Source of the DNA: Telluria beijingensis
GTDB taxonomy: Bacteria > Pseudomonadota > Gammaproteobacteria > Burkholderiales > Burkholderiaceae_D
DNA: 64,000 bases
Assembly (NCBI RefSeq): GCF_030770395.1
Contig: NZ_CP132480.1
Coordinates: 4,041,760-4,105,759 of the forward strand
Reading direction: 5' to 3'
Shown: one piece after another, positions 1 through 64,000 of the stretch
Numbering within the stretch: position 1 is the stretch's first letter
How the letters are laid out: each line of letters begins with the position of its first letter
Program-made: the position numbers and the translations under genes
The notes under the pieces: model-generated
Database searches by the model: none
The model's input: the letters and a program-made list of their open reading frames with translations, nothing else
What the model was told of the DNA's origin: nothing

Positions 1-1
1 G

Positions 2-1384
2 CGCGGCAAGCAGGACTGGCTGCTCGATGCGCACTCGATCTGGTATCCGCGCACCACCGGCATCTGGCAGACCGTGTGGGTCGAACAGGTGGCGCCAACG
101 TATATCCAGAAGCTGCGCTGGACCCCGGTGTTCGAGACCTACGAGATCGGCTGCGAAGTGTTCGCCGCCGGCGATATCCAGCAGGAACTGTTTGTCGAGG
201 TCAAGATCTGGCATGGCGACCAGTTGCTGGCGGACGATTACTACAAGCTGCTGGCGGGCGAAGCGAACCGCAAGATCGCGCTATCCGACCCCGGCATCGA
301 CGACTCGCGCAACGAGATCCTGTGGAGCCCCGAGCGGCCGACCCTGCTCGATGCCGAAGTGACCCTGCGCTGCGGCGACGTGGTGCTCGATCGTATCCGC
401 TCGTACACGGCGCTGCGCTCGGTATCGATCAACCGCGACCGCTTCATGCTCAATGGCCGTCCCTACCAGCTGCGCCTGGTGCTCGACCAGGGCTATTGGC
501 CGGAATCGTTCATGACGGCGCCATCCGACCAGCACCTGAAGCGCGACGTCGAACTGGTCAAATTGATGGGCTTCAATGGCGTGCGCAAGCACCAGAAGAT
601 CGAGGATCCGCGCTTCCTGTACTGGGCCGACCGGCTGGGCCTGCTGGTATGGGAAGAAATGCCTTCGGCCTACCGCTTCAGCCCGCGCGCGATCACGCGC
701 ATGGTCAAGGAATGGACCGAGGCGATCGAACGCGACTACAGCCACCCCTGCATCATCGTGTGGGTGGCCTTCAATGAGTCGTGGGGCGTGCCCAACCTGA
801 CCCTGACCCAGGCCCACCGCAATGCGGTGGAAGCGCTGTACCACCTGACCCGCACGCTCGACTCGACGCGGCCGGTGATCGGCAACGATGGCTGGGAGGC
901 GTCGGCCACCGACATCCTGGGCATCCACGACTACGACAGCGACCCGGAAAAAATCCTGGCGCGCTACGCCGTCACCGACCCGGTGCGCACCCTGTTCGAC
1001 CAGCGGCGTCCCGGCGGGCGCATCCTGACGCTCGATGGCTTCCCGCATCGCGGCCAGCCGATCGTGCTCACGGAATTCGGCGGCATCGCCTACGATCCGA
1101 AGCAGACGCCGAACCCGGACGAGACTACCTGGGGCTATAGCCGCGCCCATACGGCCGAGAGCTACCTCAAGCAGTACCGGCGCCTGCTGCAGGTCGTCAA
1201 TGAAACCTTCATGTTCAGCGGCTTTTGCTATACGCAATTCACCGACACCTTCCAGGAGGCCAATGGTTTGCTGAACGCCGACCGGACGCCGAAGCTGCCG
1301 CTGGAAGTCATCAGCAATGCGACGCGCAACATCCCGATGTTTCACCGCGAGGTGGAGGAAGGCAAGGACCCGGGCACGCCCTGA
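2..1384 (+). CDS. Glycoside hydrolase family 2 protein, 3' part (5' end outside window)
   Basis: The reading frame is already open at base 2, so the gene starts upstream and only the last 460 residues are seen. The first visible residues (GKQDW then [14 protein letters not shown]) are typical of the sugar-binding domain of GH2 beta-galactosidase/beta-glucuronidase-like enzymes. An immunoglobulin-like domain follows and then the TIM barrel. The proposed acid/base Glu lies in FNESWG and the nucleophile Glu in LTEFGG, so both catalytic residues are present. These enzymes hydrolyse terminal beta-glycosides from oligo- or polysaccharides; the substrate cannot be read from sequence. No signal peptide can be assessed. 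The family call is secure and the specificity open. Confidence 0.9.
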
Positions 1385-1450
1385 GCCCGGCTTGCTGTCC
1401 ACCCGGCGGCGCAGCTGGCAGCGAAATCCCGGCGGCGCAGCGCGATCCCG

Positions 1451-2005
1451 TTAGCGCTGGATGGCGCCGCCCGTCACGTTGATGCGGTCGCCACTGCGGA
1501 AGTCGGGGGTGCTGTTGTGGGTGACGACTTGCGTGCTGCCGTCGTCCATGCGCACCGTGACGCGGTAGGACTGGCCGGAGCTGCCCGTGGCGCCGGCTGC
1601 CCCGCTCGCGCCCATCGAGGCATCGCCCTCGGTGATGCCGATCGCGGCCGGCAGGATCTCGATCGCCAGCACGGTGCTGTTGGGCGCCGCGGCTGCGCCG
1701 GCGGTCGAGGCGGTGCCGCCACGGTCGTCCTGCATGCTGGAGGTGCCGGAACCGCTGCTGCCGGAGGCGCCGGAGCTGCCCGCGCTGCCGCTGTTGTCCT
1801 GGATGCTCTCGGGGACCGAACCGGTCGCGCCCGAGGTGCCGGAGCTGCCGCTGGCGCCGTAGTCGCTCGTGCCCGTGCTGCCGCTCGTGCCGCTCGTGCC
1901 GCTGGATCCGCTCGACTTGTCGCCGCGCATGGCGGCGCACCCGGATATGGCGAGCGCGACCGCCAGCAGGCCCGCCATGGCCACGCTCTGGTGTGATTGC
2001 TTCAT
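1451..2005 (-). CDS. SlyB-like low-complexity lipoprotein
   Basis: This 184-residue protein has a lipoprotein signal ending in the lipobox ISGC, so it should be acylated and anchored to a membrane. The start at 2005 is chosen because GAGGAG lies just upstream and the hydrophobic signal follows at once. Residues of about 28-110 are almost only Ser, Gly, Thr, Ala and Asp. The C-terminus (YRVTVRMDDGS, then FRSGDRINV) resembles the end of SlyB/Pcp outer membrane lipoproteins. In SlyB a glycine-zipper segment precedes that end; here the Ser/Gly tract takes its place. The role is unknown, with envelope integrity a guess from the family. Confidence 0.75.
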   Translation of the reverse strand: MKQSHQSVAMAGLLAVALAISGCAAMRGDKSSGSSGTSGTSGSTGTSDYGASGSSGTSGATGSVPESIQDNSGSAGSSGASGSSGSGTSSMQDDRGGTASTAGAAAAPNSTVLAIEILPAAIGITEGDASMGASGAAGATGSSGQSYRVTVRMDDGSTQVVTHNSTPDFRSGDRINVTGGAIQR

Positions 2006-2164
2006 GATCAACTCCTCGTATTGGATGTTTAGTGGGGATGTGACGATGCCGCGCGCCACGAGGATAAGAGCGGGGAAGCGCGTCAGCGTTCCAGCTGACT
2101 TCCTTTGAAGGCGGGTTGGATCAAGCGAGAGGGTTCTTTGCGGAACCCGGACGGGAGATGATGG

Positions 2165-2659
2165 TCAACGTGGATGCGCCGACCTTGCCGACTGCGGCGC
2201 AGGCGCAAGCGTGTCCAGCACCGCCAGCAGGCTGGAGGCGAGGGTGGCGGCCGTGACGTCGACCAGCCAGTCGCGCACGTCGCCCGAGCGGTAGGGGAAG
2301 AAACCCTGCACCCATTCGTCCACGGCGCCCATCAGCGCGACCGCCAGCATCGCCTTCAGCGCGCGCTGCAGCGGCGTGCCGGTCGCGCCCAGGAACCACA
2401 AGGTGGCCAGGAAGGCATAGGTCATGCCGTGCAGCACGACACCGGACGCATAGGCGCCGACCTCGGCGCGCGCACCGGGGATCGAACCGGCGACCAGGAT
2501 CGCCACCAGCCCGAGTAGGGCGAGGGCATGCAGGGCGCGGCGGACGTTGGTCGAGGGCTGCAGCAGGGACGACAGGGCGGGCATCGGGACGGGCGTGGAC
2601 GGCGACGGCGTAAAACGCCCACCATACCATGCCATGCGGCCAATTGCCCGCACGCTCAT
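2165..2659 (-). CDS. VanZ-like membrane protein
   Basis: This 164-residue protein has about four hydrophobic segments and the VanZ-family core DEWVQGFFPYRSGDVRDWLVD, with the conserved acidic-Trp-Gln and Arg-Asp pattern in the third and fourth segments. Family members are small inner membrane proteins of poorly defined function; the name comes from low-level teicoplanin resistance in enterococci and does not imply resistance here. The gene begins 6 bases after the zinc-ribbon gene at 2666-2971, so the two are probably co-transcribed. The start is uncertain: ATG at 2659 gives a 25-residue hydrophilic lead, and an internal ATG at 2584 is possible. Confidence 0.75.
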   Translation of the reverse strand: MSVRAIGRMAWYGGRFTPSPSTPVPMPALSSLLQPSTNVRRALHALALLGLVAILVAGSIPGARAEVGAYASGVVLHGMTYAFLATLWFLGATGTPLQRALKAMLAVALMGAVDEWVQGFFPYRSGDVRDWLVDVTAATLASSLLAVLDTLAPAPQSARSAHPR

Positions 2660-2665
2660 TTTTGC

Positions 2666-2971
2666 TCAGATCGTCAGCGCCGGTTCACCGTCGGCGTAGT
2701 GGGCATCGAAGCAGCTCTGGCAATCGGCGCAGAACAGGTGGGCCATGCGCACGCTTCCCTGTCGCAGGACCAGTTTCAGGTGGGTTTGCTGGCACTTGGG
2801 GCAGACTTCGCGCACGCTGCCGAAGGTGAGCAGGTTGAGCGGCGTGCTGTCGTCATCCAGGCTGTCGACGACGGCATGGGGATTGAGTTCGCTGAGTACG
2901 AGGTCGCCATCGGCATGATGACGGCGGCAGGTGTCGGGTGCAGTGCTGGCTGCGGGTACACGTAGGTTCAT
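2666..2971 (-). CDS. Small zinc-ribbon-like protein of unknown function
   Basis: This 101-residue protein has two Cys pairs, CPKC near residue 57 and CADC near residue 82, which suggests one zinc-ribbon fold. The spacing would suit structural zinc binding in nucleic-acid or protein recognition. No catalytic motif is visible. AAGGAG lies 8 bases before the ATG and supports the start. It heads a probable two-gene unit with the VanZ-like gene. Similar proteins in related bacteria are, as far as I recall, annotated only as hypothetical. Confidence 0.7.
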   Translation of the reverse strand: MNLRVPAASTAPDTCRRHHADGDLVLSELNPHAVVDSLDDDSTPLNLLTFGSVREVCPKCQQTHLKLVLRQGSVRMAHLFCADCQSCFDAHYADGEPALTI

Positions 2972-3113
2972 AGGACGGGCTCCTTGGACGTTTCGTTGTA
3001 CGTGTTCTTCCGAAGGGAGGATCGAATCGGAAGCGCGAACTTTATGATAGCCAAATCGACGCCGGCTACAAGCGCTGTGACAATATTTTTATTCGCAAGT
3101 TGCGCCAGGACAG

Positions 3114-3139
3114 AAAAAAATGCCCGCGAGTAGCGGGCA
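3114..3139 (-). terminator. Rho-independent terminator of the candidate small RNA
   Basis: The 7-bp stem TGCCCGC/GCGGGCA has a five-base loop (3128-3132) and is followed on the minus strand by a run of seven T residues. Confidence 0.75.
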
Positions 3140-3243
3140 CAACCCAAGATCGGGCCAAGAGATGCGAAATCGGTTGGTGTGTAGCACCCGGGGCGCCGCA
3201 CGCCTGCTGCCATCAGGCATATCGGTTGCGTGTATGGCAGGTG
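3114..3243 (-). ncRNA. Candidate small RNA with own promoter and terminator
   Basis: On the minus strand a sigma-70-type promoter is visible: TTGTCC (3272-3277), a 16-base spacer and TATACT (3250-3255). About 110 bases downstream is a rho-independent terminator: stem GCCCGC/GCGGGC (3122-3138) followed by seven T residues (3114-3120). The predicted transcript of about 130 nt also contains an early hairpin with arms CTGCCAT/ATGGCAG. No convincing short reading frame with a ribosome binding site lies inside. I do not recognise a known RNA family. The promoter and terminator arrangement is seen; the RNA itself is inferred. Confidence 0.5.
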
Positions 3244-3249
3244 ATTTTT

Positions 3250-3277
3250 AGTATAGGCAGTCTTTGTGACGGGACAA
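3250..3277 (-). promoter_or_regulatory. Sigma-70-like promoter of the candidate small RNA
   Basis: The minus strand reads TTGTCC at 3277-3272 and TATACT at 3255-3250 with 16 bases between. The -35 matches consensus at four of six positions and the -10 at five of six. Transcription should start near 3243. Confidence 0.5.
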
Positions 3278-3344
3278 TGACCCAACGCAAAGGTTTGACG
3301 AGTCCGTCCGCCATACGTAGTAATACGTATCACGTATGTCAGGC

Positions 3345-3373
3345 AAAAAAAAAGCCCGCTCTTTCGCGGGCTT
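3345..3373 (-). terminator. Rho-independent terminator downstream of the SDR gene
   Basis: The 8-bp stem AAGCCCGC/GCGGGCTT has a six-base loop (3360-3365) and is followed on the minus strand by nine T residues. It lies about 130 bases beyond the stop of the SDR gene at 3506-4273 and is its likely transcript end. The 3374-3505 stretch between them holds no gene I can support. Confidence 0.75.
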
Positions 3374-3505
3374 AAAACTATTTTCTTGGAGGAGAATAGT
3401 GGAGACAGGTGTAATTATCGGGGGCGCCTGAAAAAGTGTCCAATTGCGAGTTCGGATACCAGACATGCGTTTAGGTAATATCTCCCCCGAAACAACACCT
3501 TGACC

Positions 3506-4273
3506 TCACTCGCGCACCGGCACCGTGTAGTTCAGCGCCATGCGCCCGCCGTCGGCGTACAGGGTCTGGCCGGTCATGTACGAGGCGTCGTCGCTGGCCA
3601 GGAAGGCGGCGATGGCCGCCACTTCCTCGGGCTCGCCGCAGCGGCCCAGCGGCGTGCGCGACAGGATCGTGTGGCGCGCTTCCGGGCTGCCCAGCACGGC
3701 CTGCTTCGCCAGCTCGGTCAGGATCGTGCCGGGGCCGATCGCATTGACGCGGATCCCGTGCTGGGCCAGGGCGATCGACGCTACCCGGGTCAGCTGGTTG
3801 ACGCCGCCCTTCGACACCACATAGGGCACCTGGTTCGGGATCGTCAGCTCGGCATTGACGCTCGACATATTGATGATGCAGCCGCCTGCGCCGCGCCTGA
3901 CCATGTCGCGCGCCACCGCCTGGCTGCACAGGAACATCGATTTCAGGTTGATGCGCAGCACGCGGTCGAAGTCGTCTTCTTCGAGGTCGAGGAAATCGGC
4001 CGCGTGGGTCACGCCCGCATTGTTGACCAGGATGTCGACGCGCCCGAAGGCGTCCAGCGTGGCGGCCATCATCGCCTCGACCTCGCGCTTGACGCCGACG
4101 TCGGCGCGGAAGAAGCAGGCGGCTTCGCCCAGGCTGGCGGCGGCCTGCTCGCCCTCGGGCTTGAGGTCGACCAGCATCACGCGCGCGCCTTCGCGCACCA
4201 GGCGCTGGGCGCAGGCCAGGCCGATGCCCTGGCTGGCGCCGGTGACGATGGCAATCTTCTGGGTGAGTTTCAT
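3506..4273 (-). CDS. SDR-family oxidoreductase (FabG-like)
   Basis: This is a 255-residue classical short-chain dehydrogenase. The NAD(P)-binding motif TGASQGIG is at residues 11-18, NNAG at 84-87, and the catalytic Asn109, Ser137/138, Tyr151 and Lys155 are all in place. The conserved PG segment after the active site (IGPGTI) is also present. Such enzymes reduce or oxidise carbonyl/hydroxyl groups of sugars, steroids or acyl chains using a nicotinamide cofactor in the cytoplasm; the substrate is unknown. Asp36 at the end of the second beta strand hints at NAD(H) preference. The ATG at 4273 is chosen because the Rossmann fold starts immediately. Confidence 0.9.
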   Translation of the reverse strand: MKLTQKIAIVTGASQGIGLACAQRLVREGARVMLVDLKPEGEQAAASLGEAACFFRADVGVKREVEAMMAATLDAFGRVDILVNNAGVTHAADFLDLEEDDFDRVLRINLKSMFLCSQAVARDMVRRGAGGCIINMSSVNAELTIPNQVPYVVSKGGVNQLTRVASIALAQHGIRVNAIGPGTILTELAKQAVLGSPEARHTILSRTPLGRCGEPEEVAAIAAFLASDDASYMTGQTLYADGGRMALNYTVPVRE

Positions 4274-4397
4274 GGCGGGACTTTCGTTGATGTACAAGGA
4301 CCGCCATTCTACCCACCGAGAATCTTTTGGGTTCCGCTGTAAGTTTTTCCTTCGGGCAGGTACTACACCGTTCATCACCATCCCAACGAGAATAACG

Positions 4398-5792
4398 ATG
4401 ATCCGGAAGAACCTTGCCCTGGCCTGGACCCTGTTCCTGGCGACCCTGATGTATGCGAGCCTGGCCGCCGCGACCACTACCCTGGAACCCTGCCACCTGC
4501 CTTACGTTGCCGAACGGGTCGAATGCGGCGCGCTGGAGGTGCCGGAAGACCGCGCCAACCCGGCCGGCCGCCGCATCACCCTGCATTACGCCCGCATCAA
4601 GGCCACGGCGAAGCCAGCCGCGCCCGACCCCCTGCTGGTGCTGGCCGGCGGCCCGGGCCAGGCCGCCATGGACTACGGCCCGCTCCTGGGAAGCGCCTTC
4701 CGCGAGGCGCGCAAGCGGCGCGACATCCTGCTGGTCGACCAGCGCGGCACCGGCAAATCGAGCCCGCTGCGCTGCCCGATGCCCGAGGCGGCGATCGCCC
4801 AGGGCGATACGGCGGCCGCCCAGGCCAGCCTGCGCGCCTGCCTGGCGGGGCTGGACGCCGACCCGCGCCACTTCCATACCGAAGCCGCCGTGGCCGACTT
4901 CGAAGACCTGCGGCGCGCGCTCGGCTACCGCCAGTGGAGCCTGTGGGGAGGTTCCTACGGCACCCGCACCGCGCTGGTGTATGCGCGCCTTCATCCCGCC
5001 AGCGTGCGCAGCATGGTGCTCGATTCGGTGGCGCCGCCGAACGCGCGCATCCTGCTGTCGTCGCGCCACGCCCAGGCCGCGCTCGAGCGCCTGCTGGCCG
5101 ACTGCGCCGCCGATCGTGGCTGCGCCAAGGCCTTCCCGAACCTGGCGCGCGAGCTCGACACGGTGCTGGCGCTGCCGGCCCTCGGCCCGCACCATGGCGA
5201 AGCGGTGCCGCAACTGCTGCGCGGCGCCATGTACAGCGGCCAGCATGCCAGCGTGCTGCCGTTCGCCATCCACGCCGCCGCCAACGGCCGGCCGCAGCCC
5301 CTGCTTGGCCTGTACGATGCGCTTGCCGGCTGGAGCCTGGAAACCATGACCTTCGGCCAGACCCTGTCGGTGCTGTGCGCCGAAGAAGCGCCATTTCTCG
5401 ACGCCGCCGCCATGCGGCAGGATGCTGCCGGCAGCCGTTTCGGCGACGCCTACGCCAAGGGCTGGCGCGACTGGTGCGCGGTCTGGCCGGCTGCCCGGCT
5501 CGACGCCGCGCTGACCCGCGCCGTGGCGTCCGACGTGCCGGCCCTGCTGCTGGCGGGAGGCCTCGATCCGGTCACGCCGCCGGAAAACGCCCACCTGGCG
5601 GCGCGCACCCTGCGCCACAGCCGGGTGCTGGTGGCCGCCGGCGCCGGCCACACCTTCAGCGGCGCCGGCTGCGCGCCGCGCCTGATTGCCGCCTTCCTCG
5701 AGCATGCCGATCCGGCTGCCGTGGATGGCGCCTGCCTGGCGGCGATCCGCCGGCCACCGTTCGTGCTGGCCGACGGCCAGCCCACCCTGTGA
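4398..5792 (+). CDS. Secreted alpha/beta hydrolase, peptidase S33 / TAP-like
   Basis: This 464-residue protein has an N-terminal signal peptide (hydrophobic residues 6-25, cleavage near AAA-TTT). It has the oxyanion-hole motif GGPG, the nucleophile elbow GGSYG with Ser186, an Asp in LLAGGLDPVTPP and a His in AGAGHTF, a full Ser-Asp-His triad. The C-terminal part matches TAP-like hydrolases related to Streptomyces tripeptidyl aminopeptidase, which remove short peptides outside the cytoplasm. It leads a run of genes with an ABC exporter (10-base gap) and a sigma factor, so it may be part of an envelope response. The substrate is not known. Confidence 0.85.
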   Translation: MIRKNLALAWTLFLATLMYASLAAATTTLEPCHLPYVAERVECGALEVPEDRANPAGRRITLHYARIKATAKPAAPDPLLVLAGGPGQAAMDYGPLLGSAFREARKRRDILLVDQRGTGKSSPLRCPMPEAAIAQGDTAAAQASLRACLAGLDADPRHFHTEAAVADFEDLRRALGYRQWSLWGGSYGTRTALVYARLHPASVRSMVLDSVAPPNARILLSSRHAQAALERLLADCAADRGCAKAFPNLARELDTVLALPALGPHHGEAVPQLLRGAMYSGQHASVLPFAIHAAANGRPQPLLGLYDALAGWSLETMTFGQTLSVLCAEEAPFLDAAAMRQDAAGSRFGDAYAKGWRDWCAVWPAARLDAALTRAVASDVPALLLAGGLDPVTPPENAHLAARTLRHSRVLVAAGAGHTFSGAGCAPRLIAAFLEHADPAAVDGACLAAIRRPPFVLADGQPTL

Positions 5793-5802
5793 GGAACCCA
5801 TC

Positions 5803-6537
5803 ATGATCGTCGTGAACCAGATCGGCAAACGCTTCAAGACCTTGCAGGCGCTGGACGCCGTGAGCTTCACTGCAAGGCCCGGCACCATCACCGCGCTGCT
5901 CGGCCCGAATGGCGCCGGCAAGTCGACCTGCCTGCGCATCCTGTACGGCCTGCTGGCGCCGGACAGCGGCGCGGTCGCGATCGACGGCATCGACGTGGCG
6001 CGCGCGCCGCTCGCCGCGCGGCGCCGGCTCGGCATCGTCACCGACGAATTCGGGCTCTATGAACGGCTGACGCCGCGCGACCACCTGCGCTACTTCGGCC
6101 GCCTGCACGGCATGCGCGGCGCGATGCTGGAGCGCGCCATCGAGCGCGTGATCGAGGAAGTGGGATTGGGGGCCGAGGCGGGGCGTGCCTGCAAGGGTTT
6201 TTCGGCCGGCCAGCGCATCAAGGTGGCGCTGGCGCGCGCCTTGCTGCATGATCCTGCCGTGCTGGTGCTGGATGAACCGACGCGCGGGCTGGACGTGATG
6301 AGCACGCGCCTGGTGCGCGACGCGCTGGGAAGGGCGCGTGCACGGGGTGCGGCGGTGCTGCTGTCGACCCACGTGATGCAGGAGGCGGCGCAGTTGTGCG
6401 ACCAGGTGGTGGTGCTGGCCGCGGGCAGGGTGCGCTTTGCCGGCACCACGCCGGCGCTGCTGGCGCAGACTGGCGGGAGCAGCCTGGAACAGGCATTCGT
6501 CGACGTGATCGGCAGCGATGAGGGGATTGCAGCATGA
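5803..6537 (+). CDS. NatA-type ABC transporter ATP-binding protein
   Basis: This 244-residue ABC ATPase has Walker A GPNGAGKST, signature FSAGQ, Walker B LVLDEPT and the switch His in LSTHVM. The closest general class is NatA of sodium/organic-compound exporters (ABC-2 type). It should energise the membrane protein encoded next, whose start codon overlaps this stop (ATGA). The ATG at 5803 puts the canonical start of the ABC fold (MIVVNQIGKRF) at the N-terminus. The exported substrate cannot be deduced. Confidence 0.9.
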   Translation: MIVVNQIGKRFKTLQALDAVSFTARPGTITALLGPNGAGKSTCLRILYGLLAPDSGAVAIDGIDVARAPLAARRRLGIVTDEFGLYERLTPRDHLRYFGRLHGMRGAMLERAIERVIEEVGLGAEAGRACKGFSAGQRIKVALARALLHDPAVLVLDEPTRGLDVMSTRLVRDALGRARARGAAVLLSTHVMQEAAQLCDQVVVLAAGRVRFAGTTPALLAQTGGSSLEQAFVDVIGSDEGIAA

Positions 6538-7712
6538 GGATCGATAAATTCGTAGAAGACTTGTGGATCGTGGTGTCGAAAGAGGTGATGGACGCCGTGC
6601 GCGACCGCCGTTCGATGATGGCCGGCCTGCTGTTCGCGCTGCTCGGGCCGTTCGTGCTGGCGGGCGTGCTCAAGGCCCTGATCGCGTCCGAGGTCGAGGC
6701 CGGCGCGCGGCCGCTGCACCTGGTCGGGGCGAGCCACGCGCCGGGACTCGTGCGGCACCTGGAAGCGGCCGGCGTCACGCTGCAGGCGAGCGAGGACGAG
6801 CCTGACAGCCTGCTCGCGCGCTCGCCTGGCGCGGTCGTGCTGGAAGTGCCGGCGCAGGCGCCGGACGCGCTGGCGCAGGGACGCACGGCCACGCTCGCCC
6901 TGTGGGCCGATATGTCGAACAGCGACGCCCGGCGCCAGGCCGAGCGGGTCCAAGCCCTGGTGGCAGCGTTTGGCGCCCAGCTGTCCGGCCAGCGCCTGCT
7001 GGGCGCCGGCGTGGCGCCGCATCATGCCAGCGCCTTGCGTCTCGAGTTGCGCGACATGGGCGGGCAGGGCGGCCGCACGGCGCTGATCCTGGGCGCGCTG
7101 CCGCTGTTCTGGTTGCTCGGCCTGTTCGTCGGCGGTTCGCACGTGGCGCTGGACGCGACCGGCGGCGAACGCGAACGCCGTTCGCTCGAGGCCTTGCTGG
7201 CGCAGCCGGTGGGCCCGGGCACGCTCTTCATCGGCAAATGGCTGACCGCCTCGCTGTTCGGCTACGTCAGCAGCGCCGCCGCGCTCCTGCTATCGGTGCA
7301 GGCGCTGGCCCGCCTGCCGCTGTATGAGGTGGGCATCGCCTTTGCACCGGATGGCGCAATGCTGGGGCAGATGCTGCTGATCCTGCTGCCGCTGGCGCTG
7401 CTGGTGGGCGCCCTGCAATGCGTGGTGGCGCTGCACGCCCGCACCCACAAGGAAGGCCAGATCTACCTCAACCTGCTGCAGCTGGCGCCGATGCTGCTGC
7501 TGGTGGAAGAACTCGGTTCGGCGTCCCCGGCCAGCGCCCACCTGCTGCCGCTACTGAGCCAGCACGCCCATCTCGGCGCGCTGGTGAGCGGACAGGCGCT
7601 GGCGCCGCAGCTGGTCGCCTTGTCGGTCGTTGGTTGCCTCGGCGCCACCGCCTTGCTGCTCGCCTTCGGCAGCCGGCGCCTGGGCAGCGAACGCTTCGTG
7701 TTCGGGCTGTGA
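6534..7712 (+). CDS. NatB-type ABC-2 transporter permease
   Basis: This 392-residue membrane protein has an N-terminal helix after a short cytoplasmic lead (VSKEVMDAVRDRRSM, typical of NatB/ABC-2 permeases). A large extracytoplasmic domain of about 150 residues follows, then several membrane segments from about residue 180 to the end. The motif GERERRSLEALLAQPV is the conserved cytoplasmic loop of ABC-2 permeases. It overlaps natA by 4 bases and the sigma-factor gene by 1 base. The two proteins probably form one exporter. Confidence 0.88.
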   Translation: MRIDKFVEDLWIVVSKEVMDAVRDRRSMMAGLLFALLGPFVLAGVLKALIASEVEAGARPLHLVGASHAPGLVRHLEAAGVTLQASEDEPDSLLARSPGAVVLEVPAQAPDALAQGRTATLALWADMSNSDARRQAERVQALVAAFGAQLSGQRLLGAGVAPHHASALRLELRDMGGQGGRTALILGALPLFWLLGLFVGGSHVALDATGGERERRSLEALLAQPVGPGTLFIGKWLTASLFGYVSSAAALLLSVQALARLPLYEVGIAFAPDGAMLGQMLLILLPLALLVGALQCVVALHARTHKEGQIYLNLLQLAPMLLLVEELGSASPASAHLLPLLSQHAHLGALVSGQALAPQLVALSVVGCLGATALLLAFGSRRLGSERFVFGL

Positions 7713-8212
7713 TGGGCGCAGTGCAGGATGCTGAATTCAAGCGCCTGATGGCCGAGCATGGCGGCCTGCTGGTGCGCTTCGCCGCCAGCTTCGAACGCGA
7801 CCGCCATGCGCGCCAGGACCTGGTGCAGGACATCATGCTCGCCGTGTGGCAAGCCTTGCCGGCCTTTCGCGGCGAATCGAGCCTCAAGACCTATGTGATC
7901 GGCGTGGCGCACCGGCGCTGCGCCAGCCACGTGATGCGCGCGGTGGCGCAGCCGCAGCACGAGGAATTGAACGAAGACTGGGCCGACGAGCAGCCGGGGC
8001 CGGAAACCCTGGCCGGGTTGAACCAGCAGCAGCAACGGCTGCTGGGCGCGCTGCGCCAGCTGCCGGTGGGGCAGCGCCAGCTGGTGCTGCTGGCGCTCGA
8101 GGGCATGCGCTACGAAGAGATCGCGGACCTGCTCGGGATTTCGGTGAATAATGTCGGTGTGCGCCTGAACCGCGCAAAGGCCGCGCTCAAGGAAAGGCTG
8201 GAAGAACGATGA
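7712..8212 (+). CDS. ECF-type RNA polymerase sigma factor
   Basis: This 166-residue protein has sigma region 2 (residues of about 10-75, with DLVQDIMLAVWQALPAF as the 2.2 helix). Region 4 is a helix-turn-helix near residues 105-160 (RYEEIADLLGISVNNVGVRLNRAKAAL). There is no region 3 and no extra C-terminal domain. It directs core polymerase to a small regulon, probably including its own operon. Its start codon is within the permease stop (TGATG) and its stop overlaps the next gene (ATGA), so it is translated in concert with the exporter. It is a diverged ECF member and I cannot assign an ECF group. Confidence 0.85.
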   Translation: MGAVQDAEFKRLMAEHGGLLVRFAASFERDRHARQDLVQDIMLAVWQALPAFRGESSLKTYVIGVAHRRCASHVMRAVAQPQHEELNEDWADEQPGPETLAGLNQQQQRLLGALRQLPVGQRQLVLLALEGMRYEEIADLLGISVNNVGVRLNRAKAALKERLEER

Positions 8213-8799
8213 ACGATGCGGATGAATGGGCCAGCCTGCAGGATGCCTGGGGCGCCGCGCCGCCTGCCGCCACGCCGATGCCGGATGTGTCCGCGATGAT
8301 CGCGCGCGCAAGGCGCCAGCGCCACCTGATCGTGTGGACGATCGCCGGCGAATGGGCGCTGGCCTTGGTGGGCCTGGTGATGCTGGTGCGCGACTGGCCG
8401 CGGGCGACGGCGAGCGGCTACATGCTGCTGTGGTGGGTGTATTTTTTGGTGTTCATGGCGCTGGTGATGATCGGCTTCACCTGGACCCGCCTGGCGGCCT
8501 TGCGCGAGCCGGCCGGCGCCAGCCTGCGTGACTGGCTCGGGCTGCGCCGGCGGCGCGCCCTGCTCAGCCTGCGCCTGGTGCGGTGGACGCGCTGGTCGAC
8601 CATCCCGATGCTGCCGGCGCCCTTCCTGACCCTGTTCACGGCGCGCGACGCCTGGTCCGCCGCGTGGAGTTCGGCGGCGATCGCCCTGCTATTGGCGGGC
8701 GGCTTGCTGTGGGCGCGCGACAAGGCGCGCCGCATGAAGGCCGAACTGGCCGAGGTCGACGCGCTCGAGCGCGAATGGCTGGACGAGCCTACAGCATGA
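8209..8799 (+). CDS. Membrane protein, candidate anti-sigma factor
   Basis: This 196-residue protein has a hydrophilic N-terminus of about 40 residues and four probable membrane helices (about 41-60, 70-90, 125-145, 150-168). It ends in a charged helix (RRMKAELAEVDALEREWLDE). No zinc-binding HxxxCxxC motif is seen. Its position directly after the sigma gene with a 4-base overlap suggests that it restrains that sigma factor at the membrane, but this rests on context only. Its last 11 bases overlap the convergent TPM gene. Confidence 0.7.
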   Translation: MNDADEWASLQDAWGAAPPAATPMPDVSAMIARARRQRHLIVWTIAGEWALALVGLVMLVRDWPRATASGYMLLWWVYFLVFMALVMIGFTWTRLAALREPAGASLRDWLGLRRRRALLSLRLVRWTRWSTIPMLPAPFLTLFTARDAWSAAWSSAAIALLLAGGLLWARDKARRMKAELAEVDALEREWLDEPTA

Positions 8800-9301
8800 G
8801 CGGCCGGTCGGGCAGTTCGTTGGCCCGCTCGCCGCTGGACGGGAAGTGCTGGCGCAGCAGGTCGTTCACCTGCCCGACGGCGGCCAGGGTGGCGTCGTGG
8901 AAGCGCCCCTGCCTGAAGCCATCGGTCATGGTGCGGCACACCGCCTGCCAGGTGGCGGCGTCGATCTTGCGGTCGATGCCGCGGTCGGCCACGATGTCGA
9001 CCTTGTGCTCGGCCAGGTTCACGTAGATCAGCACCCCGCAATTGTCTTCGGTGTCCCACACGCCGTAGTCGGCGAACAGGCCCAGCGCGCGCTGGCGGTT
9101 GGTGACGCCTTCCCAGGCCGCCTCGAGCGGCAGGGACTTCTCGACGATCAGGCGCACCTCGCCGCGGTGGGTGCGCTCGCCCAGGTCGATGGCCTCGGCG
9201 ATCGCGTCCAGGGTCTCGTCCGGGAAAGCCTGTTTCGCCTCGCGCGCGCTGCTACGCCAATGGCGCCAGGCGCGCCCCATTTTCTGTCCAAACGATGCCA
9301 T
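8789..9301 (-). CDS. TPM-domain protein (second of lemA cluster)
   Basis: This 170-residue protein contains a TPM domain, the fold also called TPM_phosphatase, with the conserved segments EVRLIVEKSLP and DNCGVLIYVNLAEHKVDIVADRGI. No signal peptide or membrane helix is clear. The ATG overlaps the stop of the upstream TPM gene (TAATG), so the pair is translationally coupled. LemA and one or two TPM proteins form a frequent conserved trio in proteobacteria; its molecular role is not settled. Confidence 0.85.
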   Translation of the reverse strand: MASFGQKMGRAWRHWRSSAREAKQAFPDETLDAIAEAIDLGERTHRGEVRLIVEKSLPLEAAWEGVTNRQRALGLFADYGVWDTEDNCGVLIYVNLAEHKVDIVADRGIDRKIDAATWQAVCRTMTDGFRQGRFHDATLAAVGQVNDLLRQHFPSSGERANELPDRPLML

Positions 9302-10122
9302 TACCAGTCTCCCGAGGCGCCGCCGCCGTCGAAGCTGCCGCCGCCGCCCGAAAATCCGCCGCCGCCGAAGCCGCCGCCCCCGCCGAAGCCGCCACCGCCG
9401 CCCCGGCTCATGCTGCCGATAATATTGCCGAGGACGAAGCCGGTGGTGGCGCTGCCCCAGTGCGACTGGCCGCGCCGGGTGCCGATCGTGCGGCCGCGCG
9501 GCCGGAACACCGAGCGCAGCATCGAGGCGCCGATGATGATCAGGAAGATCGCCCACAGCGGGAAGCCACCGTCGTCCGACGTTTGGCGCTGCTGCTGTTG
9601 CTGGGGCGGCGCCGGGAAGGCTTCCTGGTTGAGCAGGGTGGCGATGGCGCCGACGCCGGCCACCAGGCCCTCGTAATAGTGCTCTTGCCGGAAATGCGGC
9701 GCGATCACGTCCTGCAGGATGCGCTTCGACTGGGCGTCGGTCAGCACGCCCTGCACGCCGCGCCCGGCTTCGATGCGCAGGCGGCGCAGCGACGACGGAT
9801 TGTCGCGCGCCACCAGCAGCAGCACGCCGTCATCGACGCCCTTGCGGCCCAGTTGCCAGGCATCGGTAACGCGGATGCTGTACTGCTCGATGGCCTCGGG
9901 CTCGGTCGACTTCACCAGCAGCACGGCGATCTGGCTGCCAGTCTTGGCTTCGTAGTCGGCCAGCACGGCTTCGAGACGCTGGCGCTGCGCCGCGTCCAGC
10001 ATGCCCGCCTGGTCGGTGACGCGCGCGGTCAGCTTCGGCACGTCCTGCAACTGGGCGAAGGCCGGAACGGCGGCCGCCAGCGCCAGCAGCAGGATGCCGA
10101 AGAATCGTGAAAGCGCAGCCAT
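9301..10122 (-). CDS. YgcG-like TPM-domain membrane protein with Gly-rich tail
   Basis: This 273-residue protein has a signal peptide (residues 1-23, cleavage near AFA-Q), an extracytoplasmic TPM domain (about 28-165), a Gln-rich linker, and one membrane helix near residues 190-205. A cytoplasmic tail ends in an uninterrupted Gly/Phe/Ser-rich tract. The core motif GVLLLVARDNPSSLRRLRIEAGRG is diagnostic of the family. It lies 6 bases after lemA. Such proteins are usually annotated as YgcG; a function in envelope or membrane protein quality control has been proposed but is not proven. Confidence 0.88.
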   Translation of the reverse strand: MAALSRFFGILLLALAAAVPAFAQLQDVPKLTARVTDQAGMLDAAQRQRLEAVLADYEAKTGSQIAVLLVKSTEPEAIEQYSIRVTDAWQLGRKGVDDGVLLLVARDNPSSLRRLRIEAGRGVQGVLTDAQSKRILQDVIAPHFRQEHYYEGLVAGVGAIATLLNQEAFPAPPQQQQQRQTSDDGGFPLWAIFLIIIGASMLRSVFRPRGRTIGTRRGQSHWGSATTGFVLGNIIGSMSRGGGGGFGGGGGFGGGGFSGGGGSFDGGGASGDW

Positions 10123-10128
10123 CCGCGC

Positions 10129-10740
10129 TTACTTGCCGAAGTCGACCGTCGGCGCGGTCGAAATCGCCTTCTCGTTCTCGACGGTGAACGAGGGCTTGGT
10201 TTCATAGCCGAACACCATCGCGGTCAGGTTCTTGGGGAACTGGCGCACGGTGACGTTGTAATCCTGGACCGAGGCGATGTAACGCTGGCGCGCCACCGTG
10301 ATGCGGTTCTCCGTGCCCTCGAGCTGGGACTGCAGGTCGCGGAAGCTGGTATCGGCCTTCAGGTCGGGGTATTTTTCGGAGACCATCATCAGGCGCGACA
10401 GGGCGCCCGACAGCTCTCCCTGCACCTGCTGGAACTTCTGGAAGGCCTCGGGGTTGTTCAGCACCTCGGGCGTGATCTGGAAACTGGTGGCCTGTGCGCG
10501 GGCGCGCGTCACCGCCTCCAGGGTCGCGCTCTCGTGCGAGGCATAGCCCTTGACGGTATTGACCAGGTTGGGGATCAGGTCGGCGCGGCGCTGGTACTGG
10601 TTCACCACTTCGCTCCAGGCCGCCTTGGTGGCCTCGTCCTTGGTCTGGAAGTCGTTGTAGCCGCAGCCGGACAGCAGGGCGCCGGCGAGCACGGCGCCGC
10701 CGACGAAACGGATCAGGCGAAGAAAACGGGAGTTGGTCAT
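10129..10740 (-). CDS. lemA: LemA family lipoprotein
   Basis: This 203-residue protein has a signal ending in LLSGC, a lipobox. The LemA fold follows, a long antiparallel helical bundle, with the characteristic [33 protein letters not shown] and the terminal PEARPSF-like segment (here ETKPSF). It is 6 bases upstream of the YgcG-like gene and heads the operon. The family is widespread; its biochemical role remains unclear. Confidence 0.9.
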
Positions 10741-10867
10741 GATGTTGTTTGTCTGTACAAGTTGTCGAATGATCAAAATATACCTGAAACATGGGGTGGC
10801 TGGCGTCCCTGTCGGGGCTAGCGGTACAATAATGGGTTTGCAATTACAAAGATACAAGGGGCTAGAG

Positions 10868-11692
10868 GTGAATTTCATCAACAAACTTTCCGCCGCATGG
10901 ACCCGCAACGACTCGCTGCTGTGCGTCGGCCTCGACCCTGACCTGGCGCGCCTGCCTGCGCACCTGCAGGGCCAGCCGGACGCCATCGTCCAGTTCTGCA
11001 AGGCCATCATCGACGCCACCGCCGACCTGGCCTGCGCCTTCAAGCCGCAGATCGCCTATTTCGCCGCCCTCGGCGCCGAAGACCAGCTGGAAGAAATCTG
11101 CCGCTACCTGCGCGAGACCTACCCGCACATCCCGCTGGTGCTGGACGCCAAGCGCGGCGACATCGGCGCTACCGCCCACCAGTACGCGCGCGAAGCCTTC
11201 GAGCGCTATGGCGCGGACGCGGTGACGGTCAGCCCCTATATGGGCTTCGATTCGGTCGAGCCGTACATGGAATGGCCGGACCGCGGCGTGATCGTGCTGT
11301 GCCGCACCTCGAACGCGGGCGGTTCCGACCTGCAGTTCCTGGACGTGGGTGGCCGCCCGCTGTACCAGCACGTGGCCCAACTGGTCGCCGAAAAATGGAA
11401 CCGCAATGGCCAGTGCGCGCTGGTGGTGGGCGCGACTTTCCCGGACGAGATCGCGCAGGTGCGCAAGCTGGTGGGCGACATGCCGCTGTTGATCCCGGGC
11501 GTGGGCGCCCAGGGCGGCGACGTGGAGGCGACCGTCAAGGCTGGCCGCACGGCAGGTGGTGCGGGCATGATGATCAATTCGTCGCGCGCGATCCTGTATG
11601 CGGCGCCGCAGGAGGGCGAGGATTTCGCCGCGGCGGCGCGGCGTGTGGCGCGTGAGACGCGTGATGCGATCAATGCGCATCGTCAAGGGTGA
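10868..11692 (+). CDS. pyrF: Orotidine 5'-phosphate decarboxylase
   Basis: The enzyme converts OMP to UMP, the last step of pyrimidine synthesis, in the cytoplasm. The 274-residue protein has the active-site block [12 protein letters not shown] of the longer bacterial type-2 PyrF subfamily, with the catalytic Lys between two Asp residues. The GTG at 10868 is preferred: AAGGGG precedes it and it gives the usual family length. The in-frame ATG at 10832 would lie before the expected transcript start, as a TACAAT hexamer sits at 10825-10830. Its transcript probably ends in the REP pair that separates it from convergent sbcB. Confidence 0.93.
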
Positions 11693-11732
11693 GTTGATGT
11701 TTTAACGTTGGTGGTGCTGGGTGAGGCACTTG

Positions 11733-11835
11733 GGTTCCCGCCTTCGCGGGAACGACGTTGTCGACGTGTGCGAAAAGCACCAGTACGAGCTTCGGCCACG
11801 TACTTCAGCACGTCGTTCCCGCGAAGGCGGGAACC
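11733..11835. repeat. REP-like inverted pair (BIME-like) between pyrF and sbcB
   Basis: Two 25-base copies of one motif face each other at 11733-11757 and 11811-11835. Each copy is itself a hairpin (GTTCCCGC, loop, GCGGGAAC) followed by GACG. The same motif occurs as a second pair near 58.3 kb. The position between convergent genes fits a role in transcript termination or stability. No RAYT transposase is in the window. Confidence 0.85.
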
Positions 11836-11847
11836 TAAGTTTCGAGA

Positions 11848-13305
11848 TCAGCCCCCAGCTCGATACCTATCCGGCGCGATCGACTCCGCATAGTCATAGA
11901 GTGCCCCAAGAATCTCCTCGGCCCGCTCGTCCGCCGTCTCCGACAACGCATCGATCTCGGTAAACAACTGGTCCACCGTGCGCGCCCCATGCTCGCCTTC
12001 GAACAGCCGCGCCGCCCGGTGCGCCTCCCACAGCTGCATCTCGTCTTCCGACAAGGTCTGCGGGAAGTTGCGCGCGCGGTAGCGGAATAGCAGCTCGTTG
12101 AGGCGCTCGTCCTCGAAGCTGACCCGCCTGGCCAGCGCCTCGGGCTTCTGCATGCGCAGCGCTTCCAGCTGGCGCCGGTCGTCGCGGCTGACGAAGCCGC
12201 CGTACAGGTCTTCATCGACGTCCACCGGCTCGCGCGCGCCGGATTGCCCCAGCACCTGGGCCCACACAGCTTTCATGTCCGGCCCGCCGGCCACCAGCGC
12301 CGCATGCGCGCGGCCCCGTTCCAGGTCGATGTCCCAGCGCGCGGCCAGCTCGGGCCGCAGGGTCTTGAGGTTCCCGACCAGCATCGGCGATTTGTTCAGG
12401 TGCACGCTCTTGACCGGCAGCCGCGTCACGCCCTCGGGCAAGTCGCTGGCGCGGGTGTACATGCGGGTGCGGATGGTCTCGGCGTCGAGCGCGAACAGTT
12501 CGGACGGGTCGTGGCGGCAGTCCCAGACCAGCACCTCGTTCTTGTTGGTCGGGTGCTGGGCCAGCGGATAGACCAGGCCCAGGCAGCCATATTCGACCGG
12601 GAACATGCCCGATACATGCAGGAAGGGCTGGCGCTGGCTGGGGTCGAGGTGCAGGCCCATCTCGCTCGCGACCCGGTCCTTGCGCCGCAGCTCGAGGCAG
12701 AAGTCGAACAGGCGCGGCTGCTTGTCCCGGATCAGGCGCGCCAGGGCGATGGTGGCGCGCACGTCGGACAGCGCATCGTGGGCCGCTTCGTGCGCCAGGC
12801 CGTTGGCCGCGCTCAGGTGTTCCAGCCTGAAGCTGGGCTTGCCGTCTTCGCGGGTGGGCCATTCGATGCCTTCCGGGCGCAGTGCGTACACCATGCGCAC
12901 CACGTCGAGCAGGTCCCAGCGGCCGCAGCCGTGCTGCCACTCGCGCGCATACGGATCGATCAGGTTGCGCCAGAACAGGAAGCGGGTGACTTCGTCGTCG
13001 AAGCGGATCGTGTTGTAGCCGACGCCGATCGTGCCGGCCTCGCTGAAGGCGGCTTCGATCTGGCGCGCGAACTCATGTTCGGGCACGCCGTGTTCCAGGC
13101 AGTGCTGCGGCGTGATGCCGGTGATCAGGCAGGATTGCGGGTCGGGCAAAAAATCATTGGCCGGCTGGCAGTACAGCATGATCGGCTCGCCGATCTCGTT
13201 GAGGTCGGCGTCGGTGCGGATTGCGGCGAACTGGGCCGGGCGGTCGCGGCGCGGGACCGCGCCGAAGGTTTCATAGTCGTGCCAGAGAAAGGTATGCGGG
13301 CTCAT
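11848..13305 (-). CDS. sbcB: Exodeoxyribonuclease I
   Basis: This is a 485-residue single-strand-specific 3'-5' DNA exonuclease acting in recombination and mismatch repair. The DEDDh exonuclease domain begins with HDYETFG (Asp10, Glu12), and HDALSDVRATIALARLI is the Exo III motif with its His and Asp. The central SH3-like and C-terminal helical regions typical of ExoI follow, and the length matches E. coli ExoI (about 475). The ATG at 13305 places the first catalytic residues at the proper distance. Confidence 0.93.
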   Translation of the reverse strand: MSPHTFLWHDYETFGAVPRRDRPAQFAAIRTDADLNEIGEPIMLYCQPANDFLPDPQSCLITGITPQHCLEHGVPEHEFARQIEAAFSEAGTIGVGYNTIRFDDEVTRFLFWRNLIDPYAREWQHGCGRWDLLDVVRMVYALRPEGIEWPTREDGKPSFRLEHLSAANGLAHEAAHDALSDVRATIALARLIRDKQPRLFDFCLELRRKDRVASEMGLHLDPSQRQPFLHVSGMFPVEYGCLGLVYPLAQHPTNKNEVLVWDCRHDPSELFALDAETIRTRMYTRASDLPEGVTRLPVKSVHLNKSPMLVGNLKTLRPELAARWDIDLERGRAHAALVAGGPDMKAVWAQVLGQSGAREPVDVDEDLYGGFVSRDDRRQLEALRMQKPEALARRVSFEDERLNELLFRYRARNFPQTLSEDEMQLWEAHRAARLFEGEHGARTVDQLFTEIDALSETADERAEEILGALYDYAESIAPDRYRAGG

Positions 13306-13391
13306 GTGTTGTTGTTGTGTGGGCTGCGATGACAGCGTCAACCGGCATGGTGGCACATCCACGCCGATCAGTCACGGTCAGCCGTAGTGCG

Positions 13392-14366
13392 CTAGCAGGA
13401 GTCCTGGGCGCAGACCCGGTCGCGTCCGGCCTCCTTGGCGCGGTACAGGGCGGCGTCGGCCGCCGCCATCAGGCTGCGCTCGTCGTCGCCGTTGGCCAGG
13501 CTGGCCACGCCGAACGAGCCGGTCAGGTGTGGCAGCGGCAGCCGCATGTCGGGGAACACGACCGCCAGGCGCAGGCGCTGGCACAGGCGCTCGGCCACCA
13601 TCGCGGCCAGCTGCGGCGGGGTGTCGGGCAGCACGGCCAGCATCTCTTCGCCGCCATAGCGCACCGCGAAGTCGGACGGACGCAGCGCGCCGCGGATCAC
13701 GCTGGCGGCGGCCGCCAGCGCGGCGTCGCCCGCGATGTGGCCGTGGGTGTCGTTGAAGCGCTTGAAGTGGTCGAGGTCGATCATCACCAGCGACAGCGGG
13801 CTGCCGTCGGTCGCCGCGCGCGCGACCAGCTTGGGCAGCATCTCGTTGAGCCAGGCGCGGTTGTACAGGCCCGTGAGCGGATCGTTGAGCGACAGCTGGC
13901 GGTAGAATTCGCCCAGCTTCTGGCGCCGCCGCAGCAGGGCGTTGGCGGCACGGATCCGGAACGACAGCAGGCGCAGCAGGTTACGGGCCAGCACGCCGGA
14001 CCGTTCGACCAGGGTCCACACCATGTCGGGTTCGATCACCAGCAGTTCCGTCGCTTCGAGCGCCGTCATCGCCGCCAGGTTCACCGCATCGTCGAGCACC
14101 GCCTGCTCGCCGGCGCTCTCGCCCGGCAGGATGCGGCTGGTATTGCTCTCGTCGCCGACATGGGCGTCGGGCGCGATCTCGAGCTGGCCCGAGAGCACGA
14201 TGTACAGGCGCGCCTGGCCGCCGTCGTCGATGCGCTCGCCGCGCGCCACGCGCACGACGGCGCAGCCAGCCAGCAGGGCGGCGATGGCGGGATCGGTCTC
14301 GTCGCGAAACAGCTGCAGGTCGCGAAGTGTTGTACGGGAAGCACCGAAGGTGCCGATCTGTTCCAA
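13392..14366 (-). CDS. Diguanylate cyclase with N-terminal cyclic-nucleotide-binding-like domain
   Basis: This 324-residue protein has residues 15-130 resembling a cNMP-binding (CAP-type) domain (RLYIVLSGQLEI and PGESAGEQAVL). A GGDEF domain occupies residues 158-320. The active loop is GGEEM (238-242), a variant of GGEEF, with metal-binding Asp in MIDLDHFK. The inhibitory site RPSD (229-232) lies exactly five residues before it, so product feedback is likely. It would make cyclic di-GMP under control of a bound ligand. The start is TTG, supported by GAGG six bases upstream; no suitable ATG lies nearby. Confidence 0.88.
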   Translation of the reverse strand: MEQIGTFGASRTTLRDLQLFRDETDPAIAALLAGCAVVRVARGERIDDGGQARLYIVLSGQLEIAPDAHVGDESNTSRILPGESAGEQAVLDDAVNLAAMTALEATELLVIEPDMVWTLVERSGVLARNLLRLLSFRIRAANALLRRRQKLGEFYRQLSLNDPLTGLYNRAWLNEMLPKLVARAATDGSPLSLVMIDLDHFKRFNDTHGHIAGDAALAAAASVIRGALRPSDFAVRYGGEEMLAVLPDTPPQLAAMVAERLCQRLRLAVVFPDMRLPLPHLTGSFGVASLANGDDERSLMAAADAALYRAKEAGRDRVCAQDSC

Positions 14367-14481
14367 GTGGGTCCTCGCGCGGGGGCGGATGTGGTTGAGC
14401 CGGATGATCGGCGAGATGATAGCCTATCGGGCCGGCGCTGCGTATTCGGCGAATCTTAAACAACGATGGTGAAATCACGGC

Positions 14482-15303
14482 ATGACTGATTCTGACAATT
14501 CATTCGTCGACGCGCTCGGGCAGGTCCACCGGCCGGCGCCCGGCGCCCGCATCGTATCGCTGGTGCCGTCGATCACCGAACTGCTGTGCGAGCTGGGCCT
14601 GGCGCCGCAGCTGGTCGGCCGCACGGGCTTCTGCATCCATCCAAAAGAGGTGGTCGCCGGCATCGCCAAGGTGGGCGGCACCAAGGATGTCAATCTCGAC
14701 AAGATCCGCAAGCTGGCGCCGACCCACGTCGTGGTCAATATCGACGAGAACGAAAAGCCGACCTACGAAGCGCTGGCGCAGTTCGTGCCGCACGTGGTGG
14801 TGACCCATCCGCTGGTCCCGCAGGACAACCTGGCGCTGGCGCGGCTGATGGGCGGCATCTTTTGCGTCGACGCCGCGGCCGCCGCCTGGTGCGCAGAATT
14901 CGAGGAAGAACTGGCGCGGCTGCGGGCCATGGCGCGCGGCCCCGCGCGCACGGTCCTGTACTGCATCTGGCAAGACCCGTGGATGAGCGTATCGCAAGAC
15001 ACGTATATCGCCGCCATGCTGGCCGAACTGGGCTGGCGCGTGCCCGACCTGGGCGCGGCGCGCTATCCCCGTTTCGACTGGTCGGAAGCTCTGGTGGACG
15101 GGCTCGACGCCGTGCTGCTGTCGACCGAACCCTACCGCTTCACCGAGGCGCATGCGGACGCGCTGGAAAAGCAGGTCGGCATTCCGGTGCTGCTGGTCGA
15201 TGGCGAGATGATGTCGTGGTATGGCAGCCGCGCGCTGGCGGGCCTGCGCTACCTGCGCGCGTTGAGGGCGATGCTGGAAGGGAGCCCGCACGGGGCGGGC
15301 TGA
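14482..15303 (+). CDS. BtuF-like periplasmic-binding-fold protein
   Basis: This 273-residue protein has the helical-backbone metal-receptor fold of BtuF/FhuD (RIVSLVPSITELLCELGL at the start, VVVNIDENEKPTYEAL and VVVTHPLVPQDNLALA). BtuF binds cobalamin for ABC import. No signal peptide is visible from this start, and no transporter genes lie beside it. It may act in the cytoplasm, or the export signal may be missing. Cobinamide or other metal-chelate binding is the family expectation only. It is divergent from the diguanylate cyclase. Confidence 0.75.
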   Translation: MTDSDNSFVDALGQVHRPAPGARIVSLVPSITELLCELGLAPQLVGRTGFCIHPKEVVAGIAKVGGTKDVNLDKIRKLAPTHVVVNIDENEKPTYEALAQFVPHVVVTHPLVPQDNLALARLMGGIFCVDAAAAAWCAEFEEELARLRAMARGPARTVLYCIWQDPWMSVSQDTYIAAMLAELGWRVPDLGAARYPRFDWSEALVDGLDAVLLSTEPYRFTEAHADALEKQVGIPVLLVDGEMMSWYGSRALAGLRYLRALRAMLEGSPHGAG

Positions 15304-15338
15304 GCGCAGGCCCGCAGTGGGCCTGCGCAGGCGCCGGA

Positions 15339-15716
15339 TTACATATCCGTCAGGTGCTTGTCGGCGGTCGGATCTTCGGTATGCGTGATCGAGGCGGCGC
15401 GCTGCTTGTCTTGCAGGCGGCCGATCGCGCTGTCGAGGGCGCGCGCCAGCTTGCCGCCGGCATTGTTGATGGCCTGGTGCAGGTCGTTCGCGTGCTCGTG
15501 GATCACGATCGGCGCAACGCCGGTCAGGCGTGCCTCGAGCATGCACGAATTGCCGCCGTCCGCTTTTTTCTCCTTGTTCTCATTACTCAAGTGCACGTCA
15601 ACGCGGTTGACGTGGTCGCCGAAGCGACCGATGGAGGAGCGCACGACGGTTTCCACGTGCTCGTCCAGGCCTTGATGCTTGTTAATGGTGTTGTCGGTAT
15701 TTACGTTGATCTGCAT
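15339..15716 (-). CDS. HPF/RaiA-family ribosome-associated protein
   Basis: This 125-residue protein matches the sigma-54-modulation/HPF domain: MQINVNTDNTI start, a central beta strand RVDVHLSNEN, and a conserved C-terminal helix LHQAINNAGGKLARALDSAIGRL. Family members bind the 30S subunit and help to hibernate ribosomes. A Lys/Asp insert (KEKKADGG) replaces the usual tight turn, so it may be a diverged relative rather than the main HPF. AGGAG lies 7 bases before the ATG. Confidence 0.75.
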   Translation of the reverse strand: MQINVNTDNTINKHQGLDEHVETVVRSSIGRFGDHVNRVDVHLSNENKEKKADGGNSCMLEARLTGVAPIVIHEHANDLHQAINNAGGKLARALDSAIGRLQDKQRAASITHTEDPTADKHLTDM

Positions 15717-16032
15717 GGATGGCTCCTGTAGTCGTTATGGCTTCATCTTACACCGGCCGCGGTTTTCGCCGCGCCCGCTCCACTTGTTGTCTTGATAAGC
15801 CCAATTTGTATCTTCGTTGCATTATTTCCACATTGCAATTTATTGCTCGTCTTGTAGGATTACTCCTACTAGAATCCGGTGGACTACCAAATCTATCGAA
15901 TTGTTACGGAAGTTGATTCCAGCGCGCTCGGGATTGGCCGTTAAGGCAGCATTCAATGATGATAAATCGATAAAAACGCGCGAGCATTCACAGTAGGCGT
16001 CGCTGGCGCACTCTCAGAGAACGGAGAACAAG
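15717..16032. other. Intergenic region with a TAGGA-N4-TCCTA inverted repeat
   Basis: No gene is supported between the HPF-like gene and the chemoreceptor. The stretch is AT-richer than its surroundings. GTAGGA (15854-15859) and TCCTAC (15864-15869) form a perfect inverted repeat, the general shape of sites for NarL/LuxR-type regulators. A weak GCCGTTAA (15937-15944) resembles a flagellar sigma-28 -10 element, but no matching -35 was found. Confidence 0.4.
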
Positions 16033-17655
16033 ATGCAATTGAAGCAACTGAAAATCGGGCAGCGCCTCGCGCTCGGGTTCGGCCTCGTGATGGTCCTGCT
16101 GCTGGTGGTGCTGGGCACCGGCATCCAGAAGCTGCAGGCCATCGATGCGCTGCTGGTCAAGGTGGTGGAGGAGAACAACGTCCGGATCGATGCCGCCGCC
16201 ACCATGCGCGACAACCTGCGCCGGATTTCGATCGCGGTGCGCGACATGACGATCGTCACCGACGACGCCGCGATGCAGGAGCAGGGCAAGACCATCGCCG
16301 ACGCCAGGACCGGCTACCAGCGCGCCGACGCCACGCTGGCCGGCTTGATCGTCACCGACGAGGGGCGCGCCATCCATGCGAAGATCGTTGCCGCCAGCGA
16401 TGCCGCGCTGCCGCTGATCGCCAGGGCCCAAGGATTCGCCCAGGCCAATGACCTCGAAGGCGGGCGCGATTTCCTGCTCGGCCAGATGGCGCCGGCGATG
16501 CGCGCCTGGTCGGCGGCGATCGACGAGATGGTGGCCTTGCAGGCCACGCGCAATGCCGAAGACCAGGCGCATGGCCGCGAAGCCTATTCCCAGGCCATGG
16601 TCCTGATGCTGGCGGTGGGCGGCTTCGCGATCCTGGCCGCGGTGGCGATCGCCTGGCTGATCAGCCGCTCGATCATCAAGCCGCTGAACCGGGCGGTGGT
16701 CGTGGCGCGCACCGTCGCCGCGGGTGACCTGAGCAGCGAGATCGCGGTCACCTCGACTGACGAAACCGGCCAGCTGCTGTCCGCCCTGAAAGAGATGAAC
16801 GACAACCTGCGCGCCATCGTCGGCCAGGTGCGCGACGGCACCGAGACCATCGCCACCGCCTCGGACGAGATCGCGTCGGGCAACCTCGACCTGTCGAGCC
16901 GCACCGAGCAGCAGGCCAGCTCGCTGGAAGAGACCGCCTCGTCGATGGAAGAACTGACCTCGACCGTCAAGCAGAACGCCGAACACGCACGCCAGGCCAA
17001 CGGCCTCGCGCGCTCGGCGTCCGACGTCGCCACCCGCGGCGGCGCGGTGGTGTCCGACGTGGTCGAGACCATGGGCGCGATCCACGCCTCGGCCAGCAAG
17101 ATCGTCGACATCATCTCGGTGATCGACGGCATCGCCTTCCAGACCAATATCCTGGCGCTGAATGCGGCGGTCGAAGCGGCGCGCGCCGGCGAGCAGGGGC
17201 GCGGCTTCGCGGTCGTGGCGAGCGAGGTGCGCAACCTGGCCCAGCGTTCGGCCAGCGCGGCGAAGGAAATCAAGACCCTGATCGACGATTCGGTGGCCAA
17301 GGTCGACGAGGGCAGCCGCCTGGTGAGCCAGGCCGGCGCCACCATGAGCGAGATCGTGGTGAGCGTCAAGCGCGTCACCGACATCATGGGCGAGATCACG
17401 GTGGCCAGCCACGAGCAGGAAAACGGCATCGAGCAGATCAACCAGGCGGTCAGCGAGATGGATGCGGTGACCCAGCAGAATGCGGCCCTGGTGGAAGAAG
17501 CGGCGGCGGCCGCCCAGTCGTTGAAGGAACAGTCGAGCCGCCTGGCCGAGACGGTCAGCGTGTTCAACCTCGGTGGCGTCCAGCGCCAGGCCGGCGCGGT
17601 GCGTAGCGCAGCGCCGCGTGCGGCGAGCAGCCAGCGCGCGCTGGCCGTCGCTTAA
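16033..17655 (+). CDS. Methyl-accepting chemotaxis protein
   Basis: This 540-residue chemoreceptor has a TM helix at about residues 10-30, a four-helix-bundle periplasmic sensor domain (about 32-188) and a second TM at about 190-212. A HAMP domain follows (about 213-265), then the signalling domain. The highly conserved tip reads [35 protein letters not shown]. Flanking Gln/Glu-rich helices carry methylation sites (e.g. [21 protein letters not shown]). It relays an unknown ligand to CheA/CheW. No C-terminal CheR-binding pentapeptide is obvious. Its TAA overlaps the stop of the convergent MFS gene. Confidence 0.93.
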
Positions 17656-18911
17656 GGAACGGACTTCAGCGCCTGCTCTTTTTCATGGTGCGGGAAGCGG
17701 TCCATTTTCGAGAGCACCGGGAACAGCACCGCCCATAGCCCGGTGACCGCCAGCGTGGCGACGCCGCCCAGCAGGATGGCGCGCGTCAGGCCCAGCCAGC
17801 CGGCGGTGACGCCGGATTCGAATTCCCCCAGCTCGTTCGAGGCGCCGATGAACACCGAGTTCACGGCGCTGACCCGGCCGCGGATCTCGTCCGGCGTTTC
17901 GTACTGCACCAGCAGGTGGCGGATATAGACGCTGACCATGTCGCCCACGCCGAGCAGGAACAGGGCGCCGATGGCGATGGGGAAGCTGTCGGTCAGGCCG
18001 AGCAGGATCACGCACACGCCGTACAGCGCGACGCCGCCGAACATCCAGGCGCCGACCCGGCGCGTGATCGGGAACATCGCCAGCGTGATCGAGCACAGGG
18101 CGGCGCCGACGCCGGGCGCGGTGCGCAGGAAACCGAGTTCGGTCGGCCCTGCGCCCAGCACGTCGTGGGCATAGGCCGGCAGCAGGGCGGTGGCGCCGCC
18201 GAACAGCACCGCGAACAGGTCGAGCGAAATCGCGCCCAGCACGATCGGGCGCGAACGCACGAAGCGCAGGCCTTCGAGCAGGGTATGCCAGCTGACCGGC
18301 GCCTTGTTGATCACCTGCTGGATGCTGCGCGTGTTCGAGATCAGGAACACCGCCAGCGCCAGCAGGGTGGCGGAGGTCATGTGCACCACCTGCGCGCCGA
18401 ATACGTACAGCAGGCCGCCGACGATCGGCCCCACGATCATCGCCACGTGCATGGTCGACGAGCCGAGCGCCACCGCCTGGCTGAATTCGCGGTCGGACAC
18501 CAGGTTCTTGAGCACCGCCTGCGAGGCCGGCATCATGAAGGCGCGCGCGCTGCCGAACACCACCAGGATCGCGAACACCGGCCAGATCACCGTGCTGCCG
18601 CTGGCGGTGAACGCGATCAGCAGCGTGCTGCACAGCAGCTGCACCGCCATGCAGGCCATCACGATGATGCGCCGGTTGTAACGGTCGGCCACGTGGCCGG
18701 CCCACAGGATGAACAGCAGGAACGGCGCGAACTGCGCCAGGCCGATCAGGCCCAGGTCGAACAGGCTGCCGGTGATCTGGTACACCTGCCAGCCGATCGC
18801 CACGCTCTGCATCTGGACCGCGAAGGTGGCCAGGAAGCGGGCGCCAAGGTAGAAGGCGAGGTTGCGGTTGCGCAGGACGCCGAGACGGCTGGACGGGGAG
18901 ATGAGCGACAT
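17652..18911 (-). CDS. MFS transporter, EntS/DHA3-like
   Basis: This 419-residue protein has about 12 hydrophobic segments. The segment [36 protein letters not shown] is typical of the EntS-like (DHA3) group, which exports siderophores or drugs by proton antiport. The cytoplasmic loop [14 protein letters not shown] is the MFS signature between helices 2 and 3. The substrate is unknown; no siderophore genes are near. It starts 8 bases after the ferredoxin-reductase gene, so the two may share a transcript. Confidence 0.88.
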
Positions 18912-18919
18912 CGATCGAT

Positions 18920-19948
18920 CTACACGCCTGCCAGGTCCGCTTCGGTGGTGAACGAATCGGCGAAGAACTCGTCTTCCGGCAGGCCGCACAAGGCGGTGTA
19001 GTCGCGCCGCGCGCTGTCGACCATGATGGGCGCGCCGCAGGCGTAGACCTGGTGGCCGGAGAGGTCGATGAGGTCCTGCATGACGGCCGCGTGCACGAAG
19101 CCGGTGCGGCCCGTCCAGCCGTCCTCGGGCAGCGCGTCCGAGATCACCGGCACGTAGGTGAAGTCGGGCAGTGTGGTTTCCCAGGCCCGGCACAGTTCGT
19201 CCATGTACAGGTCTTGCGGACGGCGGCCGCCCCAGTACAGGGCGACCTTGCGGGTCGACTTCAGGTGCATCAGGTGCTCGACCAGCGCCTTGACCGGGGC
19301 GAAGCCGGTGCCCGAGGCCAGCAGCACGATCGGCTTGTCGGACTCTTCGCGCAGGAAGAACGTGCCGAGCGGGCCCTCGAAGCGCAGGATGTCGCGCTCC
19401 TTCATGGCGCCGAATACGTGGTCGGTGAACAGGCCGCCCGCCAGGTGCCGGATATGCAGCTCGAGCGGACCTTCGAACGACGGCGCGTTGGCGATCGAGT
19501 AGGCGCGGCGCTTGCCGTCCTTGAGCAGGAATTCGATGTACTGGCCGGCGCGGTAGGCCAGCAGCTCGTTGGCCGGCAGCTGCAGCCTGACGATCGCGAC
19601 GTCGGGCGCGGCCTTGTGGATGGACGTGACGCGGGTCGGCATCTTGCGCAGCGGGTAGTCGGAACTGCCGCCGACTTCGCGCGCTTCGATCACCAGGTCG
19701 GCGCCGGGCACCGCGCAGCAGAACAGCGACATGCCGCCGGTCTTTTCAAGATCGCCCAGGGCGCGCTGCTGGTGCGGCTTGTGCGTCACCGTGCCGTCGA
19801 CGACCTTGCCTTTGCAGGAGCCGCAGGCGCCGTTCTTGCAGCCGTAGGGCAGGCCGATGCCGGCGCGGATGGCAGCGGAAAGGACGGTTTCATCGGCCTC
19901 GCAGGTGAACTGGCTGCCGCTGGGCTGGACGGTGATCTGGAAGGTCAT
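18920..19948 (-). CDS. Ferredoxin/FAD-dependent oxidoreductase (AscD-like)
   Basis: This 342-residue electron-transfer protein has an N-terminal 2Fe-2S ferredoxin domain with ligands in GCKNGACGSCKG plus a later Cys in LFCC. It is followed by an FAD-binding domain (RAYSIANAP) and an NAD(P)-binding domain (ASGTGFAPVKALVEH and the terminal VYACGAPIMVDSARRDY). Betaproteobacterial homologues are usually named CDP-6-deoxy-delta-3,4-glucoseen reductase after AscD, but no 3,6-dideoxyhexose genes are nearby. A general NAD(P)H-to-acceptor reductase is the safer reading. Confidence 0.88.
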   Translation of the reverse strand: MTFQITVQPSGSQFTCEADETVLSAAIRAGIGLPYGCKNGACGSCKGKVVDGTVTHKPHQQRALGDLEKTGGMSLFCCAVPGADLVIEAREVGGSSDYPLRKMPTRVTSIHKAAPDVAIVRLQLPANELLAYRAGQYIEFLLKDGKRRAYSIANAPSFEGPLELHIRHLAGGLFTDHVFGAMKERDILRFEGPLGTFFLREESDKPIVLLASGTGFAPVKALVEHLMHLKSTRKVALYWGGRRPQDLYMDELCRAWETTLPDFTYVPVISDALPEDGWTGRTGFVHAAVMQDLIDLSGHQVYACGAPIMVDSARRDYTALCGLPEDEFFADSFTTEADLAGV

Positions 19949-20098
19949 GCGAATTCGGTGGTTGGTGCGCGAGAGCGCAAGTGGTTGATCCGATGGCGGT
20001 TTTTTCTGCGTAGCAGACCACTATTCTACACCGTGCCCGGCGCGGCCGCGGACCGCTGTGCTACAGTGGCCGCCGTCCTCCACCATCCCCGCGATTCC

Positions 20099-21001
20099 AT
20101 GCCAGCTCGTCCCGCCTTTGCCCGTCCCCGCCTGCTCATCGTCGGTTGCGGTGACGTCGGCATGCGCCTGCTGCCGCTGCTGGTTGCGAAGTACCGGGTG
20201 TTCGCCGTCACCAGCCAGCCCGAGCGCCGCGCCGCCCTGCGCGCGCTGGGCGCGGTGCCGCTGGTGGCCGACCTGGACCGGCCTGCGACATTGGGGCGCC
20301 TGCGCCACCTGGCGCCGTGGGTGCTGCACCTGGCGCCGCCCCAGCCCGATGGAGAATACGATCGCCGCACGCGCCACCTGGCCGCGGCGCTCGGCAAGGT
20401 CGAGCGCATGGTGTACGTGAGCACCAGCGGCGTGTACGGCGATTGCGGCGGCGCGCTGGTGTCCGAACACCGGCCGGTGGCGCCGCGCAATGCGCGCGCG
20501 CGGCGGCGCGTGGACGCGGAACGCGTCCTGCGCGCCTGGGCCCTGGCCAACGGCACGGCGCTCTCGATTCTGCGGGTGCCGGGCATCTATGCTGACGACC
20601 GCCTGCCGCTGCGCCGGCTGGAGCAGGGCACGCCGGCCTTGCGCGCGGAAGATGACGTGTATACCAGCCACGTGCACGCCGACGACCTGGCGCGCATCGT
20701 GCTGGCGGCGCTGCTGCACGGCCGGCCGGGCCGGGTGGTGCACGCGGTGGACCGCACGCGCATGAAAATGGCCGATTACTTCGACACCGTGGCCGACGCC
20801 TTCGGCCTGGCGCGCCCGCCGCGCCTGGCGCGCGCCGAACTGGAGACGGCGGTCTCGCCGATGCTGCTGTCCTTCATGTCCGAATCGCGCCGCCTGGACG
20901 ACACGCGCCTGCGGCGCGAACTGCGGGTGCGCCTGCGCCACCCTGACGTCGCCACGACGCTGGCGCGCCTGGCGGCGGCGCGCACCGAGTCGCTAGCGTA
21001 A
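20099..21001 (+). CDS. NAD-binding epimerase-like SDR protein (YeeZ-like)
   Basis: This 300-residue protein has a Rossmann motif near the N-terminus (LLIVGCGDVGMRLLPLL) and the extended-SDR pattern YVSTSGVYGDCGG, where the usual catalytic Ser and a Tyr-like position remain. The YxxxK pair is not clear: the expected segment reads RRRVDAERVL. It may therefore bind NAD without the normal catalysis. It resembles E. coli YeeZ, a predicted sugar-nucleotide epimerase of unknown substrate. The start at 20099 is the first ATG after the divergent reductase and fits the fold. Confidence 0.8.
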   Translation: MPARPAFARPRLLIVGCGDVGMRLLPLLVAKYRVFAVTSQPERRAALRALGAVPLVADLDRPATLGRLRHLAPWVLHLAPPQPDGEYDRRTRHLAAALGKVERMVYVSTSGVYGDCGGALVSEHRPVAPRNARARRRVDAERVLRAWALANGTALSILRVPGIYADDRLPLRRLEQGTPALRAEDDVYTSHVHADDLARIVLAALLHGRPGRVVHAVDRTRMKMADYFDTVADAFGLARPPRLARAELETAVSPMLLSFMSESRRLDDTRLRRELRVRLRHPDVATTLARLAAARTESLA

Positions 21002-21033
21002 GAATTTGGTAAGCATTATTTTTCGACTATCTG

Positions 21034-21039
21034 TATAAT
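21034..21039 (+). promoter_or_regulatory. Consensus -10 hexamer upstream of the small HTH-like gene
   Basis: TATAAT lies in a short AT-rich stretch between the epimerase-like gene and the gene at 21150. No good -35 is present at 16-18 bases. The transcript would have a leader of about 105 nt. Confidence 0.35.
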
Positions 21040-21149
21040 TTCGCGTCTCGCGAAAATCGCCGAATAAATGCCGATGGTTTGCCTCTTTCTGCTAATTTCT
21101 CGCGGCCTCGCGTTGAAATATCTGAATTAATAAAAATACTGAAAGAGCC

Positions 21150-21422
21150 ATGCCGATTCGCCGCCTTCCACCCGGCGCGGAGTACGACCCCAACCGGGTC
21201 CTCGACGCCATCATTTCCCGCCTGCGCCTGAAGAACGATGCCGCCCTGTCGCGGCTGCTGGAGGTCGCGCCGCCCGTCATCAGCAAGATCCGCCACAGCA
21301 CCCTGCCGATCGGCGCCACGCTGCTGATCCGGATGCACGAGGAGAGCGACTTTAGCATCGGCGAACTGCGCGCGCTGATGATCCGGAAGGGCAGCGAAGT
21401 GGCGCACGACGGCGCCAAATAA
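21150..21422 (+). CDS. Small HTH-like protein of unknown function
   Basis: This is a 90-residue protein. Residues 16-70 are mostly helical, with a pattern suggestive of an XRE/Cro-type helix-turn-helix: LKNDAALSRLLEVAPPVISKIRHSTLPIGATLLIRMHEES, where AALSRLLEVAPPVISKIR would be helices 2 and 3. It could therefore bind DNA. It is convergent with the repeat protein (58 bases between stops) and has no partner gene. I know similar proteins only as hypothetical. Confidence 0.65.
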   Translation: MPIRRLPPGAEYDPNRVLDAIISRLRLKNDAALSRLLEVAPPVISKIRHSTLPIGATLLIRMHEESDFSIGELRALMIRKGSEVAHDGAK

Positions 21423-21480
21423 GCCGACAGCCGGCATGCGGCCAGGGCCGCCGTGCCGGCTGTCGGGTCGGGCAGGTGGA

Positions 21481-23007
21481 TCAGGCGGCTTGCGCGACCT
21501 TGCCCGGCGCTGCGCACCATGCGGTGTCACCGGCCTGGGCGGCCTGCTTGCCCGGGGCTGCGCACCATGCGGTATCACCGGCTTGGGCGGCCTGCTTGCC
21601 CGGGGCTGCGCACCATGCGGTGTCGGCGGCTTGGGCGGCCTGCTTGCCCGGGGCTGCGCACCATGCGGTGTCGGCGGCTTGGGCGGCCTGCTTGCCCGGG
21701 GCTGCGCACCATGCGGTGTCGGCGGCTTGGGCGGCCTGCTTGCCCGGGGCTGCGCACCATGCGGTGTCGGCGGCTTGGGCGGCCTGCTTGCCCGGGGCTG
21801 CGCACCATGCGGTGTCGGCGGCTTGGGCGGCCTGCTTGCCCGGGGCTGCGCACCATGCGGTGTCGGCGGCTTGGGCGGCCTGCTTGCCCGGGGCTGCGCA
21901 CCATGCGGTGTCGGCGGCTTGGGCGGCCTGCTTGCCCGGGGCTGCGCACCATGCGGTGTCGGCGGCTTGGGCGGCCTGCTTGCCCGGGGCTGCGCACCAT
22001 GCGGTGTCGGCGGCTTGGGCGGCCTGCTTGCCCGGGGCTGCGCACCATGCGGTGTCGGCGGCTTGGGCGGCCTGCTTGCCCGGGGCTGCGCACCATGCGG
22101 TGTCGGCGGCTTGGGCGGCCTGCTTGCCCGGGGCTGCGCACCATGCGGTGTCGGCGGCTTGGGCGGCCTGCTTGCCCGGGGCTGCGCACCATGCGGTGTC
22201 GGCGGCTTGGGCGGCCTGCTTGCCCGGGGCTGCGCACCATGCGGTGTCGGCGGCTTGGGCGGCCTGCTTGCCCGGGGCTGCGCACCATGCGGTGTCGGCG
22301 GCTTGGGCGGCCTGCTTGCCCGGGGCTGCGCACCATGCGGTGTCGGCGGCTTGGGCGGCCTGCTTGCCCGGGGCTGCGCACCATGCGGTGTCGGCGGCTT
22401 GGGCGGCCTGCTTGCCCGGGGCTGCGCACCATGCGGTGTCGGCGGCTTGGGCGGCCTGCTTGCCCGGGGCGGCGCACCATGCGGTGTCGGCGGCTTGGGC
22501 GGCCTGCTTGCCCGGGGCGGCGCACCACGCTGTGTCGGTGGCCTGGGCGGCCTGCTTGCCTGGCGCTGCGCACCAGGCGGCATCGGCTGCCTGCTTGCCC
22601 GGCGCTGCGCACCAGGCGGCGTCGCCCTTGACGACGACGCCGAATTCGGCCTCGTAGATCTCGCGCATGCGCTCGCCGGCGCGGGTGCGTTCTCCGTCGT
22701 CGGCGCCGGCGCCCATGCCGACGTAGGGGTAGTGGTGCAGGAAGAAGCCGAAGGTGGCTTCGCAGTCGCGTGCGTACTTCATGGTGTCGAGGATGTGATA
22801 GTGCCAGAAGGTGTCGACATCCACGGTCGGCGAAGCGCCGTCGTCCGGGTACTTCTTCATCAGGAACAGGAAGCGGCGGTACTCGGCTTCCACGGCGTTG
22901 GCGCGGCGTTCGGACCAGCCTTCGCCCGACTCCACATGCATCAGCTTCATTTTGATGGGCGCCAGGTCGAGAGCCTCGAACACTGAGAATTCGGTATTGG
23001 TCGACAT
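21481..23007 (-). CDS. GRDP/DUF1399-like protein with 24 Trp-Cys repeats
   Basis: This is a 508-residue protein in two parts. Residues 1-129 form a conserved domain with WHYHILDT (His69, His71), DCEATFGFFLHHYPYVG (Cys82, His91, His92). This is the core of bacterial glycine-rich-domain-containing-like (DUF1399) proteins; the His/Cys set could bind metal. Residues 130-508 are 24 copies of a WCAAPGK motif, 21 of them in exact 16-residue units AWCAAPGKQAAQAADT (last two read AGDT). The first units are shorter or variant and the last is cut to AWCAAPGKVAQAA. The ATG at 23007 follows GAGGTG by six bases; a GTG nine bases earlier overlaps that site. No signal peptide is seen. Function is unknown. 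The gene for a histidine kinase follows upstream on the same strand. Confidence 0.85.
   Translation of the reverse strand: MSTNTEFSVFEALDLAPIKMKLMHVESGEGWSERRANAVEAEYRRFLFLMKKYPDDGASPTVDVDTFWHYHILDTMKYARDCEATFGFFLHHYPYVGMGAGADDGERTRAGERMREIYEAEFGVVVKGDAAWCAAPGKQAADAAWCAAPGKQAAQATDTAWCAAPGKQAAQAADTAWCAAPGKQAAQAADTAWCAAPGKQAAQAADTAWCAAPGKQAAQAADTAWCAAPGKQAAQAADTAWCAAPGKQAAQAADTAWCAAPGKQAAQAADTAWCAAPGKQAAQAADTAWCAAPGKQAAQAADTAWCAAPGKQAAQAADTAWCAAPGKQAAQAADTAWCAAPGKQAAQAADTAWCAAPGKQAAQAADTAWCAAPGKQAAQAADTAWCAAPGKQAAQAADTAWCAAPGKQAAQAADTAWCAAPGKQAAQAADTAWCAAPGKQAAQAADTAWCAAPGKQAAQAADTAWCAAPGKQAAQAGDTAWCAAPGKQAAQAGDTAWCAAPGKVAQAA
21484..22620 (-). repeat. 48-bp tandem repeat array inside the repeat-protein gene
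   Basis: The array holds 24 units with a 48-base period; the first two units (5' end of the gene) are 39 and 51 bases. From 21579 to 22470, about 18.6 units are identical base for base, while the outer units carry substitutions. This pattern shows recent expansion or homogenisation from the centre. All six reading frames stay open across the array because 48 is a multiple of three and the unit has no stop in any frame. Confidence 0.97.
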
Positions 23008-23252
23008 TGTATTCACCTCGTTGAGTAGTAATGGTGCTGCGTTATCCCTGTTTGGAATGGCCGGTCATGCCGGTCGTGCTGGTGGTTTCATCGCCTTCTG
23101 TTTGTCAATACTGCTTCTGCCAGGTTGGTATTGCGCCCTGACAGTGATAGAAATTGTCATGCGGATCGTCAGCGCAACTGTTGAGCTTGCTCAAACCTGG
23201 ACCGCAAAAAAAGGTATCTGTTGCAAGCCGGCGTAAGTACAGCCGGCATCCA

Positions 23253-25103
23253 TCAGGCGGCCACCGGCACCTTGCCGAGCGCCCCCGGATACGCCAGGTC
23301 TCCGCTGCCGAACATGGGCGTGACCGGGATCGACACCACCACCGTGGTGCCGGCGTCCAGGCCGCTGCTGATCGAGAACGAGCCGCCCAGGATGCCGACC
23401 CGCTCCTCGATCCCGACCAGGCCGAACGAGCCGTGGCGGTTGCGGCTGCCCGGCTGCATGCCGACGCCGTTGTCGCGGATCGTCATGGTCAGCATGTCGG
23501 CCTGCTGCTGCAGCGCGATCCTGACCCTGGTCGCGCGCGCATGGCGCGCCACGTTGTTGAGCGACTCCTGCAGGATGCGGAAGAAGGCGGTGGCGCAACC
23601 GTCGTCGATGCGGTGCTCGCCGTCGTCGTCGACCAGTTCGCACTCGATGCCGGTGCGGCGCGCGAAATCGGCCACCTGCCAGTCGACCGCCGCCGACAGT
23701 CCCAGGTCGAGCACATTCGGCCGCAGGTCGTTGATGATCTGGCGCACGCTGCGGATGGTGACGTCGATCTGGCGCACGGTGGCGTCGGCGCGCGCGTGCA
23801 GCCGCCGGTGGCCGCCGCGGGTGCGGTTGGCCAAAAACTCGGCTTCGATCTTCAGCGCCAGCAGGTTCTGCGCCAGGTCGTCGTGGATCTCGCGCGCGAT
23901 CCGCTTGCGTTCGCCTTCCTTGATCTGCTCGGCGTGCGCCGCCAGCAGGCGCAGCTTTTCGTGGCTGGCCTGCAGCTTGGCCTGGCTGGCGCGCAGCTCG
24001 CGCGTCATTTCCTCGGCCATGCGCAGGGCATTGCGGCGCGACGAGGCCAGGGTCTGGAACAGGGCGTACAGCAGGGCGGTGCTGATGCCGGCGGCAAACG
24101 CGGCCAGCCACGGGTAATACATGTCGAAGCGGGTGTACAGCGCCGACTTGGGGATGCTGAAGTCGGCGCGCCACATGCGCTGGTTGAACTCGATCGGCAG
24201 GCTGGCGGCGAACACGCTGCTGTCGTCCGGCGGCGCCGGCGGGTTGGGGCGGTCGAGGCTGGCCAGGCTGTCGTACAGGATCGCGCGCGGCGGCGCCTCG
24301 CCCGGTTCGGGCGGCACCGCGGTCAGCTCGGTCAGGACCAGGCGCGCGCCCCGGATCGGGAACTCGTCGAGCACCCCGCCCACCAAGCGCGCGACGCCGA
24401 AGCCGATGCCGACCGAGCCGATATAGGCCAGGCGCCGCCCCTCGACCGAGTCGGTCGGCAAGTCGCTGCGGTACACCGGCAGGCGCAAGGCCAGGCCGCT
24501 CTGGTTGGGGCCCGAAAACAGTTCGATGCGGGTGCCCGAGGCGCTGGGCAGGCCGGTATCGCGGGCATTGGCCAGCACGCGCCGGGTGGTGCCGCGCGCT
24601 TCCAGGTCCATGCCCAGCTTGGTAAGCGAATGCGGCAGCAGGGGCTCGATATAGACCAGCACCGTATAGGTATGGCGGTCGGGCTGGGCCAGCAGCGGTT
24701 CGTAGTGGTGCACGCCGCGCCGCGCCAGGCGGCCCCTGATTTCGTCGTTCAGCGCCGGCAGGCCGGGGGCGTGGACGGCGCGCGCATAGTTGATGACTTC
24801 GATGCCCGGGAAGTTGCGCTTGATGTCCAGTTGCTGCACGTACTGGCGGAACTGGTCGGCCGAGGTGTCCGGCGCGGCGCGGAACAGGCCGGCCGCGCCG
24901 CGCAGCACGTCGCTATAGCTCTTGATGCGGGCGTCGATCGTGTACTGCGAGGCGCGCGCCATGCTGCGAAAACGCGCGTGGGCATCGCTCTCGATCGCTT
25001 CGGCGGTGGTGAAATAGCCGCCCGCGCCAAGGGTCAGGGACAGCAGCACGCCCGCGATGAGGGTGGCCGGCGCGAACATCCCGGGGTGGCGGTCTGGGGG
25101 CAT
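23253..25103 (-). CDS. CHASE-domain sensor histidine kinase, NarX/DesK type
   Basis: This is a protein of about 616 residues. TM1 is at about residues 9-30; the extracytoplasmic CHASE domain spans about 35-320 (IKSYSDVLRGAAGLFRA, FPGIEVINYARAVHA, RDTGLPSASGTRIEL); TM2 lies near 335-355. After a coiled linker comes a HisKA_3 dimerisation domain with phospho-acceptor His in REIHDDLAQNLLALK, and a HATPase domain with NNVARHA, DNGVGM and GLVGIEERV. Kinases of this type pair with NarL-family regulators; none is encoded beside it. The ATG at 25103 is chosen over an upstream TTG at 25151; an ATG at 25079 is also possible. Confidence 0.88.
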   Translation of the reverse strand: MPPDRHPGMFAPATLIAGVLLSLTLGAGGYFTTAEAIESDAHARFRSMARASQYTIDARIKSYSDVLRGAAGLFRAAPDTSADQFRQYVQQLDIKRNFPGIEVINYARAVHAPGLPALNDEIRGRLARRGVHHYEPLLAQPDRHTYTVLVYIEPLLPHSLTKLGMDLEARGTTRRVLANARDTGLPSASGTRIELFSGPNQSGLALRLPVYRSDLPTDSVEGRRLAYIGSVGIGFGVARLVGGVLDEFPIRGARLVLTELTAVPPEPGEAPPRAILYDSLASLDRPNPPAPPDDSSVFAASLPIEFNQRMWRADFSIPKSALYTRFDMYYPWLAAFAAGISTALLYALFQTLASSRRNALRMAEEMTRELRASQAKLQASHEKLRLLAAHAEQIKEGERKRIAREIHDDLAQNLLALKIEAEFLANRTRGGHRRLHARADATVRQIDVTIRSVRQIINDLRPNVLDLGLSAAVDWQVADFARRTGIECELVDDDGEHRIDDGCATAFFRILQESLNNVARHARATRVRIALQQQADMLTMTIRDNGVGMQPGSRNRHGSFGLVGIEERVGILGGSFSISSGLDAGTTVVVSIPVTPMFGSGDLAYPGALGKVPVAA

Positions 25104-25824
25104 ACGGTGGTCTCTAAAACGCGACGTCGCACCAGGCGCGTCCAATGTCAATACGCTAAAGCAATACTGGCAGAGACCGGAGCTAGCAGGTTTGCTAGGT
25201 TTTGTAAAAAAGAGTCAAAACAGCGGCGCCGATTCTGAGGGGAATGGCGCCGCGGCAATCGCTTAGTTGAAGCGGACTTGTTCGGCATGAAGCAGAATAA
25301 GGCCATCCTGGTCATCAGGCGCTCGGTGCCTTGCTGCTTTCAAAAACGTGAACAAATATGCTCAGCATTTTCTTCCTGCCCCGAACCGTCCTGTTGACCC
25401 TGTTCGTACCTGACAGGCGTTACTTTCCCGCCTACCACCTGCAAAACGCCGGTGGCAGTGCCTGGCGTTGCCACCAGACTCGCCACGGGTAACGCAGCAT
25501 GCGTCGCGAGGACGCTGGTTGCGAGCCGTTTTCCACATATAAGTTGGCAAGAAGCCGATTTGACGAACGCATTCGTACACTCTCGTTCTTCCGCTTGGTT
25601 TTCGCGGAATGGACGAACAATTCAATCGCGCTGTGTCTTACCTGCATACGTAGTTTCAGACACCGAAACCCCGCATAGAGTTCCGCCCTATGATCTGGTC
25701 GGTGCAGATCAAGGTCGTATCCTTGGCGATGCAGGCCGGGTTACCGGTGGCGAAGAACTTCTGTTCCTTGCCATCATTCGAGCGAATCAGTTCGCGCACG
25801 CCTGCGAGGTGGCTATAATTCCGT
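25104..25824. other. Long intergenic region without a supported gene
   Basis: About 720 bases lie between the divergent histidine kinase and the receiver gene. The stretch is less GC-rich than the neighbours. Short open frames exist on both strands, but none has a ribosome binding site or a recognisable protein. It must hold the kinase promoter, and it ends with the receiver promoter at 25791-25819. I see no riboswitch or RNA structure that I can name. Confidence 0.4.
25791..25819 (+). promoter_or_regulatory. Promoter giving a leaderless receiver mRNA
   Basis: TATAAT at 25814-25819 has TTCGCG (25791-25796) 17 bases upstream, a weak -35. The start codon ATG is at 25825, so transcription would begin at or next to the start codon. 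No Shine-Dalgarno sequence lies between. Confidence 0.55.
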
Positions 25825-26211
25825 ATGGCCAAGAAAGTACTGTTGATCGACGACCAGATCATGGACGTGTTCCTGACACGGCAAGCCCTGGTGGATTGCA
25901 AGGTGGAACACGACATCGTCGCGGCGTTCGACGGATTCGAGGGGCTCGGTCAAGCCGGCGCCCAGGCATTCGACGTGATCGTTCTCGACCTGAAGATGCC
26001 GCGGGTCGACGGTTTCGAAGTCTTGTCGGCCTTGCGATTGAAGCCTGTTCTGGCCGCGATACCCGTCATCGTGGTGTCGAGTTCGGATCTGCAGGAGGAT
26101 CGGGATCGCGCGCGCACACTTGGCGCTGTCGAGTATGTGGTCAAATCGATGGACTATGCGGAGTTCAAGATGGGCTTGAAGGACGCGCTCGGCAGGCACG
26201 GATTTTGTTGA
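25825..26211 (+). CDS. Single-domain response regulator (CheY-like receiver)
   Basis: This 128-residue protein consists only of a receiver domain: acidic pair Asp9/Asp10, phospho-acceptor Asp55 in LDLKMPRVDG, Ser85 of the switch, and Lys107. It has no output domain. The DLKMPRVDG block with a second Lys and the VVSSSDLQEDRDRA segment recall Rcp1-type receivers that work with phytochrome-like kinases. It could receive phosphate from the CHASE kinase 720 bases away, which lacks a neighbouring regulator, but that is only context. Its message appears to be leaderless. Confidence 0.88.
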   Translation: MAKKVLLIDDQIMDVFLTRQALVDCKVEHDIVAAFDGFEGLGQAGAQAFDVIVLDLKMPRVDGFEVLSALRLKPVLAAIPVIVVSSSDLQEDRDRARTLGAVEYVVKSMDYAEFKMGLKDALGRHGFC

Positions 26212-26250
26212 GGCACGCGCCGCCGCGACGTCATCCCGCCTGAAAACAGA

Positions 26251-26285
26251 CATCCCGCTACGGCAGGCGCCGCGCGGGATGCTTT
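26251..26285. terminator. Possible bidirectional terminator between the receiver gene and glnS
   Basis: CATCCCGC (26251-26258) pairs with GCGGGATG (26274-26281) across a 15-base loop, followed by CTTT. The long loop and short T run make it weak. Confidence 0.35.
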
Positions 26286-26309
26286 GATTCGCGATTGGCC
26301 GCGTGCGCC

Positions 26310-28064
<1,755 letters not shown>

Positions 28065-28226
28065 GAAATAGTTCTAGAAGGGTAAGTTGGCGAGCATTTT
28101 ACCGTACCCGGCGCCGGCTTAGGTTGCCGCATGGGGAGCGGGATGCAGGCCCCCGCGCCACGTCAAGCGTTTTCTATAGGATAATCTCGGTTTTACCGTT
28201 TCAGGCCGCAGCCGGGAGAGTTTCTG

Positions 28227-28520
28227 TTGGAAAATTTATATGCGATTCTCGGTGTCGCGCCGAACGCCAGCGACGACGAAATCAAGAAAGTCTACCGTTC
28301 GCTGGCCATGCGCTACCACCCGGACCGCAACCAGGCGCCCGGCGCCGAGGCGCGCTTCAAGGCCGTCACCAAGGCCTACGAGATCCTGTCCGACCGCGCC
28401 AAACGCGAGGAATACAACCAGAGCGTGAACCACCGCATCGTGCTGGACGCCGAGGCCGAGGCCTACGAGCTGTGGCGCTCGCTGTTCGCGCTGAACGGCG
28501 TGAATCTCCCGGCCCACTGA
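28227..28520 (+). CDS. Minimal J-domain protein
   Basis: This 97-residue protein is little more than a J domain: [32 protein letters not shown], with the HPD motif near residue 31 that stimulates DnaK ATPase, then [16 protein letters not shown] 30-residue tail follows without zinc or peptide-binding domains. The start is TTG; GGGAGAG lies six bases before it. It stands first in a co-directional run with three unknown genes and an MFS gene (57-base gap to the next). It may recruit DnaK to a specific client, perhaps a neighbour product. Confidence 0.85.
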
Positions 28521-28577
28521 GCGGCGCCCGCCGGGCGGCTTCCGCCGGGCGGACCCAAGACACATTACAGGACAACC

Positions 28578-29087
28578 ATGAAACACGTACATCCCGAATT
28601 CTCGTTCCAGTCGCGTGAGCTGGAAGGGCAGATCGAGGGAACCCTGGGCGACCCGCCCAACCGCAAGAACTACGACATGATGGTCAATGCGCTGGTGGCC
28701 GAATACGCCGATGGCGGCGGCATCGACGACGTCAACATGATGGCCTTCGCCCTGGTCGACAAGATCCGCTTCCTGGACCCCAAAGGCCTGATGCGCGAGG
28801 CGGCCGACTATGCCGACGGCGACCCCGCGCGCGTGTTCGCGATGGCCGAATGCAGCGGCGACGATGGCAAGGCGATGTACGCGGGCATGACCGCCAACCA
28901 CCCCGAACTGGCGCGCCAGGCCATCATTACCGCCTTCCTGTTCAAGAACCAGGGCCGCTGGGTCGATGACGACCAGTCGCTCGAGCAGCTCGGCCGCGAC
29001 GACGACGGCGACGATGTCGACGACAATGGCGAAGCCACCGACGACTTCACCGGCCTGTTCGACGAAGGAGACCGCGATGAGCGATGA
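28578..29087 (+). CDS. Unknown acidic protein, first of three
   Basis: This 169-residue cytoplasmic protein shows no signal or membrane segment and no family I recognise. The middle is helical with regular Ala/Met/Asp positions; the last 35 residues are strongly acidic (RDDDGDDVDDNGEATDDFTGLFDEGD). AGGA six bases before the ATG supports the start. Its end overlaps the next gene by 11 bases, and GAAGGAG for that gene lies within its coding part, so the two are coupled. Confidence 0.75.
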   Translation: MKHVHPEFSFQSRELEGQIEGTLGDPPNRKNYDMMVNALVAEYADGGGIDDVNMMAFALVDKIRFLDPKGLMREAADYADGDPARVFAMAECSGDDGKAMYAGMTANHPELARQAIITAFLFKNQGRWVDDDQSLEQLGRDDDGDDVDDNGEATDDFTGLFDEGDRDER

Positions 29088-29862
29088 GACCATCAAATCG
29101 AACCTGCCGGCCCTGGTGAGCCAGGTCGGCGAACTGGTGCTGGCCGGCTCGCTGGAGCACGCCGAAGAGGTGTTCTCGAAGGCGGCCGACGAGCATGGCG
29201 ACTACGCCGTGGCGCAGGTGCTGACCGAGCTGCCGCCGCAGGTCACTGCGCTGCACCTGTCGGGCTTCGACGGCGCCAAGACGTCGCTGGCGACCATGCT
29301 GGTGCCGCCCAAGGCCTGGGCCGACAGCCTGGCCTTCATCGCCGCCACCTGGCCCGACAACCTGATCGAGGACGACCCGGAGCGCATCGCCGAGAACCTG
29401 TTCAACCACGTGCATGGCGTGGTGTATGCCCAGGACGACGAAGACCGGCGCAACGAGCTGCTCGAAGCCGCATCGAGCACCGACCACGGCGCCACCGTGT
29501 TCGCCATCCTGTGGTCGCTGGCGCCGAAAGAGATCCTCGAAGTGGCGGGCGAGATCCTGTCGAAAGGCCGCTACGTGAGCGGCCAGACCAGCGCCGACAG
29601 CGACATCGTGCCGCTGGCGGTCGACCTGGCCAAGGCCAGCGAGGATGGCTGGGAGCGTTCGCTGCTCGAGCTGTTTCCGGAATTCCGCCACAGCGCCGAG
29701 ATGGCCGAGATCGAGCTGCCCGACGATCCGGACGAAGAGTCCGAATTCATGCAGCGCTCGACCCGCGACCTGCTGCTGCGCCTGCGCAAGCAGGTGCCAT
29801 CGGTGCGCACCCGGCAAGCCCGCAGCCCGCGCCGCAGCATGGGCACGGACATCTTCTCGTGA
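29077..29862 (+). CDS. Unknown helical protein, second of three
   Basis: This 261-residue soluble protein is mostly predicted helix with an acidic centre (ELPDDPDEESEF) and a basic, Arg/Ser-rich tail (RTRQARSPRRSMG). There are no motifs I can name. The repeated pattern of Ala/Leu helices in the first 200 residues could be a HEAT-like or similar scaffold, but this is only an impression. GAAGGAG precedes the ATG by six bases. Confidence 0.75.
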   Translation: MSDETIKSNLPALVSQVGELVLAGSLEHAEEVFSKAADEHGDYAVAQVLTELPPQVTALHLSGFDGAKTSLATMLVPPKAWADSLAFIAATWPDNLIEDDPERIAENLFNHVHGVVYAQDDEDRRNELLEAASSTDHGATVFAILWSLAPKEILEVAGEILSKGRYVSGQTSADSDIVPLAVDLAKASEDGWERSLLELFPEFRHSAEMAEIELPDDPDEESEFMQRSTRDLLLRLRKQVPSVRTRQARSPRRSMGTDIFS

Positions 29863-29879
29863 GCGGAGGCGCCTCGAAC

Positions 29880-30758
29880 ATGCTGCCGGCCATCGTCATC
29901 GAACAACCGCCGCGCCTGGTCCGCGCGATCAAGCTGCTGCCGGGCGAAGCCACGCCGGACGAAGCCGCGATCCTGGCCGACGAGCTGTCCGGGATCACCG
30001 CCATGGTGGCCGAGAAGTTCACCAACGACCGCACCGCCGAAGGCGTTGGACGCGCGCTGCTGCTCACCGTCGGCTGTGTTTCGCTGGGCCTGGAATACCT
30101 GATCCAGAGCGAGGACGAGGGCGACCTCGACGCGCTCGACATCCTGGTCGGCGAGGGCGCCGAACACGCGTTCCAGGCGGGTTTCCGCATGATCCGCGAG
30201 CTGGCCGCGCTGCCCGAGGACAGCCTGGTGAGCGAGTACGACAACGATCCGGTGTACGCCCAGCGCCGCCTGAAGGAGCTGTTCGTCGACATCTGCACCG
30301 CCGACCCGGGCGAATCGTGGTCGGGCTACGAGCGCTTCCTGGGCCAGGTCCAGCAGCGCCAGCAGGTCCAGGCGATCGTCAAGGCCGCCGAGTGGCTGCG
30401 CAAGAACCACTATGAAGGCGCGGTCAAGGATCCCGACCTGAATGCCGAAGGCGTGATCGCGATGGCCATCATCTTCGCGGCCGAAGGCGGCGCGCGCATC
30501 ACCGCGCGCACCGGCCAGCGCGAGTTCGAGCGCTTCGTCAAGGCGATGCGCAAGCACAAGCCCGATGTCGAGCAGGGCTGGGCCGAGTTCATGGCGCGTA
30601 TTCCGCCGGCCCACCAGGCCGTCGTCGCCGAGCGCATCGACATCTACCGCAAGCACTGCACGGTGCTCGAGCAAATCCAGACGCCGGCGACCATCGCCCA
30701 GCTGATGGCCGAGCTGGAAAACTACGCCGGTTCCGAACTGGACCCGGAATACCCGTGA
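29880..30758 (+). CDS. Unknown helical protein, third of three
   Basis: This 292-residue soluble, mostly helical protein has no recognised domain, signal or membrane segment. The ATG at 29880 has GGAGG at 29864-29868; a GTG at 29859 overlapping the upstream stop is an alternative but has no such site. Its stop overlaps the GTG of the MFS gene. The three unknown proteins, the J-domain protein and the transporter appear to form one unit of five. Confidence 0.75.
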   Translation: MLPAIVIEQPPRLVRAIKLLPGEATPDEAAILADELSGITAMVAEKFTNDRTAEGVGRALLLTVGCVSLGLEYLIQSEDEGDLDALDILVGEGAEHAFQAGFRMIRELAALPEDSLVSEYDNDPVYAQRRLKELFVDICTADPGESWSGYERFLGQVQQRQQVQAIVKAAEWLRKNHYEGAVKDPDLNAEGVIAMAIIFAAEGGARITARTGQREFERFVKAMRKHKPDVEQGWAEFMARIPPAHQAVVAERIDIYRKHCTVLEQIQTPATIAQLMAELENYAGSELDPEYP

Positions 30759-31960
30759 ATCCCGCCGGCGCGCGCATCGCCGCCGGCAGTCCGGCGTTCC
30801 GGCGCATCAACCGCGCAATGGCGTTCGGCGGCTTTTCCATCTTCGCCCTGCTGTACTGCGTGCAGCCTTTGATGCCGCTGCTCGGCCACGATTTTGCCCT
30901 GTCGCCGGCCCAGAGCAGCCTGGTGCTGTCGGTGTCCACCGCCACGCTGGCGCTGGCGCTGCTGGGTTCATCGAGCGTGGCCGAGCGCTTCGGCCGCAAG
31001 ACGGTGATGGTGGCCTCGATGATCAGTGGCGCCGTGCTGACCCTGGCCTGCGCCCTGGCCGCCAACTATACCCAGCTGGTCGCCGTGCGCGGCCTGATGG
31101 GCCTGATGCTGGGCGGCTTGCCGGCGGTGGCCATGGCGTATTTGAGCGACGAGATCGAGCCGACCTCGCTCGGCCTGTCGATGGGCATGTACATCAGCGG
31201 CAGCGCCTTCGGCGGCATGAGCGGGCGGGTGATCGCGGCCTTCATCAGCGACTTCGCATCATGGCGGGTCGCGGTAGGGCTGCTGGGCGCCGCCGGGCTG
31301 TATGCGGCCTGGGAATTTTCGCGCAGCCTGCCGCCGTCGCGCCATGGCGGCGCGCCGCCCGCGCGCGGGCCCGGCTTCGTCGATGGCCTGCGCATCCACC
31401 TGCGCGACCCCGGCCTGCCGTGGCTGTTCGCGCTGCCCTTCCTGCTGATGGGCGCTTTCGTGAGCCTGTATAACTACATCGGCTACCGCCTGCTGGCCCC
31501 GCCATTCGGGCTGCGCCAGAGCGCGGTCGGGTTGCTGTCGCTGCTCTACCTGCTGGGCATCTTCAGCTCGATGTGGGCCGGCAAGCTGGCCGACCGCCTG
31601 GGCCGCCGCAATGTTCTGTGGCTGGTGATGGGCCTCATGATCGCGGGGCTGCTGGTGACCCTGGTCGACGCCATCGTCGCCGTGGTGCTGGGCGTGGGCC
31701 TGGCCACCTTCGGCTTCTTCGCCGCCCATTCGGTGGCCAGCAGCTGGGTCGGACGGCGCGCGCAGGCGCCGCAGGCGCTGGCCTCGGGCATCTACCTGTT
31801 CTTTTATTATCTCGGCTCGAGCGTGGTGGGGTGGTTCACCGGCCATGTGTACGAGCATTGGGACTGGAATGGGGTGGTGGCGCTGCTGGGGGCGATCCTG
31901 GGCATCGGGTTGCTGATCGCGCTGCGGCTACGCAGGCTGGCGCCGGTGCCGCTCAAATAG
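30755..31960 (+). CDS. MFS transporter, YnfM-like
   Basis: This 401-residue protein has 12 predicted helices. The blocks FALLYCVQPLMPLL, YLSDEIEPTSLGLSMGMYISGSAFGGMSGR and the loop VAERFGRKTVM closely follow E. coli YnfM. YnfM is assigned to the major facilitator superfamily; arabinose or drug efflux has been suggested for relatives, with no firm substrate. The GTG start overlaps the preceding stop by 4 bases. The transcript probably ends at the hairpin 31976-32004. Confidence 0.88.
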   Translation: MNPAGARIAAGSPAFRRINRAMAFGGFSIFALLYCVQPLMPLLGHDFALSPAQSSLVLSVSTATLALALLGSSSVAERFGRKTVMVASMISGAVLTLACALAANYTQLVAVRGLMGLMLGGLPAVAMAYLSDEIEPTSLGLSMGMYISGSAFGGMSGRVIAAFISDFASWRVAVGLLGAAGLYAAWEFSRSLPPSRHGGAPPARGPGFVDGLRIHLRDPGLPWLFALPFLLMGAFVSLYNYIGYRLLAPPFGLRQSAVGLLSLLYLLGIFSSMWAGKLADRLGRRNVLWLVMGLMIAGLLVTLVDAIVAVVLGVGLATFGFFAAHSVASSWVGRRAQAPQALASGIYLFFYYLGSSVVGWFTGHVYEHWDWNGVVALLGAILGIGLLIALRLRRLAPVPLK

Positions 31961-31975
31961 CAGCGGCAGAAATGA

Positions 31976-32004
31976 AAACGCCACGCTGGGGGGGCGTGGC
32001 GTTT
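31976..32004. terminator. Hairpin terminator between the MFS gene and infA2
   Basis: An 11-bp stem AAACGCCACGC/GCGTGGCGTTT with a seven-base G-rich loop sits between the convergent stops at 31960 and 32012. A/T ends on both sides would serve either strand. Confidence 0.8.
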
Positions 32005-32011
32005 CGGTCGA

Positions 32012-32281
32012 TCAGCGGCGTGCCGCGCGATTGACTGGCGGGCGCGGGCCGCTGCCGGTCTTGCCGAGGTGGCGGAAGGTGATCCGGCCCTTGCTCAGGT
32101 CGTAGGGCGACAGTTCCAGGCTGACCTGGTCGCCGGCGATGATGCGGATGTGGTTCTTGCGCATCTTGCCGGACGTGTAGGCGATCAGCTTGTGGCCGTT
32201 TTCGCAATCGACGCGGTAACGCGAGTCGGGCAGCACTTCAGCGACGACGCCATTCATTTCGATGAGTTCTTCTTTTGCCAT
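32012..32281 (-). CDS. infA: Translation initiation factor IF-1, second long form
   Basis: This 89-residue S1/OB-fold protein ([24 protein letters not shown], then [32 protein letters not shown]) occupies the ribosomal A site during initiation. It is longer than the 72-residue IF-1 of the ribosomal protein cluster and carries a basic tail ([14 protein letters not shown]). Betaproteobacteria often have such a second copy, which may serve under particular conditions such as cold. AGGAG precedes the ATG by seven bases. Confidence 0.93.
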
Positions 32282-32821
32282 GATGGGCTCCTGTTAGTGT
32301 GAATACGAGATTATCTGGCCGGCCTGGCGCGATAGCGCACGGGCGGGCCGTTGAAGCGGCTCGCGCAAGCGAGCGGTATCGGGTGGACATGGCGCAGTGC
32401 AGGCGCCTTGCCGGGAGCGAAGAAGCCCGCACGCACGGCAGGCTTCATTGCGATGTCTTCTGGTACAACAAGATACTTCGTTCGGTGTCGTGCGATCCGT
32501 GGCAACTGTATGGCGCCGGGCCGTGGGCCCCGCCAATTGCGCAGTGTCGTCCGCATGGACACGATATGGGGGCAGGGTCGTGAATTTCCAGGGGCAATCT
32601 TCGTGGCGCTAGTCGATAGCGCCGTTAGGCGCAAAGGAATGACAGATGCTGAATAAGCGATAGTGTAGCACGGTTGACGCATGCTCGCTCATGCTTAAGC
32701 TCAATGACGATATAATCAGCGCAATATTCCGTTGCGCGCGGCGCGGCGTTCCAATCCGGTCGTCATGCTCCACGTCAAGCGCGGACTTTCATGAAACGGC
32801 CGATTTTCCAGGCAGTGTTCC
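32282..32821. other. Intergenic region, no supported gene
   Basis: About 540 bases separate infA2 and the KaiC-like gene, which are divergent. Several short frames exist, but none has family resemblance or a clear ribosome site. TATAAT occurs at 32711-32716 and TTGACG at 32674-32679, but the two are too far apart to form one promoter. Confidence 0.35.
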
Positions 32822-34309
32822 ATGACTACGTATAACTCGGACCGAATTTCAACCGGTATTCCCGGCCTCGACGACATTCTTGGCGGCGGCCTGACGCCGC
32901 AACGCCTGTACCTGGTCGAGGGTTCGCCGGGCGCAGGCAAGACCACGCTCGGACTGCAATTCCTGCTCGAGGGCCGCGCCAGGGGGGAGCGGGGACTCTA
33001 CATCACCCTGTCCGAAACCACCGACGAGCTGATCGCGGTCGGTCACAGCCACGGCTGGGACCTGAACGCGCTGTCGATCTTCGAGCTTGCCAGCGACGGC
33101 GAGCTCGACCCTGACGCGCAGCAGTCGGTGTTCCACCCGTCCGAAATCGAGCTGGGCGAAACCACGCGCAATGTCATGAACCAGGTCGACACGCTGCGCC
33201 CGGTGCGGGTGGTGTTCGACAGCCTGTCTGAGATGCGCCTGCTGGCCCAGAATCCGCTGCGCTACCGGCGCCAGATCCTTGCGCTCAAACAATTTTTCTC
33301 GGCACGGGAATGTACTGTCCTGTTGCTGGATGATAAAACGAGCCAATCCGACCAGCACCTGCACAGCATCGCCCACGGCGTCATCAGCCTCGAGCAGATC
33401 GCCAGGGAGTACGGCCAGGAACGGCGCAGGGTCAATATCGTCAAGATGCGCGGGGTACGTTTCCGCGGCGGCTACCACGATTACACGCTCGACACCGGCG
33501 GCATCACGATGTATCCGCGCCTGGTCGCCGCCGAGCACATCCGCGATTTCAAGGCCAGTATCAGTTCCAGTGGCAATGCCGAGTTCGACGCCCTGCTGGG
33601 TGGCGGCCTGGTGCGCGGCACCAATACGCTGGTGGTCGGTCCATCCGGCATCGGCAAGACGACGCTGTCGACCCGCTGCATGCTGGCCGCGCTCGAGCGT
33701 GGCGAGCTGGCCGACTACTACCTGTTCGACGAGGGGCTGGGGACGTTCTTTACCCGCAGCCGGCAACTCGGGCTCGACCTGCAACCCTATGTCGAGGACG
33801 AGCGGCTGCGCATCCACCACATCGATCCGGCCGAACTGTCGCCGGGCGAATTCGCGCAGAAGCTGCGCGATGCGGTCGGCGCGCGCAACTCTCGCTTCAT
33901 CGTGATCGACAGCCTGAATGCCTATCTGCAGGCGATGCCGGGTGAGCAGTACCTGATCCTGCAGATGCACGAGATGCTGTCGTTCCTGAACCAGCAGGGC
34001 GTGACCACGATGATGATCCTGGGGCAGCATGGCCTGATGTCCGAGGCCCGCACCGATATCGACCTGAGCTACCTCAGCGACACCACGGTGCTGATGCGCT
34101 TCTTCGAGGCAAACGGTAACGTGCGGCGCGCGCTCAGCGTCATCAAGAGCCGCACTACCCGCAACGCCCTGTCCATCCACGAACTGCAGCTGGACGATGG
34201 CGGCATCCGGGTCGGCGATCCGCTGGTGGGCTTCGAAGGCGTACTGGCCGGAATCCCTGCCTACCGCGGCCTGACGCCGATGATGGAACAGGCGGGGAAT
34301 GCCGACTGA
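32822..34309 (+). CDS. KaiC-like double-domain ATPase
   Basis: This 495-residue protein has two RecA-like KaiC domains: P-loops GSPGAGKTT (34-42) and GPSGIGKTT (273-281), each preceded by the typical ISTGIPGLDDILGGGL or NAEFDALLGGGL lead. The carboxylates after strand 2 are SE (64-65) and DE (303-304), where cyanobacterial KaiC has two Glu. At the autophosphorylation position (DIDLSYLSDT) Ser416 matches Ser431, but the next residue is Tyr417 rather than Thr432. No kaiA or kaiB is present. It overlaps the hybrid kinase gene by 11 bases, so they probably work together in a signalling rather than a clock role. Confidence 0.9.
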   Translation: MTTYNSDRISTGIPGLDDILGGGLTPQRLYLVEGSPGAGKTTLGLQFLLEGRARGERGLYITLSETTDELIAVGHSHGWDLNALSIFELASDGELDPDAQQSVFHPSEIELGETTRNVMNQVDTLRPVRVVFDSLSEMRLLAQNPLRYRRQILALKQFFSARECTVLLLDDKTSQSDQHLHSIAHGVISLEQIAREYGQERRRVNIVKMRGVRFRGGYHDYTLDTGGITMYPRLVAAEHIRDFKASISSSGNAEFDALLGGGLVRGTNTLVVGPSGIGKTTLSTRCMLAALERGELADYYLFDEGLGTFFTRSRQLGLDLQPYVEDERLRIHHIDPAELSPGEFAQKLRDAVGARNSRFIVIDSLNAYLQAMPGEQYLILQMHEMLSFLNQQGVTTMMILGQHGLMSEARTDIDLSYLSDTTVLMRFFEANGNVRRALSVIKSRTTRNALSIHELQLDDGGIRVGDPLVGFEGVLAGIPAYRGLTPMMEQAGNAD

Positions 34310-36011
34310 CCACGCCCATGACGAACGGCTGATCGTGTTCGCGCCCCATGGGCGCGATGCGGGCGTCATGTGTTCGGTACTGCAGCGCGACGGCCTGGCG
34401 TGCGCGATCGTCCATGATTTCAGGGCCCTCTGCGCCGCCATCGCGCAGGGCGCGGGCGCGGCGATCGTGGCCGAGGAAGCGTTGCACGGGATCGACAGCG
34501 GTCCCTTGCGCCTGTGGCTCGACCAGCAGGCGCCGTGGTCCGACTTTCCGTTCATCGTGCTGCTGACCAAGGTCATCGGCCTGCAGCAGGGTGCGCCGCG
34601 CGAACGGCTGGGTGGCTATGGCAACGTGATCCTGCTCGAGCGTCCGCTCAATGCCGAGACCCTGCGCAGCGCCGCGGTCTCGGCGCTGCGCGCGCGGCGC
34701 CGCCAGTACCAGGCGCGCGACGTGCTGGCCGACCGCGAACGCACTGCCGAAAGCCTGCGCGAGAGCCGCCAGCAACTGGTGGCGCTCAACGAGACGCTCG
34801 AATCGCGCATCGACGAGCGCACCCGCGCGCTGGCCCAGGCCAACGACCGCCTGATGAACGAGGTCATCGAGCGCGAGCGGGTGCAGCAGGCGATGGCGCA
34901 ATACCAGAAGATGGAAGCGGTGGGGCGCCTGACCGGCGGCATTGCCCACGACTTCAACAACCTGCTCAACGTGGTCCAGGGGAGCATGGACCTGATCCTC
35001 CTGATGTCGAAGGACGAGGTGGCCAAGGGCCGCGCCGAGATCGCGCGCAAGGCCTGCCAGCGCGGCGGCAAGCTGACGCGCCAGCTGCTGGCCTTTGCCC
35101 GCAACCAGAGCCTGGACCTGCGTGAAACCGGCATCGGCGACCTGTTCGACGGCGTGCGTGAACTGGTCGCCACCTCGCTCGGCTCGCGCATCGGTCTGCG
35201 CTTCGAGGTCGACCAGGCCTGTCCGCCGGTGCTGGCCGACGCCAACCAGATGGAGATGGCGCTGCTGAACCTCGCCATCAACGCGCGCGATGCCATGCCC
35301 GATGGCGGTGACCTGACCTTCGTCGCCAGGTGCGATGCGCCGCCGCCGGGCTTCCTGGCGGCCGGCGATTATGTGCGCATCTCCGTGACCGACAGCGGCG
35401 CCGGCATGGCGCCGGAACTGGTAGCCAAGGTGTTCGAACCCTTTTTCACCACCAAGGGTGTGGGCGGCACCGGCCTGGGCCTGAGCCAGGTGTACGGCAT
35501 GGCGCAGCAGTCGGGCGGCGGCGCGCGCATCCTCAGCGAACCGGGGGTGGGCACCACGGTCGAGATCTGGCTGCGGGCAGCGACCGGGCAGGATGCCACC
35601 GAACCGGCGCCGCCGGCGCGCATGCCGGCCACCATCGACCCGGCGCGCATCCTGATCGTCGAGGACGACGATTTCGTGCGCGCCTCGATGGTGTCGTCGC
35701 TCGAGGCGCTCGGCCACACGGTGCGCCAGGCTTCCGACGGCGAGGCCGGCCTGCGCGCGCTGCACGCCGAGCGGCCCGACCTCCTGATCACCGACTACCT
35801 GATGCCGGGCATGACCGGCGCCGAACTGATGCAGCGCACGCGCGCGATGTTCCCCGGCCTGCCGATGATCATCGCCACCGGCTATGCCGACATGAAGGCG
35901 ATCGAGCAGGTGATCGGCGACGGCGTGGTACTGCGCAAACCCTTCCAGCTGGCCGAGCTGGCGGTGAGCGTCGGCCAGGCGCTCGAGCGCCAGCGACAAG
36001 AGGCGCGCTAG
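34299..36011 (+). CDS. Hybrid sensor histidine kinase linked to KaiC
   Basis: This 570-residue soluble kinase has residues 8-125 as a receiver-like domain that lacks the phospho-acceptor Asp (VAEEAL at that place). A coiled coil (about 140-205) follows, then HisKA with His217 in GGIAHDFNNLL. The ATPase domain carries NLAINARDAM, DSGAGM, FEPFFTTK and GTGLGLS. A C-terminal receiver has EDDD, phospho-acceptor Asp499, Thr in IATGY and Lys in LRKPF. There are no membrane helices, so its signal is internal. The 11-base overlap with the KaiC-like gene suggests that KaiC is its input or target. Confidence 0.9.
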   Translation: MPTDHAHDERLIVFAPHGRDAGVMCSVLQRDGLACAIVHDFRALCAAIAQGAGAAIVAEEALHGIDSGPLRLWLDQQAPWSDFPFIVLLTKVIGLQQGAPRERLGGYGNVILLERPLNAETLRSAAVSALRARRRQYQARDVLADRERTAESLRESRQQLVALNETLESRIDERTRALAQANDRLMNEVIERERVQQAMAQYQKMEAVGRLTGGIAHDFNNLLNVVQGSMDLILLMSKDEVAKGRAEIARKACQRGGKLTRQLLAFARNQSLDLRETGIGDLFDGVRELVATSLGSRIGLRFEVDQACPPVLADANQMEMALLNLAINARDAMPDGGDLTFVARCDAPPPGFLAAGDYVRISVTDSGAGMAPELVAKVFEPFFTTKGVGGTGLGLSQVYGMAQQSGGGARILSEPGVGTTVEIWLRAATGQDATEPAPPARMPATIDPARILIVEDDDFVRASMVSSLEALGHTVRQASDGEAGLRALHAERPDLLITDYLMPGMTGAELMQRTRAMFPGLPMIIATGYADMKAIEQVIGDGVVLRKPFQLAELAVSVGQALERQRQEAR

Positions 36012-36088
36012 CGTGCAAGCCTGTTTCATTGACTAAACTATAATTCCCGACTCATCGGGAGCATCCAGCCCGGTCCACCCACTTTCAG

Positions 36089-36655
36089 ATGGCGCCCGTG
36101 ACGACTGCAACCGACCATTTCGACTATGAAGCGCATCTCGCCGCCTGCGCGCGCGGCGACCGCCAGGCCCTGCGCCGCCTGTACGACCAGGAAAGCCCGC
36201 GCCTGCTGGGCGTGGCCCTGCGCATCGTGCGCGAGCGCCAGGCGGCCGAGGACGTCCTGCACGATGCCTTCGTCAGCATCTGGACCCGCGCCGCCAGCTT
36301 CGACGCCACCCGCGGTTCGGGCCGCGGCTGGATGTACACCGTGGTGCGCCACGCGGCGCTGGATGCGGTGCGCGATGGCGGGCGCGAAGTGGGTGTCGAC
36401 GAGGAAGCGCTCGATGCGCTCGGCAGCGAGTCCTTCGATCCGGGCATGCAGGACGCCTTCGAGCTGCGCCAGGACATGGGGCGCCTGCACGACTGCCTTA
36501 GCCGGCTCGACGTCGCCAAGCGCAACAGCATCCTGCACGCCTATATCGACGGCTTCTCGCACAGCGAGATCGCCGAGCGCCTCAAGTCGCCGCTGGGCAC
36601 GGTCAAGGCCTGGATCAAGCGCGGGATGAGCGCACTGCGGGAGTGCATGGTATGA
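36089..36655 (+). CDS. ECF sigma factor, SigK/RskA-type
   Basis: This 188-residue protein has region 2 (LLGVALRIVRERQAAEDVLHDAFVSIWTRAASFD) and a full region 4 helix-turn-helix (DGFSHSEIAERLKSPLGTVKAWIKRGMSAL). It is coupled by an ATGA overlap to the RskA-like gene, the classical arrangement for SigK/SigL-type ECF factors held by membrane anti-sigma proteins. The likely target is the divergent or nearby DUF4394 lipoprotein gene, which often accompanies such pairs; this is inference from gene order. Confidence 0.9.
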   Translation: MAPVTTATDHFDYEAHLAACARGDRQALRRLYDQESPRLLGVALRIVRERQAAEDVLHDAFVSIWTRAASFDATRGSGRGWMYTVVRHAALDAVRDGGREVGVDEEALDALGSESFDPGMQDAFELRQDMGRLHDCLSRLDVAKRNSILHAYIDGFSHSEIAERLKSPLGTVKAWIKRGMSALRECMV

Positions 36656-37347
36656 ATCCACATCGCGATCCGTACGAACTGGCCGGCGAATATGTGCTGG
36701 GCACCCTGTCGACAGAACGGCGGCACGAGGTCGATGCCATGCTGCCGAAGGATGCCACCTTGCGCGCCGCCGTCGCCTATTGGGAAGAACGCCTGCTGCC
36801 GTTGACCGCGCTGGTCGAGCCGGTGCCGGCGCCGGCCACCCTGTGGTCGCGCATTGAGCGCAGCCTGGGACCGGCTGCCGCGCCTGCTGCCGCGGTCCGG
36901 ACCAGCTGGTGGGAGCGTCTCGGCCTGTGGCGAGGACTGGCTGCCGGCGGCTTCGCCGCTGCCGCGATCATGGCCGTGATGGTCGGCGTCAACCTGTACG
37001 AAGTGGAACAGGCGCGCTATATGGTGGTGCTGGCCGCGCCGCAGACCGCGGGGCCGGGCTGGGTGCTGGAACTGGTCGGCGACGACACCTTGCGCCTGAA
37101 ACCGCTGGTCAATACCGCGGTGCCGGCCGATCGCGCATTGCAGTTGTGGACCAAGGCCGACGACTGGGAAGGCCCGGTGTCGCTCGGGTTGGTCAAGCCA
37201 GGCGAATCGGTCGAGGTCAAGCTCGCCAACCTGCCGAAGGTGGTGCCGAACCAGCTGTTCGAGATCACGCTGGAACCAGCCGCCGGCTCGCCGATCGGCC
37301 GTCCGACCGGCCCGATTCTCTACATCGGGCGCGCGGTCAGCATATAA
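36652..37347 (+). CDS. RskA-type anti-sigma factor
   Basis: This 231-residue protein has an N-terminal anti-sigma domain (residues 3-55, DPYELAGEYVLGTLSTERRHEV), one membrane helix at about residues 102-122 and a periplasmic RskA C-terminal domain (about 125-231, ending GRPTGPILYIGRAV). It should bind the sigma factor encoded just upstream and release it after a periplasmic signal, usually by proteolysis. No zinc-binding motif is present, as is usual for RskA. Confidence 0.88.
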   Translation: MNPHRDPYELAGEYVLGTLSTERRHEVDAMLPKDATLRAAVAYWEERLLPLTALVEPVPAPATLWSRIERSLGPAAAPAAAVRTSWWERLGLWRGLAAGGFAAAAIMAVMVGVNLYEVEQARYMVVLAAPQTAGPGWVLELVGDDTLRLKPLVNTAVPADRALQLWTKADDWEGPVSLGLVKPGESVEVKLANLPKVVPNQLFEITLEPAAGSPIGRPTGPILYIGRAVSI

Positions 37348-37389
37348 CAAAGGCTGGGTGGCGGCCCGCATGCCGCCACCCATCCTCCA

Positions 37390-39039
37390 TCAGCGCAGCC
37401 AGATCGCGATGTCGCGCACGCCTGGCGTGCCACTGCCGATCACCGAGGTGGCGGGCGTCGCCGCGCCGTTCACCGGGGTGCCCGCACCGGTCGTCAAGTT
37501 CACCCGGTACAGCGAACTCGGACCGCCGGCCGTGGTGCGCAGCGCCGCCAGCACCAGGCCATTTTCCCCGCCACCGATATCCATGCCGCCATCGCCCGCC
37601 ACCGTCACGCCCAGCGGGCCGACGTTGACCAGCGTGCCGTCGTTCGGCGGATTCTGCAGCGCCAGCACCGAACTCGCGCTGTCGACGTCGAACAACTGGG
37701 TTGCCGTCGCGTTCGGGATGCTGTTGGTGTAGGCCGCGGCCGTCACGATCGGCGCCACGCCGGCGCGGTTGATATTGCCGTCGGTGGTGGTGGCGCCCGT
37801 ATCGATATTGATGCGCAGGCTCTGGCCGGTATTGCCGATCACGCGCAGGCGGTCGGCCACCGGGTTGAAGTCGACCGCGAACGCCGTGCCCTGCATGCCG
37901 GTGTAGGGCGCGGTGGTGTCGGCCGCATCGGCGCTGAGCGTGGCCTTGACGGTCGCGGCGCCAGTGGCCGGGTCGATCGTGACCAGGCGCGCGGTCGACG
38001 TGAGACCGTACAGCATGCCGTCCTTGGGACGCACGTCGATCCCGACCAGCGTCTCGCCGCCGGCCAGGCCGCTGATCGCAACATTGGTGTCGATCGTGTT
38101 CGGCGACGTCACCTTGAAGCCCAGCAGGCGGTTATCGTCAGACAGCCCCAGCACCACCGGCGCCGCCGCGCCGCGCAGCGCGATGCCGCGGATGTCTTCG
38201 GTCACGCCGACGGCGCCGATCAGGGTGGTCGGGGCGCTGGTCGCGGCCAGGTTCACGCCGTACAGGTTGCGCGCGCCGCCGACCGTGGCAATCATGTAGC
38301 CCATATTGGTGCGCGCATCGATGTCGAAGCCGTTGGCGGCGCCGATGGTGATGCCGAGCGGGACCGGCATGGCCAGCGTGCCGTCGTTGGGCGGGTTCTG
38401 CGTGTACAGCGTCGAGTTGGCGCCGTCGATACCGTATAGCGTGGTGGAACCGGTGCCGGCGAACGAATTGGTATAGGCCGAGGCCGAGATCGCCGTATTC
38501 GCCGCGCCGCCGTTGATGCTGCCGTCGGTGGTGGTGGCGCCGGTGTCGACATTGATGCGCAGGCTCTGGCCGGTATTGCTCACGATGCGCAGGCGGTCGG
38601 CCATCGGGTTGAAGTCGACGCCGAAGCTGGTCCCGGCCAGGGCGGTGAACGGCTGCGTGGTGTCGGCCGCATCGGCCGCCAGGCGCGATTTATTGGTGGC
38701 GGCGCCGGTGGCGGCATCCAGCGTGTACAGGCGGCCGGTCGAACCGACGCCATACAGCATGCCGTCGGCCGGGCGCACATCGATGCCCAGCAGGTTTTCG
38801 CCGCTCTGCAGGCCGGTCACCAGCACATTGCTGCGGATGGTGCCGGGCGTTGCGCGGTCAAACGAGACCAGGCGGTTGCTGGCGGTCAGGGCGACCACGT
38901 CGCCGACGGTCACGGCCGGCGGCGGTGGGGTGGTCGGCGGCGTCACGGTATCGTGGTCGTCGTTGCTGCTGCCGCAGGCGGCCAGGGCGAGGGCGATCGA
39001 AGAAACCAGGATCAGTTTGGCGAAGGGGGCTTGGGTCAT
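37390..39039 (-). CDS. DUF4394 lipoprotein with two repeats of the domain
   Basis: This 549-residue protein has a signal ending in the lipobox LAAC and a Pro/Thr linker. Two copies of the DUF4394 domain follow, at about residues 47-290 and 295-549. The copies share LLGIDVRPADGMLYG/LVGIDVRPKDGMLYG, FGVDFNPMADRLRIVSNTGQSLRINVDTGATTTDG and its counterpart, and a beta-propeller-like rhythm. The family is secreted and of unknown function. The gene is convergent with the sigma/anti-sigma pair and is a candidate regulon member. GAGGA precedes the ATG. Confidence 0.85.
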   Translation of the reverse strand: MTQAPFAKLILVSSIALALAACGSSNDDHDTVTPPTTPPPPAVTVGDVVALTASNRLVSFDRATPGTIRSNVLVTGLQSGENLLGIDVRPADGMLYGVGSTGRLYTLDAATGAATNKSRLAADAADTTQPFTALAGTSFGVDFNPMADRLRIVSNTGQSLRINVDTGATTTDGSINGGAANTAISASAYTNSFAGTGSTTLYGIDGANSTLYTQNPPNDGTLAMPVPLGITIGAANGFDIDARTNMGYMIATVGGARNLYGVNLAATSAPTTLIGAVGVTEDIRGIALRGAAAPVVLGLSDDNRLLGFKVTSPNTIDTNVAISGLAGGETLVGIDVRPKDGMLYGLTSTARLVTIDPATGAATVKATLSADAADTTAPYTGMQGTAFAVDFNPVADRLRVIGNTGQSLRINIDTGATTTDGNINRAGVAPIVTAAAYTNSIPNATATQLFDVDSASSVLALQNPPNDGTLVNVGPLGVTVAGDGGMDIGGGENGLVLAALRTTAGGPSSLYRVNLTTGAGTPVNGAATPATSVIGSGTPGVRDIAIWLR

Positions 39040-39262
39040 GATGTGTCCTCAGTAAGAATTGCTTGTTTGAATTCATTAGGGCGCATCGCGGCCGGGCTGG
39101 CTGCAATGTTGGCGCTTGTACTACTCGCCAGATGCGGGAATGGATGCAGCTTGCGAAAAAATATTTTCAAAAAGCTGAGATATGCATGTATGCAGCATAA
39201 ATGTCTGCTGGACAATTGTTTACGCAAGACATAGGCTGGTCGTTTTCATTGCCGAGACGACC

Positions 39263-40681
39263 ATGCACATGCTGAACCGGACCATCATTGCTGCCGCCTT
39301 GTTCCTGGGCGCAGGCCTGGCGCAAGCGACGGGCTTCACACCCTGCGCCGACGCGGCGAGCGATCCGGCACTGGCCGGCAGCCTGTGCGCGCGCGAGGAA
39401 GTGCCGGGCGATCCATCCGGTTTGTCAGGGGCGCCGGCCAGGCCGATGTCCCTGTTCGTCCGCCAATTCCCCACGCAAGGCACATCGCGCGGCCAGGTGT
39501 GGCTGGTCGCCGGCGGTCCCGGCGAATCGGGCGCCGCGTTCTACGGCATGCTGCCGATCCTGCGCCGCGCCTTCCCCGGCTTCGACCTGGTCATGCCGGA
39601 CCACCGCGGCACCGGCTTCTCGACCCGCATGTGCCCGGTCGAGGAAGCGCCCGATTCGCCCGGCGGCACGGCGCTCGACGGGGCCGAGTGGGGCAGCTGT
39701 TTTGCGCACCTGAACGCGCATCCGGCCTACACCCGCCAGTTCTCGCAAACGAATGCCGCCCACGACCTGAAGCTGCTGCTGGAGCGGACCCCGCACCAGG
39801 GCAAGACTTTTGTGTACGGCGTTTCCTACGGCACCCAGCTGGTGCTGCGCACGATGGCGATGGGGGCAAAGGTGGATGGGGTGGTGCTGGATTCGCTGGT
39901 GCCGTTGCAGGACGACGCCAGCGCCGACCTGAGCCGGCACTCGCTGGTCGCCGACGAGGTCGGGCGCAAACTCCTGGCAGGCTGCGACCGCGGCCGCTGC
40001 GGCCATCGCATCGGCGAACCGATCGAGCCGCTCTACCGGCGGCTGCTGGCGCGCGCCGAGGCCGAGCCAGCGCTGCTGGCGAATGTGCCCGGCAAGAACC
40101 TGAAGCGTTTCTTTGGCAGCCTGTTCGATTTTCCCAAGCTGGCAGCCAGGATTCCCGACATCATCAAGGAGCTCGATGCCGGCCAGGATGCGCAATTGAA
40201 GGCGACGCTGGCCGACTTCCAGCGCGAATACGAGAGCATGGGAAGCTTCCCGCAACGGCCGCCGTCGATGCCGCTGGTGATCCTGATCAGCGGTTCCGAG
40301 AACGATCTGCAGCCACGGCGCACGATGGAAGAGGTGAAGCAGGAAGAGGCGGGGCTGCTGTTCGCGAGCAGCATACCGGGCCACCTGGTCGGCAAGCCGA
40401 TTCCCCTGTATGAACGCGATGAATGGTTCGCGCGCCTGCCGGCTCGCCTGCCGCCGACGCTGGTCCTGCATGGCGACCGCGACGCCAAGACCCATTACGG
40501 CTCCGCCGTGCGCCACATCGAGGCGCTGCGCAAGGCCGGGCCGGTACAGCTGTTTACCAACGAGCTCGGCGGCCATTTCGTGCTGTGGGCCGACGACAAG
40601 TGCACGACGGACGAGGTGATGCAGTTCGTGCTGGGTGACGAGGTCAAGACGCGCTGTGTCGTGATCACTTACAGCCACTAA
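39263..40681 (+). CDS. Secreted alpha/beta hydrolase, peptidase S33 / TAP-like
   Basis: This 472-residue protein has a signal peptide (residues 4-21, cleavage near AQA-TGF). The oxyanion motif GGPGES, nucleophile GVSYGTQ, an Asp in LVLHGDRDAKT and a His in LGGHFVLW complete the hydrolase triad. Several Cys pairs suggest disulfides in the periplasm. It is a paralogue of the hydrolase at 4398-5792 with the same fold. It may be a prolyl or tripeptidyl aminopeptidase or an esterase; sequence alone cannot decide. The ATG at 39263 or 39269 could be used. Confidence 0.85.
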   Translation: MHMLNRTIIAAALFLGAGLAQATGFTPCADAASDPALAGSLCAREEVPGDPSGLSGAPARPMSLFVRQFPTQGTSRGQVWLVAGGPGESGAAFYGMLPILRRAFPGFDLVMPDHRGTGFSTRMCPVEEAPDSPGGTALDGAEWGSCFAHLNAHPAYTRQFSQTNAAHDLKLLLERTPHQGKTFVYGVSYGTQLVLRTMAMGAKVDGVVLDSLVPLQDDASADLSRHSLVADEVGRKLLAGCDRGRCGHRIGEPIEPLYRRLLARAEAEPALLANVPGKNLKRFFGSLFDFPKLAARIPDIIKELDAGQDAQLKATLADFQREYESMGSFPQRPPSMPLVILISGSENDLQPRRTMEEVKQEEAGLLFASSIPGHLVGKPIPLYERDEWFARLPARLPPTLVLHGDRDAKTHYGSAVRHIEALRKAGPVQLFTNELGGHFVLWADDKCTTDEVMQFVLGDEVKTRCVVITYSH

Positions 40682-40690
40682 GGCCACTAA

Positions 40691-41890
40691 TCACGCGGTG
40701 GCGCTGCGCAGGCGCGCCACCAGCGGCGCCAGCACCACCGCCAGCACTGCGAACCCGGCCGCGACATAGCCGACCATGTCCAGGCCAAGCCACGGGATCA
40801 CGGCCCCGCCCAGCATGGCGCCGATCCCGATCCCCGCATTCGCGGCCGACACGTTGGCGGTGCCGGCCAGCGCCTGCGAATGGGTGGCCGACTTCATCAC
40901 CCGCACCTGGCAGATCGGGAACAGGCCGGTATAGGCGATGCCCCACAGCGCCAGCACCGCGCAGAACAGCAATGGGCTGCCGGCCGCCGGCACGCACAAC
41001 GCCATGCCCAGCGCCAGCAGGCCGGCGAAGAGCGCGGTGGCCTTGAGGGGCGCGCGGTCGACGACCTTGCCACCGAGCCAGTTGCCGACCAGGCCGATCG
41101 CGCCGAAGCCCATCAGCCACCAGCCGACATCGACCGGCGCCACGCCGGCGATGCGCTCGAGGATGTCGGCCAGGTAGGTGTAGGCGGTGAACATGGCGGT
41201 GAACACCAGAATCGACAGGGCGACGTTGGCCAGGAAATACGGCTCGCGGAACAGCCGCGCCTGCGAGCGGAAATCCACGCGCTTGGCGCGCGCCACGGCC
41301 GGCATCAGGCGCCACAAGGCGAACGCGATCGCCAGCGACAGGATGGCCAGGATCCAGAACGCGCTGCGCCAGCCGATGCTGTTGGCGGCAAGCGTGCCCA
41401 GCGGGATGCCGAACAGCAGGGCCGCCGAGATGCCGAGGTAGACCTTGGCCACCGCCTGGCCGGCCTTGCCGGGCCCGGCCAGTTCGCCGGCGGTCTCGCT
41501 GGCCGTACCCCAGAACACGGGCAGGGCCAGCGCCGGAATGAAGCGCGCCAGCGCCAGGACCCAGATATTCGAGGCGACCGCCGCCAGGGCATTCGACAGC
41601 GCGAACACGACTAGCACGCCGATGAACAGCGCCTTGCGGTCGAGGTGCGACAGCCAGGCCGTCAGCGGCGGGCCGAACAGCATGACGGTGAACGCGAACA
41701 GCGTGACCAGCTGGCCGGCCAGCGAGATGGAGATGCGGAGGTCGCGCGACAGTGCCGGCAGCAGGCCGACGATCAGGAATTCGGTAGTAACGACCAAAAA
41801 GCCGGCCAGCGCCAGGATGAAGATCGACAGCGAGGCGGAAGGCGATGCCGCCGGCGTCGCTGCCGCGGTGGAACAGGTTGGTGTAGACAT
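40691..41890 (-). CDS. MFS transporter, sugar-efflux/AraJ-like
   Basis: This 399-residue protein has 12 helices with the DHA1-like opening FILALAGFLVVTTEFLIVGLLPALSRDL, seen in AraJ/YdhP/NepI-type efflux proteins, and the loop ALWRLMPAVARAKRVDF. It is transcribed away from the LysR gene at 41996, which most likely regulates it. The exported compound is unknown. Confidence 0.88.
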   Translation of the reverse strand: MSTPTCSTAAATPAASPSASLSIFILALAGFLVVTTEFLIVGLLPALSRDLRISISLAGQLVTLFAFTVMLFGPPLTAWLSHLDRKALFIGVLVVFALSNALAAVASNIWVLALARFIPALALPVFWGTASETAGELAGPGKAGQAVAKVYLGISAALLFGIPLGTLAANSIGWRSAFWILAILSLAIAFALWRLMPAVARAKRVDFRSQARLFREPYFLANVALSILVFTAMFTAYTYLADILERIAGVAPVDVGWWLMGFGAIGLVGNWLGGKVVDRAPLKATALFAGLLALGMALCVPAAGSPLLFCAVLALWGIAYTGLFPICQVRVMKSATHSQALAGTANVSAANAGIGIGAMLGGAVIPWLGLDMVGYVAAGFAVLAVVLAPLVARLRSATA

Positions 41891-41928
41891 AGAGCAGATG
41901 ACGGATTGATCAGGGGCGCCATGGTATT

Positions 41929-41985
41929 GGAAATGGGATTTCCTATCTCAGGTATTTATTCCTATACTTAGCGGAATTCAATTCC
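41929..41985. promoter_or_regulatory. Two palindromes and a promoter between the MFS and LysR genes
   Basis: The perfect palindromes GGAAATGGGATTTCC (41929-41943) and GGAATTCAATTCC (41973-41985) lie between the divergent genes. A candidate LysR-gene promoter, TTCCTA-17-TATACT (41940-41968), runs from inside the first palindrome to just before the second. LysR-type operators commonly look like this (T-N11-A with dyad symmetry). Confidence 0.5.
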
Positions 41986-41995
41986 GGAATCGACG

Positions 41996-42964
41996 ATGCA
42001 GAATAGCGAACGCCTGAAGGGTGTCGATGTGTTCGTGGCCGTGGCCCAGTCGGGCAGCTTCGTGCGCGCGGCCGGGCGCCTCAACCTGACCGGCTCGGCC
42101 GTCGGCAAGGCCATTGCCCGCCTCGAGGCGCGCCTGGGCACGCGCCTGTTCGAGCGCACCACGCGTCGGTTGTGCCTGACCGACGCCGGCACCCGTTTCC
42201 TGGACGCCTGCACCCGGGTGCTGGGCGAACTCGAGGAGGCCGAGCTGGCGCTGCACGCCGAAGGCGCCTTGATTGCCGGGCGCCTGCGCATCGACTTGCC
42301 GGCGACCTATGGCCGGGTGATGGTGCTGCCGGTGCTGGCCGCCTTTTTGCAGCGCTATCCGCGCATCAAACCGGTGGTCTCGTTCACCGACCGCTATGTC
42401 GACGTCATCGGCGAGGGAATCGACGTCACGGTGCGCATCGGCAGTCCGGAAGCCTGGTCGCCGCTGCTGGGCCACCGTTTCGTGGGCCAGGACCAGAAAG
42501 TATTCTGCGCGGCGCCCGGCTACCTGGAGGCGCACGGCGTGCCGGCCTCGCTCGAGGACCTGGACCGGCATGCGGCGATCATGTACGGCAAGGCCGACGG
42601 CACGGTCAGCGCCTGGCTGCTGCGGCATGGCAGCGCCCTGGTCGAGCGGCGCGGCGCCGACGAACGGATCGTGGCGGGCGATGCCGAAGCGCAGGCCGGG
42701 CTGGTCCTGGCGGGCCTGGGCGTGGCGCAGATGTCGACCTGGCTGGTCGGGCGCCAGCTGCGCGATGGCAGCCTGGTGCAGATCCTGCCGCGCCATGCGA
42801 CCGCGGGCCTGCCGATCCACGTGGTGTGGCCGAAGGCGAAGGAAGACGTGCCGCGCGTGCGCGAACTGGTCGAGACCTTGTGCACGGCGCTGGAATGGGA
42901 CAGCCTGAATGCCGGCTGGAACGCACCGCCATTGTCCCGCGGAACGGGCGAAATCGATGCTTGA
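41996..42964 (+). CDS. LysR-family transcriptional regulator
   Basis: This 322-residue protein has an N-terminal winged helix (VFVAVAQSGSFVRAAGRLNLTGSAVGKAIARLEARLGTRLFERTTR) and a C-terminal periplasmic-binding-like effector domain (RIDLPATYGRVMVLPVLAAFLQRYPRIKPVV onward). It probably controls the divergent efflux gene from the shared palindromes and represses its own gene. The ligand is unknown. Confidence 0.92.
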   Translation: MQNSERLKGVDVFVAVAQSGSFVRAAGRLNLTGSAVGKAIARLEARLGTRLFERTTRRLCLTDAGTRFLDACTRVLGELEEAELALHAEGALIAGRLRIDLPATYGRVMVLPVLAAFLQRYPRIKPVVSFTDRYVDVIGEGIDVTVRIGSPEAWSPLLGHRFVGQDQKVFCAAPGYLEAHGVPASLEDLDRHAAIMYGKADGTVSAWLLRHGSALVERRGADERIVAGDAEAQAGLVLAGLGVAQMSTWLVGRQLRDGSLVQILPRHATAGLPIHVVWPKAKEDVPRVRELVETLCTALEWDSLNAGWNAPPLSRGTGEIDA

Positions 42965-43033
42965 TAAATAACGATTCCGTCCTAAGCTGGAAGCCTCCAG
43001 TGGATTTTTCCACGCCTTTTTGAGGAGGTCATC

Positions 43034-43357
43034 ATGCTGCAAACAGCAGAAATCCAGCAACGTTTTAAAAGCGTCCAGCAGGTCGTGAACCAGGCCGAGC
43101 AGGTGTGCCAGAGCGACCAGAGCGTGCCGGGCGAGATCCGCGACTGCATCCACAAGATCGCCGAGCAGGCCGGGCAGGCGCAAAGCGTCATGCAATCGAA
43201 CGACCAGTCGCGCATGATCCAGGCCATCGACGACCTGGAAGCCATGGGCGACGAGGCCAAGCGGGTCTGCACCTCGACCCGTCCGTCACCGCAAGTCCAG
43301 TCGGTCATCGTGCGCGTGCACGACGAGCTGTCGAACCTGAAGCACCAGCTGCACTGA
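43034..43357 (+). CDS. Small helical protein of unknown function
   Basis: This 107-residue protein is predicted to be entirely helical, rich in Gln, with Cys25, Cys39 and Cys79. Heptad-like spacing suggests a coiled coil or small helical bundle. A strong GAGGAGG six bases before the ATG supports translation. It is convergent with the CoA transferase (3 bases between stops). I recognise it only as a conserved unknown of this bacterial group. Confidence 0.75.
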   Translation: MLQTAEIQQRFKSVQQVVNQAEQVCQSDQSVPGEIRDCIHKIAEQAGQAQSVMQSNDQSRMIQAIDDLEAMGDEAKRVCTSTRPSPQVQSVIVRVHDELSNLKHQLH

Positions 43358-43360
43358 TCG

Positions 43361-44611
43361 TCACACCACTCCCTGGTCGCGCAAGGCCGCGATCTCTTCC
43401 TCGCTCCTGCCCAGCACGTCGCGCAACACCTCATGCGTGTGCTGGCCCAGCAGGGGCGGGGCCATCCCGCTCGTCGCCGGCGTGGCCGACATCCGGATCG
43501 GATTGCGCACCAGTTTCACCTGGCCCGCACTCGGATGCGGCAAGTCGATCGCCATCGCGCGCGCCTGCACCTGCTCGTTGGCGAACACTTCGCCGACGTC
43601 GTTGATCGGGCCGCAGGGCACGCCTTTTTCTTCCAGCAGGGCGATCCATTCATCGCGTTTCTTGAGCTTGACCATCTCGGCCAGCAGCGGCACCAGCAGC
43701 TCGCGGTTCTGCACGCGCAGCGGATTGGTGGCGAAGCGCGGGTCGCTGCCCAGTTCGGGCCGCCCGCCGGCCTCGACGAACTTCTGGTACTGGCCGTCGT
43801 TGCCGGTGGCGACGATCAGGTGGCCATCGAGGCAGGCGAAGGTCTGGTAGGGCACGATATTGGCGTGCGCATTGCCCCAGCGCCTGGGCGGCTTGCCGCT
43901 GTTGAGGTAATTGCTGCCGACATTGGCCAGCATCGCCACCTGCGTGTCGAGCAGGGCCATGTCGATGTGCTGGCCTTCGCCCGTGCGGTCGCGATAGGTG
44001 AGGGCGGCCAGCACGGCCACCGTCGCATACATGCCGGTCATGAGGTCGGTCAGCGCCACGCCGGCCTTTTGCGGGCCGCCGCCGGGCAGGTCGTCGCGCT
44101 CGCCGGTGACCGACATCAGGCCGCCCATGCCCTGGATCAGGAAATCATAGCCGGCGCGATGGGCATAGGGGCCGTCCTGGCCGAAGCCGGTGATCGAGCA
44201 GTAGACCAGGTCGGGCTTGATGGCTTTCAGCGATTCGTAGTCGAGGCCGTAGCGCTTGAGGTGGCCGACCTTGAAGTTCTCGAGCACCACGTCGCAATGC
44301 AGCACCAGATCGCGCAGCAGGGCCTGGCCCTCGGCGCTGGCAATATCGACCGTGACCGAGCGCTTGCCGCGGTTGGCCGACAGGTAATAGGCAGCTTCCA
44401 GCGTGTCGTTACCCTGCGCATCCTTCGCATACGGCGGGCCCCAGGCGCGGGTGTCGTCGCCGGCGCCGGGACGCTCGATCTTGATCACGTCGGCGCCGAG
44501 GTCGGCCAGGTTCTGCGAGCACCACGGGCCGGCCAGCACGCGCGACAGGTCGAGCACGCGGATGTGGCCGAGGGCTTTCGGCAGCGCGGAGGAAGGTGAT
44601 GATGGGGTCAT
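43361..44611 (-). CDS. CaiB/BaiF-family (class III) CoA transferase
   Basis: This 416-residue enzyme moves CoA between carboxylic acids in the cytoplasm. Family features include LDLSRVLAGPWCSQNLADLGADVIKIERPG at the N-terminus, NRGKRSVTVDI, and the catalytic Asp in DMALLDTQVAML. The end segment SMAPPLLGQHTHEVL-like (here GMAPPLLGQHTHEVLRDVLG) matches formyl-CoA/succinyl-CoA transferases. The acyl donor and acceptor are unknown. The ATG at 44611 is chosen since the conserved fold begins about 17 residues later; the upstream open frame has no homology. Confidence 0.92.
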   Translation of the reverse strand: MTPSSPSSALPKALGHIRVLDLSRVLAGPWCSQNLADLGADVIKIERPGAGDDTRAWGPPYAKDAQGNDTLEAAYYLSANRGKRSVTVDIASAEGQALLRDLVLHCDVVLENFKVGHLKRYGLDYESLKAIKPDLVYCSITGFGQDGPYAHRAGYDFLIQGMGGLMSVTGERDDLPGGGPQKAGVALTDLMTGMYATVAVLAALTYRDRTGEGQHIDMALLDTQVAMLANVGSNYLNSGKPPRRWGNAHANIVPYQTFACLDGHLIVATGNDGQYQKFVEAGGRPELGSDPRFATNPLRVQNRELLVPLLAEMVKLKKRDEWIALLEEKGVPCGPINDVGEVFANEQVQARAMAIDLPHPSAGQVKLVRNPIRMSATPATSGMAPPLLGQHTHEVLRDVLGRSEEEIAALRDQGVV

Positions 44612-44720
44612 GTCTCGTTCTTCTTGTGGGCTAGCTGGAACGAGAATTATAGCTTTCCACAAGCAAAGCGCTGCCAGCAATGGCCGACCGAAACACTGCG
44701 GTGCCTCGGTCGATGGTAGG

Positions 44721-47039
44721 TCAGGTCCCGGACTGCACGGCAGCGATCGTGTCTGCCTCCGCCTGACTATCGCCCCCCGCCACCTGCCTTCGGCCTTCGG
44801 CCTCCAGTTCGAGCGCGCAGCGCTCGGCCTTCTCCGCATTGCGCAATTCGACATACCGGCGCAGCGCATCGTCCAGCGTCGGCAGCAGCGCACCGCGCTC
44901 GCTGTGCAGCGATGAATACGCCGGCCGCGCCGCCGTGAAGCCGAATTCGGTCGCCGGTTTCGCTTCCAGCGTCGACGCATCGACCCCGACCAGTTCGGCC
45001 GCGCGGCGCGCCAGACCGGCCCAGGTCAGCTCGCCCTTGTTGGCAAGGTGCCAGATGCCGGCCTCGCGATCCACCGCGAGATCCAGGCAGGCGTGCACCA
45101 GGTCGGGCACATAGGTCGGCGAAATGGTCAGGTCGCTGGCGGCCACGAAGGCGTCGCCGCGTTCCAGCGCATCGAGGGCGTGGGTCACGAAGTTGTGCTG
45201 GTCCCACGGCCCGAAGAAGGCACTGGTGCGCACCACCAGCGCGCCCGGGTGGTTGGCCAGTACCGCGCGCTCGGCGTCGAGCTTGCTGCGGCCATAGACG
45301 TTGAGCGGATTGGGCGTATCCGATTCGACGTAGGGGCGCTCGTTGCTGCCATCGAATACCAGGTCGCTCGAGAAGGTGGTCAGGTGGATGCCGTGGCGCG
45401 CGCAGGCCGCGGCCAGGATCGCGGCGCCATGCGTGTTCTCGCGCTGGCAGCGCTCCATCTCGTGCTCGGCGTCGTCGACCCGCACATAGCCGCAGGTATT
45501 CACGACCGCCCAGGGCTTGTGTTGCGCCAGCGCGCGCTCGACCGAGTCGGCGTCGGCGATGTCCATGTCCTGGCGCGACAGCAGGTGATGGGCCAGGTTG
45601 CGCTTGTCACAGATGCGGGCGAAGGCCCGGCCCAGGGTGCCGGTGGCGCCGAGGATCAGGATCGGCGCGGCCTCGGTGCCCACCAGGCGGTGGCCGTCGG
45701 CCGCGATCGAGGTCAGGGCGGCCGGCGTGGCGACCGGCTGCTGGCACAGGAAGCGGCCCGGCCGGCGCCACCAGCCTTGCGCGCGCAGTACCGGGTGCGA
45801 CAGCGGCGCGCCGCTCGACAGTTCGCGCATCATCGCCGCCAGCGCGGTCGGGCGCGGCATGGGCGAACGCACGTCCAGCGGGCCCGGTTCGTAGTAGCCA
45901 CGCTCGACCGTTACCAGGCTGTTCCAGTCGAAGGAGCCGAGCAGGGCCCAGACCGTGACCGCGCGCACGTCGACGCCGTTGTCGCGCGACTGCTGGGCCG
46001 CTTCCCAGATCTCGAGCAGCCAGCGCATCTGGTCTTCGCGGTTGGCGTCGATGTGGGCTTCGGTAATCGCCAGCGGGATGCCATAGCGTTCCCAGATCTC
46101 GGACAGCAGCGGGGCGATGCCCGGCGTCGGCGTGGCCAGCACGCGCGAAGCCTCGATGTCGGCGCAGGGGATGCCGTCGGCCATGCCGCGGTGGTTGGGC
46201 GGGAAGCGCTCCGGGCGGTGATCGAGCCAGCGCTCGCTGGTCACATAGTAGTTGACGCCGATCAGGTCGGGCGGGCAGGGGTTGTCGCGGAACCAGAGGA
46301 TGTCCTCTTGCGTGACACCGGTCTTGAGCAGGTAGTTCCACAGCTTGTGCTCGGGGCCGACCATGCCGCACAGCAGGTCCCAGCCCAGCCAGCGGCGCTC
46401 GTTATAGAACTCGGCCACATGGCCCAGTTCGGGCGTGCTGTAGGTCTTGCCGAGGTCGTCGGTCTGCACCAGTTTTGCGTGCGGGTTGACGGCGCGGATG
46501 GCGCGCATCGCCAGCACGGTGGCGCGGCACTGGTTGAACAGGGCGTCGATGAAGGTGCGGTCGTCGCGGCCATGCGGGTACCAGACGCCATACAGGCCGG
46601 CGAAGCGCGCCGTGGTGCAGATCTCGTTGACCGGGGTATAGAACTCGAGCCACGGATAGCGCGCGGCGACCGCGCCGGCATAGTCGGCCAGTTCTTGTGC
46701 GAAGCCGGGATCGACCAGGCTCGTGTGGCGCGGGCCGCTGCCGTGGTGGATCAGGCCGGCGATCGGGGTGACGCCAGCCTCGCGCAAGGCGGCCAGGCGC
46801 TCGTCCGGCCAGCGCCAGTCGGCCTGTTCGACGCCGTCGGGGGCGGTGCGTTCCCACAGGATGGGGTAGCGGATGGCGCGGATGCCGAGCCCGGCAAAGC
46901 GCGCGATGTCGCAGGCGCGGGCATGGTGGCCGTTGCGGTCCAGCTGGCTGAAATAGGTGTCTTGCACGCGGTTGACCGTGCATTCGAGGCCGCCCCACAA
47001 TTCAAGGGGGTGTGCTGGGCTGTTCGTGCTCTTGTTCAT
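44721..47039 (-). CDS. Fusion of GH1-like glycosidase and RmlD-type dTDP-sugar reductase
   Basis: This 772-residue protein has residues of about 12-410 as a GH1-like TIM barrel: LWGGLECTVNRV at the start, acid/base Glu in YTPVNEICTTARF and nucleophile Glu in LAITEAHID, though GH1 proper has NEP and TENG. Residues of about 465-740 are an RmlD/extended SDR: ILGATGTLGRAF, VVNTCGYVRVDDAE, SSDLVFDG, and the catalytic YGRSK with Tyr and Lys. RmlD reduces dTDP-4-keto-6-deoxy-mannose to dTDP-rhamnose. The pairing of a glycosidase with a sugar-nucleotide enzyme in one chain suggests work on the same glycan. It stands alone, without rml genes nearby. Confidence 0.88.
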   Translation of the reverse strand: MNKSTNSPAHPLELWGGLECTVNRVQDTYFSQLDRNGHHARACDIARFAGLGIRAIRYPILWERTAPDGVEQADWRWPDERLAALREAGVTPIAGLIHHGSGPRHTSLVDPGFAQELADYAGAVAARYPWLEFYTPVNEICTTARFAGLYGVWYPHGRDDRTFIDALFNQCRATVLAMRAIRAVNPHAKLVQTDDLGKTYSTPELGHVAEFYNERRWLGWDLLCGMVGPEHKLWNYLLKTGVTQEDILWFRDNPCPPDLIGVNYYVTSERWLDHRPERFPPNHRGMADGIPCADIEASRVLATPTPGIAPLLSEIWERYGIPLAITEAHIDANREDQMRWLLEIWEAAQQSRDNGVDVRAVTVWALLGSFDWNSLVTVERGYYEPGPLDVRSPMPRPTALAAMMRELSSGAPLSHPVLRAQGWWRRPGRFLCQQPVATPAALTSIAADGHRLVGTEAAPILILGATGTLGRAFARICDKRNLAHHLLSRQDMDIADADSVERALAQHKPWAVVNTCGYVRVDDAEHEMERCQRENTHGAAILAAACARHGIHLTTFSSDLVFDGSNERPYVESDTPNPLNVYGRSKLDAERAVLANHPGALVVRTSAFFGPWDQHNFVTHALDALERGDAFVAASDLTISPTYVPDLVHACLDLAVDREAGIWHLANKGELTWAGLARRAAELVGVDASTLEAKPATEFGFTAARPAYSSLHSERGALLPTLDDALRRYVELRNAEKAERCALELEAEGRRQVAGGDSQAEADTIAAVQSGT

Positions 47040-47340
47040 GATTGTTCTTATTCCTTAATTTTATGGCAACAAAATCTCGACAAGCAATTGCGACCGGTAA
47101 TCACGCTGCGTGGGGAAGCCCTGCTTGCCGGGACATGGTGCGGAAGCGGTTGACAGCGCGCCGCCAACCTGCAACCATGCGGTCCATGATCTTTCCGAAA
47201 GCACATCTCATTCTTGCCTGGTGGCGCCGCTCCTAGCGCGCGGCCCCGGAAATGATGTGTATTTCAGCTAACGCCGCCTCGATTTGGGTGGCGTTCATTC
47301 TTTGACGCAGGACGATCGAGGCATCTAACAAGGAACCTCG
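47040..47340. other. Intergenic region upstream of trpS
   Basis: About 300 bases lie between the divergent fusion gene and trpS. TTGACA occurs at 47150-47155 but has no good -10 at 16-18 bases. A hairpin with arms AACGCC and GGCGTT lies near 47270-47295 in the expected trpS leader. No T-box or leader peptide is evident. Confidence 0.35.
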
Positions 47341-48372
<1,032 letters not shown>

Positions 48373-48497
48373 GGCAGGAAGCTCGGTATCGCTGGGCGAT
48401 GCCGGCAGTAGCACGCGCCGTGCCTCTGATCAAAACGGTGGCGCGGCGCTCCCGACGATGGCAAGCTGCGGGCTTGTCCATCGCCGAGGAGTGTCTC

Positions 48498-49547
48498 ATG
48501 AGCAAGGGTTTGCGCCTGACCGAACGCTGGATGCAACGGGCCCTGTGGCTCGTTGCCCTGATCTTCGCCGGCTTCCTGGTCGGCCTCGGCGGCCTGGTCG
48601 TGCAGCACCTGCGCGACGTCGAAGAACCGCTGTCGGTCGAGCAATTCATGGACCCGGCCCAGGTTGCCAGTCTGCGCACCGGGATGGAAGCAGAGCGCGA
48701 ACGGCTGGAAGCGGCGCGCACGCGCCTGGACCAGGCCAGCCAGAAGCACACGGTGGCGCAGTCGAATACGCGTTCGGCGCGTTCCACCTTCAACGATTGG
48801 CTGGCGACGCGGCAAGCCACGGCGCGGCCCGAGCAAGACCCCGAATTGATCAAGCGTACCCAGGGCCTGGAGGCCCTGGAGCGCGCTGAACGCGCCGCCC
48901 TGGCGGCGGTCGAGGCCGAGCAGCAGACGATGCTCGATGCCACCCAGGCCCACGAGCGCGTCGTCCAGCGCTGGGACGCCCTGGAAGCGCCGGCGCAGCA
49001 GGCCTTCGCCGACGAACTCGCGGCGGGCGAGCTGCGCGTCTTTCTCTATCGCCTGGCGTTGACGCTGCCGCTGCTGCTGGTCGCCGCCTGGCTGTTCAAG
49101 CACAAACGCAAGACCCGGGACTGGCCGTTCGCCTGGGGCTTCATCTTCTTTGCGCTGTTCACGTTCTTCTTCGAGCTCGTGCCCTATCTGCCGAGCTATG
49201 GCGGCTACGTGAGGTATATCGTCGGCATCATACTCACCGTGGTCGCCGGCCGCTACGCCATCGCCTGGCTGCAGGCCTACCTGGCGCGCCAGAAGCAGGC
49301 CGAGACGCTGCCAGACGCCGAACGGCGCTTGGGGCTACGCTACGACCTGGTCCAGACGCGCCTGGCCAAGGGCGTCTGCCCCGGCTGCGAGCGCGCGGTC
49401 GACCTCAAGGATGGCAAGAACGATTTCTGCCCGCACTGCGGCATCGGCCTGTTCAACCGATGCGGCAACTGCGCGACACGCAAGAATGCGTTCGCGCGCT
49501 TCTGCTTCGCGTGCGGGGCGGCGGCGAACACGACACTGGCGGACTAG
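48498..49547 (+). CDS. Membrane protein with coiled coil and double zinc ribbon
   Basis: This 349-residue protein has a TM helix at about residues 15-36, then a long periplasmic or cytoplasmic coiled coil (about 60-170, rich in Ala/Glu/Arg). Three close TM helices follow (about 183-200, 208-225, 232-250), then a C-terminal zinc-ribbon pair: CPGC and CPHC, then CGNC and CFAC. No catalytic residues are visible. AGGAG lies seven bases before the ATG. Function is unknown; zinc ribbons on membrane proteins often mediate protein contacts. Confidence 0.75.
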   Translation: MSKGLRLTERWMQRALWLVALIFAGFLVGLGGLVVQHLRDVEEPLSVEQFMDPAQVASLRTGMEAERERLEAARTRLDQASQKHTVAQSNTRSARSTFNDWLATRQATARPEQDPELIKRTQGLEALERAERAALAAVEAEQQTMLDATQAHERVVQRWDALEAPAQQAFADELAAGELRVFLYRLALTLPLLLVAAWLFKHKRKTRDWPFAWGFIFFALFTFFFELVPYLPSYGGYVRYIVGIILTVVAGRYAIAWLQAYLARQKQAETLPDAERRLGLRYDLVQTRLAKGVCPGCERAVDLKDGKNDFCPHCGIGLFNRCGNCATRKNAFARFCFACGAAANTTLAD

Positions 49548-49568
49548 GCCGCCAGTGCGTCGCCATGC

Positions 49569-50549
49569 TCAGTCGCGCAGGTCGGCCGGCACCTTGCCGC
49601 CATTGGCGGCCAGCTTGTTCATCACCTGGCGGTGCAGCCAGATATTCATCTTGGCCGAATCGCTGGTATCGCCGGTGTAGTTCAGCTCGGCCGCCAGTTC
49701 CTTGCGCGATTGCAGGCTGCTGTCCAGGCCGAGCAATTTGAGCAGGTCGACGATCGAGGTGCGCCAGTTCAGCTGCTGGCCGGCCGACTTCTGCATATCG
49801 TTCAGGATCTGCTCGACGTCGACTTGCTGGACCGCGGCCGGTGCTGCGGCCGGCGCTGCCGCTGGGGCCGCGGCTGGAGCGGCGGGCGCGGGCGCTGCCT
49901 GCGGCTGGGCTGGCGCCGCAGACGGCGCTGCTGGAGTCGTAGCCGTCGTCGCGGCAGGCGCCGCATCTTTTTTGCCTGGGAAAATTTTGTGGAAGATATT
50001 GCTCAGGATACCCACGGGACCCTCCTTTTCTGGTGATTGCTTACGGATGTTGTTGGCCATATAGCCGAGTGCGACCGCCAGCGCGGCGCCGCCGGCGGCC
50101 TTGATCAAGGTCGGATGCTCGGCATAGAAGTCGCTCATGCGATCGACAATGCCGGGATTCTGTTGTTGCGCCTTTTCTGCGATTTCTTGCACTTGCTCAG
50201 GCGAGACCTGGGCGGCCTGTTCGGGCGTCACTTGCGACGGCGTATTGCCGCCGAAGATCTTTCCCAGCGCGCCGCCTGCCACCGAGGACAGCAGGCCGCC
50301 GCCGGCGCCGCCCAGCAGGCTGTTGAGCATGCCGGCGCGCTGGTCGGGATTGCTTTGGCCAAACAGCTGGCTGACCATTTGCGGGAAGGGTGGCGTCTGG
50401 TCCGAGCGCAAGGCGCTGGCGATGCCCTGGGCGATGCTGGCGCGGGGCGCGTTCTGCGCCACCTGGTCGAAGTCGTCGGCCGCCTTGCCATTGTTGGCGA
50501 TGGCGCCGCCGATGTATTGCTGCAAAATGTTTCCTAGATCGAAAGCCAT
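49569..50549 (-). CDS. DUF3597-domain protein with YidB/DUF937-like N-terminus
   Basis: This 326-residue protein has residues 1-150 resembling YidB/DUF937 proteins (helical, Gln/Gly-rich), a hydrophobic segment near 152-168, an Ala/Pro linker (about 195-245), and a C-terminal DUF3597 domain (about 246-326). That last part reads VDVEQILNDMQKSAGQQLNWRTSIVDLLKLLGLDSSLQSRKELA then YTGDTSDSAKMNIWLHRQVM. DUF3597 is widespread and of unknown role. AGGAGATG precedes the start. Confidence 0.82.
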   Translation of the reverse strand: MAFDLGNILQQYIGGAIANNGKAADDFDQVAQNAPRASIAQGIASALRSDQTPPFPQMVSQLFGQSNPDQRAGMLNSLLGGAGGGLLSSVAGGALGKIFGGNTPSQVTPEQAAQVSPEQVQEIAEKAQQQNPGIVDRMSDFYAEHPTLIKAAGGAALAVALGYMANNIRKQSPEKEGPVGILSNIFHKIFPGKKDAAPAATTATTPAAPSAAPAQPQAAPAPAAPAAAPAAAPAAAPAAVQQVDVEQILNDMQKSAGQQLNWRTSIVDLLKLLGLDSSLQSRKELAAELNYTGDTSDSAKMNIWLHRQVMNKLAANGGKVPADLRD

Positions 50550-50708
50550 GTCATCTCCTGCGTGATGTGATACCTGTGAATGCTCAGCCTAGGGCTTTGG
50601 TATCGCTGGTTCTGTTCGGTCACGAACCGAAGGCGGACATGAAGCGCTGCCCGGCGCCGGCTCTTTGCCATATGGACATGCAAGGCGCGGGACAGGTAAG
50701 CTGTCGCC

Positions 50709-51056
50709 ATGCCTTACCTGCCGCTCGCACTCTTCCTCATCATCTACCTGTTCGCCAGCCTGGCCTGGGACATGTCGCAACTGGTCGGCGCCGCCTATCT
50801 CACCACGAGCCTGACCTGCTTCGTCGCCTACGCCATCGACAAGTCGGCGGCGCGCTCGGGCACCTGGCGCACGCCCGAATCGTCCCTGCTGGTGCTCGGC
50901 CTGGTTGGCGGCTGGCCCGGCGCACTGCTGGCCCAGCAATGGTTGCGGCACAAGAGCAGCAAGCCATCGTTCCAGCGCAAATTCCAGCTGACGGTGGCGT
51001 TGAACCTGGGCGCCTTCGCCTGGCTGGCCTGGCGCTTCGGCCAGCAGCAGGTTTGA
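50709..51056 (+). CDS. DUF1294 small membrane protein
   Basis: This 115-residue protein has three to four helices. The diagnostic run is YAIDKSAARSGTWRTPESSLLVLGLVGGWPGALLAQQWLRHKSSKPSFQRKF, the DUF1294 core. Some relatives carry a cold-shock domain at the N-terminus; this one does not. Function is unknown. It may be co-transcribed with the GDPD gene 22 bases downstream. Confidence 0.85.
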   Translation: MPYLPLALFLIIYLFASLAWDMSQLVGAAYLTTSLTCFVAYAIDKSAARSGTWRTPESSLLVLGLVGGWPGALLAQQWLRHKSSKPSFQRKFQLTVALNLGAFAWLAWRFGQQQV

Positions 51057-51078
51057 TTCGACCTGAAAGGACATCCCG

Positions 51079-51837
51079 ATGTGGCCCTATCCCCGCGTCC
51101 TTGCCCACCGTGGCGGTGGCACCCTGGCTCCTGAAAACACGTTCGCGGCGCTGCGCTGCGGCATGGACCACGGCTACCGGGCGATCGAGTTCGACGTCAT
51201 GCTGGCGCGCGATGGCGTGCCGGTCGTGATCCACGACCAGAACCTGAAGAGAAGGCTGGGGGGCGTGGGGCTGGTCACCGACTACGACGCGGCCGAGCTT
51301 GTGCAGATGGATGTCGGCAGCTGGTTCAAGCCGCAGTTTGCCGGCGAGCCGATTCCGGACGGCGCCGAGTTCGTGCGCGCCTGCAAGGCGGCCGGGGTCT
51401 GGATGAATATCGAGATCAAGCCCGCGCGTGGCCACGATCGCGCCACCGGCACGGCCGTCGCGCGGCTGGCCGCCGACATCTTTGCCGATGAAATCGCGGC
51501 CGGCGAGATGGCGCGGGTGCCCTTGTTATCGTCGTTCAGGGAGGACTCCCTGGACGCCGCCCGCGCGGCAGCCCCGGATGTGCCCCGCGGCCTGCTGTTC
51601 GAACGCGGCGCCTTGCCGGCCGACTGGGAAAAGCGGGCCCGCGCGGTCGGCGCGAGCGCCATCCATACGCACTACGAGAGTCTCGATGCGGCCCTGGCGC
51701 GCGCCATCAAGGCCGCCGGCTTCGGCCTGTTCTGCTACACCGTCAACGATCCGAACGATGCCCGCACCTTGCTGGACTGGGGCGTGGATGCCTTCTGCAC
51801 CGACCGCATCGACCTGATCGGGCCGTCGTTCGCCTGA
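51079..51837 (+). CDS. ugpQ: Glycerophosphodiester phosphodiesterase
   Basis: This 252-residue cytoplasmic enzyme hydrolyses glycerophosphodiesters to sn-glycerol 3-phosphate and an alcohol. It has HRGGGTLAPENTF with the catalytic His, IEFDV and VVIHDQNLKR with metal ligands and the second His, then NIEIKP, and a conserved end VDAFCTDRIDLIG. It lacks a signal peptide, so it matches UgpQ rather than periplasmic GlpQ. GAAAGG lies before the ATG. Confidence 0.9.
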   Translation: MWPYPRVLAHRGGGTLAPENTFAALRCGMDHGYRAIEFDVMLARDGVPVVIHDQNLKRRLGGVGLVTDYDAAELVQMDVGSWFKPQFAGEPIPDGAEFVRACKAAGVWMNIEIKPARGHDRATGTAVARLAADIFADEIAAGEMARVPLLSSFREDSLDAARAAAPDVPRGLLFERGALPADWEKRARAVGASAIHTHYESLDAALARAIKAAGFGLFCYTVNDPNDARTLLDWGVDAFCTDRIDLIGPSFA

Positions 51838-51937
51838 GCCCGTGGGTTGGCATCAGGCAATATATTTTTCAGACGGGCTCAAGGATGGCTGCCGAAAGAC
51901 GTTAAGTACTGACGATCTCTTTCAAGCAGCAGCGAGC

Positions 51938-52153
51938 ATGGCACCCCTGAGCACGATACCTTTCCCGACCACCGGCGGCACGCACGACGCCACAAGCCAC
52001 TGGCTCGACCTCATCACCCAGTCGGTGCAGCCCGCCGTCCGCAGGCAGGCAGTGGACCGCGCGGCCCGGGCCCGCATCCTCGAGCAGGCCGCCGCCAGCA
52101 TGCTGGCCCCGGTCGCGCGCCAGCCGCGTGCGGTGTCCGACCTGTTGCGCTGA
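51938..52153 (+). CDS. Possible small protein, unknown
   Basis: A 71-residue open frame sits in the gap between the GDPD gene and alaS. It contains a basic helix (RRQAVDRAARARILEQAAASMLAP) and resembles no family I know. There is no clear ribosome binding site. The frame extends upstream to 51842, but that part looks non-coding. It could be a spurious frame. Confidence 0.35.
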   Translation: MAPLSTIPFPTTGGTHDATSHWLDLITQSVQPAVRRQAVDRAARARILEQAAASMLAPVARQPRAVSDLLR

Positions 52154-52216
52154 CAATACTGTTGCAGGGCGGGGTGTCAATATCGGCGCGCCCGATATTC
52201 GCCTTGGCAGCTAGGC

Positions 52217-52222
52217 TATAAT
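52217..52222 (+). promoter_or_regulatory. Consensus -10 hexamer of the alaS promoter
   Basis: TATAAT lies 46 bases before the alaS ATG. The region 15-18 bases upstream has no strong -35, so the promoter is judged only by the -10. Confidence 0.45.
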
Positions 52223-52267
52223 CGTTTCTTTATATGGCAAGCTGCCCCATTCCGCCCTCCAACAGAC

Positions 52268-54877
<2,610 letters not shown>

Positions 54878-54924
54878 TGTTTCAATGAGTACCGGCAGCC
54901 GCATGGCTGCCGGGCGCTGCCGAA

Positions 54925-54960
54925 GGGCGGCATCCCGGGCGATCGGGATGCCGCCCTTGT
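54925..54960. terminator. Hairpin terminator after alaS
   Basis: GGGCGGCATCCC (54925-54936) pairs with GGGATGCCGCCC (54945-54956) across an eight-base loop, followed by TTGT. A second smaller hairpin precedes it. It separates alaS from the convergent PEP-CTERM gene. Confidence 0.75.
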
Positions 54961-54974
54961 CGTTCCAGGGTGTG

Positions 54975-55604
54975 TCAGCGCATGGCGCGACGGCGACGGA
55001 CGAGCGCCGCCATGCCGAGCGCGAGCAGGGCCAGGGAGCCTGGCTCCGGCACGGCGGCGGCGACATCGACGCTGTCGATCCGCAGGCCGGCCACGGTGAA
55101 GTTGCCGATTTCAATGCCCATCGCGCCGTCCAGGCTGGTGAACGGCCCCTGGTTCCACAACACGTTCTGGTTGTCGTAGTAGAAATTGCTGTTGGCATCG
55201 CCCTGGAATGCGAACTCGAGCAGGTATTGCTTGCCCGGGTCGAGGACAATGCCGGCCAGCGCATAATCGATCCAGTCGCGGCCATTCGTCGTCACATTTG
55301 AACCGCCGCTGGCGAGGCTGGACAGGCGCGTCAGCGTGACGCTCGACATCGAGATTTCGTACAGGCCGAACGTCAGGTCGATGCCGGTCAGGTCGTGCAG
55401 CAGGCCGACGCTCGTGACCGCCTGGCGCGAGTCGACGCCGAAGGTAATGCCACGGCCCATCCACCAGCTGTCGTTCCCGGCCGAGTATTCACTGCCGACG
55501 GTATCGTTGGGCGGCACGAAGATCACCGTTGCAGCGGCGGCGCCGCCGGCGCCCAGTGCGCAGGCGGCGCTCAGGATGACTGCTTGAACAAGTTTAGCGA
55601 ACAT
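54975..55604 (-). CDS. PEP-CTERM sorting domain protein
   Basis: This 209-residue secreted protein has a signal peptide (residues 1-25, AAA cleavage) and a beta-rich body. The C-terminal sorting signal has a VPEPG motif, a hydrophobic helix SLALLALGMAALV and the basic end RRRRAMR. An exosortase (EpsH) elsewhere in the genome should cut at PEP and move it to the exopolysaccharide or surface. The body has no recognised domain. GGAG lies six bases before the ATG. A sigma-54-type promoter precedes it. Confidence 0.9.
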   Translation of the reverse strand: MFAKLVQAVILSAACALGAGGAAAATVIFVPPNDTVGSEYSAGNDSWWMGRGITFGVDSRQAVTSVGLLHDLTGIDLTFGLYEISMSSVTLTRLSSLASGGSNVTTNGRDWIDYALAGIVLDPGKQYLLEFAFQGDANSNFYYDNQNVLWNQGPFTSLDGAMGIEIGNFTVAGLRIDSVDVAAAVPEPGSLALLALGMAALVRRRRAMR

Positions 55605-55637
55605 GGTTGTCTCCGTTATTGTAGGAGCAGGCTGCCA

Positions 55638-55653
55638 TGCAAGACCCATACCA
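55638..55653 (-). promoter_or_regulatory. Sigma-54-type (-24/-12) promoter of the PEP-CTERM gene
   Basis: The minus strand reads TGGTATGGGTCTTGCA. GG and GC are separated by exactly ten bases, as required for RpoN recognition, and TTGCA matches the -12 consensus. The leader would be about 20 nt, ending in the GGAG ribosome site. PEP-CTERM genes of betaproteobacteria are known to be controlled by the RpoN-dependent PrsK/PrsR system. Confidence 0.6.
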
Positions 55654-56084
55654 ATCTTGTCAATCCGTTCATAATCAATGACTTGATCCACAGTGATTGG
55701 AAACGTTTCCCATCGCTGTCAATTTTTTCGACAGGGTGCGGATAACCGGCCCCAAAGTGAGTCCCCGCTCCTGCTCGCAGCGGGAGTGGCCGCTGCCGGA
55801 AGCCGGGCATAGGCTAGGGGCAGGAGAGTATGCGAGTGTGGTCGCTCCGTCTATTGTGTGCCCCATTTCGGACCGCATATGCTAGGCATGCCGCACTGTG
55901 ATGGTGCCGTTTGGTAATCATCCTGACCACACTCGATGCTGATTGGTCAAGCTTTTCACAATGGGTTGCGGTCTTGCAACAATGTGTGACTATTTTGGTG
56001 CGGTGCGTCATACTCTTCAAATTGGAGTAGTATGAGATGCAGTTGGCCGACCTCGAAGGCCAGTTTATTGAAGGCAGGCAAGCG
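55654..56084. other. Intergenic region between PEP-CTERM and TusA-like genes
   Basis: About 430 bases hold no gene I can support. The region should contain an enhancer site if the sigma-54 promoter is real, but I cannot identify one. A short frame from 56037 runs into the TusA-like gene and is not needed for it. Confidence 0.35.
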
Positions 56085-56342
56085 ATGAGCGACATCACCT
56101 TAGATATCGACACTATGGAATTCCAGAGAGACCTGGATGCGCGTGGGCTGAATTGTCCGCTGCCCATCCTCAAGGCCAAGAAGGCCCTCGCAGAGATGGA
56201 AACCGGCCAGGTGCTGCGCATCGTCGCCACCGATACCGGTTCCGTGCGTGACTTCCAGGCCTTTGCCAAGCAGACCGGGAATGCGCTCCTGGCCCACACT
56301 CACGAGAACGGTGAGTTCACGTTCCTGATGCGTCGCAAATAA
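56085..56342 (+). CDS. TusA-family sulfur carrier
   Basis: This 85-residue protein has the SirA/TusA fold, with the invariant Cys in LNCPLPILKAKKAL and the end HENGEFTFLMRRK. TusA proteins pass persulfide sulfur to partners in tRNA thiolation or sulfur oxidation in the cytoplasm. The start at 56085 gives the usual length; the ATG at 56115 is possible. Two hairpins follow the stop. Confidence 0.88.
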   Translation: MSDITLDIDTMEFQRDLDARGLNCPLPILKAKKALAEMETGQVLRIVATDTGSVRDFQAFAKQTGNALLAHTHENGEFTFLMRRK

Positions 56343-56348
56343 TGCGGT

Positions 56349-56407
56349 CGGTTGCAGATCATGCTGCAACCGCGTGCGTCATCCTGGACGGGGCATTCGG
56401 CCCCGTC
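56349..56407 (+). terminator. Two tandem hairpins after the TusA-like gene
   Basis: CGGTTGCAG/CTGCAACCG (56349-56372) and GACGGGGC/GCCCCGTC (56387-56407) are perfect stems of 9 and 8 bp. The T run is missing, so termination is only likely. Confidence 0.45.
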
Positions 56408-56465
56408 CGCTCCCCTTGTACGTAGCGAGATGCCCGTTTTAGGCGTTTTCCTCTAACTAAAAATC

Positions 56466-56513
56466 GCACGATCGTGCTTTAATTTGGCCCGTTGCTTCGA
56501 TTTCTCTTATAAT
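56466..56513 (+). promoter_or_regulatory. Promoter and palindromic operator of etfBA
   Basis: A perfect 12-base palindrome GCACGATCGTGC (56466-56477) ends six bases before a -35 element TTGGCC (56484-56489). After 18 bases TATAAT follows (56508-56513). The palindrome position fits a regulator of the TetR or GntR type acting on electron-transfer/fatty-acid oxidation genes; the regulator is not identified. Confidence 0.6.
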
Positions 56514-56557
56514 CTGGGCCACAGTTCTGTCATCCATTCCATTTTTAAAGGCACCCT

Positions 56558-57307
56558 ATGAAAGTCCTGGTACCCGTCAAACGCGTGGTCGACTACAACG
56601 TCAAGGTTCGCGTCAAGTCCGACAATAGCGGCGTCGATGTCGCCAACGTCAAGATGTCGATGAACCCGTTCGACGAGATCGCGCTGGAAGAGGCGACCCG
56701 CCTGAAAGAAGGCGGCAAGGTCACCGAAGTGGTGGCGGTCTCGGTGGGCGTGGCCCAGTGCCAGGAAACCCTGCGTACCGGCATGGCGATCGGCGCCGAC
56801 CGCGGCATCCTGGTGGAAACCGCCGGCGACACCGAGCCGCTGGCCGTGGCCAAGATCGTCAAGGCGCTGGCCGACAAGGAACAGCCGCAGCTGATCATCC
56901 TGGGCAAGCAGGCGATCGACGACGATTCGAACCAGACCGGCCAGATGCTGGCTGCGCTGCTGGGCTGGCCGCAAGCCACCTTCGCCTCGAAAGTCGTGCT
57001 GGAAGACGGCAAAGTCACCGTGACGCGCGAAGTCGACGGCGGCCTGGAAACCGTCGCCCTGACCCTGCCAGCGATCATCACCACTGACCTGCGCCTGAAC
57101 GAGCCGCGCTACGTCACGCTGCCGAACATCATGAAGGCGAAGAAGAAGCCACTCGAGACCGTCAAGCCGGAAGATCTGGGCGTGGACGTGACGCCGCGCC
57201 TGAAGACCCTGAAGGTCGTCGAGCCGGCCAAGCGCTCGGCCGGCGTCAAGGTGCCGGACGTGGCGACCCTGGTGCAGAAGCTGCGCACCGAAGCCAAGGT
57301 CATCTAA
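56558..57307 (+). CDS. etfB: Electron transfer flavoprotein, beta subunit
   Basis: This 249-residue protein forms, with EtfA, the dimer that takes electrons from acyl-CoA dehydrogenases to ETF-ubiquinone oxidoreductase. The AMP-binding and family segments include [57 protein letters not shown] and the signature [12 protein letters not shown]...[16 protein letters not shown]. It lies 34 bases before etfA. AAAGG precedes the ATG. Confidence 0.96.
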
Positions 57308-57341
57308 GCCGTTCGCTCGTAAAACATTCATAGGAATCAAC

Positions 57342-58271
57342 ATGGTCGCATTAGTCATTGCTGAACACGACAACGGCTCCCTGAAGGGCGCTACCCACCA
57401 CACCGTGACCGCGGCCGCCCAGTGCGGCGGCGACGTGCACATCCTGGTCGCCGGTTCGAACTGCGGCGCCGCCGCCGAAGCCGCCGCGCAAATCGCCGGC
57501 GTGTCGAAAGTGCTGGTCGCCGACGCGCCGCACTTCGCCGACGGCCTGGCCGAGAACGTGGCCGAGCAGATCCTGGCCATCGCCAGCGAGTACTCGCACA
57601 TCCTGGCCCCGGCCACCGCCTACGGCAAGAACATCCTGCCGCGCGTCGCCGCCAAGCTGGACGTGGCGCAGATTTCCGAGATCACCAAGGTCGATTCGCC
57701 CGACACCTTCGAGCGTCCGATCTACGCCGGCAACGCCATCGCCACCGTGCAATCCGGCGACAAGGTGAAAGTCATCACCGTGCGCGGCACTGCCTTCGAC
57801 TCGGCAGCGGGTGGCGGTTCGGCCGCCATCGAGACCGTGACCGCGGTCGCCGACTCGGGCACCTCCACTTTTGTCGGTCGCGAACTGGCCAAGTCGGACC
57901 GTCCGGAACTGACCGCCGCCAAGGTGATCGTCTCGGGTGGCCGCGGCATCGGCTCGGCCGACAACTTCAAGATCCTGGAACCGCTGGCCGACAAGCTGGG
58001 CGCGGCAATGGGCGCCTCGCGCGCCGCGGTCGATGCCGGCTTCGTGCCGAACGACTGGCAGGTAGGCCAGACCGGCAAGATCGTCGCCCCGACCCTGTAC
58101 ATCGCGGTCGGTATCTCGGGCGCGATCCAGCATTTGGCCGGCATGAAGGATTCGAAGACCATCGTCGCCATCAACAAGGATCCGGAAGCGCCGATCTTCT
58201 CGGTCGCCGACTATGGCTTGGTGGGCGACCTGTTCGAGGTCGTGCCGGAGCTGGTCAAGGAACTGGGTTAA
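57342..58271 (+). CDS. etfA: Electron transfer flavoprotein, alpha subunit
   Basis: This 309-residue FAD-binding partner of EtfB has the FAD site at residues of about 195-300, containing [37 protein letters not shown] and the signature [34 protein letters not shown]. It is co-transcribed with etfB. The acyl-CoA dehydrogenase gene follows after 264 bases that include a REP pair. Confidence 0.96.
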
Positions 58272-58330
58272 TTGTCGACAGGGCAGAGCATGCGACCCCG
58301 CAGTGCCAGCCCTGTCAACGTACCTCAAGA

Positions 58331-58435
58331 CGTCGTTCCCGCGCAGGCGGGAACCCAGGTTTTCATGCGCTGCCGTATCGGCATGCGTTCGTGGTTGCTC
58401 AACGAACTGAGGTTTCCGCCTGCGCGGGAACGACG
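58331..58435. repeat. REP-like inverted pair between etfA and acyl-CoA dehydrogenase gene
   Basis: Copies at 58331-58355 and 58411-58435 carry the same 25-base motif as the pair at 11.7-11.8 kb, with one or two base changes. Their order is reversed: here the CGTCGTTCCC end comes first. The pair lies between two co-directional genes and may attenuate read-through from etfBA. Confidence 0.85.
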
Positions 58436-58535
58436 TTCGGGGGTACATGGCCATCATTGAAACAATGGGTTCTCCACCGCTGCAGGGGCGGCGTTTTTTT
58501 ATTCAGCATTCAGGAAGCACAAGAGGAGACAACAG

Positions 58536-60326
58536 GTGAGCTATAACGCCCCGCTGAAAGACATGCAGTTCGTGCTCAATGAACTGGCCAATCTTGCCGA
58601 TATCAACGCGCTGCCCGGTTGCGAAGACGCGACCCCGGACACCGTGGCCGCGGTGCTGGAAGAAAGCGCCAAATTCTGCGGCGAAGTCATCGCCCCGCTG
58701 AACCATGCCGGCGACAAGGAGCCCAGCTCCTGGAAAGACGGCGAAGTCACGACCACCAAAGGTTTCAAGGAAGCCTTCCGCGCCTACGCCGACGCCGGCT
58801 GGCAGGGCGTGCAGCACCCGCAGGACTTTGGCGGCCAGGGCTTGCCGAAGCTGGTAGCCACGCCGTGCATGGAGATGCTGCATGGCGCCAACCTGTCGTT
58901 CGCGCTGGTCGCGCTGCTGTCCGACGGCGCGATCGAGGCGCTGCTGACCGCCGGTTCCGACGAACAGAAGGCGCGCTTCCTCGAGCCGCTGATCTCGGGC
59001 CAGTGGACCGGCACCATGAACCTGACCGAACCGCAAGCCGGCTCCGACCTGGCAGCCGTGCGCACCCGTGCCGAGCCGCAGGGCGACGGCACCTATAAAG
59101 TCTTCGGCACCAAGATCTTCATCACCTATGGCGAGCACGATATGGCCGAGAACATCGTCCACCTGGTGCTGGCGAGGACGCCGGACGCGCCGCCGGGCGT
59201 GAAAGGCATCTCGCTGTTCATCGTGCCCAAGTTCATGATCAACGACGACGGTTCGCTGGACGCGCGCAACGACGTGCACTGCGTCTCGATCGAGCACAAG
59301 CTGGGCATCAAGGCCAGCCCGACCGCCGTGCTGCAGTTCGGCGACCACGGCGGCGCGATCGGCACCCTGGTGGGCGAAGAGAACCGCGGCCTGGAATACA
59401 TGTTCATCATGATGAACGCGGCCCGCTTCGGCGTCGGCATGCAGGGCGTCGGCCTGGCCGAACACGCCTACCAGCAGGCGGTGGCGTTCGCGAAAGACCG
59501 CATCCAGTCGCGCGACGTGGCCGGCTCGCCCGGCCCGGTGGCGATCGTCAACCACCCGGACGTGCGCCGCATGCTGATGTCGATGCGCGCCCAGACCGAG
59601 GCGGCGCGCGCGCTGGCCTATGTCGGCGCCGGCATCTCGGACCTGGCCCACCACCATCCCGACGCGGAGACGCGCAAGGCGAACCTGGCCGTGTATGAAT
59701 ACCTGGTCCCGGTGATCAAGGGCTGGTCGACCGAGATGAGCGAGAACGTGGCGCGCGACGGCGTGCAGGTACATGGCGGCATGGGCTTCATCGAAGAGAC
59801 CGGCGCGGCCCAGCATTACCGCGACGCCAAGATCCTCACCATCTACGAGGGCACGACCGCAATCCAGGCCAACGACCTGGTCGGCCGCAAGACGGTGCGC
59901 GACGGCGGCGCGGTGGCGAAGGGCTTGCTGGCGCAGGTGGACGAGGTGGTGCGCGAACTGCGTGAAACCCAGAGCATCGATTTCACCGCGATCGCGCGCA
60001 GCCTGCGCGACGGGTCGAGCGCGCTGGAGTCGGTGGTCGACTATATGGTCGAATTCGGCAAGAGCGATGTGCGCGGCGTGTACGCGGGCAGCGTGACCTA
60101 TCTGAAGCTGGCCGGCATCGTGCTGGGCGGCTGGCAGATGGCGCGCGCGGCCATCGTGGCGCAGAAGAAGCTCGACGCGGGCGAGGGCGATGCCGCCTTC
60201 TACCGCGCCAAGATCGCCACCGCGCGCTTCTACGCCGACCACATCCTGTCGCAGGCGATGGGCCTGCGGCATGCGATCACGGAAGGCGCGGCCGGCGTGC
60301 TGGCGCTGGATGTCGACCAGTTCTAA
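58536..60326 (+). CDS. Acyl-CoA dehydrogenase, long (DmdC/AcdB-like) form
   Basis: This 596-residue FAD enzyme oxidises acyl-CoA to enoyl-CoA. Core family segments are MNLTEPQAGSDLAAVRTRAEP, QVHGGMGFIEETGAAQHYRDAKILTIYEGTTAIQANDL, with the catalytic Glu in IYEG. About 200 residues more than short-chain enzymes form an extra C-terminal domain (from about 470), as in DmdC-type and FadE-like proteins. It starts with GTG behind AAGAGGAG. The neighbouring etfBA genes encode its probable electron acceptor. Chain-length preference is unknown. Confidence 0.93.
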   Translation: MSYNAPLKDMQFVLNELANLADINALPGCEDATPDTVAAVLEESAKFCGEVIAPLNHAGDKEPSSWKDGEVTTTKGFKEAFRAYADAGWQGVQHPQDFGGQGLPKLVATPCMEMLHGANLSFALVALLSDGAIEALLTAGSDEQKARFLEPLISGQWTGTMNLTEPQAGSDLAAVRTRAEPQGDGTYKVFGTKIFITYGEHDMAENIVHLVLARTPDAPPGVKGISLFIVPKFMINDDGSLDARNDVHCVSIEHKLGIKASPTAVLQFGDHGGAIGTLVGEENRGLEYMFIMMNAARFGVGMQGVGLAEHAYQQAVAFAKDRIQSRDVAGSPGPVAIVNHPDVRRMLMSMRAQTEAARALAYVGAGISDLAHHHPDAETRKANLAVYEYLVPVIKGWSTEMSENVARDGVQVHGGMGFIEETGAAQHYRDAKILTIYEGTTAIQANDLVGRKTVRDGGAVAKGLLAQVDEVVRELRETQSIDFTAIARSLRDGSSALESVVDYMVEFGKSDVRGVYAGSVTYLKLAGIVLGGWQMARAAIVAQKKLDAGEGDAAFYRAKIATARFYADHILSQAMGLRHAITEGAAGVLALDVDQF

Positions 60327-60736
60327 CCGAAGGCGCCGCCCGTAAACAGGATGTCGAACAGCCGCGCCATCGTCCCGATCAGGACGATGGCGCCGGCCAG
60401 CATCGTGATTACCAGCAGCACCGGCAGGACCCAGGTCGAGCGCGACTGGCGGCCGCTGCCCTGGTTATGTTTCGCATCCCATTTCTCGTCCGGCGTGAGG
60501 CCGATCACCAGCGCCTCGATGTAGCCGGCGATGAACGACACCAGCAGCGGCAGCATTACATAAAAGGGATGGGGCTTGACCGCGCCGTACAGGATGCCGG
60601 TGACCGGCAGCGCGCACAGGTGCAGCAGCCCGAGCCGGTCGGCGCCGCCCTTCAGGTAGAAGCGGTGGACCCCGAAGCCGCCCAGCAGCAGGGCGAGCAG
60701 GGTGGCGACGGTCTTGTTCTTGTGGGTAGCGGCCAT
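60323..60736 (-). CDS. TM2-domain membrane protein
   Basis: This 137-residue protein begins with a TM2 domain (NKTVATLLALLLGGFGVHRFYLKGG, with the conserved Gly-x-Gly-x-His-x-Phe-Tyr turn). A second pair of helices and a fourth helix near the C-terminus (VLPVLLVITMLAGAIVLIGTM) follow. TM2 proteins are small membrane proteins of unknown bacterial function. Its stop overlaps the acyl-CoA dehydrogenase stop by 4 bases. The ATG at 60736 is preferred over an upstream frame without homology. Confidence 0.85.
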   Translation of the reverse strand: MAATHKNKTVATLLALLLGGFGVHRFYLKGGADRLGLLHLCALPVTGILYGAVKPHPFYVMLPLLVSFIAGYIEALVIGLTPDEKWDAKHNQGSGRQSRSTWVLPVLLVITMLAGAIVLIGTMARLFDILFTGGAFG

Positions 60737-60918
60737 ATCGTGTCGTTCAATAGTTCGGGACAGCAAGAGTATGGTCGAGATTTGCAGGAATGGCACGTTT
60801 CACGCGACAGGCTGCCGAAATGACGGGGTGGCCGGTGGCGGTGTGGTCGAAAATCGGCGATAATGCTCGATTGTGTCGGGGCGGCGCAGGTTGTTGTCCG
60901 CCGTATTATCAATAACGC

Positions 60919-60948
60919 TTGCTGCTGTTCGGAGTCGCGCGCTATAAT
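60919..60948 (+). promoter_or_regulatory. Promoter of the rpsP operon
   Basis: TTGCTG (60919-60924), 18 bases, TATAAT (60943-60948). The leader before rpsP would be about 35 nt. Confidence 0.55.
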
Positions 60949-60989
60949 CGTCGACTTTCTCCGTCCAGAACAACTTTTTCGGAAATATT

Positions 60990-61238
60990 ATGGTCGTTAT
61001 TCGTTTGGCTCGTGGTGGCGCTAAAAAGCGCCCGTTCTTCAACATCGTTGCAACCGATTCGCGTAACCGTCGCGATGGCCGTTTCATCGAGCGCATCGGT
61101 TTCTACAACCCGATGGCTTCGGGCGCCGAAGTCGGCCTGCGTATCGCTGCTGACCGCCTGGCTCACTGGCAAGGCGTTGGCGCACAACTGTCGCCGACCG
61201 TCGCTCGCCTGGTTGCCCAGAACAAGCCAGCTGCTTGA
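60990..61238 (+). CDS. rpsP: 30S ribosomal protein S16
   Basis: This 82-residue protein has the S16 signature [41 protein letters not shown]. It is part of the 30S platform and needed for subunit assembly. It is first in the conserved operon rpsP-rimM-trmD-rplS. The product has the usual length. Confidence 0.97.
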
Positions 61239-61257
61239 TTTTATTAAGTAGCACGTA

Positions 61258-61812
61258 GTGAGCGATTCAGCAGCAAGCCCGGTGGTTGTTCCCGCTGACC
61301 TGACCCAGGTCGGGCATATCTCCGGGGCGTATGGCATCGTGGGCGGCATCCGTGTCACCCCGTATTCGCAAGACGCGGATGCGCTGCTGAACGTGAAGAC
61401 CTGGTGGCTCGACAAGCCGACTTTGCACGCCGTCACCGTACGGAGCGCAAAACTGCATGGTGGCGACGTGGTCGCGACCCTGGTCGGCATGCGCGACCGC
61501 GACGAGGCCGAGGCACTGAAAGGTGCGTCGGTACAAGTGGCGCGCAGCGAGTTCCCGGCGCTCGAAGAAGACGAGTATTACTGGTCCGACCTGATCGGCC
61601 TGGATGTGGTCAACCTGCAGGGCGAAGCCCTGGGCAAGGTGATCGACATGATGCACAACGGCGCGCAATCGATCCTGCGCATCACGCCGGTGGCGGATCC
61701 CGCCGCCGCGACCAAGGCGCCCGAGCGCCTCGTGCCGTTCGTGGACCAGTTCGTCAAGACCGTCAGCCTCGAGCAAAAACTGATTACCCTGGACTGGGGC
61801 CTCGATTTTTGA
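61258..61812 (+). CDS. rimM: Ribosome maturation factor RimM
   Basis: This 184-residue protein has an N-terminal RimM barrel (VGHISGAYGIVGGIRVTPYSQDADALLNVKTWW) and a C-terminal PRC barrel (EEDEYYWSDLIGLDVVNLQGEALGKVIDMMHNGAQSILRI). It binds S19 and aids 30S head assembly. The start is GTG at 61258, 20 bases after rpsP; no ATG fits. Confidence 0.95.
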   Translation: MSDSAASPVVVPADLTQVGHISGAYGIVGGIRVTPYSQDADALLNVKTWWLDKPTLHAVTVRSAKLHGGDVVATLVGMRDRDEAEALKGASVQVARSEFPALEEDEYYWSDLIGLDVVNLQGEALGKVIDMMHNGAQSILRITPVADPAAATKAPERLVPFVDQFVKTVSLEQKLITLDWGLDF

Positions 61813-61839
61813 GCCCGTCCGGTAGAGGAGCACAGCGCG

Positions 61840-62601
61840 ATGCAGTTTGACGTCGTCAGCTTGTTCCCTGAAATGTTCGCCGCATTGACGCAGTCGGGAG
61901 TAACCCGGCGCGCCTTCGAACAGCAGCGCTGGGGCCTCACCCTGTGGAATCCACGCGATTTCACGCAGGACCGCCACCGCACCGTGGACGATCGCCCTTA
62001 CGGCGGCGGCCCCGGGATGGTGATGATGGCCCGGCCGCTCGAAGCGACGATCAATGCAGCGAAGCAAAGACAAACCGAGCTCGGCCTGCCGAGCCCGCGC
62101 GTGGTGTTCATGTCGCCGCAAGGCAAGCCATTGAGCCACGAACGGGCGATGGCGCTCAAGGACGAGCCCGGCCTGGTGATCCTGTGCGGCCGCTACGAAG
62201 CGGTGGACCAGCGTCTGCTGGACCGCTGTGTCGACGAAGAGATCTCTCTCGGCGACTTCGTGCTGTCGGGCGGTGAATTGCCGGCCATGGCCTTGATGGA
62301 TGCGGTGGTGCGGCTGATCCCCGGCGTGCTGGGCGACGATGCCTCGGCGGTCGAAGATAGCTTCGTCAACGGCCTGCTCGATTCGCCGCACTATACGCGG
62401 CCGGAGGTGTACGAAGACATGCCGGTGCCGCCGGTCCTGATGGGCGGCAACCATGCGGAAATCGTCAAGTGGCGCCGTCAGCGCATGCTGGAGGCGACCG
62501 CGGCGAAACGGCCCGATCTGCTGGACAAGGCGCGCGCCGCTGGCCAGCTGAGCAAGAAGGACGAACAGTTCCTGGCAAGTTTGGAAAAACCTGCCGAGTA
62601 A
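61840..62601 (+). CDS. trmD: tRNA (guanine37-N1)-methyltransferase
   Basis: This 253-residue SPOUT methyltransferase modifies G37 next to the anticodon and prevents frameshifting. Motifs include [39 protein letters not shown] and the trefoil-knot SAM site [42 protein letters not shown] precedes the ATG. Confidence 0.97.
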
Positions 62602-62716
62602 GAATATGCGCAGGCAGTACAGCGCATGCAATCATGGGCATGTTGCCCGTGGTTCAACCCCATCCTCTACTGGGCGAAGGTAGTGCCAGCAAGATGGTTT
62701 TTGGAGTCATAAAAAA

Positions 62717-63106
62717 ATGAATCTGATTCAACAACTCGAGCAAGAAGAAATTGCGCGCCTCGGCCGCAAGATCCCTGATTTCGCACCAGGCGACACCGTT
62801 GTCGTCAGCGTCAATGTCGTCGAAGGCAACCGCAAGCGCGCCCAGGCATACGAAGGCGTGGTCATCTCGCGTCGTAACCGCGGCCTGAACTCGAACTTCA
62901 TCGTTCGCAAGATCTCGTCGGGCGAAGGCGTCGAGCGTACCTTCCAGCTGTACTCGCCGCTGATCGCTTCGATCGAAGTCAAGCGTCGTGGTGACGTCCG
63001 CCGCGCCAAGCTGTACTACCTGCGCGAGCGTTCGGGCAAATCGGCTCGTATCAAGGAAAAACTGCCGCAGCGTAAAGTTGCAGCAACCCCAGCCGCTGCT
63101 GAATAA
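62717..63106 (+). CDS. rplS: 50S ribosomal protein L19
   Basis: This 129-residue protein has the L19 core [62 protein letters not shown]. It sits at the 30S-50S interface. The Ala/Pro-rich C-terminal tail (AATPAAAE) is a common variable addition. A strong terminator follows. Confidence 0.97.
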
Positions 63107-63122
63107 GAGCGACTGTGTCCTG

Positions 63123-63150
63123 AAAAAGGCATCCGCGAGGATGCCTTTTT
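63123..63150 (+). terminator. Rho-independent terminator of the rpsP-rplS operon
   Basis: A 12-bp stem AAAAAGGCATCC/GGATGCCTTTTT with a four-base GCGA loop and a T run (TTTTTCTTTT) follows rplS by 16 bases. Confidence 0.9.
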
Positions 63151-63175
63151 CTTTTCCACGTCCAGGAATTCTATT

Positions 63176-63844
63176 TTGGCAAAATTCGTCTTCGATCCGA
63201 CCCAGCTTCCGGTCGCCAGCCTGGCCGGCGAGGCACCCATCGCGTCTGCGCGCCTGACCCCGGCCGCCTTGCGGGCGCGCTTCGCGCAGACCCTGGCCTG
63301 GGTCCCGGAAACGTCGGACGAGGGCAGGGGCATGCTGCCCGGCCAGCTGCGGCGCGCCGCCGTGCTGGTGCCGCTGGTCGAACGGCCAGGCGGCGTGACG
63401 GTGCTGCTCACGCGCCGCACCGACCATCTGTCCAGCCATGCCGGCCAGATCAGTTTTCCGGGCGGGGGCGCCGAAGAGCGGGATTCGTCGCCGATCGAGA
63501 CCGCGCTGCGCGAGACCGAGGAAGAGATCGGCCTGGCGCGCCGCCATATCGAGATCATTGGCGTGTTGCCGGACTACACGACCATCAGCAGCTACCGCGT
63601 GACGCCGGTGGTGGCCCTGGTCCAGCCGCCGTTCGTGCTGCAGCCCGATCCGGGCGAGGTGGCCGAAGCCTTCGAGGTGCCGCTCGCTTTCCTGATGGAT
63701 GGCCTGAACCACCAGCGCCGCGTCATCGACTTGCCGCAGGGCGCCGGCAGCCGGGCCTTTTATACGATGCCGTACGAGCAATATTTTATCTGGGGCGCCA
63801 CCGCCGCCATGCTGCGCAATCTCTTCCATTTTTTGCGCGCGTAA
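63176..63844 (+). CDS. NUDIX hydrolase, CoA pyrophosphatase-like
   Basis: This 222-residue protein has a Nudix box GGGAEERDSSPIETALRETEEEIGL, with all conserved Glu/Gly/Arg positions. The flanking LLTRRTDHLSSHAGQISFPGG is the UPF0035 signature of CoA pyrophosphatases (NudL/PCD1), which split CoA to phosphopantetheine and 3',5'-ADP. The start is TTG at 63176 with AGGA eight bases before it. It lies beyond the rplS terminator and needs its own promoter. Confidence 0.9.
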   Translation: MAKFVFDPTQLPVASLAGEAPIASARLTPAALRARFAQTLAWVPETSDEGRGMLPGQLRRAAVLVPLVERPGGVTVLLTRRTDHLSSHAGQISFPGGGAEERDSSPIETALRETEEEIGLARRHIEIIGVLPDYTTISSYRVTPVVALVQPPFVLQPDPGEVAEAFEVPLAFLMDGLNHQRRVIDLPQGAGSRAFYTMPYEQYFIWGATAAMLRNLFHFLRA

Positions 63845-63934
63845 AACTTTCTTACAGGCCCGGATTTGATTCTGGCAGGCTTCTCCGCTATCGTAGCGGG
63901 GCAGTCGTATTGCCAAAACAAAAAAGGGTTCCTG

Positions 63935-64000
63935 ATGACATTCTTTTCCATCCTGTGCGCACTGCTCATCGAGCAACTGAAACCGCTGCGCGCCGATAAC
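63935..64000 (+). CDS. CobD/CbiB-family protein, first 22 residues (continues beyond window)
   Basis: Only MTFFSILCALLIEQLKPLRA and two more residues are in the window. The opening FSILxALLIEQxKPL is typical of betaproteobacterial proteins annotated CobD/CbiB or AmpE-like, here usually located next to this NUDIX gene. AAAAGGGTTCCTG precedes the ATG. The identification rests on a short segment and gene order. Confidence 0.6.
   Translation, partial: MTFFSILCALLIEQLKPLRADN

Follow-up and report, generated by a model that had tools for sequence, protein, structure and literature searches.

The locus and its array gene

We analysed a stretch of 64,000 nucleotides, referred to as the window throughout, in which a gene for a receptor kinase with a CHASE sensor domain lies directly upstream of a gene whose product consists of a conserved N-terminal domain (N-domain) and a long array of tandem cores. 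The relevant features are as follows.

23253..25151, minus strand: CHASE-HisKA_3-HATPase_c receptor kinase gene (Pfam), directly upstream of the array gene; its true start is uncertain
24363..24869, minus strand: CHASE sensor domain, receptor residues 95-263 (Pfam)
23319..23912, minus strand: kinase core, receptor residues 414-611 (Pfam)
23008..23252: gap of 245 bp from receptor gene to array gene, with GAGG before the ATG (seen by eye)
21481..23007, minus strand: array protein gene, GRDP-like N-domain plus 24 tandem cores, 508 aa (ORF list, unit count, Pfam)
22618..23007, minus strand: N-domain, conserved and His/Trp-rich (DTFWHYHILDT..DC..FGxFLHHxPY), with a short joint (alignment)
21484..22617, minus strand: array of 24 x AWCAAPGK, period 16 aa or 48 bp (Tandem Repeats Finder, unit count)
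21150-21422, plus strand: conserved 90-aa gene with no Pfam or NCBIfam match, convergent and just downstream; its family occurs in 61 of 76 related loci
17652-19193, minus strand: MFS transporter with a match to MFS_3 ('transmembrane secretion effector'); no other candidate exporter was seen near the pair

A preliminary description of this DNA had proposed the start and the repeat array, and both are real: the enclosing reading frame (21481-23016, minus strand) is 511 aa long, translation probably begins with the ATG at 23007, and the resulting 508-aa protein carries AWCAAPGK 24 times. The array is made up of one unit of 13 residues, 22 units of 16 residues and a short final unit; 19 of the 16-residue units read exactly AWCAAPGKQAAQAADT and the other three are near-exact. 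Tandem Repeats Finder reported a period of 48 with 22.7 copies, 98% matches and a score of 2052, and 17 of the units share one DNA sequence. Because its units are mostly DNA-identical, we concluded that the window's array expanded recently, and its high copy number may be neutral even though the cores of the family are not. The gene is single-copy in a one-contig genome of 6.0 Mb. The 48-base unit contains no stops, so other frames are also open across the array; the long reading frames at 21027-22583 and 21436-22986 are a trap for gene callers.

The N-domain and its relatives

The N-domain had been called GRDP/DUF1399-like, and Pfam placed it over the cut-off for that family (PF07173), but only just: 24.2 against 22.7 bits, over residues 43-84 of the 511-aa frame and profile positions 98-143 of 143 only. 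This model is too weak for surveys (4/399). Of the 62 genomes in the genus, 61 gave a match to the N-domain. The remaining one (G013) has a contig that breaks off within the glnS-adjacent kinase gene, so the array gene may merely lie beyond its end. Residues W68, H69, H71, D81, C82 and H92 were invariant among 34 sequences and could be metal ligands.

AlphaFold2, run with 34 sequences, gave a helical N-domain with block-mean pLDDT of at least 90 over residues 11-50 and 61-90. Nearly every array unit was drawn as a strand at pLDDT 50-60, and none as a helix. The full-length prediction without an alignment gave the same picture (pTM 0.30); AlphaFold2 can draw solenoids for perfect repeats, and therefore we gave the full-length fold no weight. 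A Foldseek search of PDB with the model of residues 1-207 yielded no match at E <= 0.001, and a PDB sequence search produced a single match at E 0.33, so that no solved relative was found.

Many distant GRDP-like proteins (among L129-L176) end in Gly/Cys-rich tails, such as GGGCGGCGGGGD, and one of these relatives (L129) is fused to TIGR04222. A short GRDP-like protein with a terminal Cys pair was seen in three distant genomes, one of them an Azospirillum plasmid (L178:2042-9266, L181:217-7183, L324:3932-8327). Its partners there are a methyltransferase, a TauD-type dioxygenase and a large ABC-type ATPase, the last with a UvrA DNA-binding domain in L181 and L324, absent from that of L178; L181 also has a pentapeptide-repeat protein. 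The arrangement is suggestive of a small peptide cluster that includes self-protection.

A CHASE receptor gene accompanies the array

The receptor kinase scored 94.5 bits for CHASE, 48.4 for HisKA_3 and 44.8 for HATPase_c. CHASE domains lie outside the membrane. The array gene is thus linked, as a pheromone precursor would be, to a membrane receptor with an extracytoplasmic sensor, the location of which is taken from the known nature of the domain. The preliminary description had seen no relevant gene next to the array; this holds for proteases and exporters directly beside it, but the receptor gene 245 bp upstream was missed.

A contig scan found 149 relatives; the 80 best were retained and correspond to 76 loci, mostly in Massilia and other Oxalobacteraceae-type genera. 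The receptor-kinase family was present in all 76 of these glnS-linked loci. From 75 of them we took 99 array proteins; in L103 the array gene runs off the contig. A receptor gene on the same strand precedes every one of the 99 array reading frames. Ninety-seven directly follow the receptor gene or another array gene, and the other two follow a short overlapping reading frame that is probably spurious. Two array genes per receptor occurred in 17/82 cases in this first set and in 20/108 in a second set. In L075, L078, L080, L081, L107 and others, adjacent array genes with different cores (e.g. AFSGVAAK and AYSGAAVQ) share one receptor. Both genes were also found in 100 of 100 further regions, which partly overlap the first set and were picked from the matches listed (198 of 392 genomes matched, weak matches included); 94 were from other genera, one per genome, and six from the same genus with several cassettes.

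Most of these pairs represent one syntenic locus beside glnS, and therefore loci elsewhere make the stronger test. A CHASE gene lies beside the array in 11 of 13 array loci of other genera, a count that omits L318, G828, G841 and further g363/g347 genomes. The array is divergent from a CHASE-PAS-HisKA_3 kinase in L309, L310, L311, L312, L314, L315 and L317 (7/7 by Pfam), although L311, L312 and L314 have similar flanking genes and are not independent. It directly follows a CHASE-PAS-GAF-GGDEF-EAL protein in L316 and CHASE...GGDEF-EAL proteins in Variovorax (L322) and Cupriavidus (L323), and L320 has its CHASE gene at glnS. In the other two loci the array adjoins a dCache-GGDEF-EAL protein without CHASE (L313) and a GGDEF-EAL protein truncated where the contig stops (L319). 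We opened three of 18 plasmid records, and the third (L324) had no array. Chance adjacency should be rare, because only 2-8 CHASE matches were counted per genome in 13 genomes. Beside array-free GRDP-like genes, by comparison, none of 10 regions of 7.5-18 kb (L177-L185 and L324, part of the array-free relatives) matched a CHASE profile derived from the family. One locus at glnS has lost its array and retains an open CHASE kinase gene next to it (L318:6092-6562).

That is, CHASE stands beside the array in both kinase and GGDEF-EAL contexts. We concluded that the array's constant partner is the CHASE sensor, and that the output module varies.

Unit types, copy number and selection

Units of the A-[YWF]-[CS] type were present at least once in all 99 relatives and at least twice in 98, with a median of 9 per protein (range 1-19; the second set also has a maximum of 19). 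The 24 units of the window are the highest number counted. The suggestion that a family trait had been amplified here is thereby borne out, as is the statement that relatives end in Tyr/Trp-Cys motifs, to which Phe and Ser versions must be added: 23 relatives were of type WC, 23 YC, 23 YS, 17 FC, 8 FS and 5 WS. Over 925 units the core consensus was A, an aromatic residue, C or S, A or G, any residue, then P or A. In some other genera the first core residue is Ser (SYCARV). An exception to one type per protein was seen in L320:6050-6922, in which SYS... and AWCDAV units alternate. It had been expected that homologues without repeats, with the array confined to one assembly, would count against a family feature; array-free relatives do exist outside the CHASE-linked set, L318 lies within it and some arrays are Cys-free, but the array is not confined to one assembly.

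Within proteins, core positions were 94-100% uniform and residues outside the core fell to ~60% (925 units). Between adjacent units, pooled over the 99 relatives, the core had pS of 0.468 and pN of 0.023, a ratio of 0.05. The linkers had a similar silent divergence (pS 0.545) and a pN/pS of 0.75. Anchoring on the motif restricts three core positions and leaves +2, +3 and +4 free; at these the ratios were 0.02, 0.14 and 0.12. Because the free positions also had low ratios, core uniformity in the family reflects protein-level selection and not recent copying alone. The cores are under purifying selection in the family at large. The early idea of a multi-core precursor gains ground from this result, since selection keeps the core while the linkers drift, although no modifying enzyme was recognised at the locus. 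Spacing between units was constant in only 20 of 95 arrays; together with the lack of predicted helix and the low-confidence strands, this speaks against the helix-per-unit scaffold that had also been suggested.

Sensor and core divergence

If the cores were read by the sensor, the two might be expected to vary together. On the CHASE tree of 116 loci, the aromatic letter changed at least 21 times between proteins and C/S only 3 times. The 116-locus set was dereplicated within 2%, and the neighbour and parsimony tests omit genomes with several cassettes and loci without glnS. The nearest neighbour shared the aromatic plus C/S type in 100/116 cases by CHASE, compared with 84/116 by kinase and 84/116 by glnS. 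Where CHASE and glnS neighbours were discordant, the type agreed with CHASE only in 17 cases and with glnS only in one; for CHASE against kinase the corresponding numbers were 18 and two. The whole 8-letter motif was nearer that of the CHASE neighbour in 24 cases and that of the glnS neighbour in eight, with 38 ties; in all of these counts the rows are not independent. Parsimony gave a small saving, with 21 aromatic changes on the CHASE tree, 23 on the kinase tree, 25 on glnS and 27 on the N-domain (116 loci), and 14 compared with 15-19 on the other trees for 62 loci. Against co-variation, a partial Mantel test relating motif to CHASE distance, with kinase and N-domain controlled for, gave -0.11 (2/82 pairs with gappy receptors dropped), and in one genus AYSGRAVQ and AFSSAAVQ cores replace each other although CHASE differs by just 4-13%. 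Taken together, the tests give a mixed picture. Faster CHASE evolution combined with linkage could be the source of part of the coupling.

For the window itself, the closest CHASE domain was that of L039 (6% different), followed by those of Trp-type L042 and L044 at 22-23%. Compared with its near relatives L040 and L041, both of Phe type, the CHASE domains were 29-30% different and the kinases only 2-3%. The distance was 25-26% to Phe-type L048, L050 and L052 and 34% to Trp-type L047. The window is therefore a partial and unclean example of co-variation, because these three Phe-type loci are nearer than L047.

A rule by which position 118 (V, D or E) names the aromatic residue (F, Y or W, respectively) was derived on 62 loci, with a simulated-null p of 0.01-0.23 depending on the assumed rate. 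The rule failed on 58 held-out pairs: V-F held in 2/2, D-Y in 13/19 and E-W in 2/3, the position was M in 30, A in three and a gap in one, and always guessing Tyr was right in 38/58. The held-out set came from 108 pairs: 12 were removed because CHASE was gappy or no unit could be located, then 35 of the remaining 96 because they lay within 3% of the first set, and finally pairs equally close to each other.

Six genomes carry duplications of the whole receptor-array unit. In eight such cassette pairs the cores differed in all eight, the CHASE domains were 35-42% different and the kinase cores 0-8%; the N-domains were 1-4% different in four pairs and 14-29% in the other four. At the DNA level (one pair in each of five genomes), identity was mostly 56-80% in CHASE, rising to 89% at its end, 87-100% in the kinase core, 48-65% in the kinase C-tail, 80-100% in the N-domain and 46-70% in the array. 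The kinase core, and often the N-domain, thus look homogenised in cassettes, and the sensor and array do not. This pattern fits ligand-receptor dialects; faster evolution of sensor and array with gene conversion of the rest could also produce it.

Neighbouring genes, modification and export

Besides the receptor, the recurrent neighbours were glnS and the 90-aa gene of no known family. In at least 44 of the 76 loci an MFS gene on the same strand as the array is found 2.1-4.2 kb further downstream, beyond convergent genes; the number is a lower bound because the flanks were 6 kb. By eye, no signal peptide was seen on the array protein. Neither a protease nor an exporter immediately adjoins the array-receptor pair, and no modifying enzyme was recognised among the recurrent neighbours (by eye, with Pfam on the window's neighbours only). 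MNIO (PF05114) is present in 44 of the 62 genus genomes and absent from the window genome (G000), which rules out MNIO modification there. In G903, whose receptor at the locus is the same as that of L064, the nearest of four MNIO matches is ~76 kb from the array gene, so the two are not neighbours there. The window suggested that the kinase C-tail repeats the core, but inspection of the other paired kinases by eye did not show this.

Interpretation

The array gene stood beside the receptor gene in nearly all related genomes examined, which suggests a peptide-receptor signalling pair not described before. We propose that the array protein forms the ligand side of a pair with the adjacent CHASE receptor, and that its cores are, or yield, the sensed peptide; we give this reading a probability of roughly 0.42. 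The computed support for it is a gene pairing that tracks the CHASE sensor and not the output domain, the selection acting on the cores, and the mosaic divergence of sensor and core; the nearest-neighbour counts and the peptide stated for DhkA (PMC1863423) also favour it. Weighing against it are the negative partial Mantel value, the small parsimony saving, the failed position 118 rule, the core switch at nearly constant CHASE in one genus, N-domains nearly shared in only half of the cassette pairs, receptors followed by two array genes, the two unit types of L320 and the CHASE-free L313 locus. The N-domain would act as carrier, leader or processing domain, and the tandem A-aromatic-Cys/Ser-x-x-Pro cores would be the short peptide read by the CHASE sensor, or its source, much as a multi-copy pheromone precursor serves its cognate receptor. 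The cores would have to be released, leave the cytosol and bind CHASE, and these steps we infer; exit from the cytosol is the weakest of them, since no signal peptide is visible and neither a protease nor an exporter adjoins the pair directly. A bolder version is a neuropeptide-precursor-like system of the Burkholderiales, in which up to 24 peptide copies would be released and sensed by a CHASE receptor dedicated to them that feeds a phosphorelay or c-di-GMP; the His-rich N-domain might modify the peptides, and array-wide core switches would create dialects. In this full form we consider it unlikely.

Among the alternatives, the array could encode a multi-core, RiPP-like modified peptide with another job (metal binding or competition) that is merely regulated through the CHASE receptor. 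Such a peptide would explain a constant core with drifting linkers, the N-domain relatives that precede Cys-bearing tails, three of them in distant genomes with a methyltransferase, a TauD-type dioxygenase and an ABC/UvrA-like ATPase, and the nearby MFS gene in at least 44/76 loci. It is nonetheless unlikely, because no recurrent neighbour was recognised as a modifying enzyme by eye or, in the window, by Pfam, the window genome has no MNIO PF05114, and kinase and GGDEF-EAL outputs both occur, so that regulation of a single operon is not what the loci share. Unlikely, too, is an intracellular adaptor or scaffold whose repeats bind and tune the receptor or its output. The low-confidence strand on nearly every unit and the absence of a signal peptide to the eye would suit a cytosolic protein, but the common partner is the sensor while the cytosolic output differs, and constant spacing in 20/95 arrays is little for a scaffold.

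A metal or thiol store, put forward in the preliminary description, would accord with one Cys per unit in the window and with the aromatic residue that precedes 559 of 568 tail Cys. We regard it as very improbable: Ser takes the Cys position in 36 of 99 relatives, of which 35 have no Cys in the tail and one has a single Cys, so that conserved metal-binding Cys are not found, and a store leaves the CHASE link without a reason. A neutral slippage array without function, for which the 17 DNA-identical units and thus the recent expansion in the window might speak, is the least credible, being contradicted for the family by a core pN/pS of 0.05 at pS near 0.5 across the pooled relatives.

Returning to the ligand-receptor reading, a switching array linked to a receptor names candidate CHASE ligands; for the window these are peptides around AWCAAPGK, which can be synthesised directly. 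If true, the reading would add a form of Gram-negative peptide signalling that draws on multi-copy precursors, and the GRDP-like domain of unknown function would gain a role.

Comparison with known systems

CHASE ligands are described as known in only a few cases (PMC1863423). The same paper states that a small peptide is recognised by DhkA from Dictyostelium, and PcrK reads isopentenyladenine (PMC7072313). Like the window receptor, both carry a CHASE sensor on a kinase; unlike the window locus, no array gene is mentioned with them in the parts of these papers available to us (PMC7072313, PMC1863423). Our literature search, which covered titles and the starts of abstracts and mostly did not reach subscription papers, showed nothing on an array-CHASE pair among the papers listed. 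The DUF1399 papers listed concern mostly plants, with nothing by title on bacterial array proteins. PF07173 resembles the array protein through the N-domain, just over the cut-off, and its model has neither tandem aromatic-Cys/Ser cores nor a CHASE link.

Multi-core RiPP precursors (microviridin, PMC5934393; thiovarsolin, NF033878) share the repeated core in one precursor, but the array locus has no recognised modifying enzyme, and the thiovarsolin model scored the array protein at 30.1, below its cut-off of 35, with none of four relatives scanned matching at E 0.01. The nearest RiPP survey, as far as its accessible text goes, treats MNIO substrates and TIGR04222 proteins, the latter as possible MNIO substrates (PMC12452194). 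Buf_EGKCG/oxazolins and TIGR04222 proteins have tandem Cys repeats, as the array protein does, but go largely with MNIO enzymes (PMC12452194), of which the window genome has none. The adjamnio-1 example given in the survey is from Massilia sp. CF038, which our set includes as L064.

The closest parallels in signalling are agr and ComX/ComP. The proposed array system differs from these in its many cores per precursor, its large conserved domain as putative carrier, its CHASE receptor, its Gram-negative host and the lack of a processing gene, and would resemble them in linking a variable sensor to a variable peptide, with a conserved kinase.
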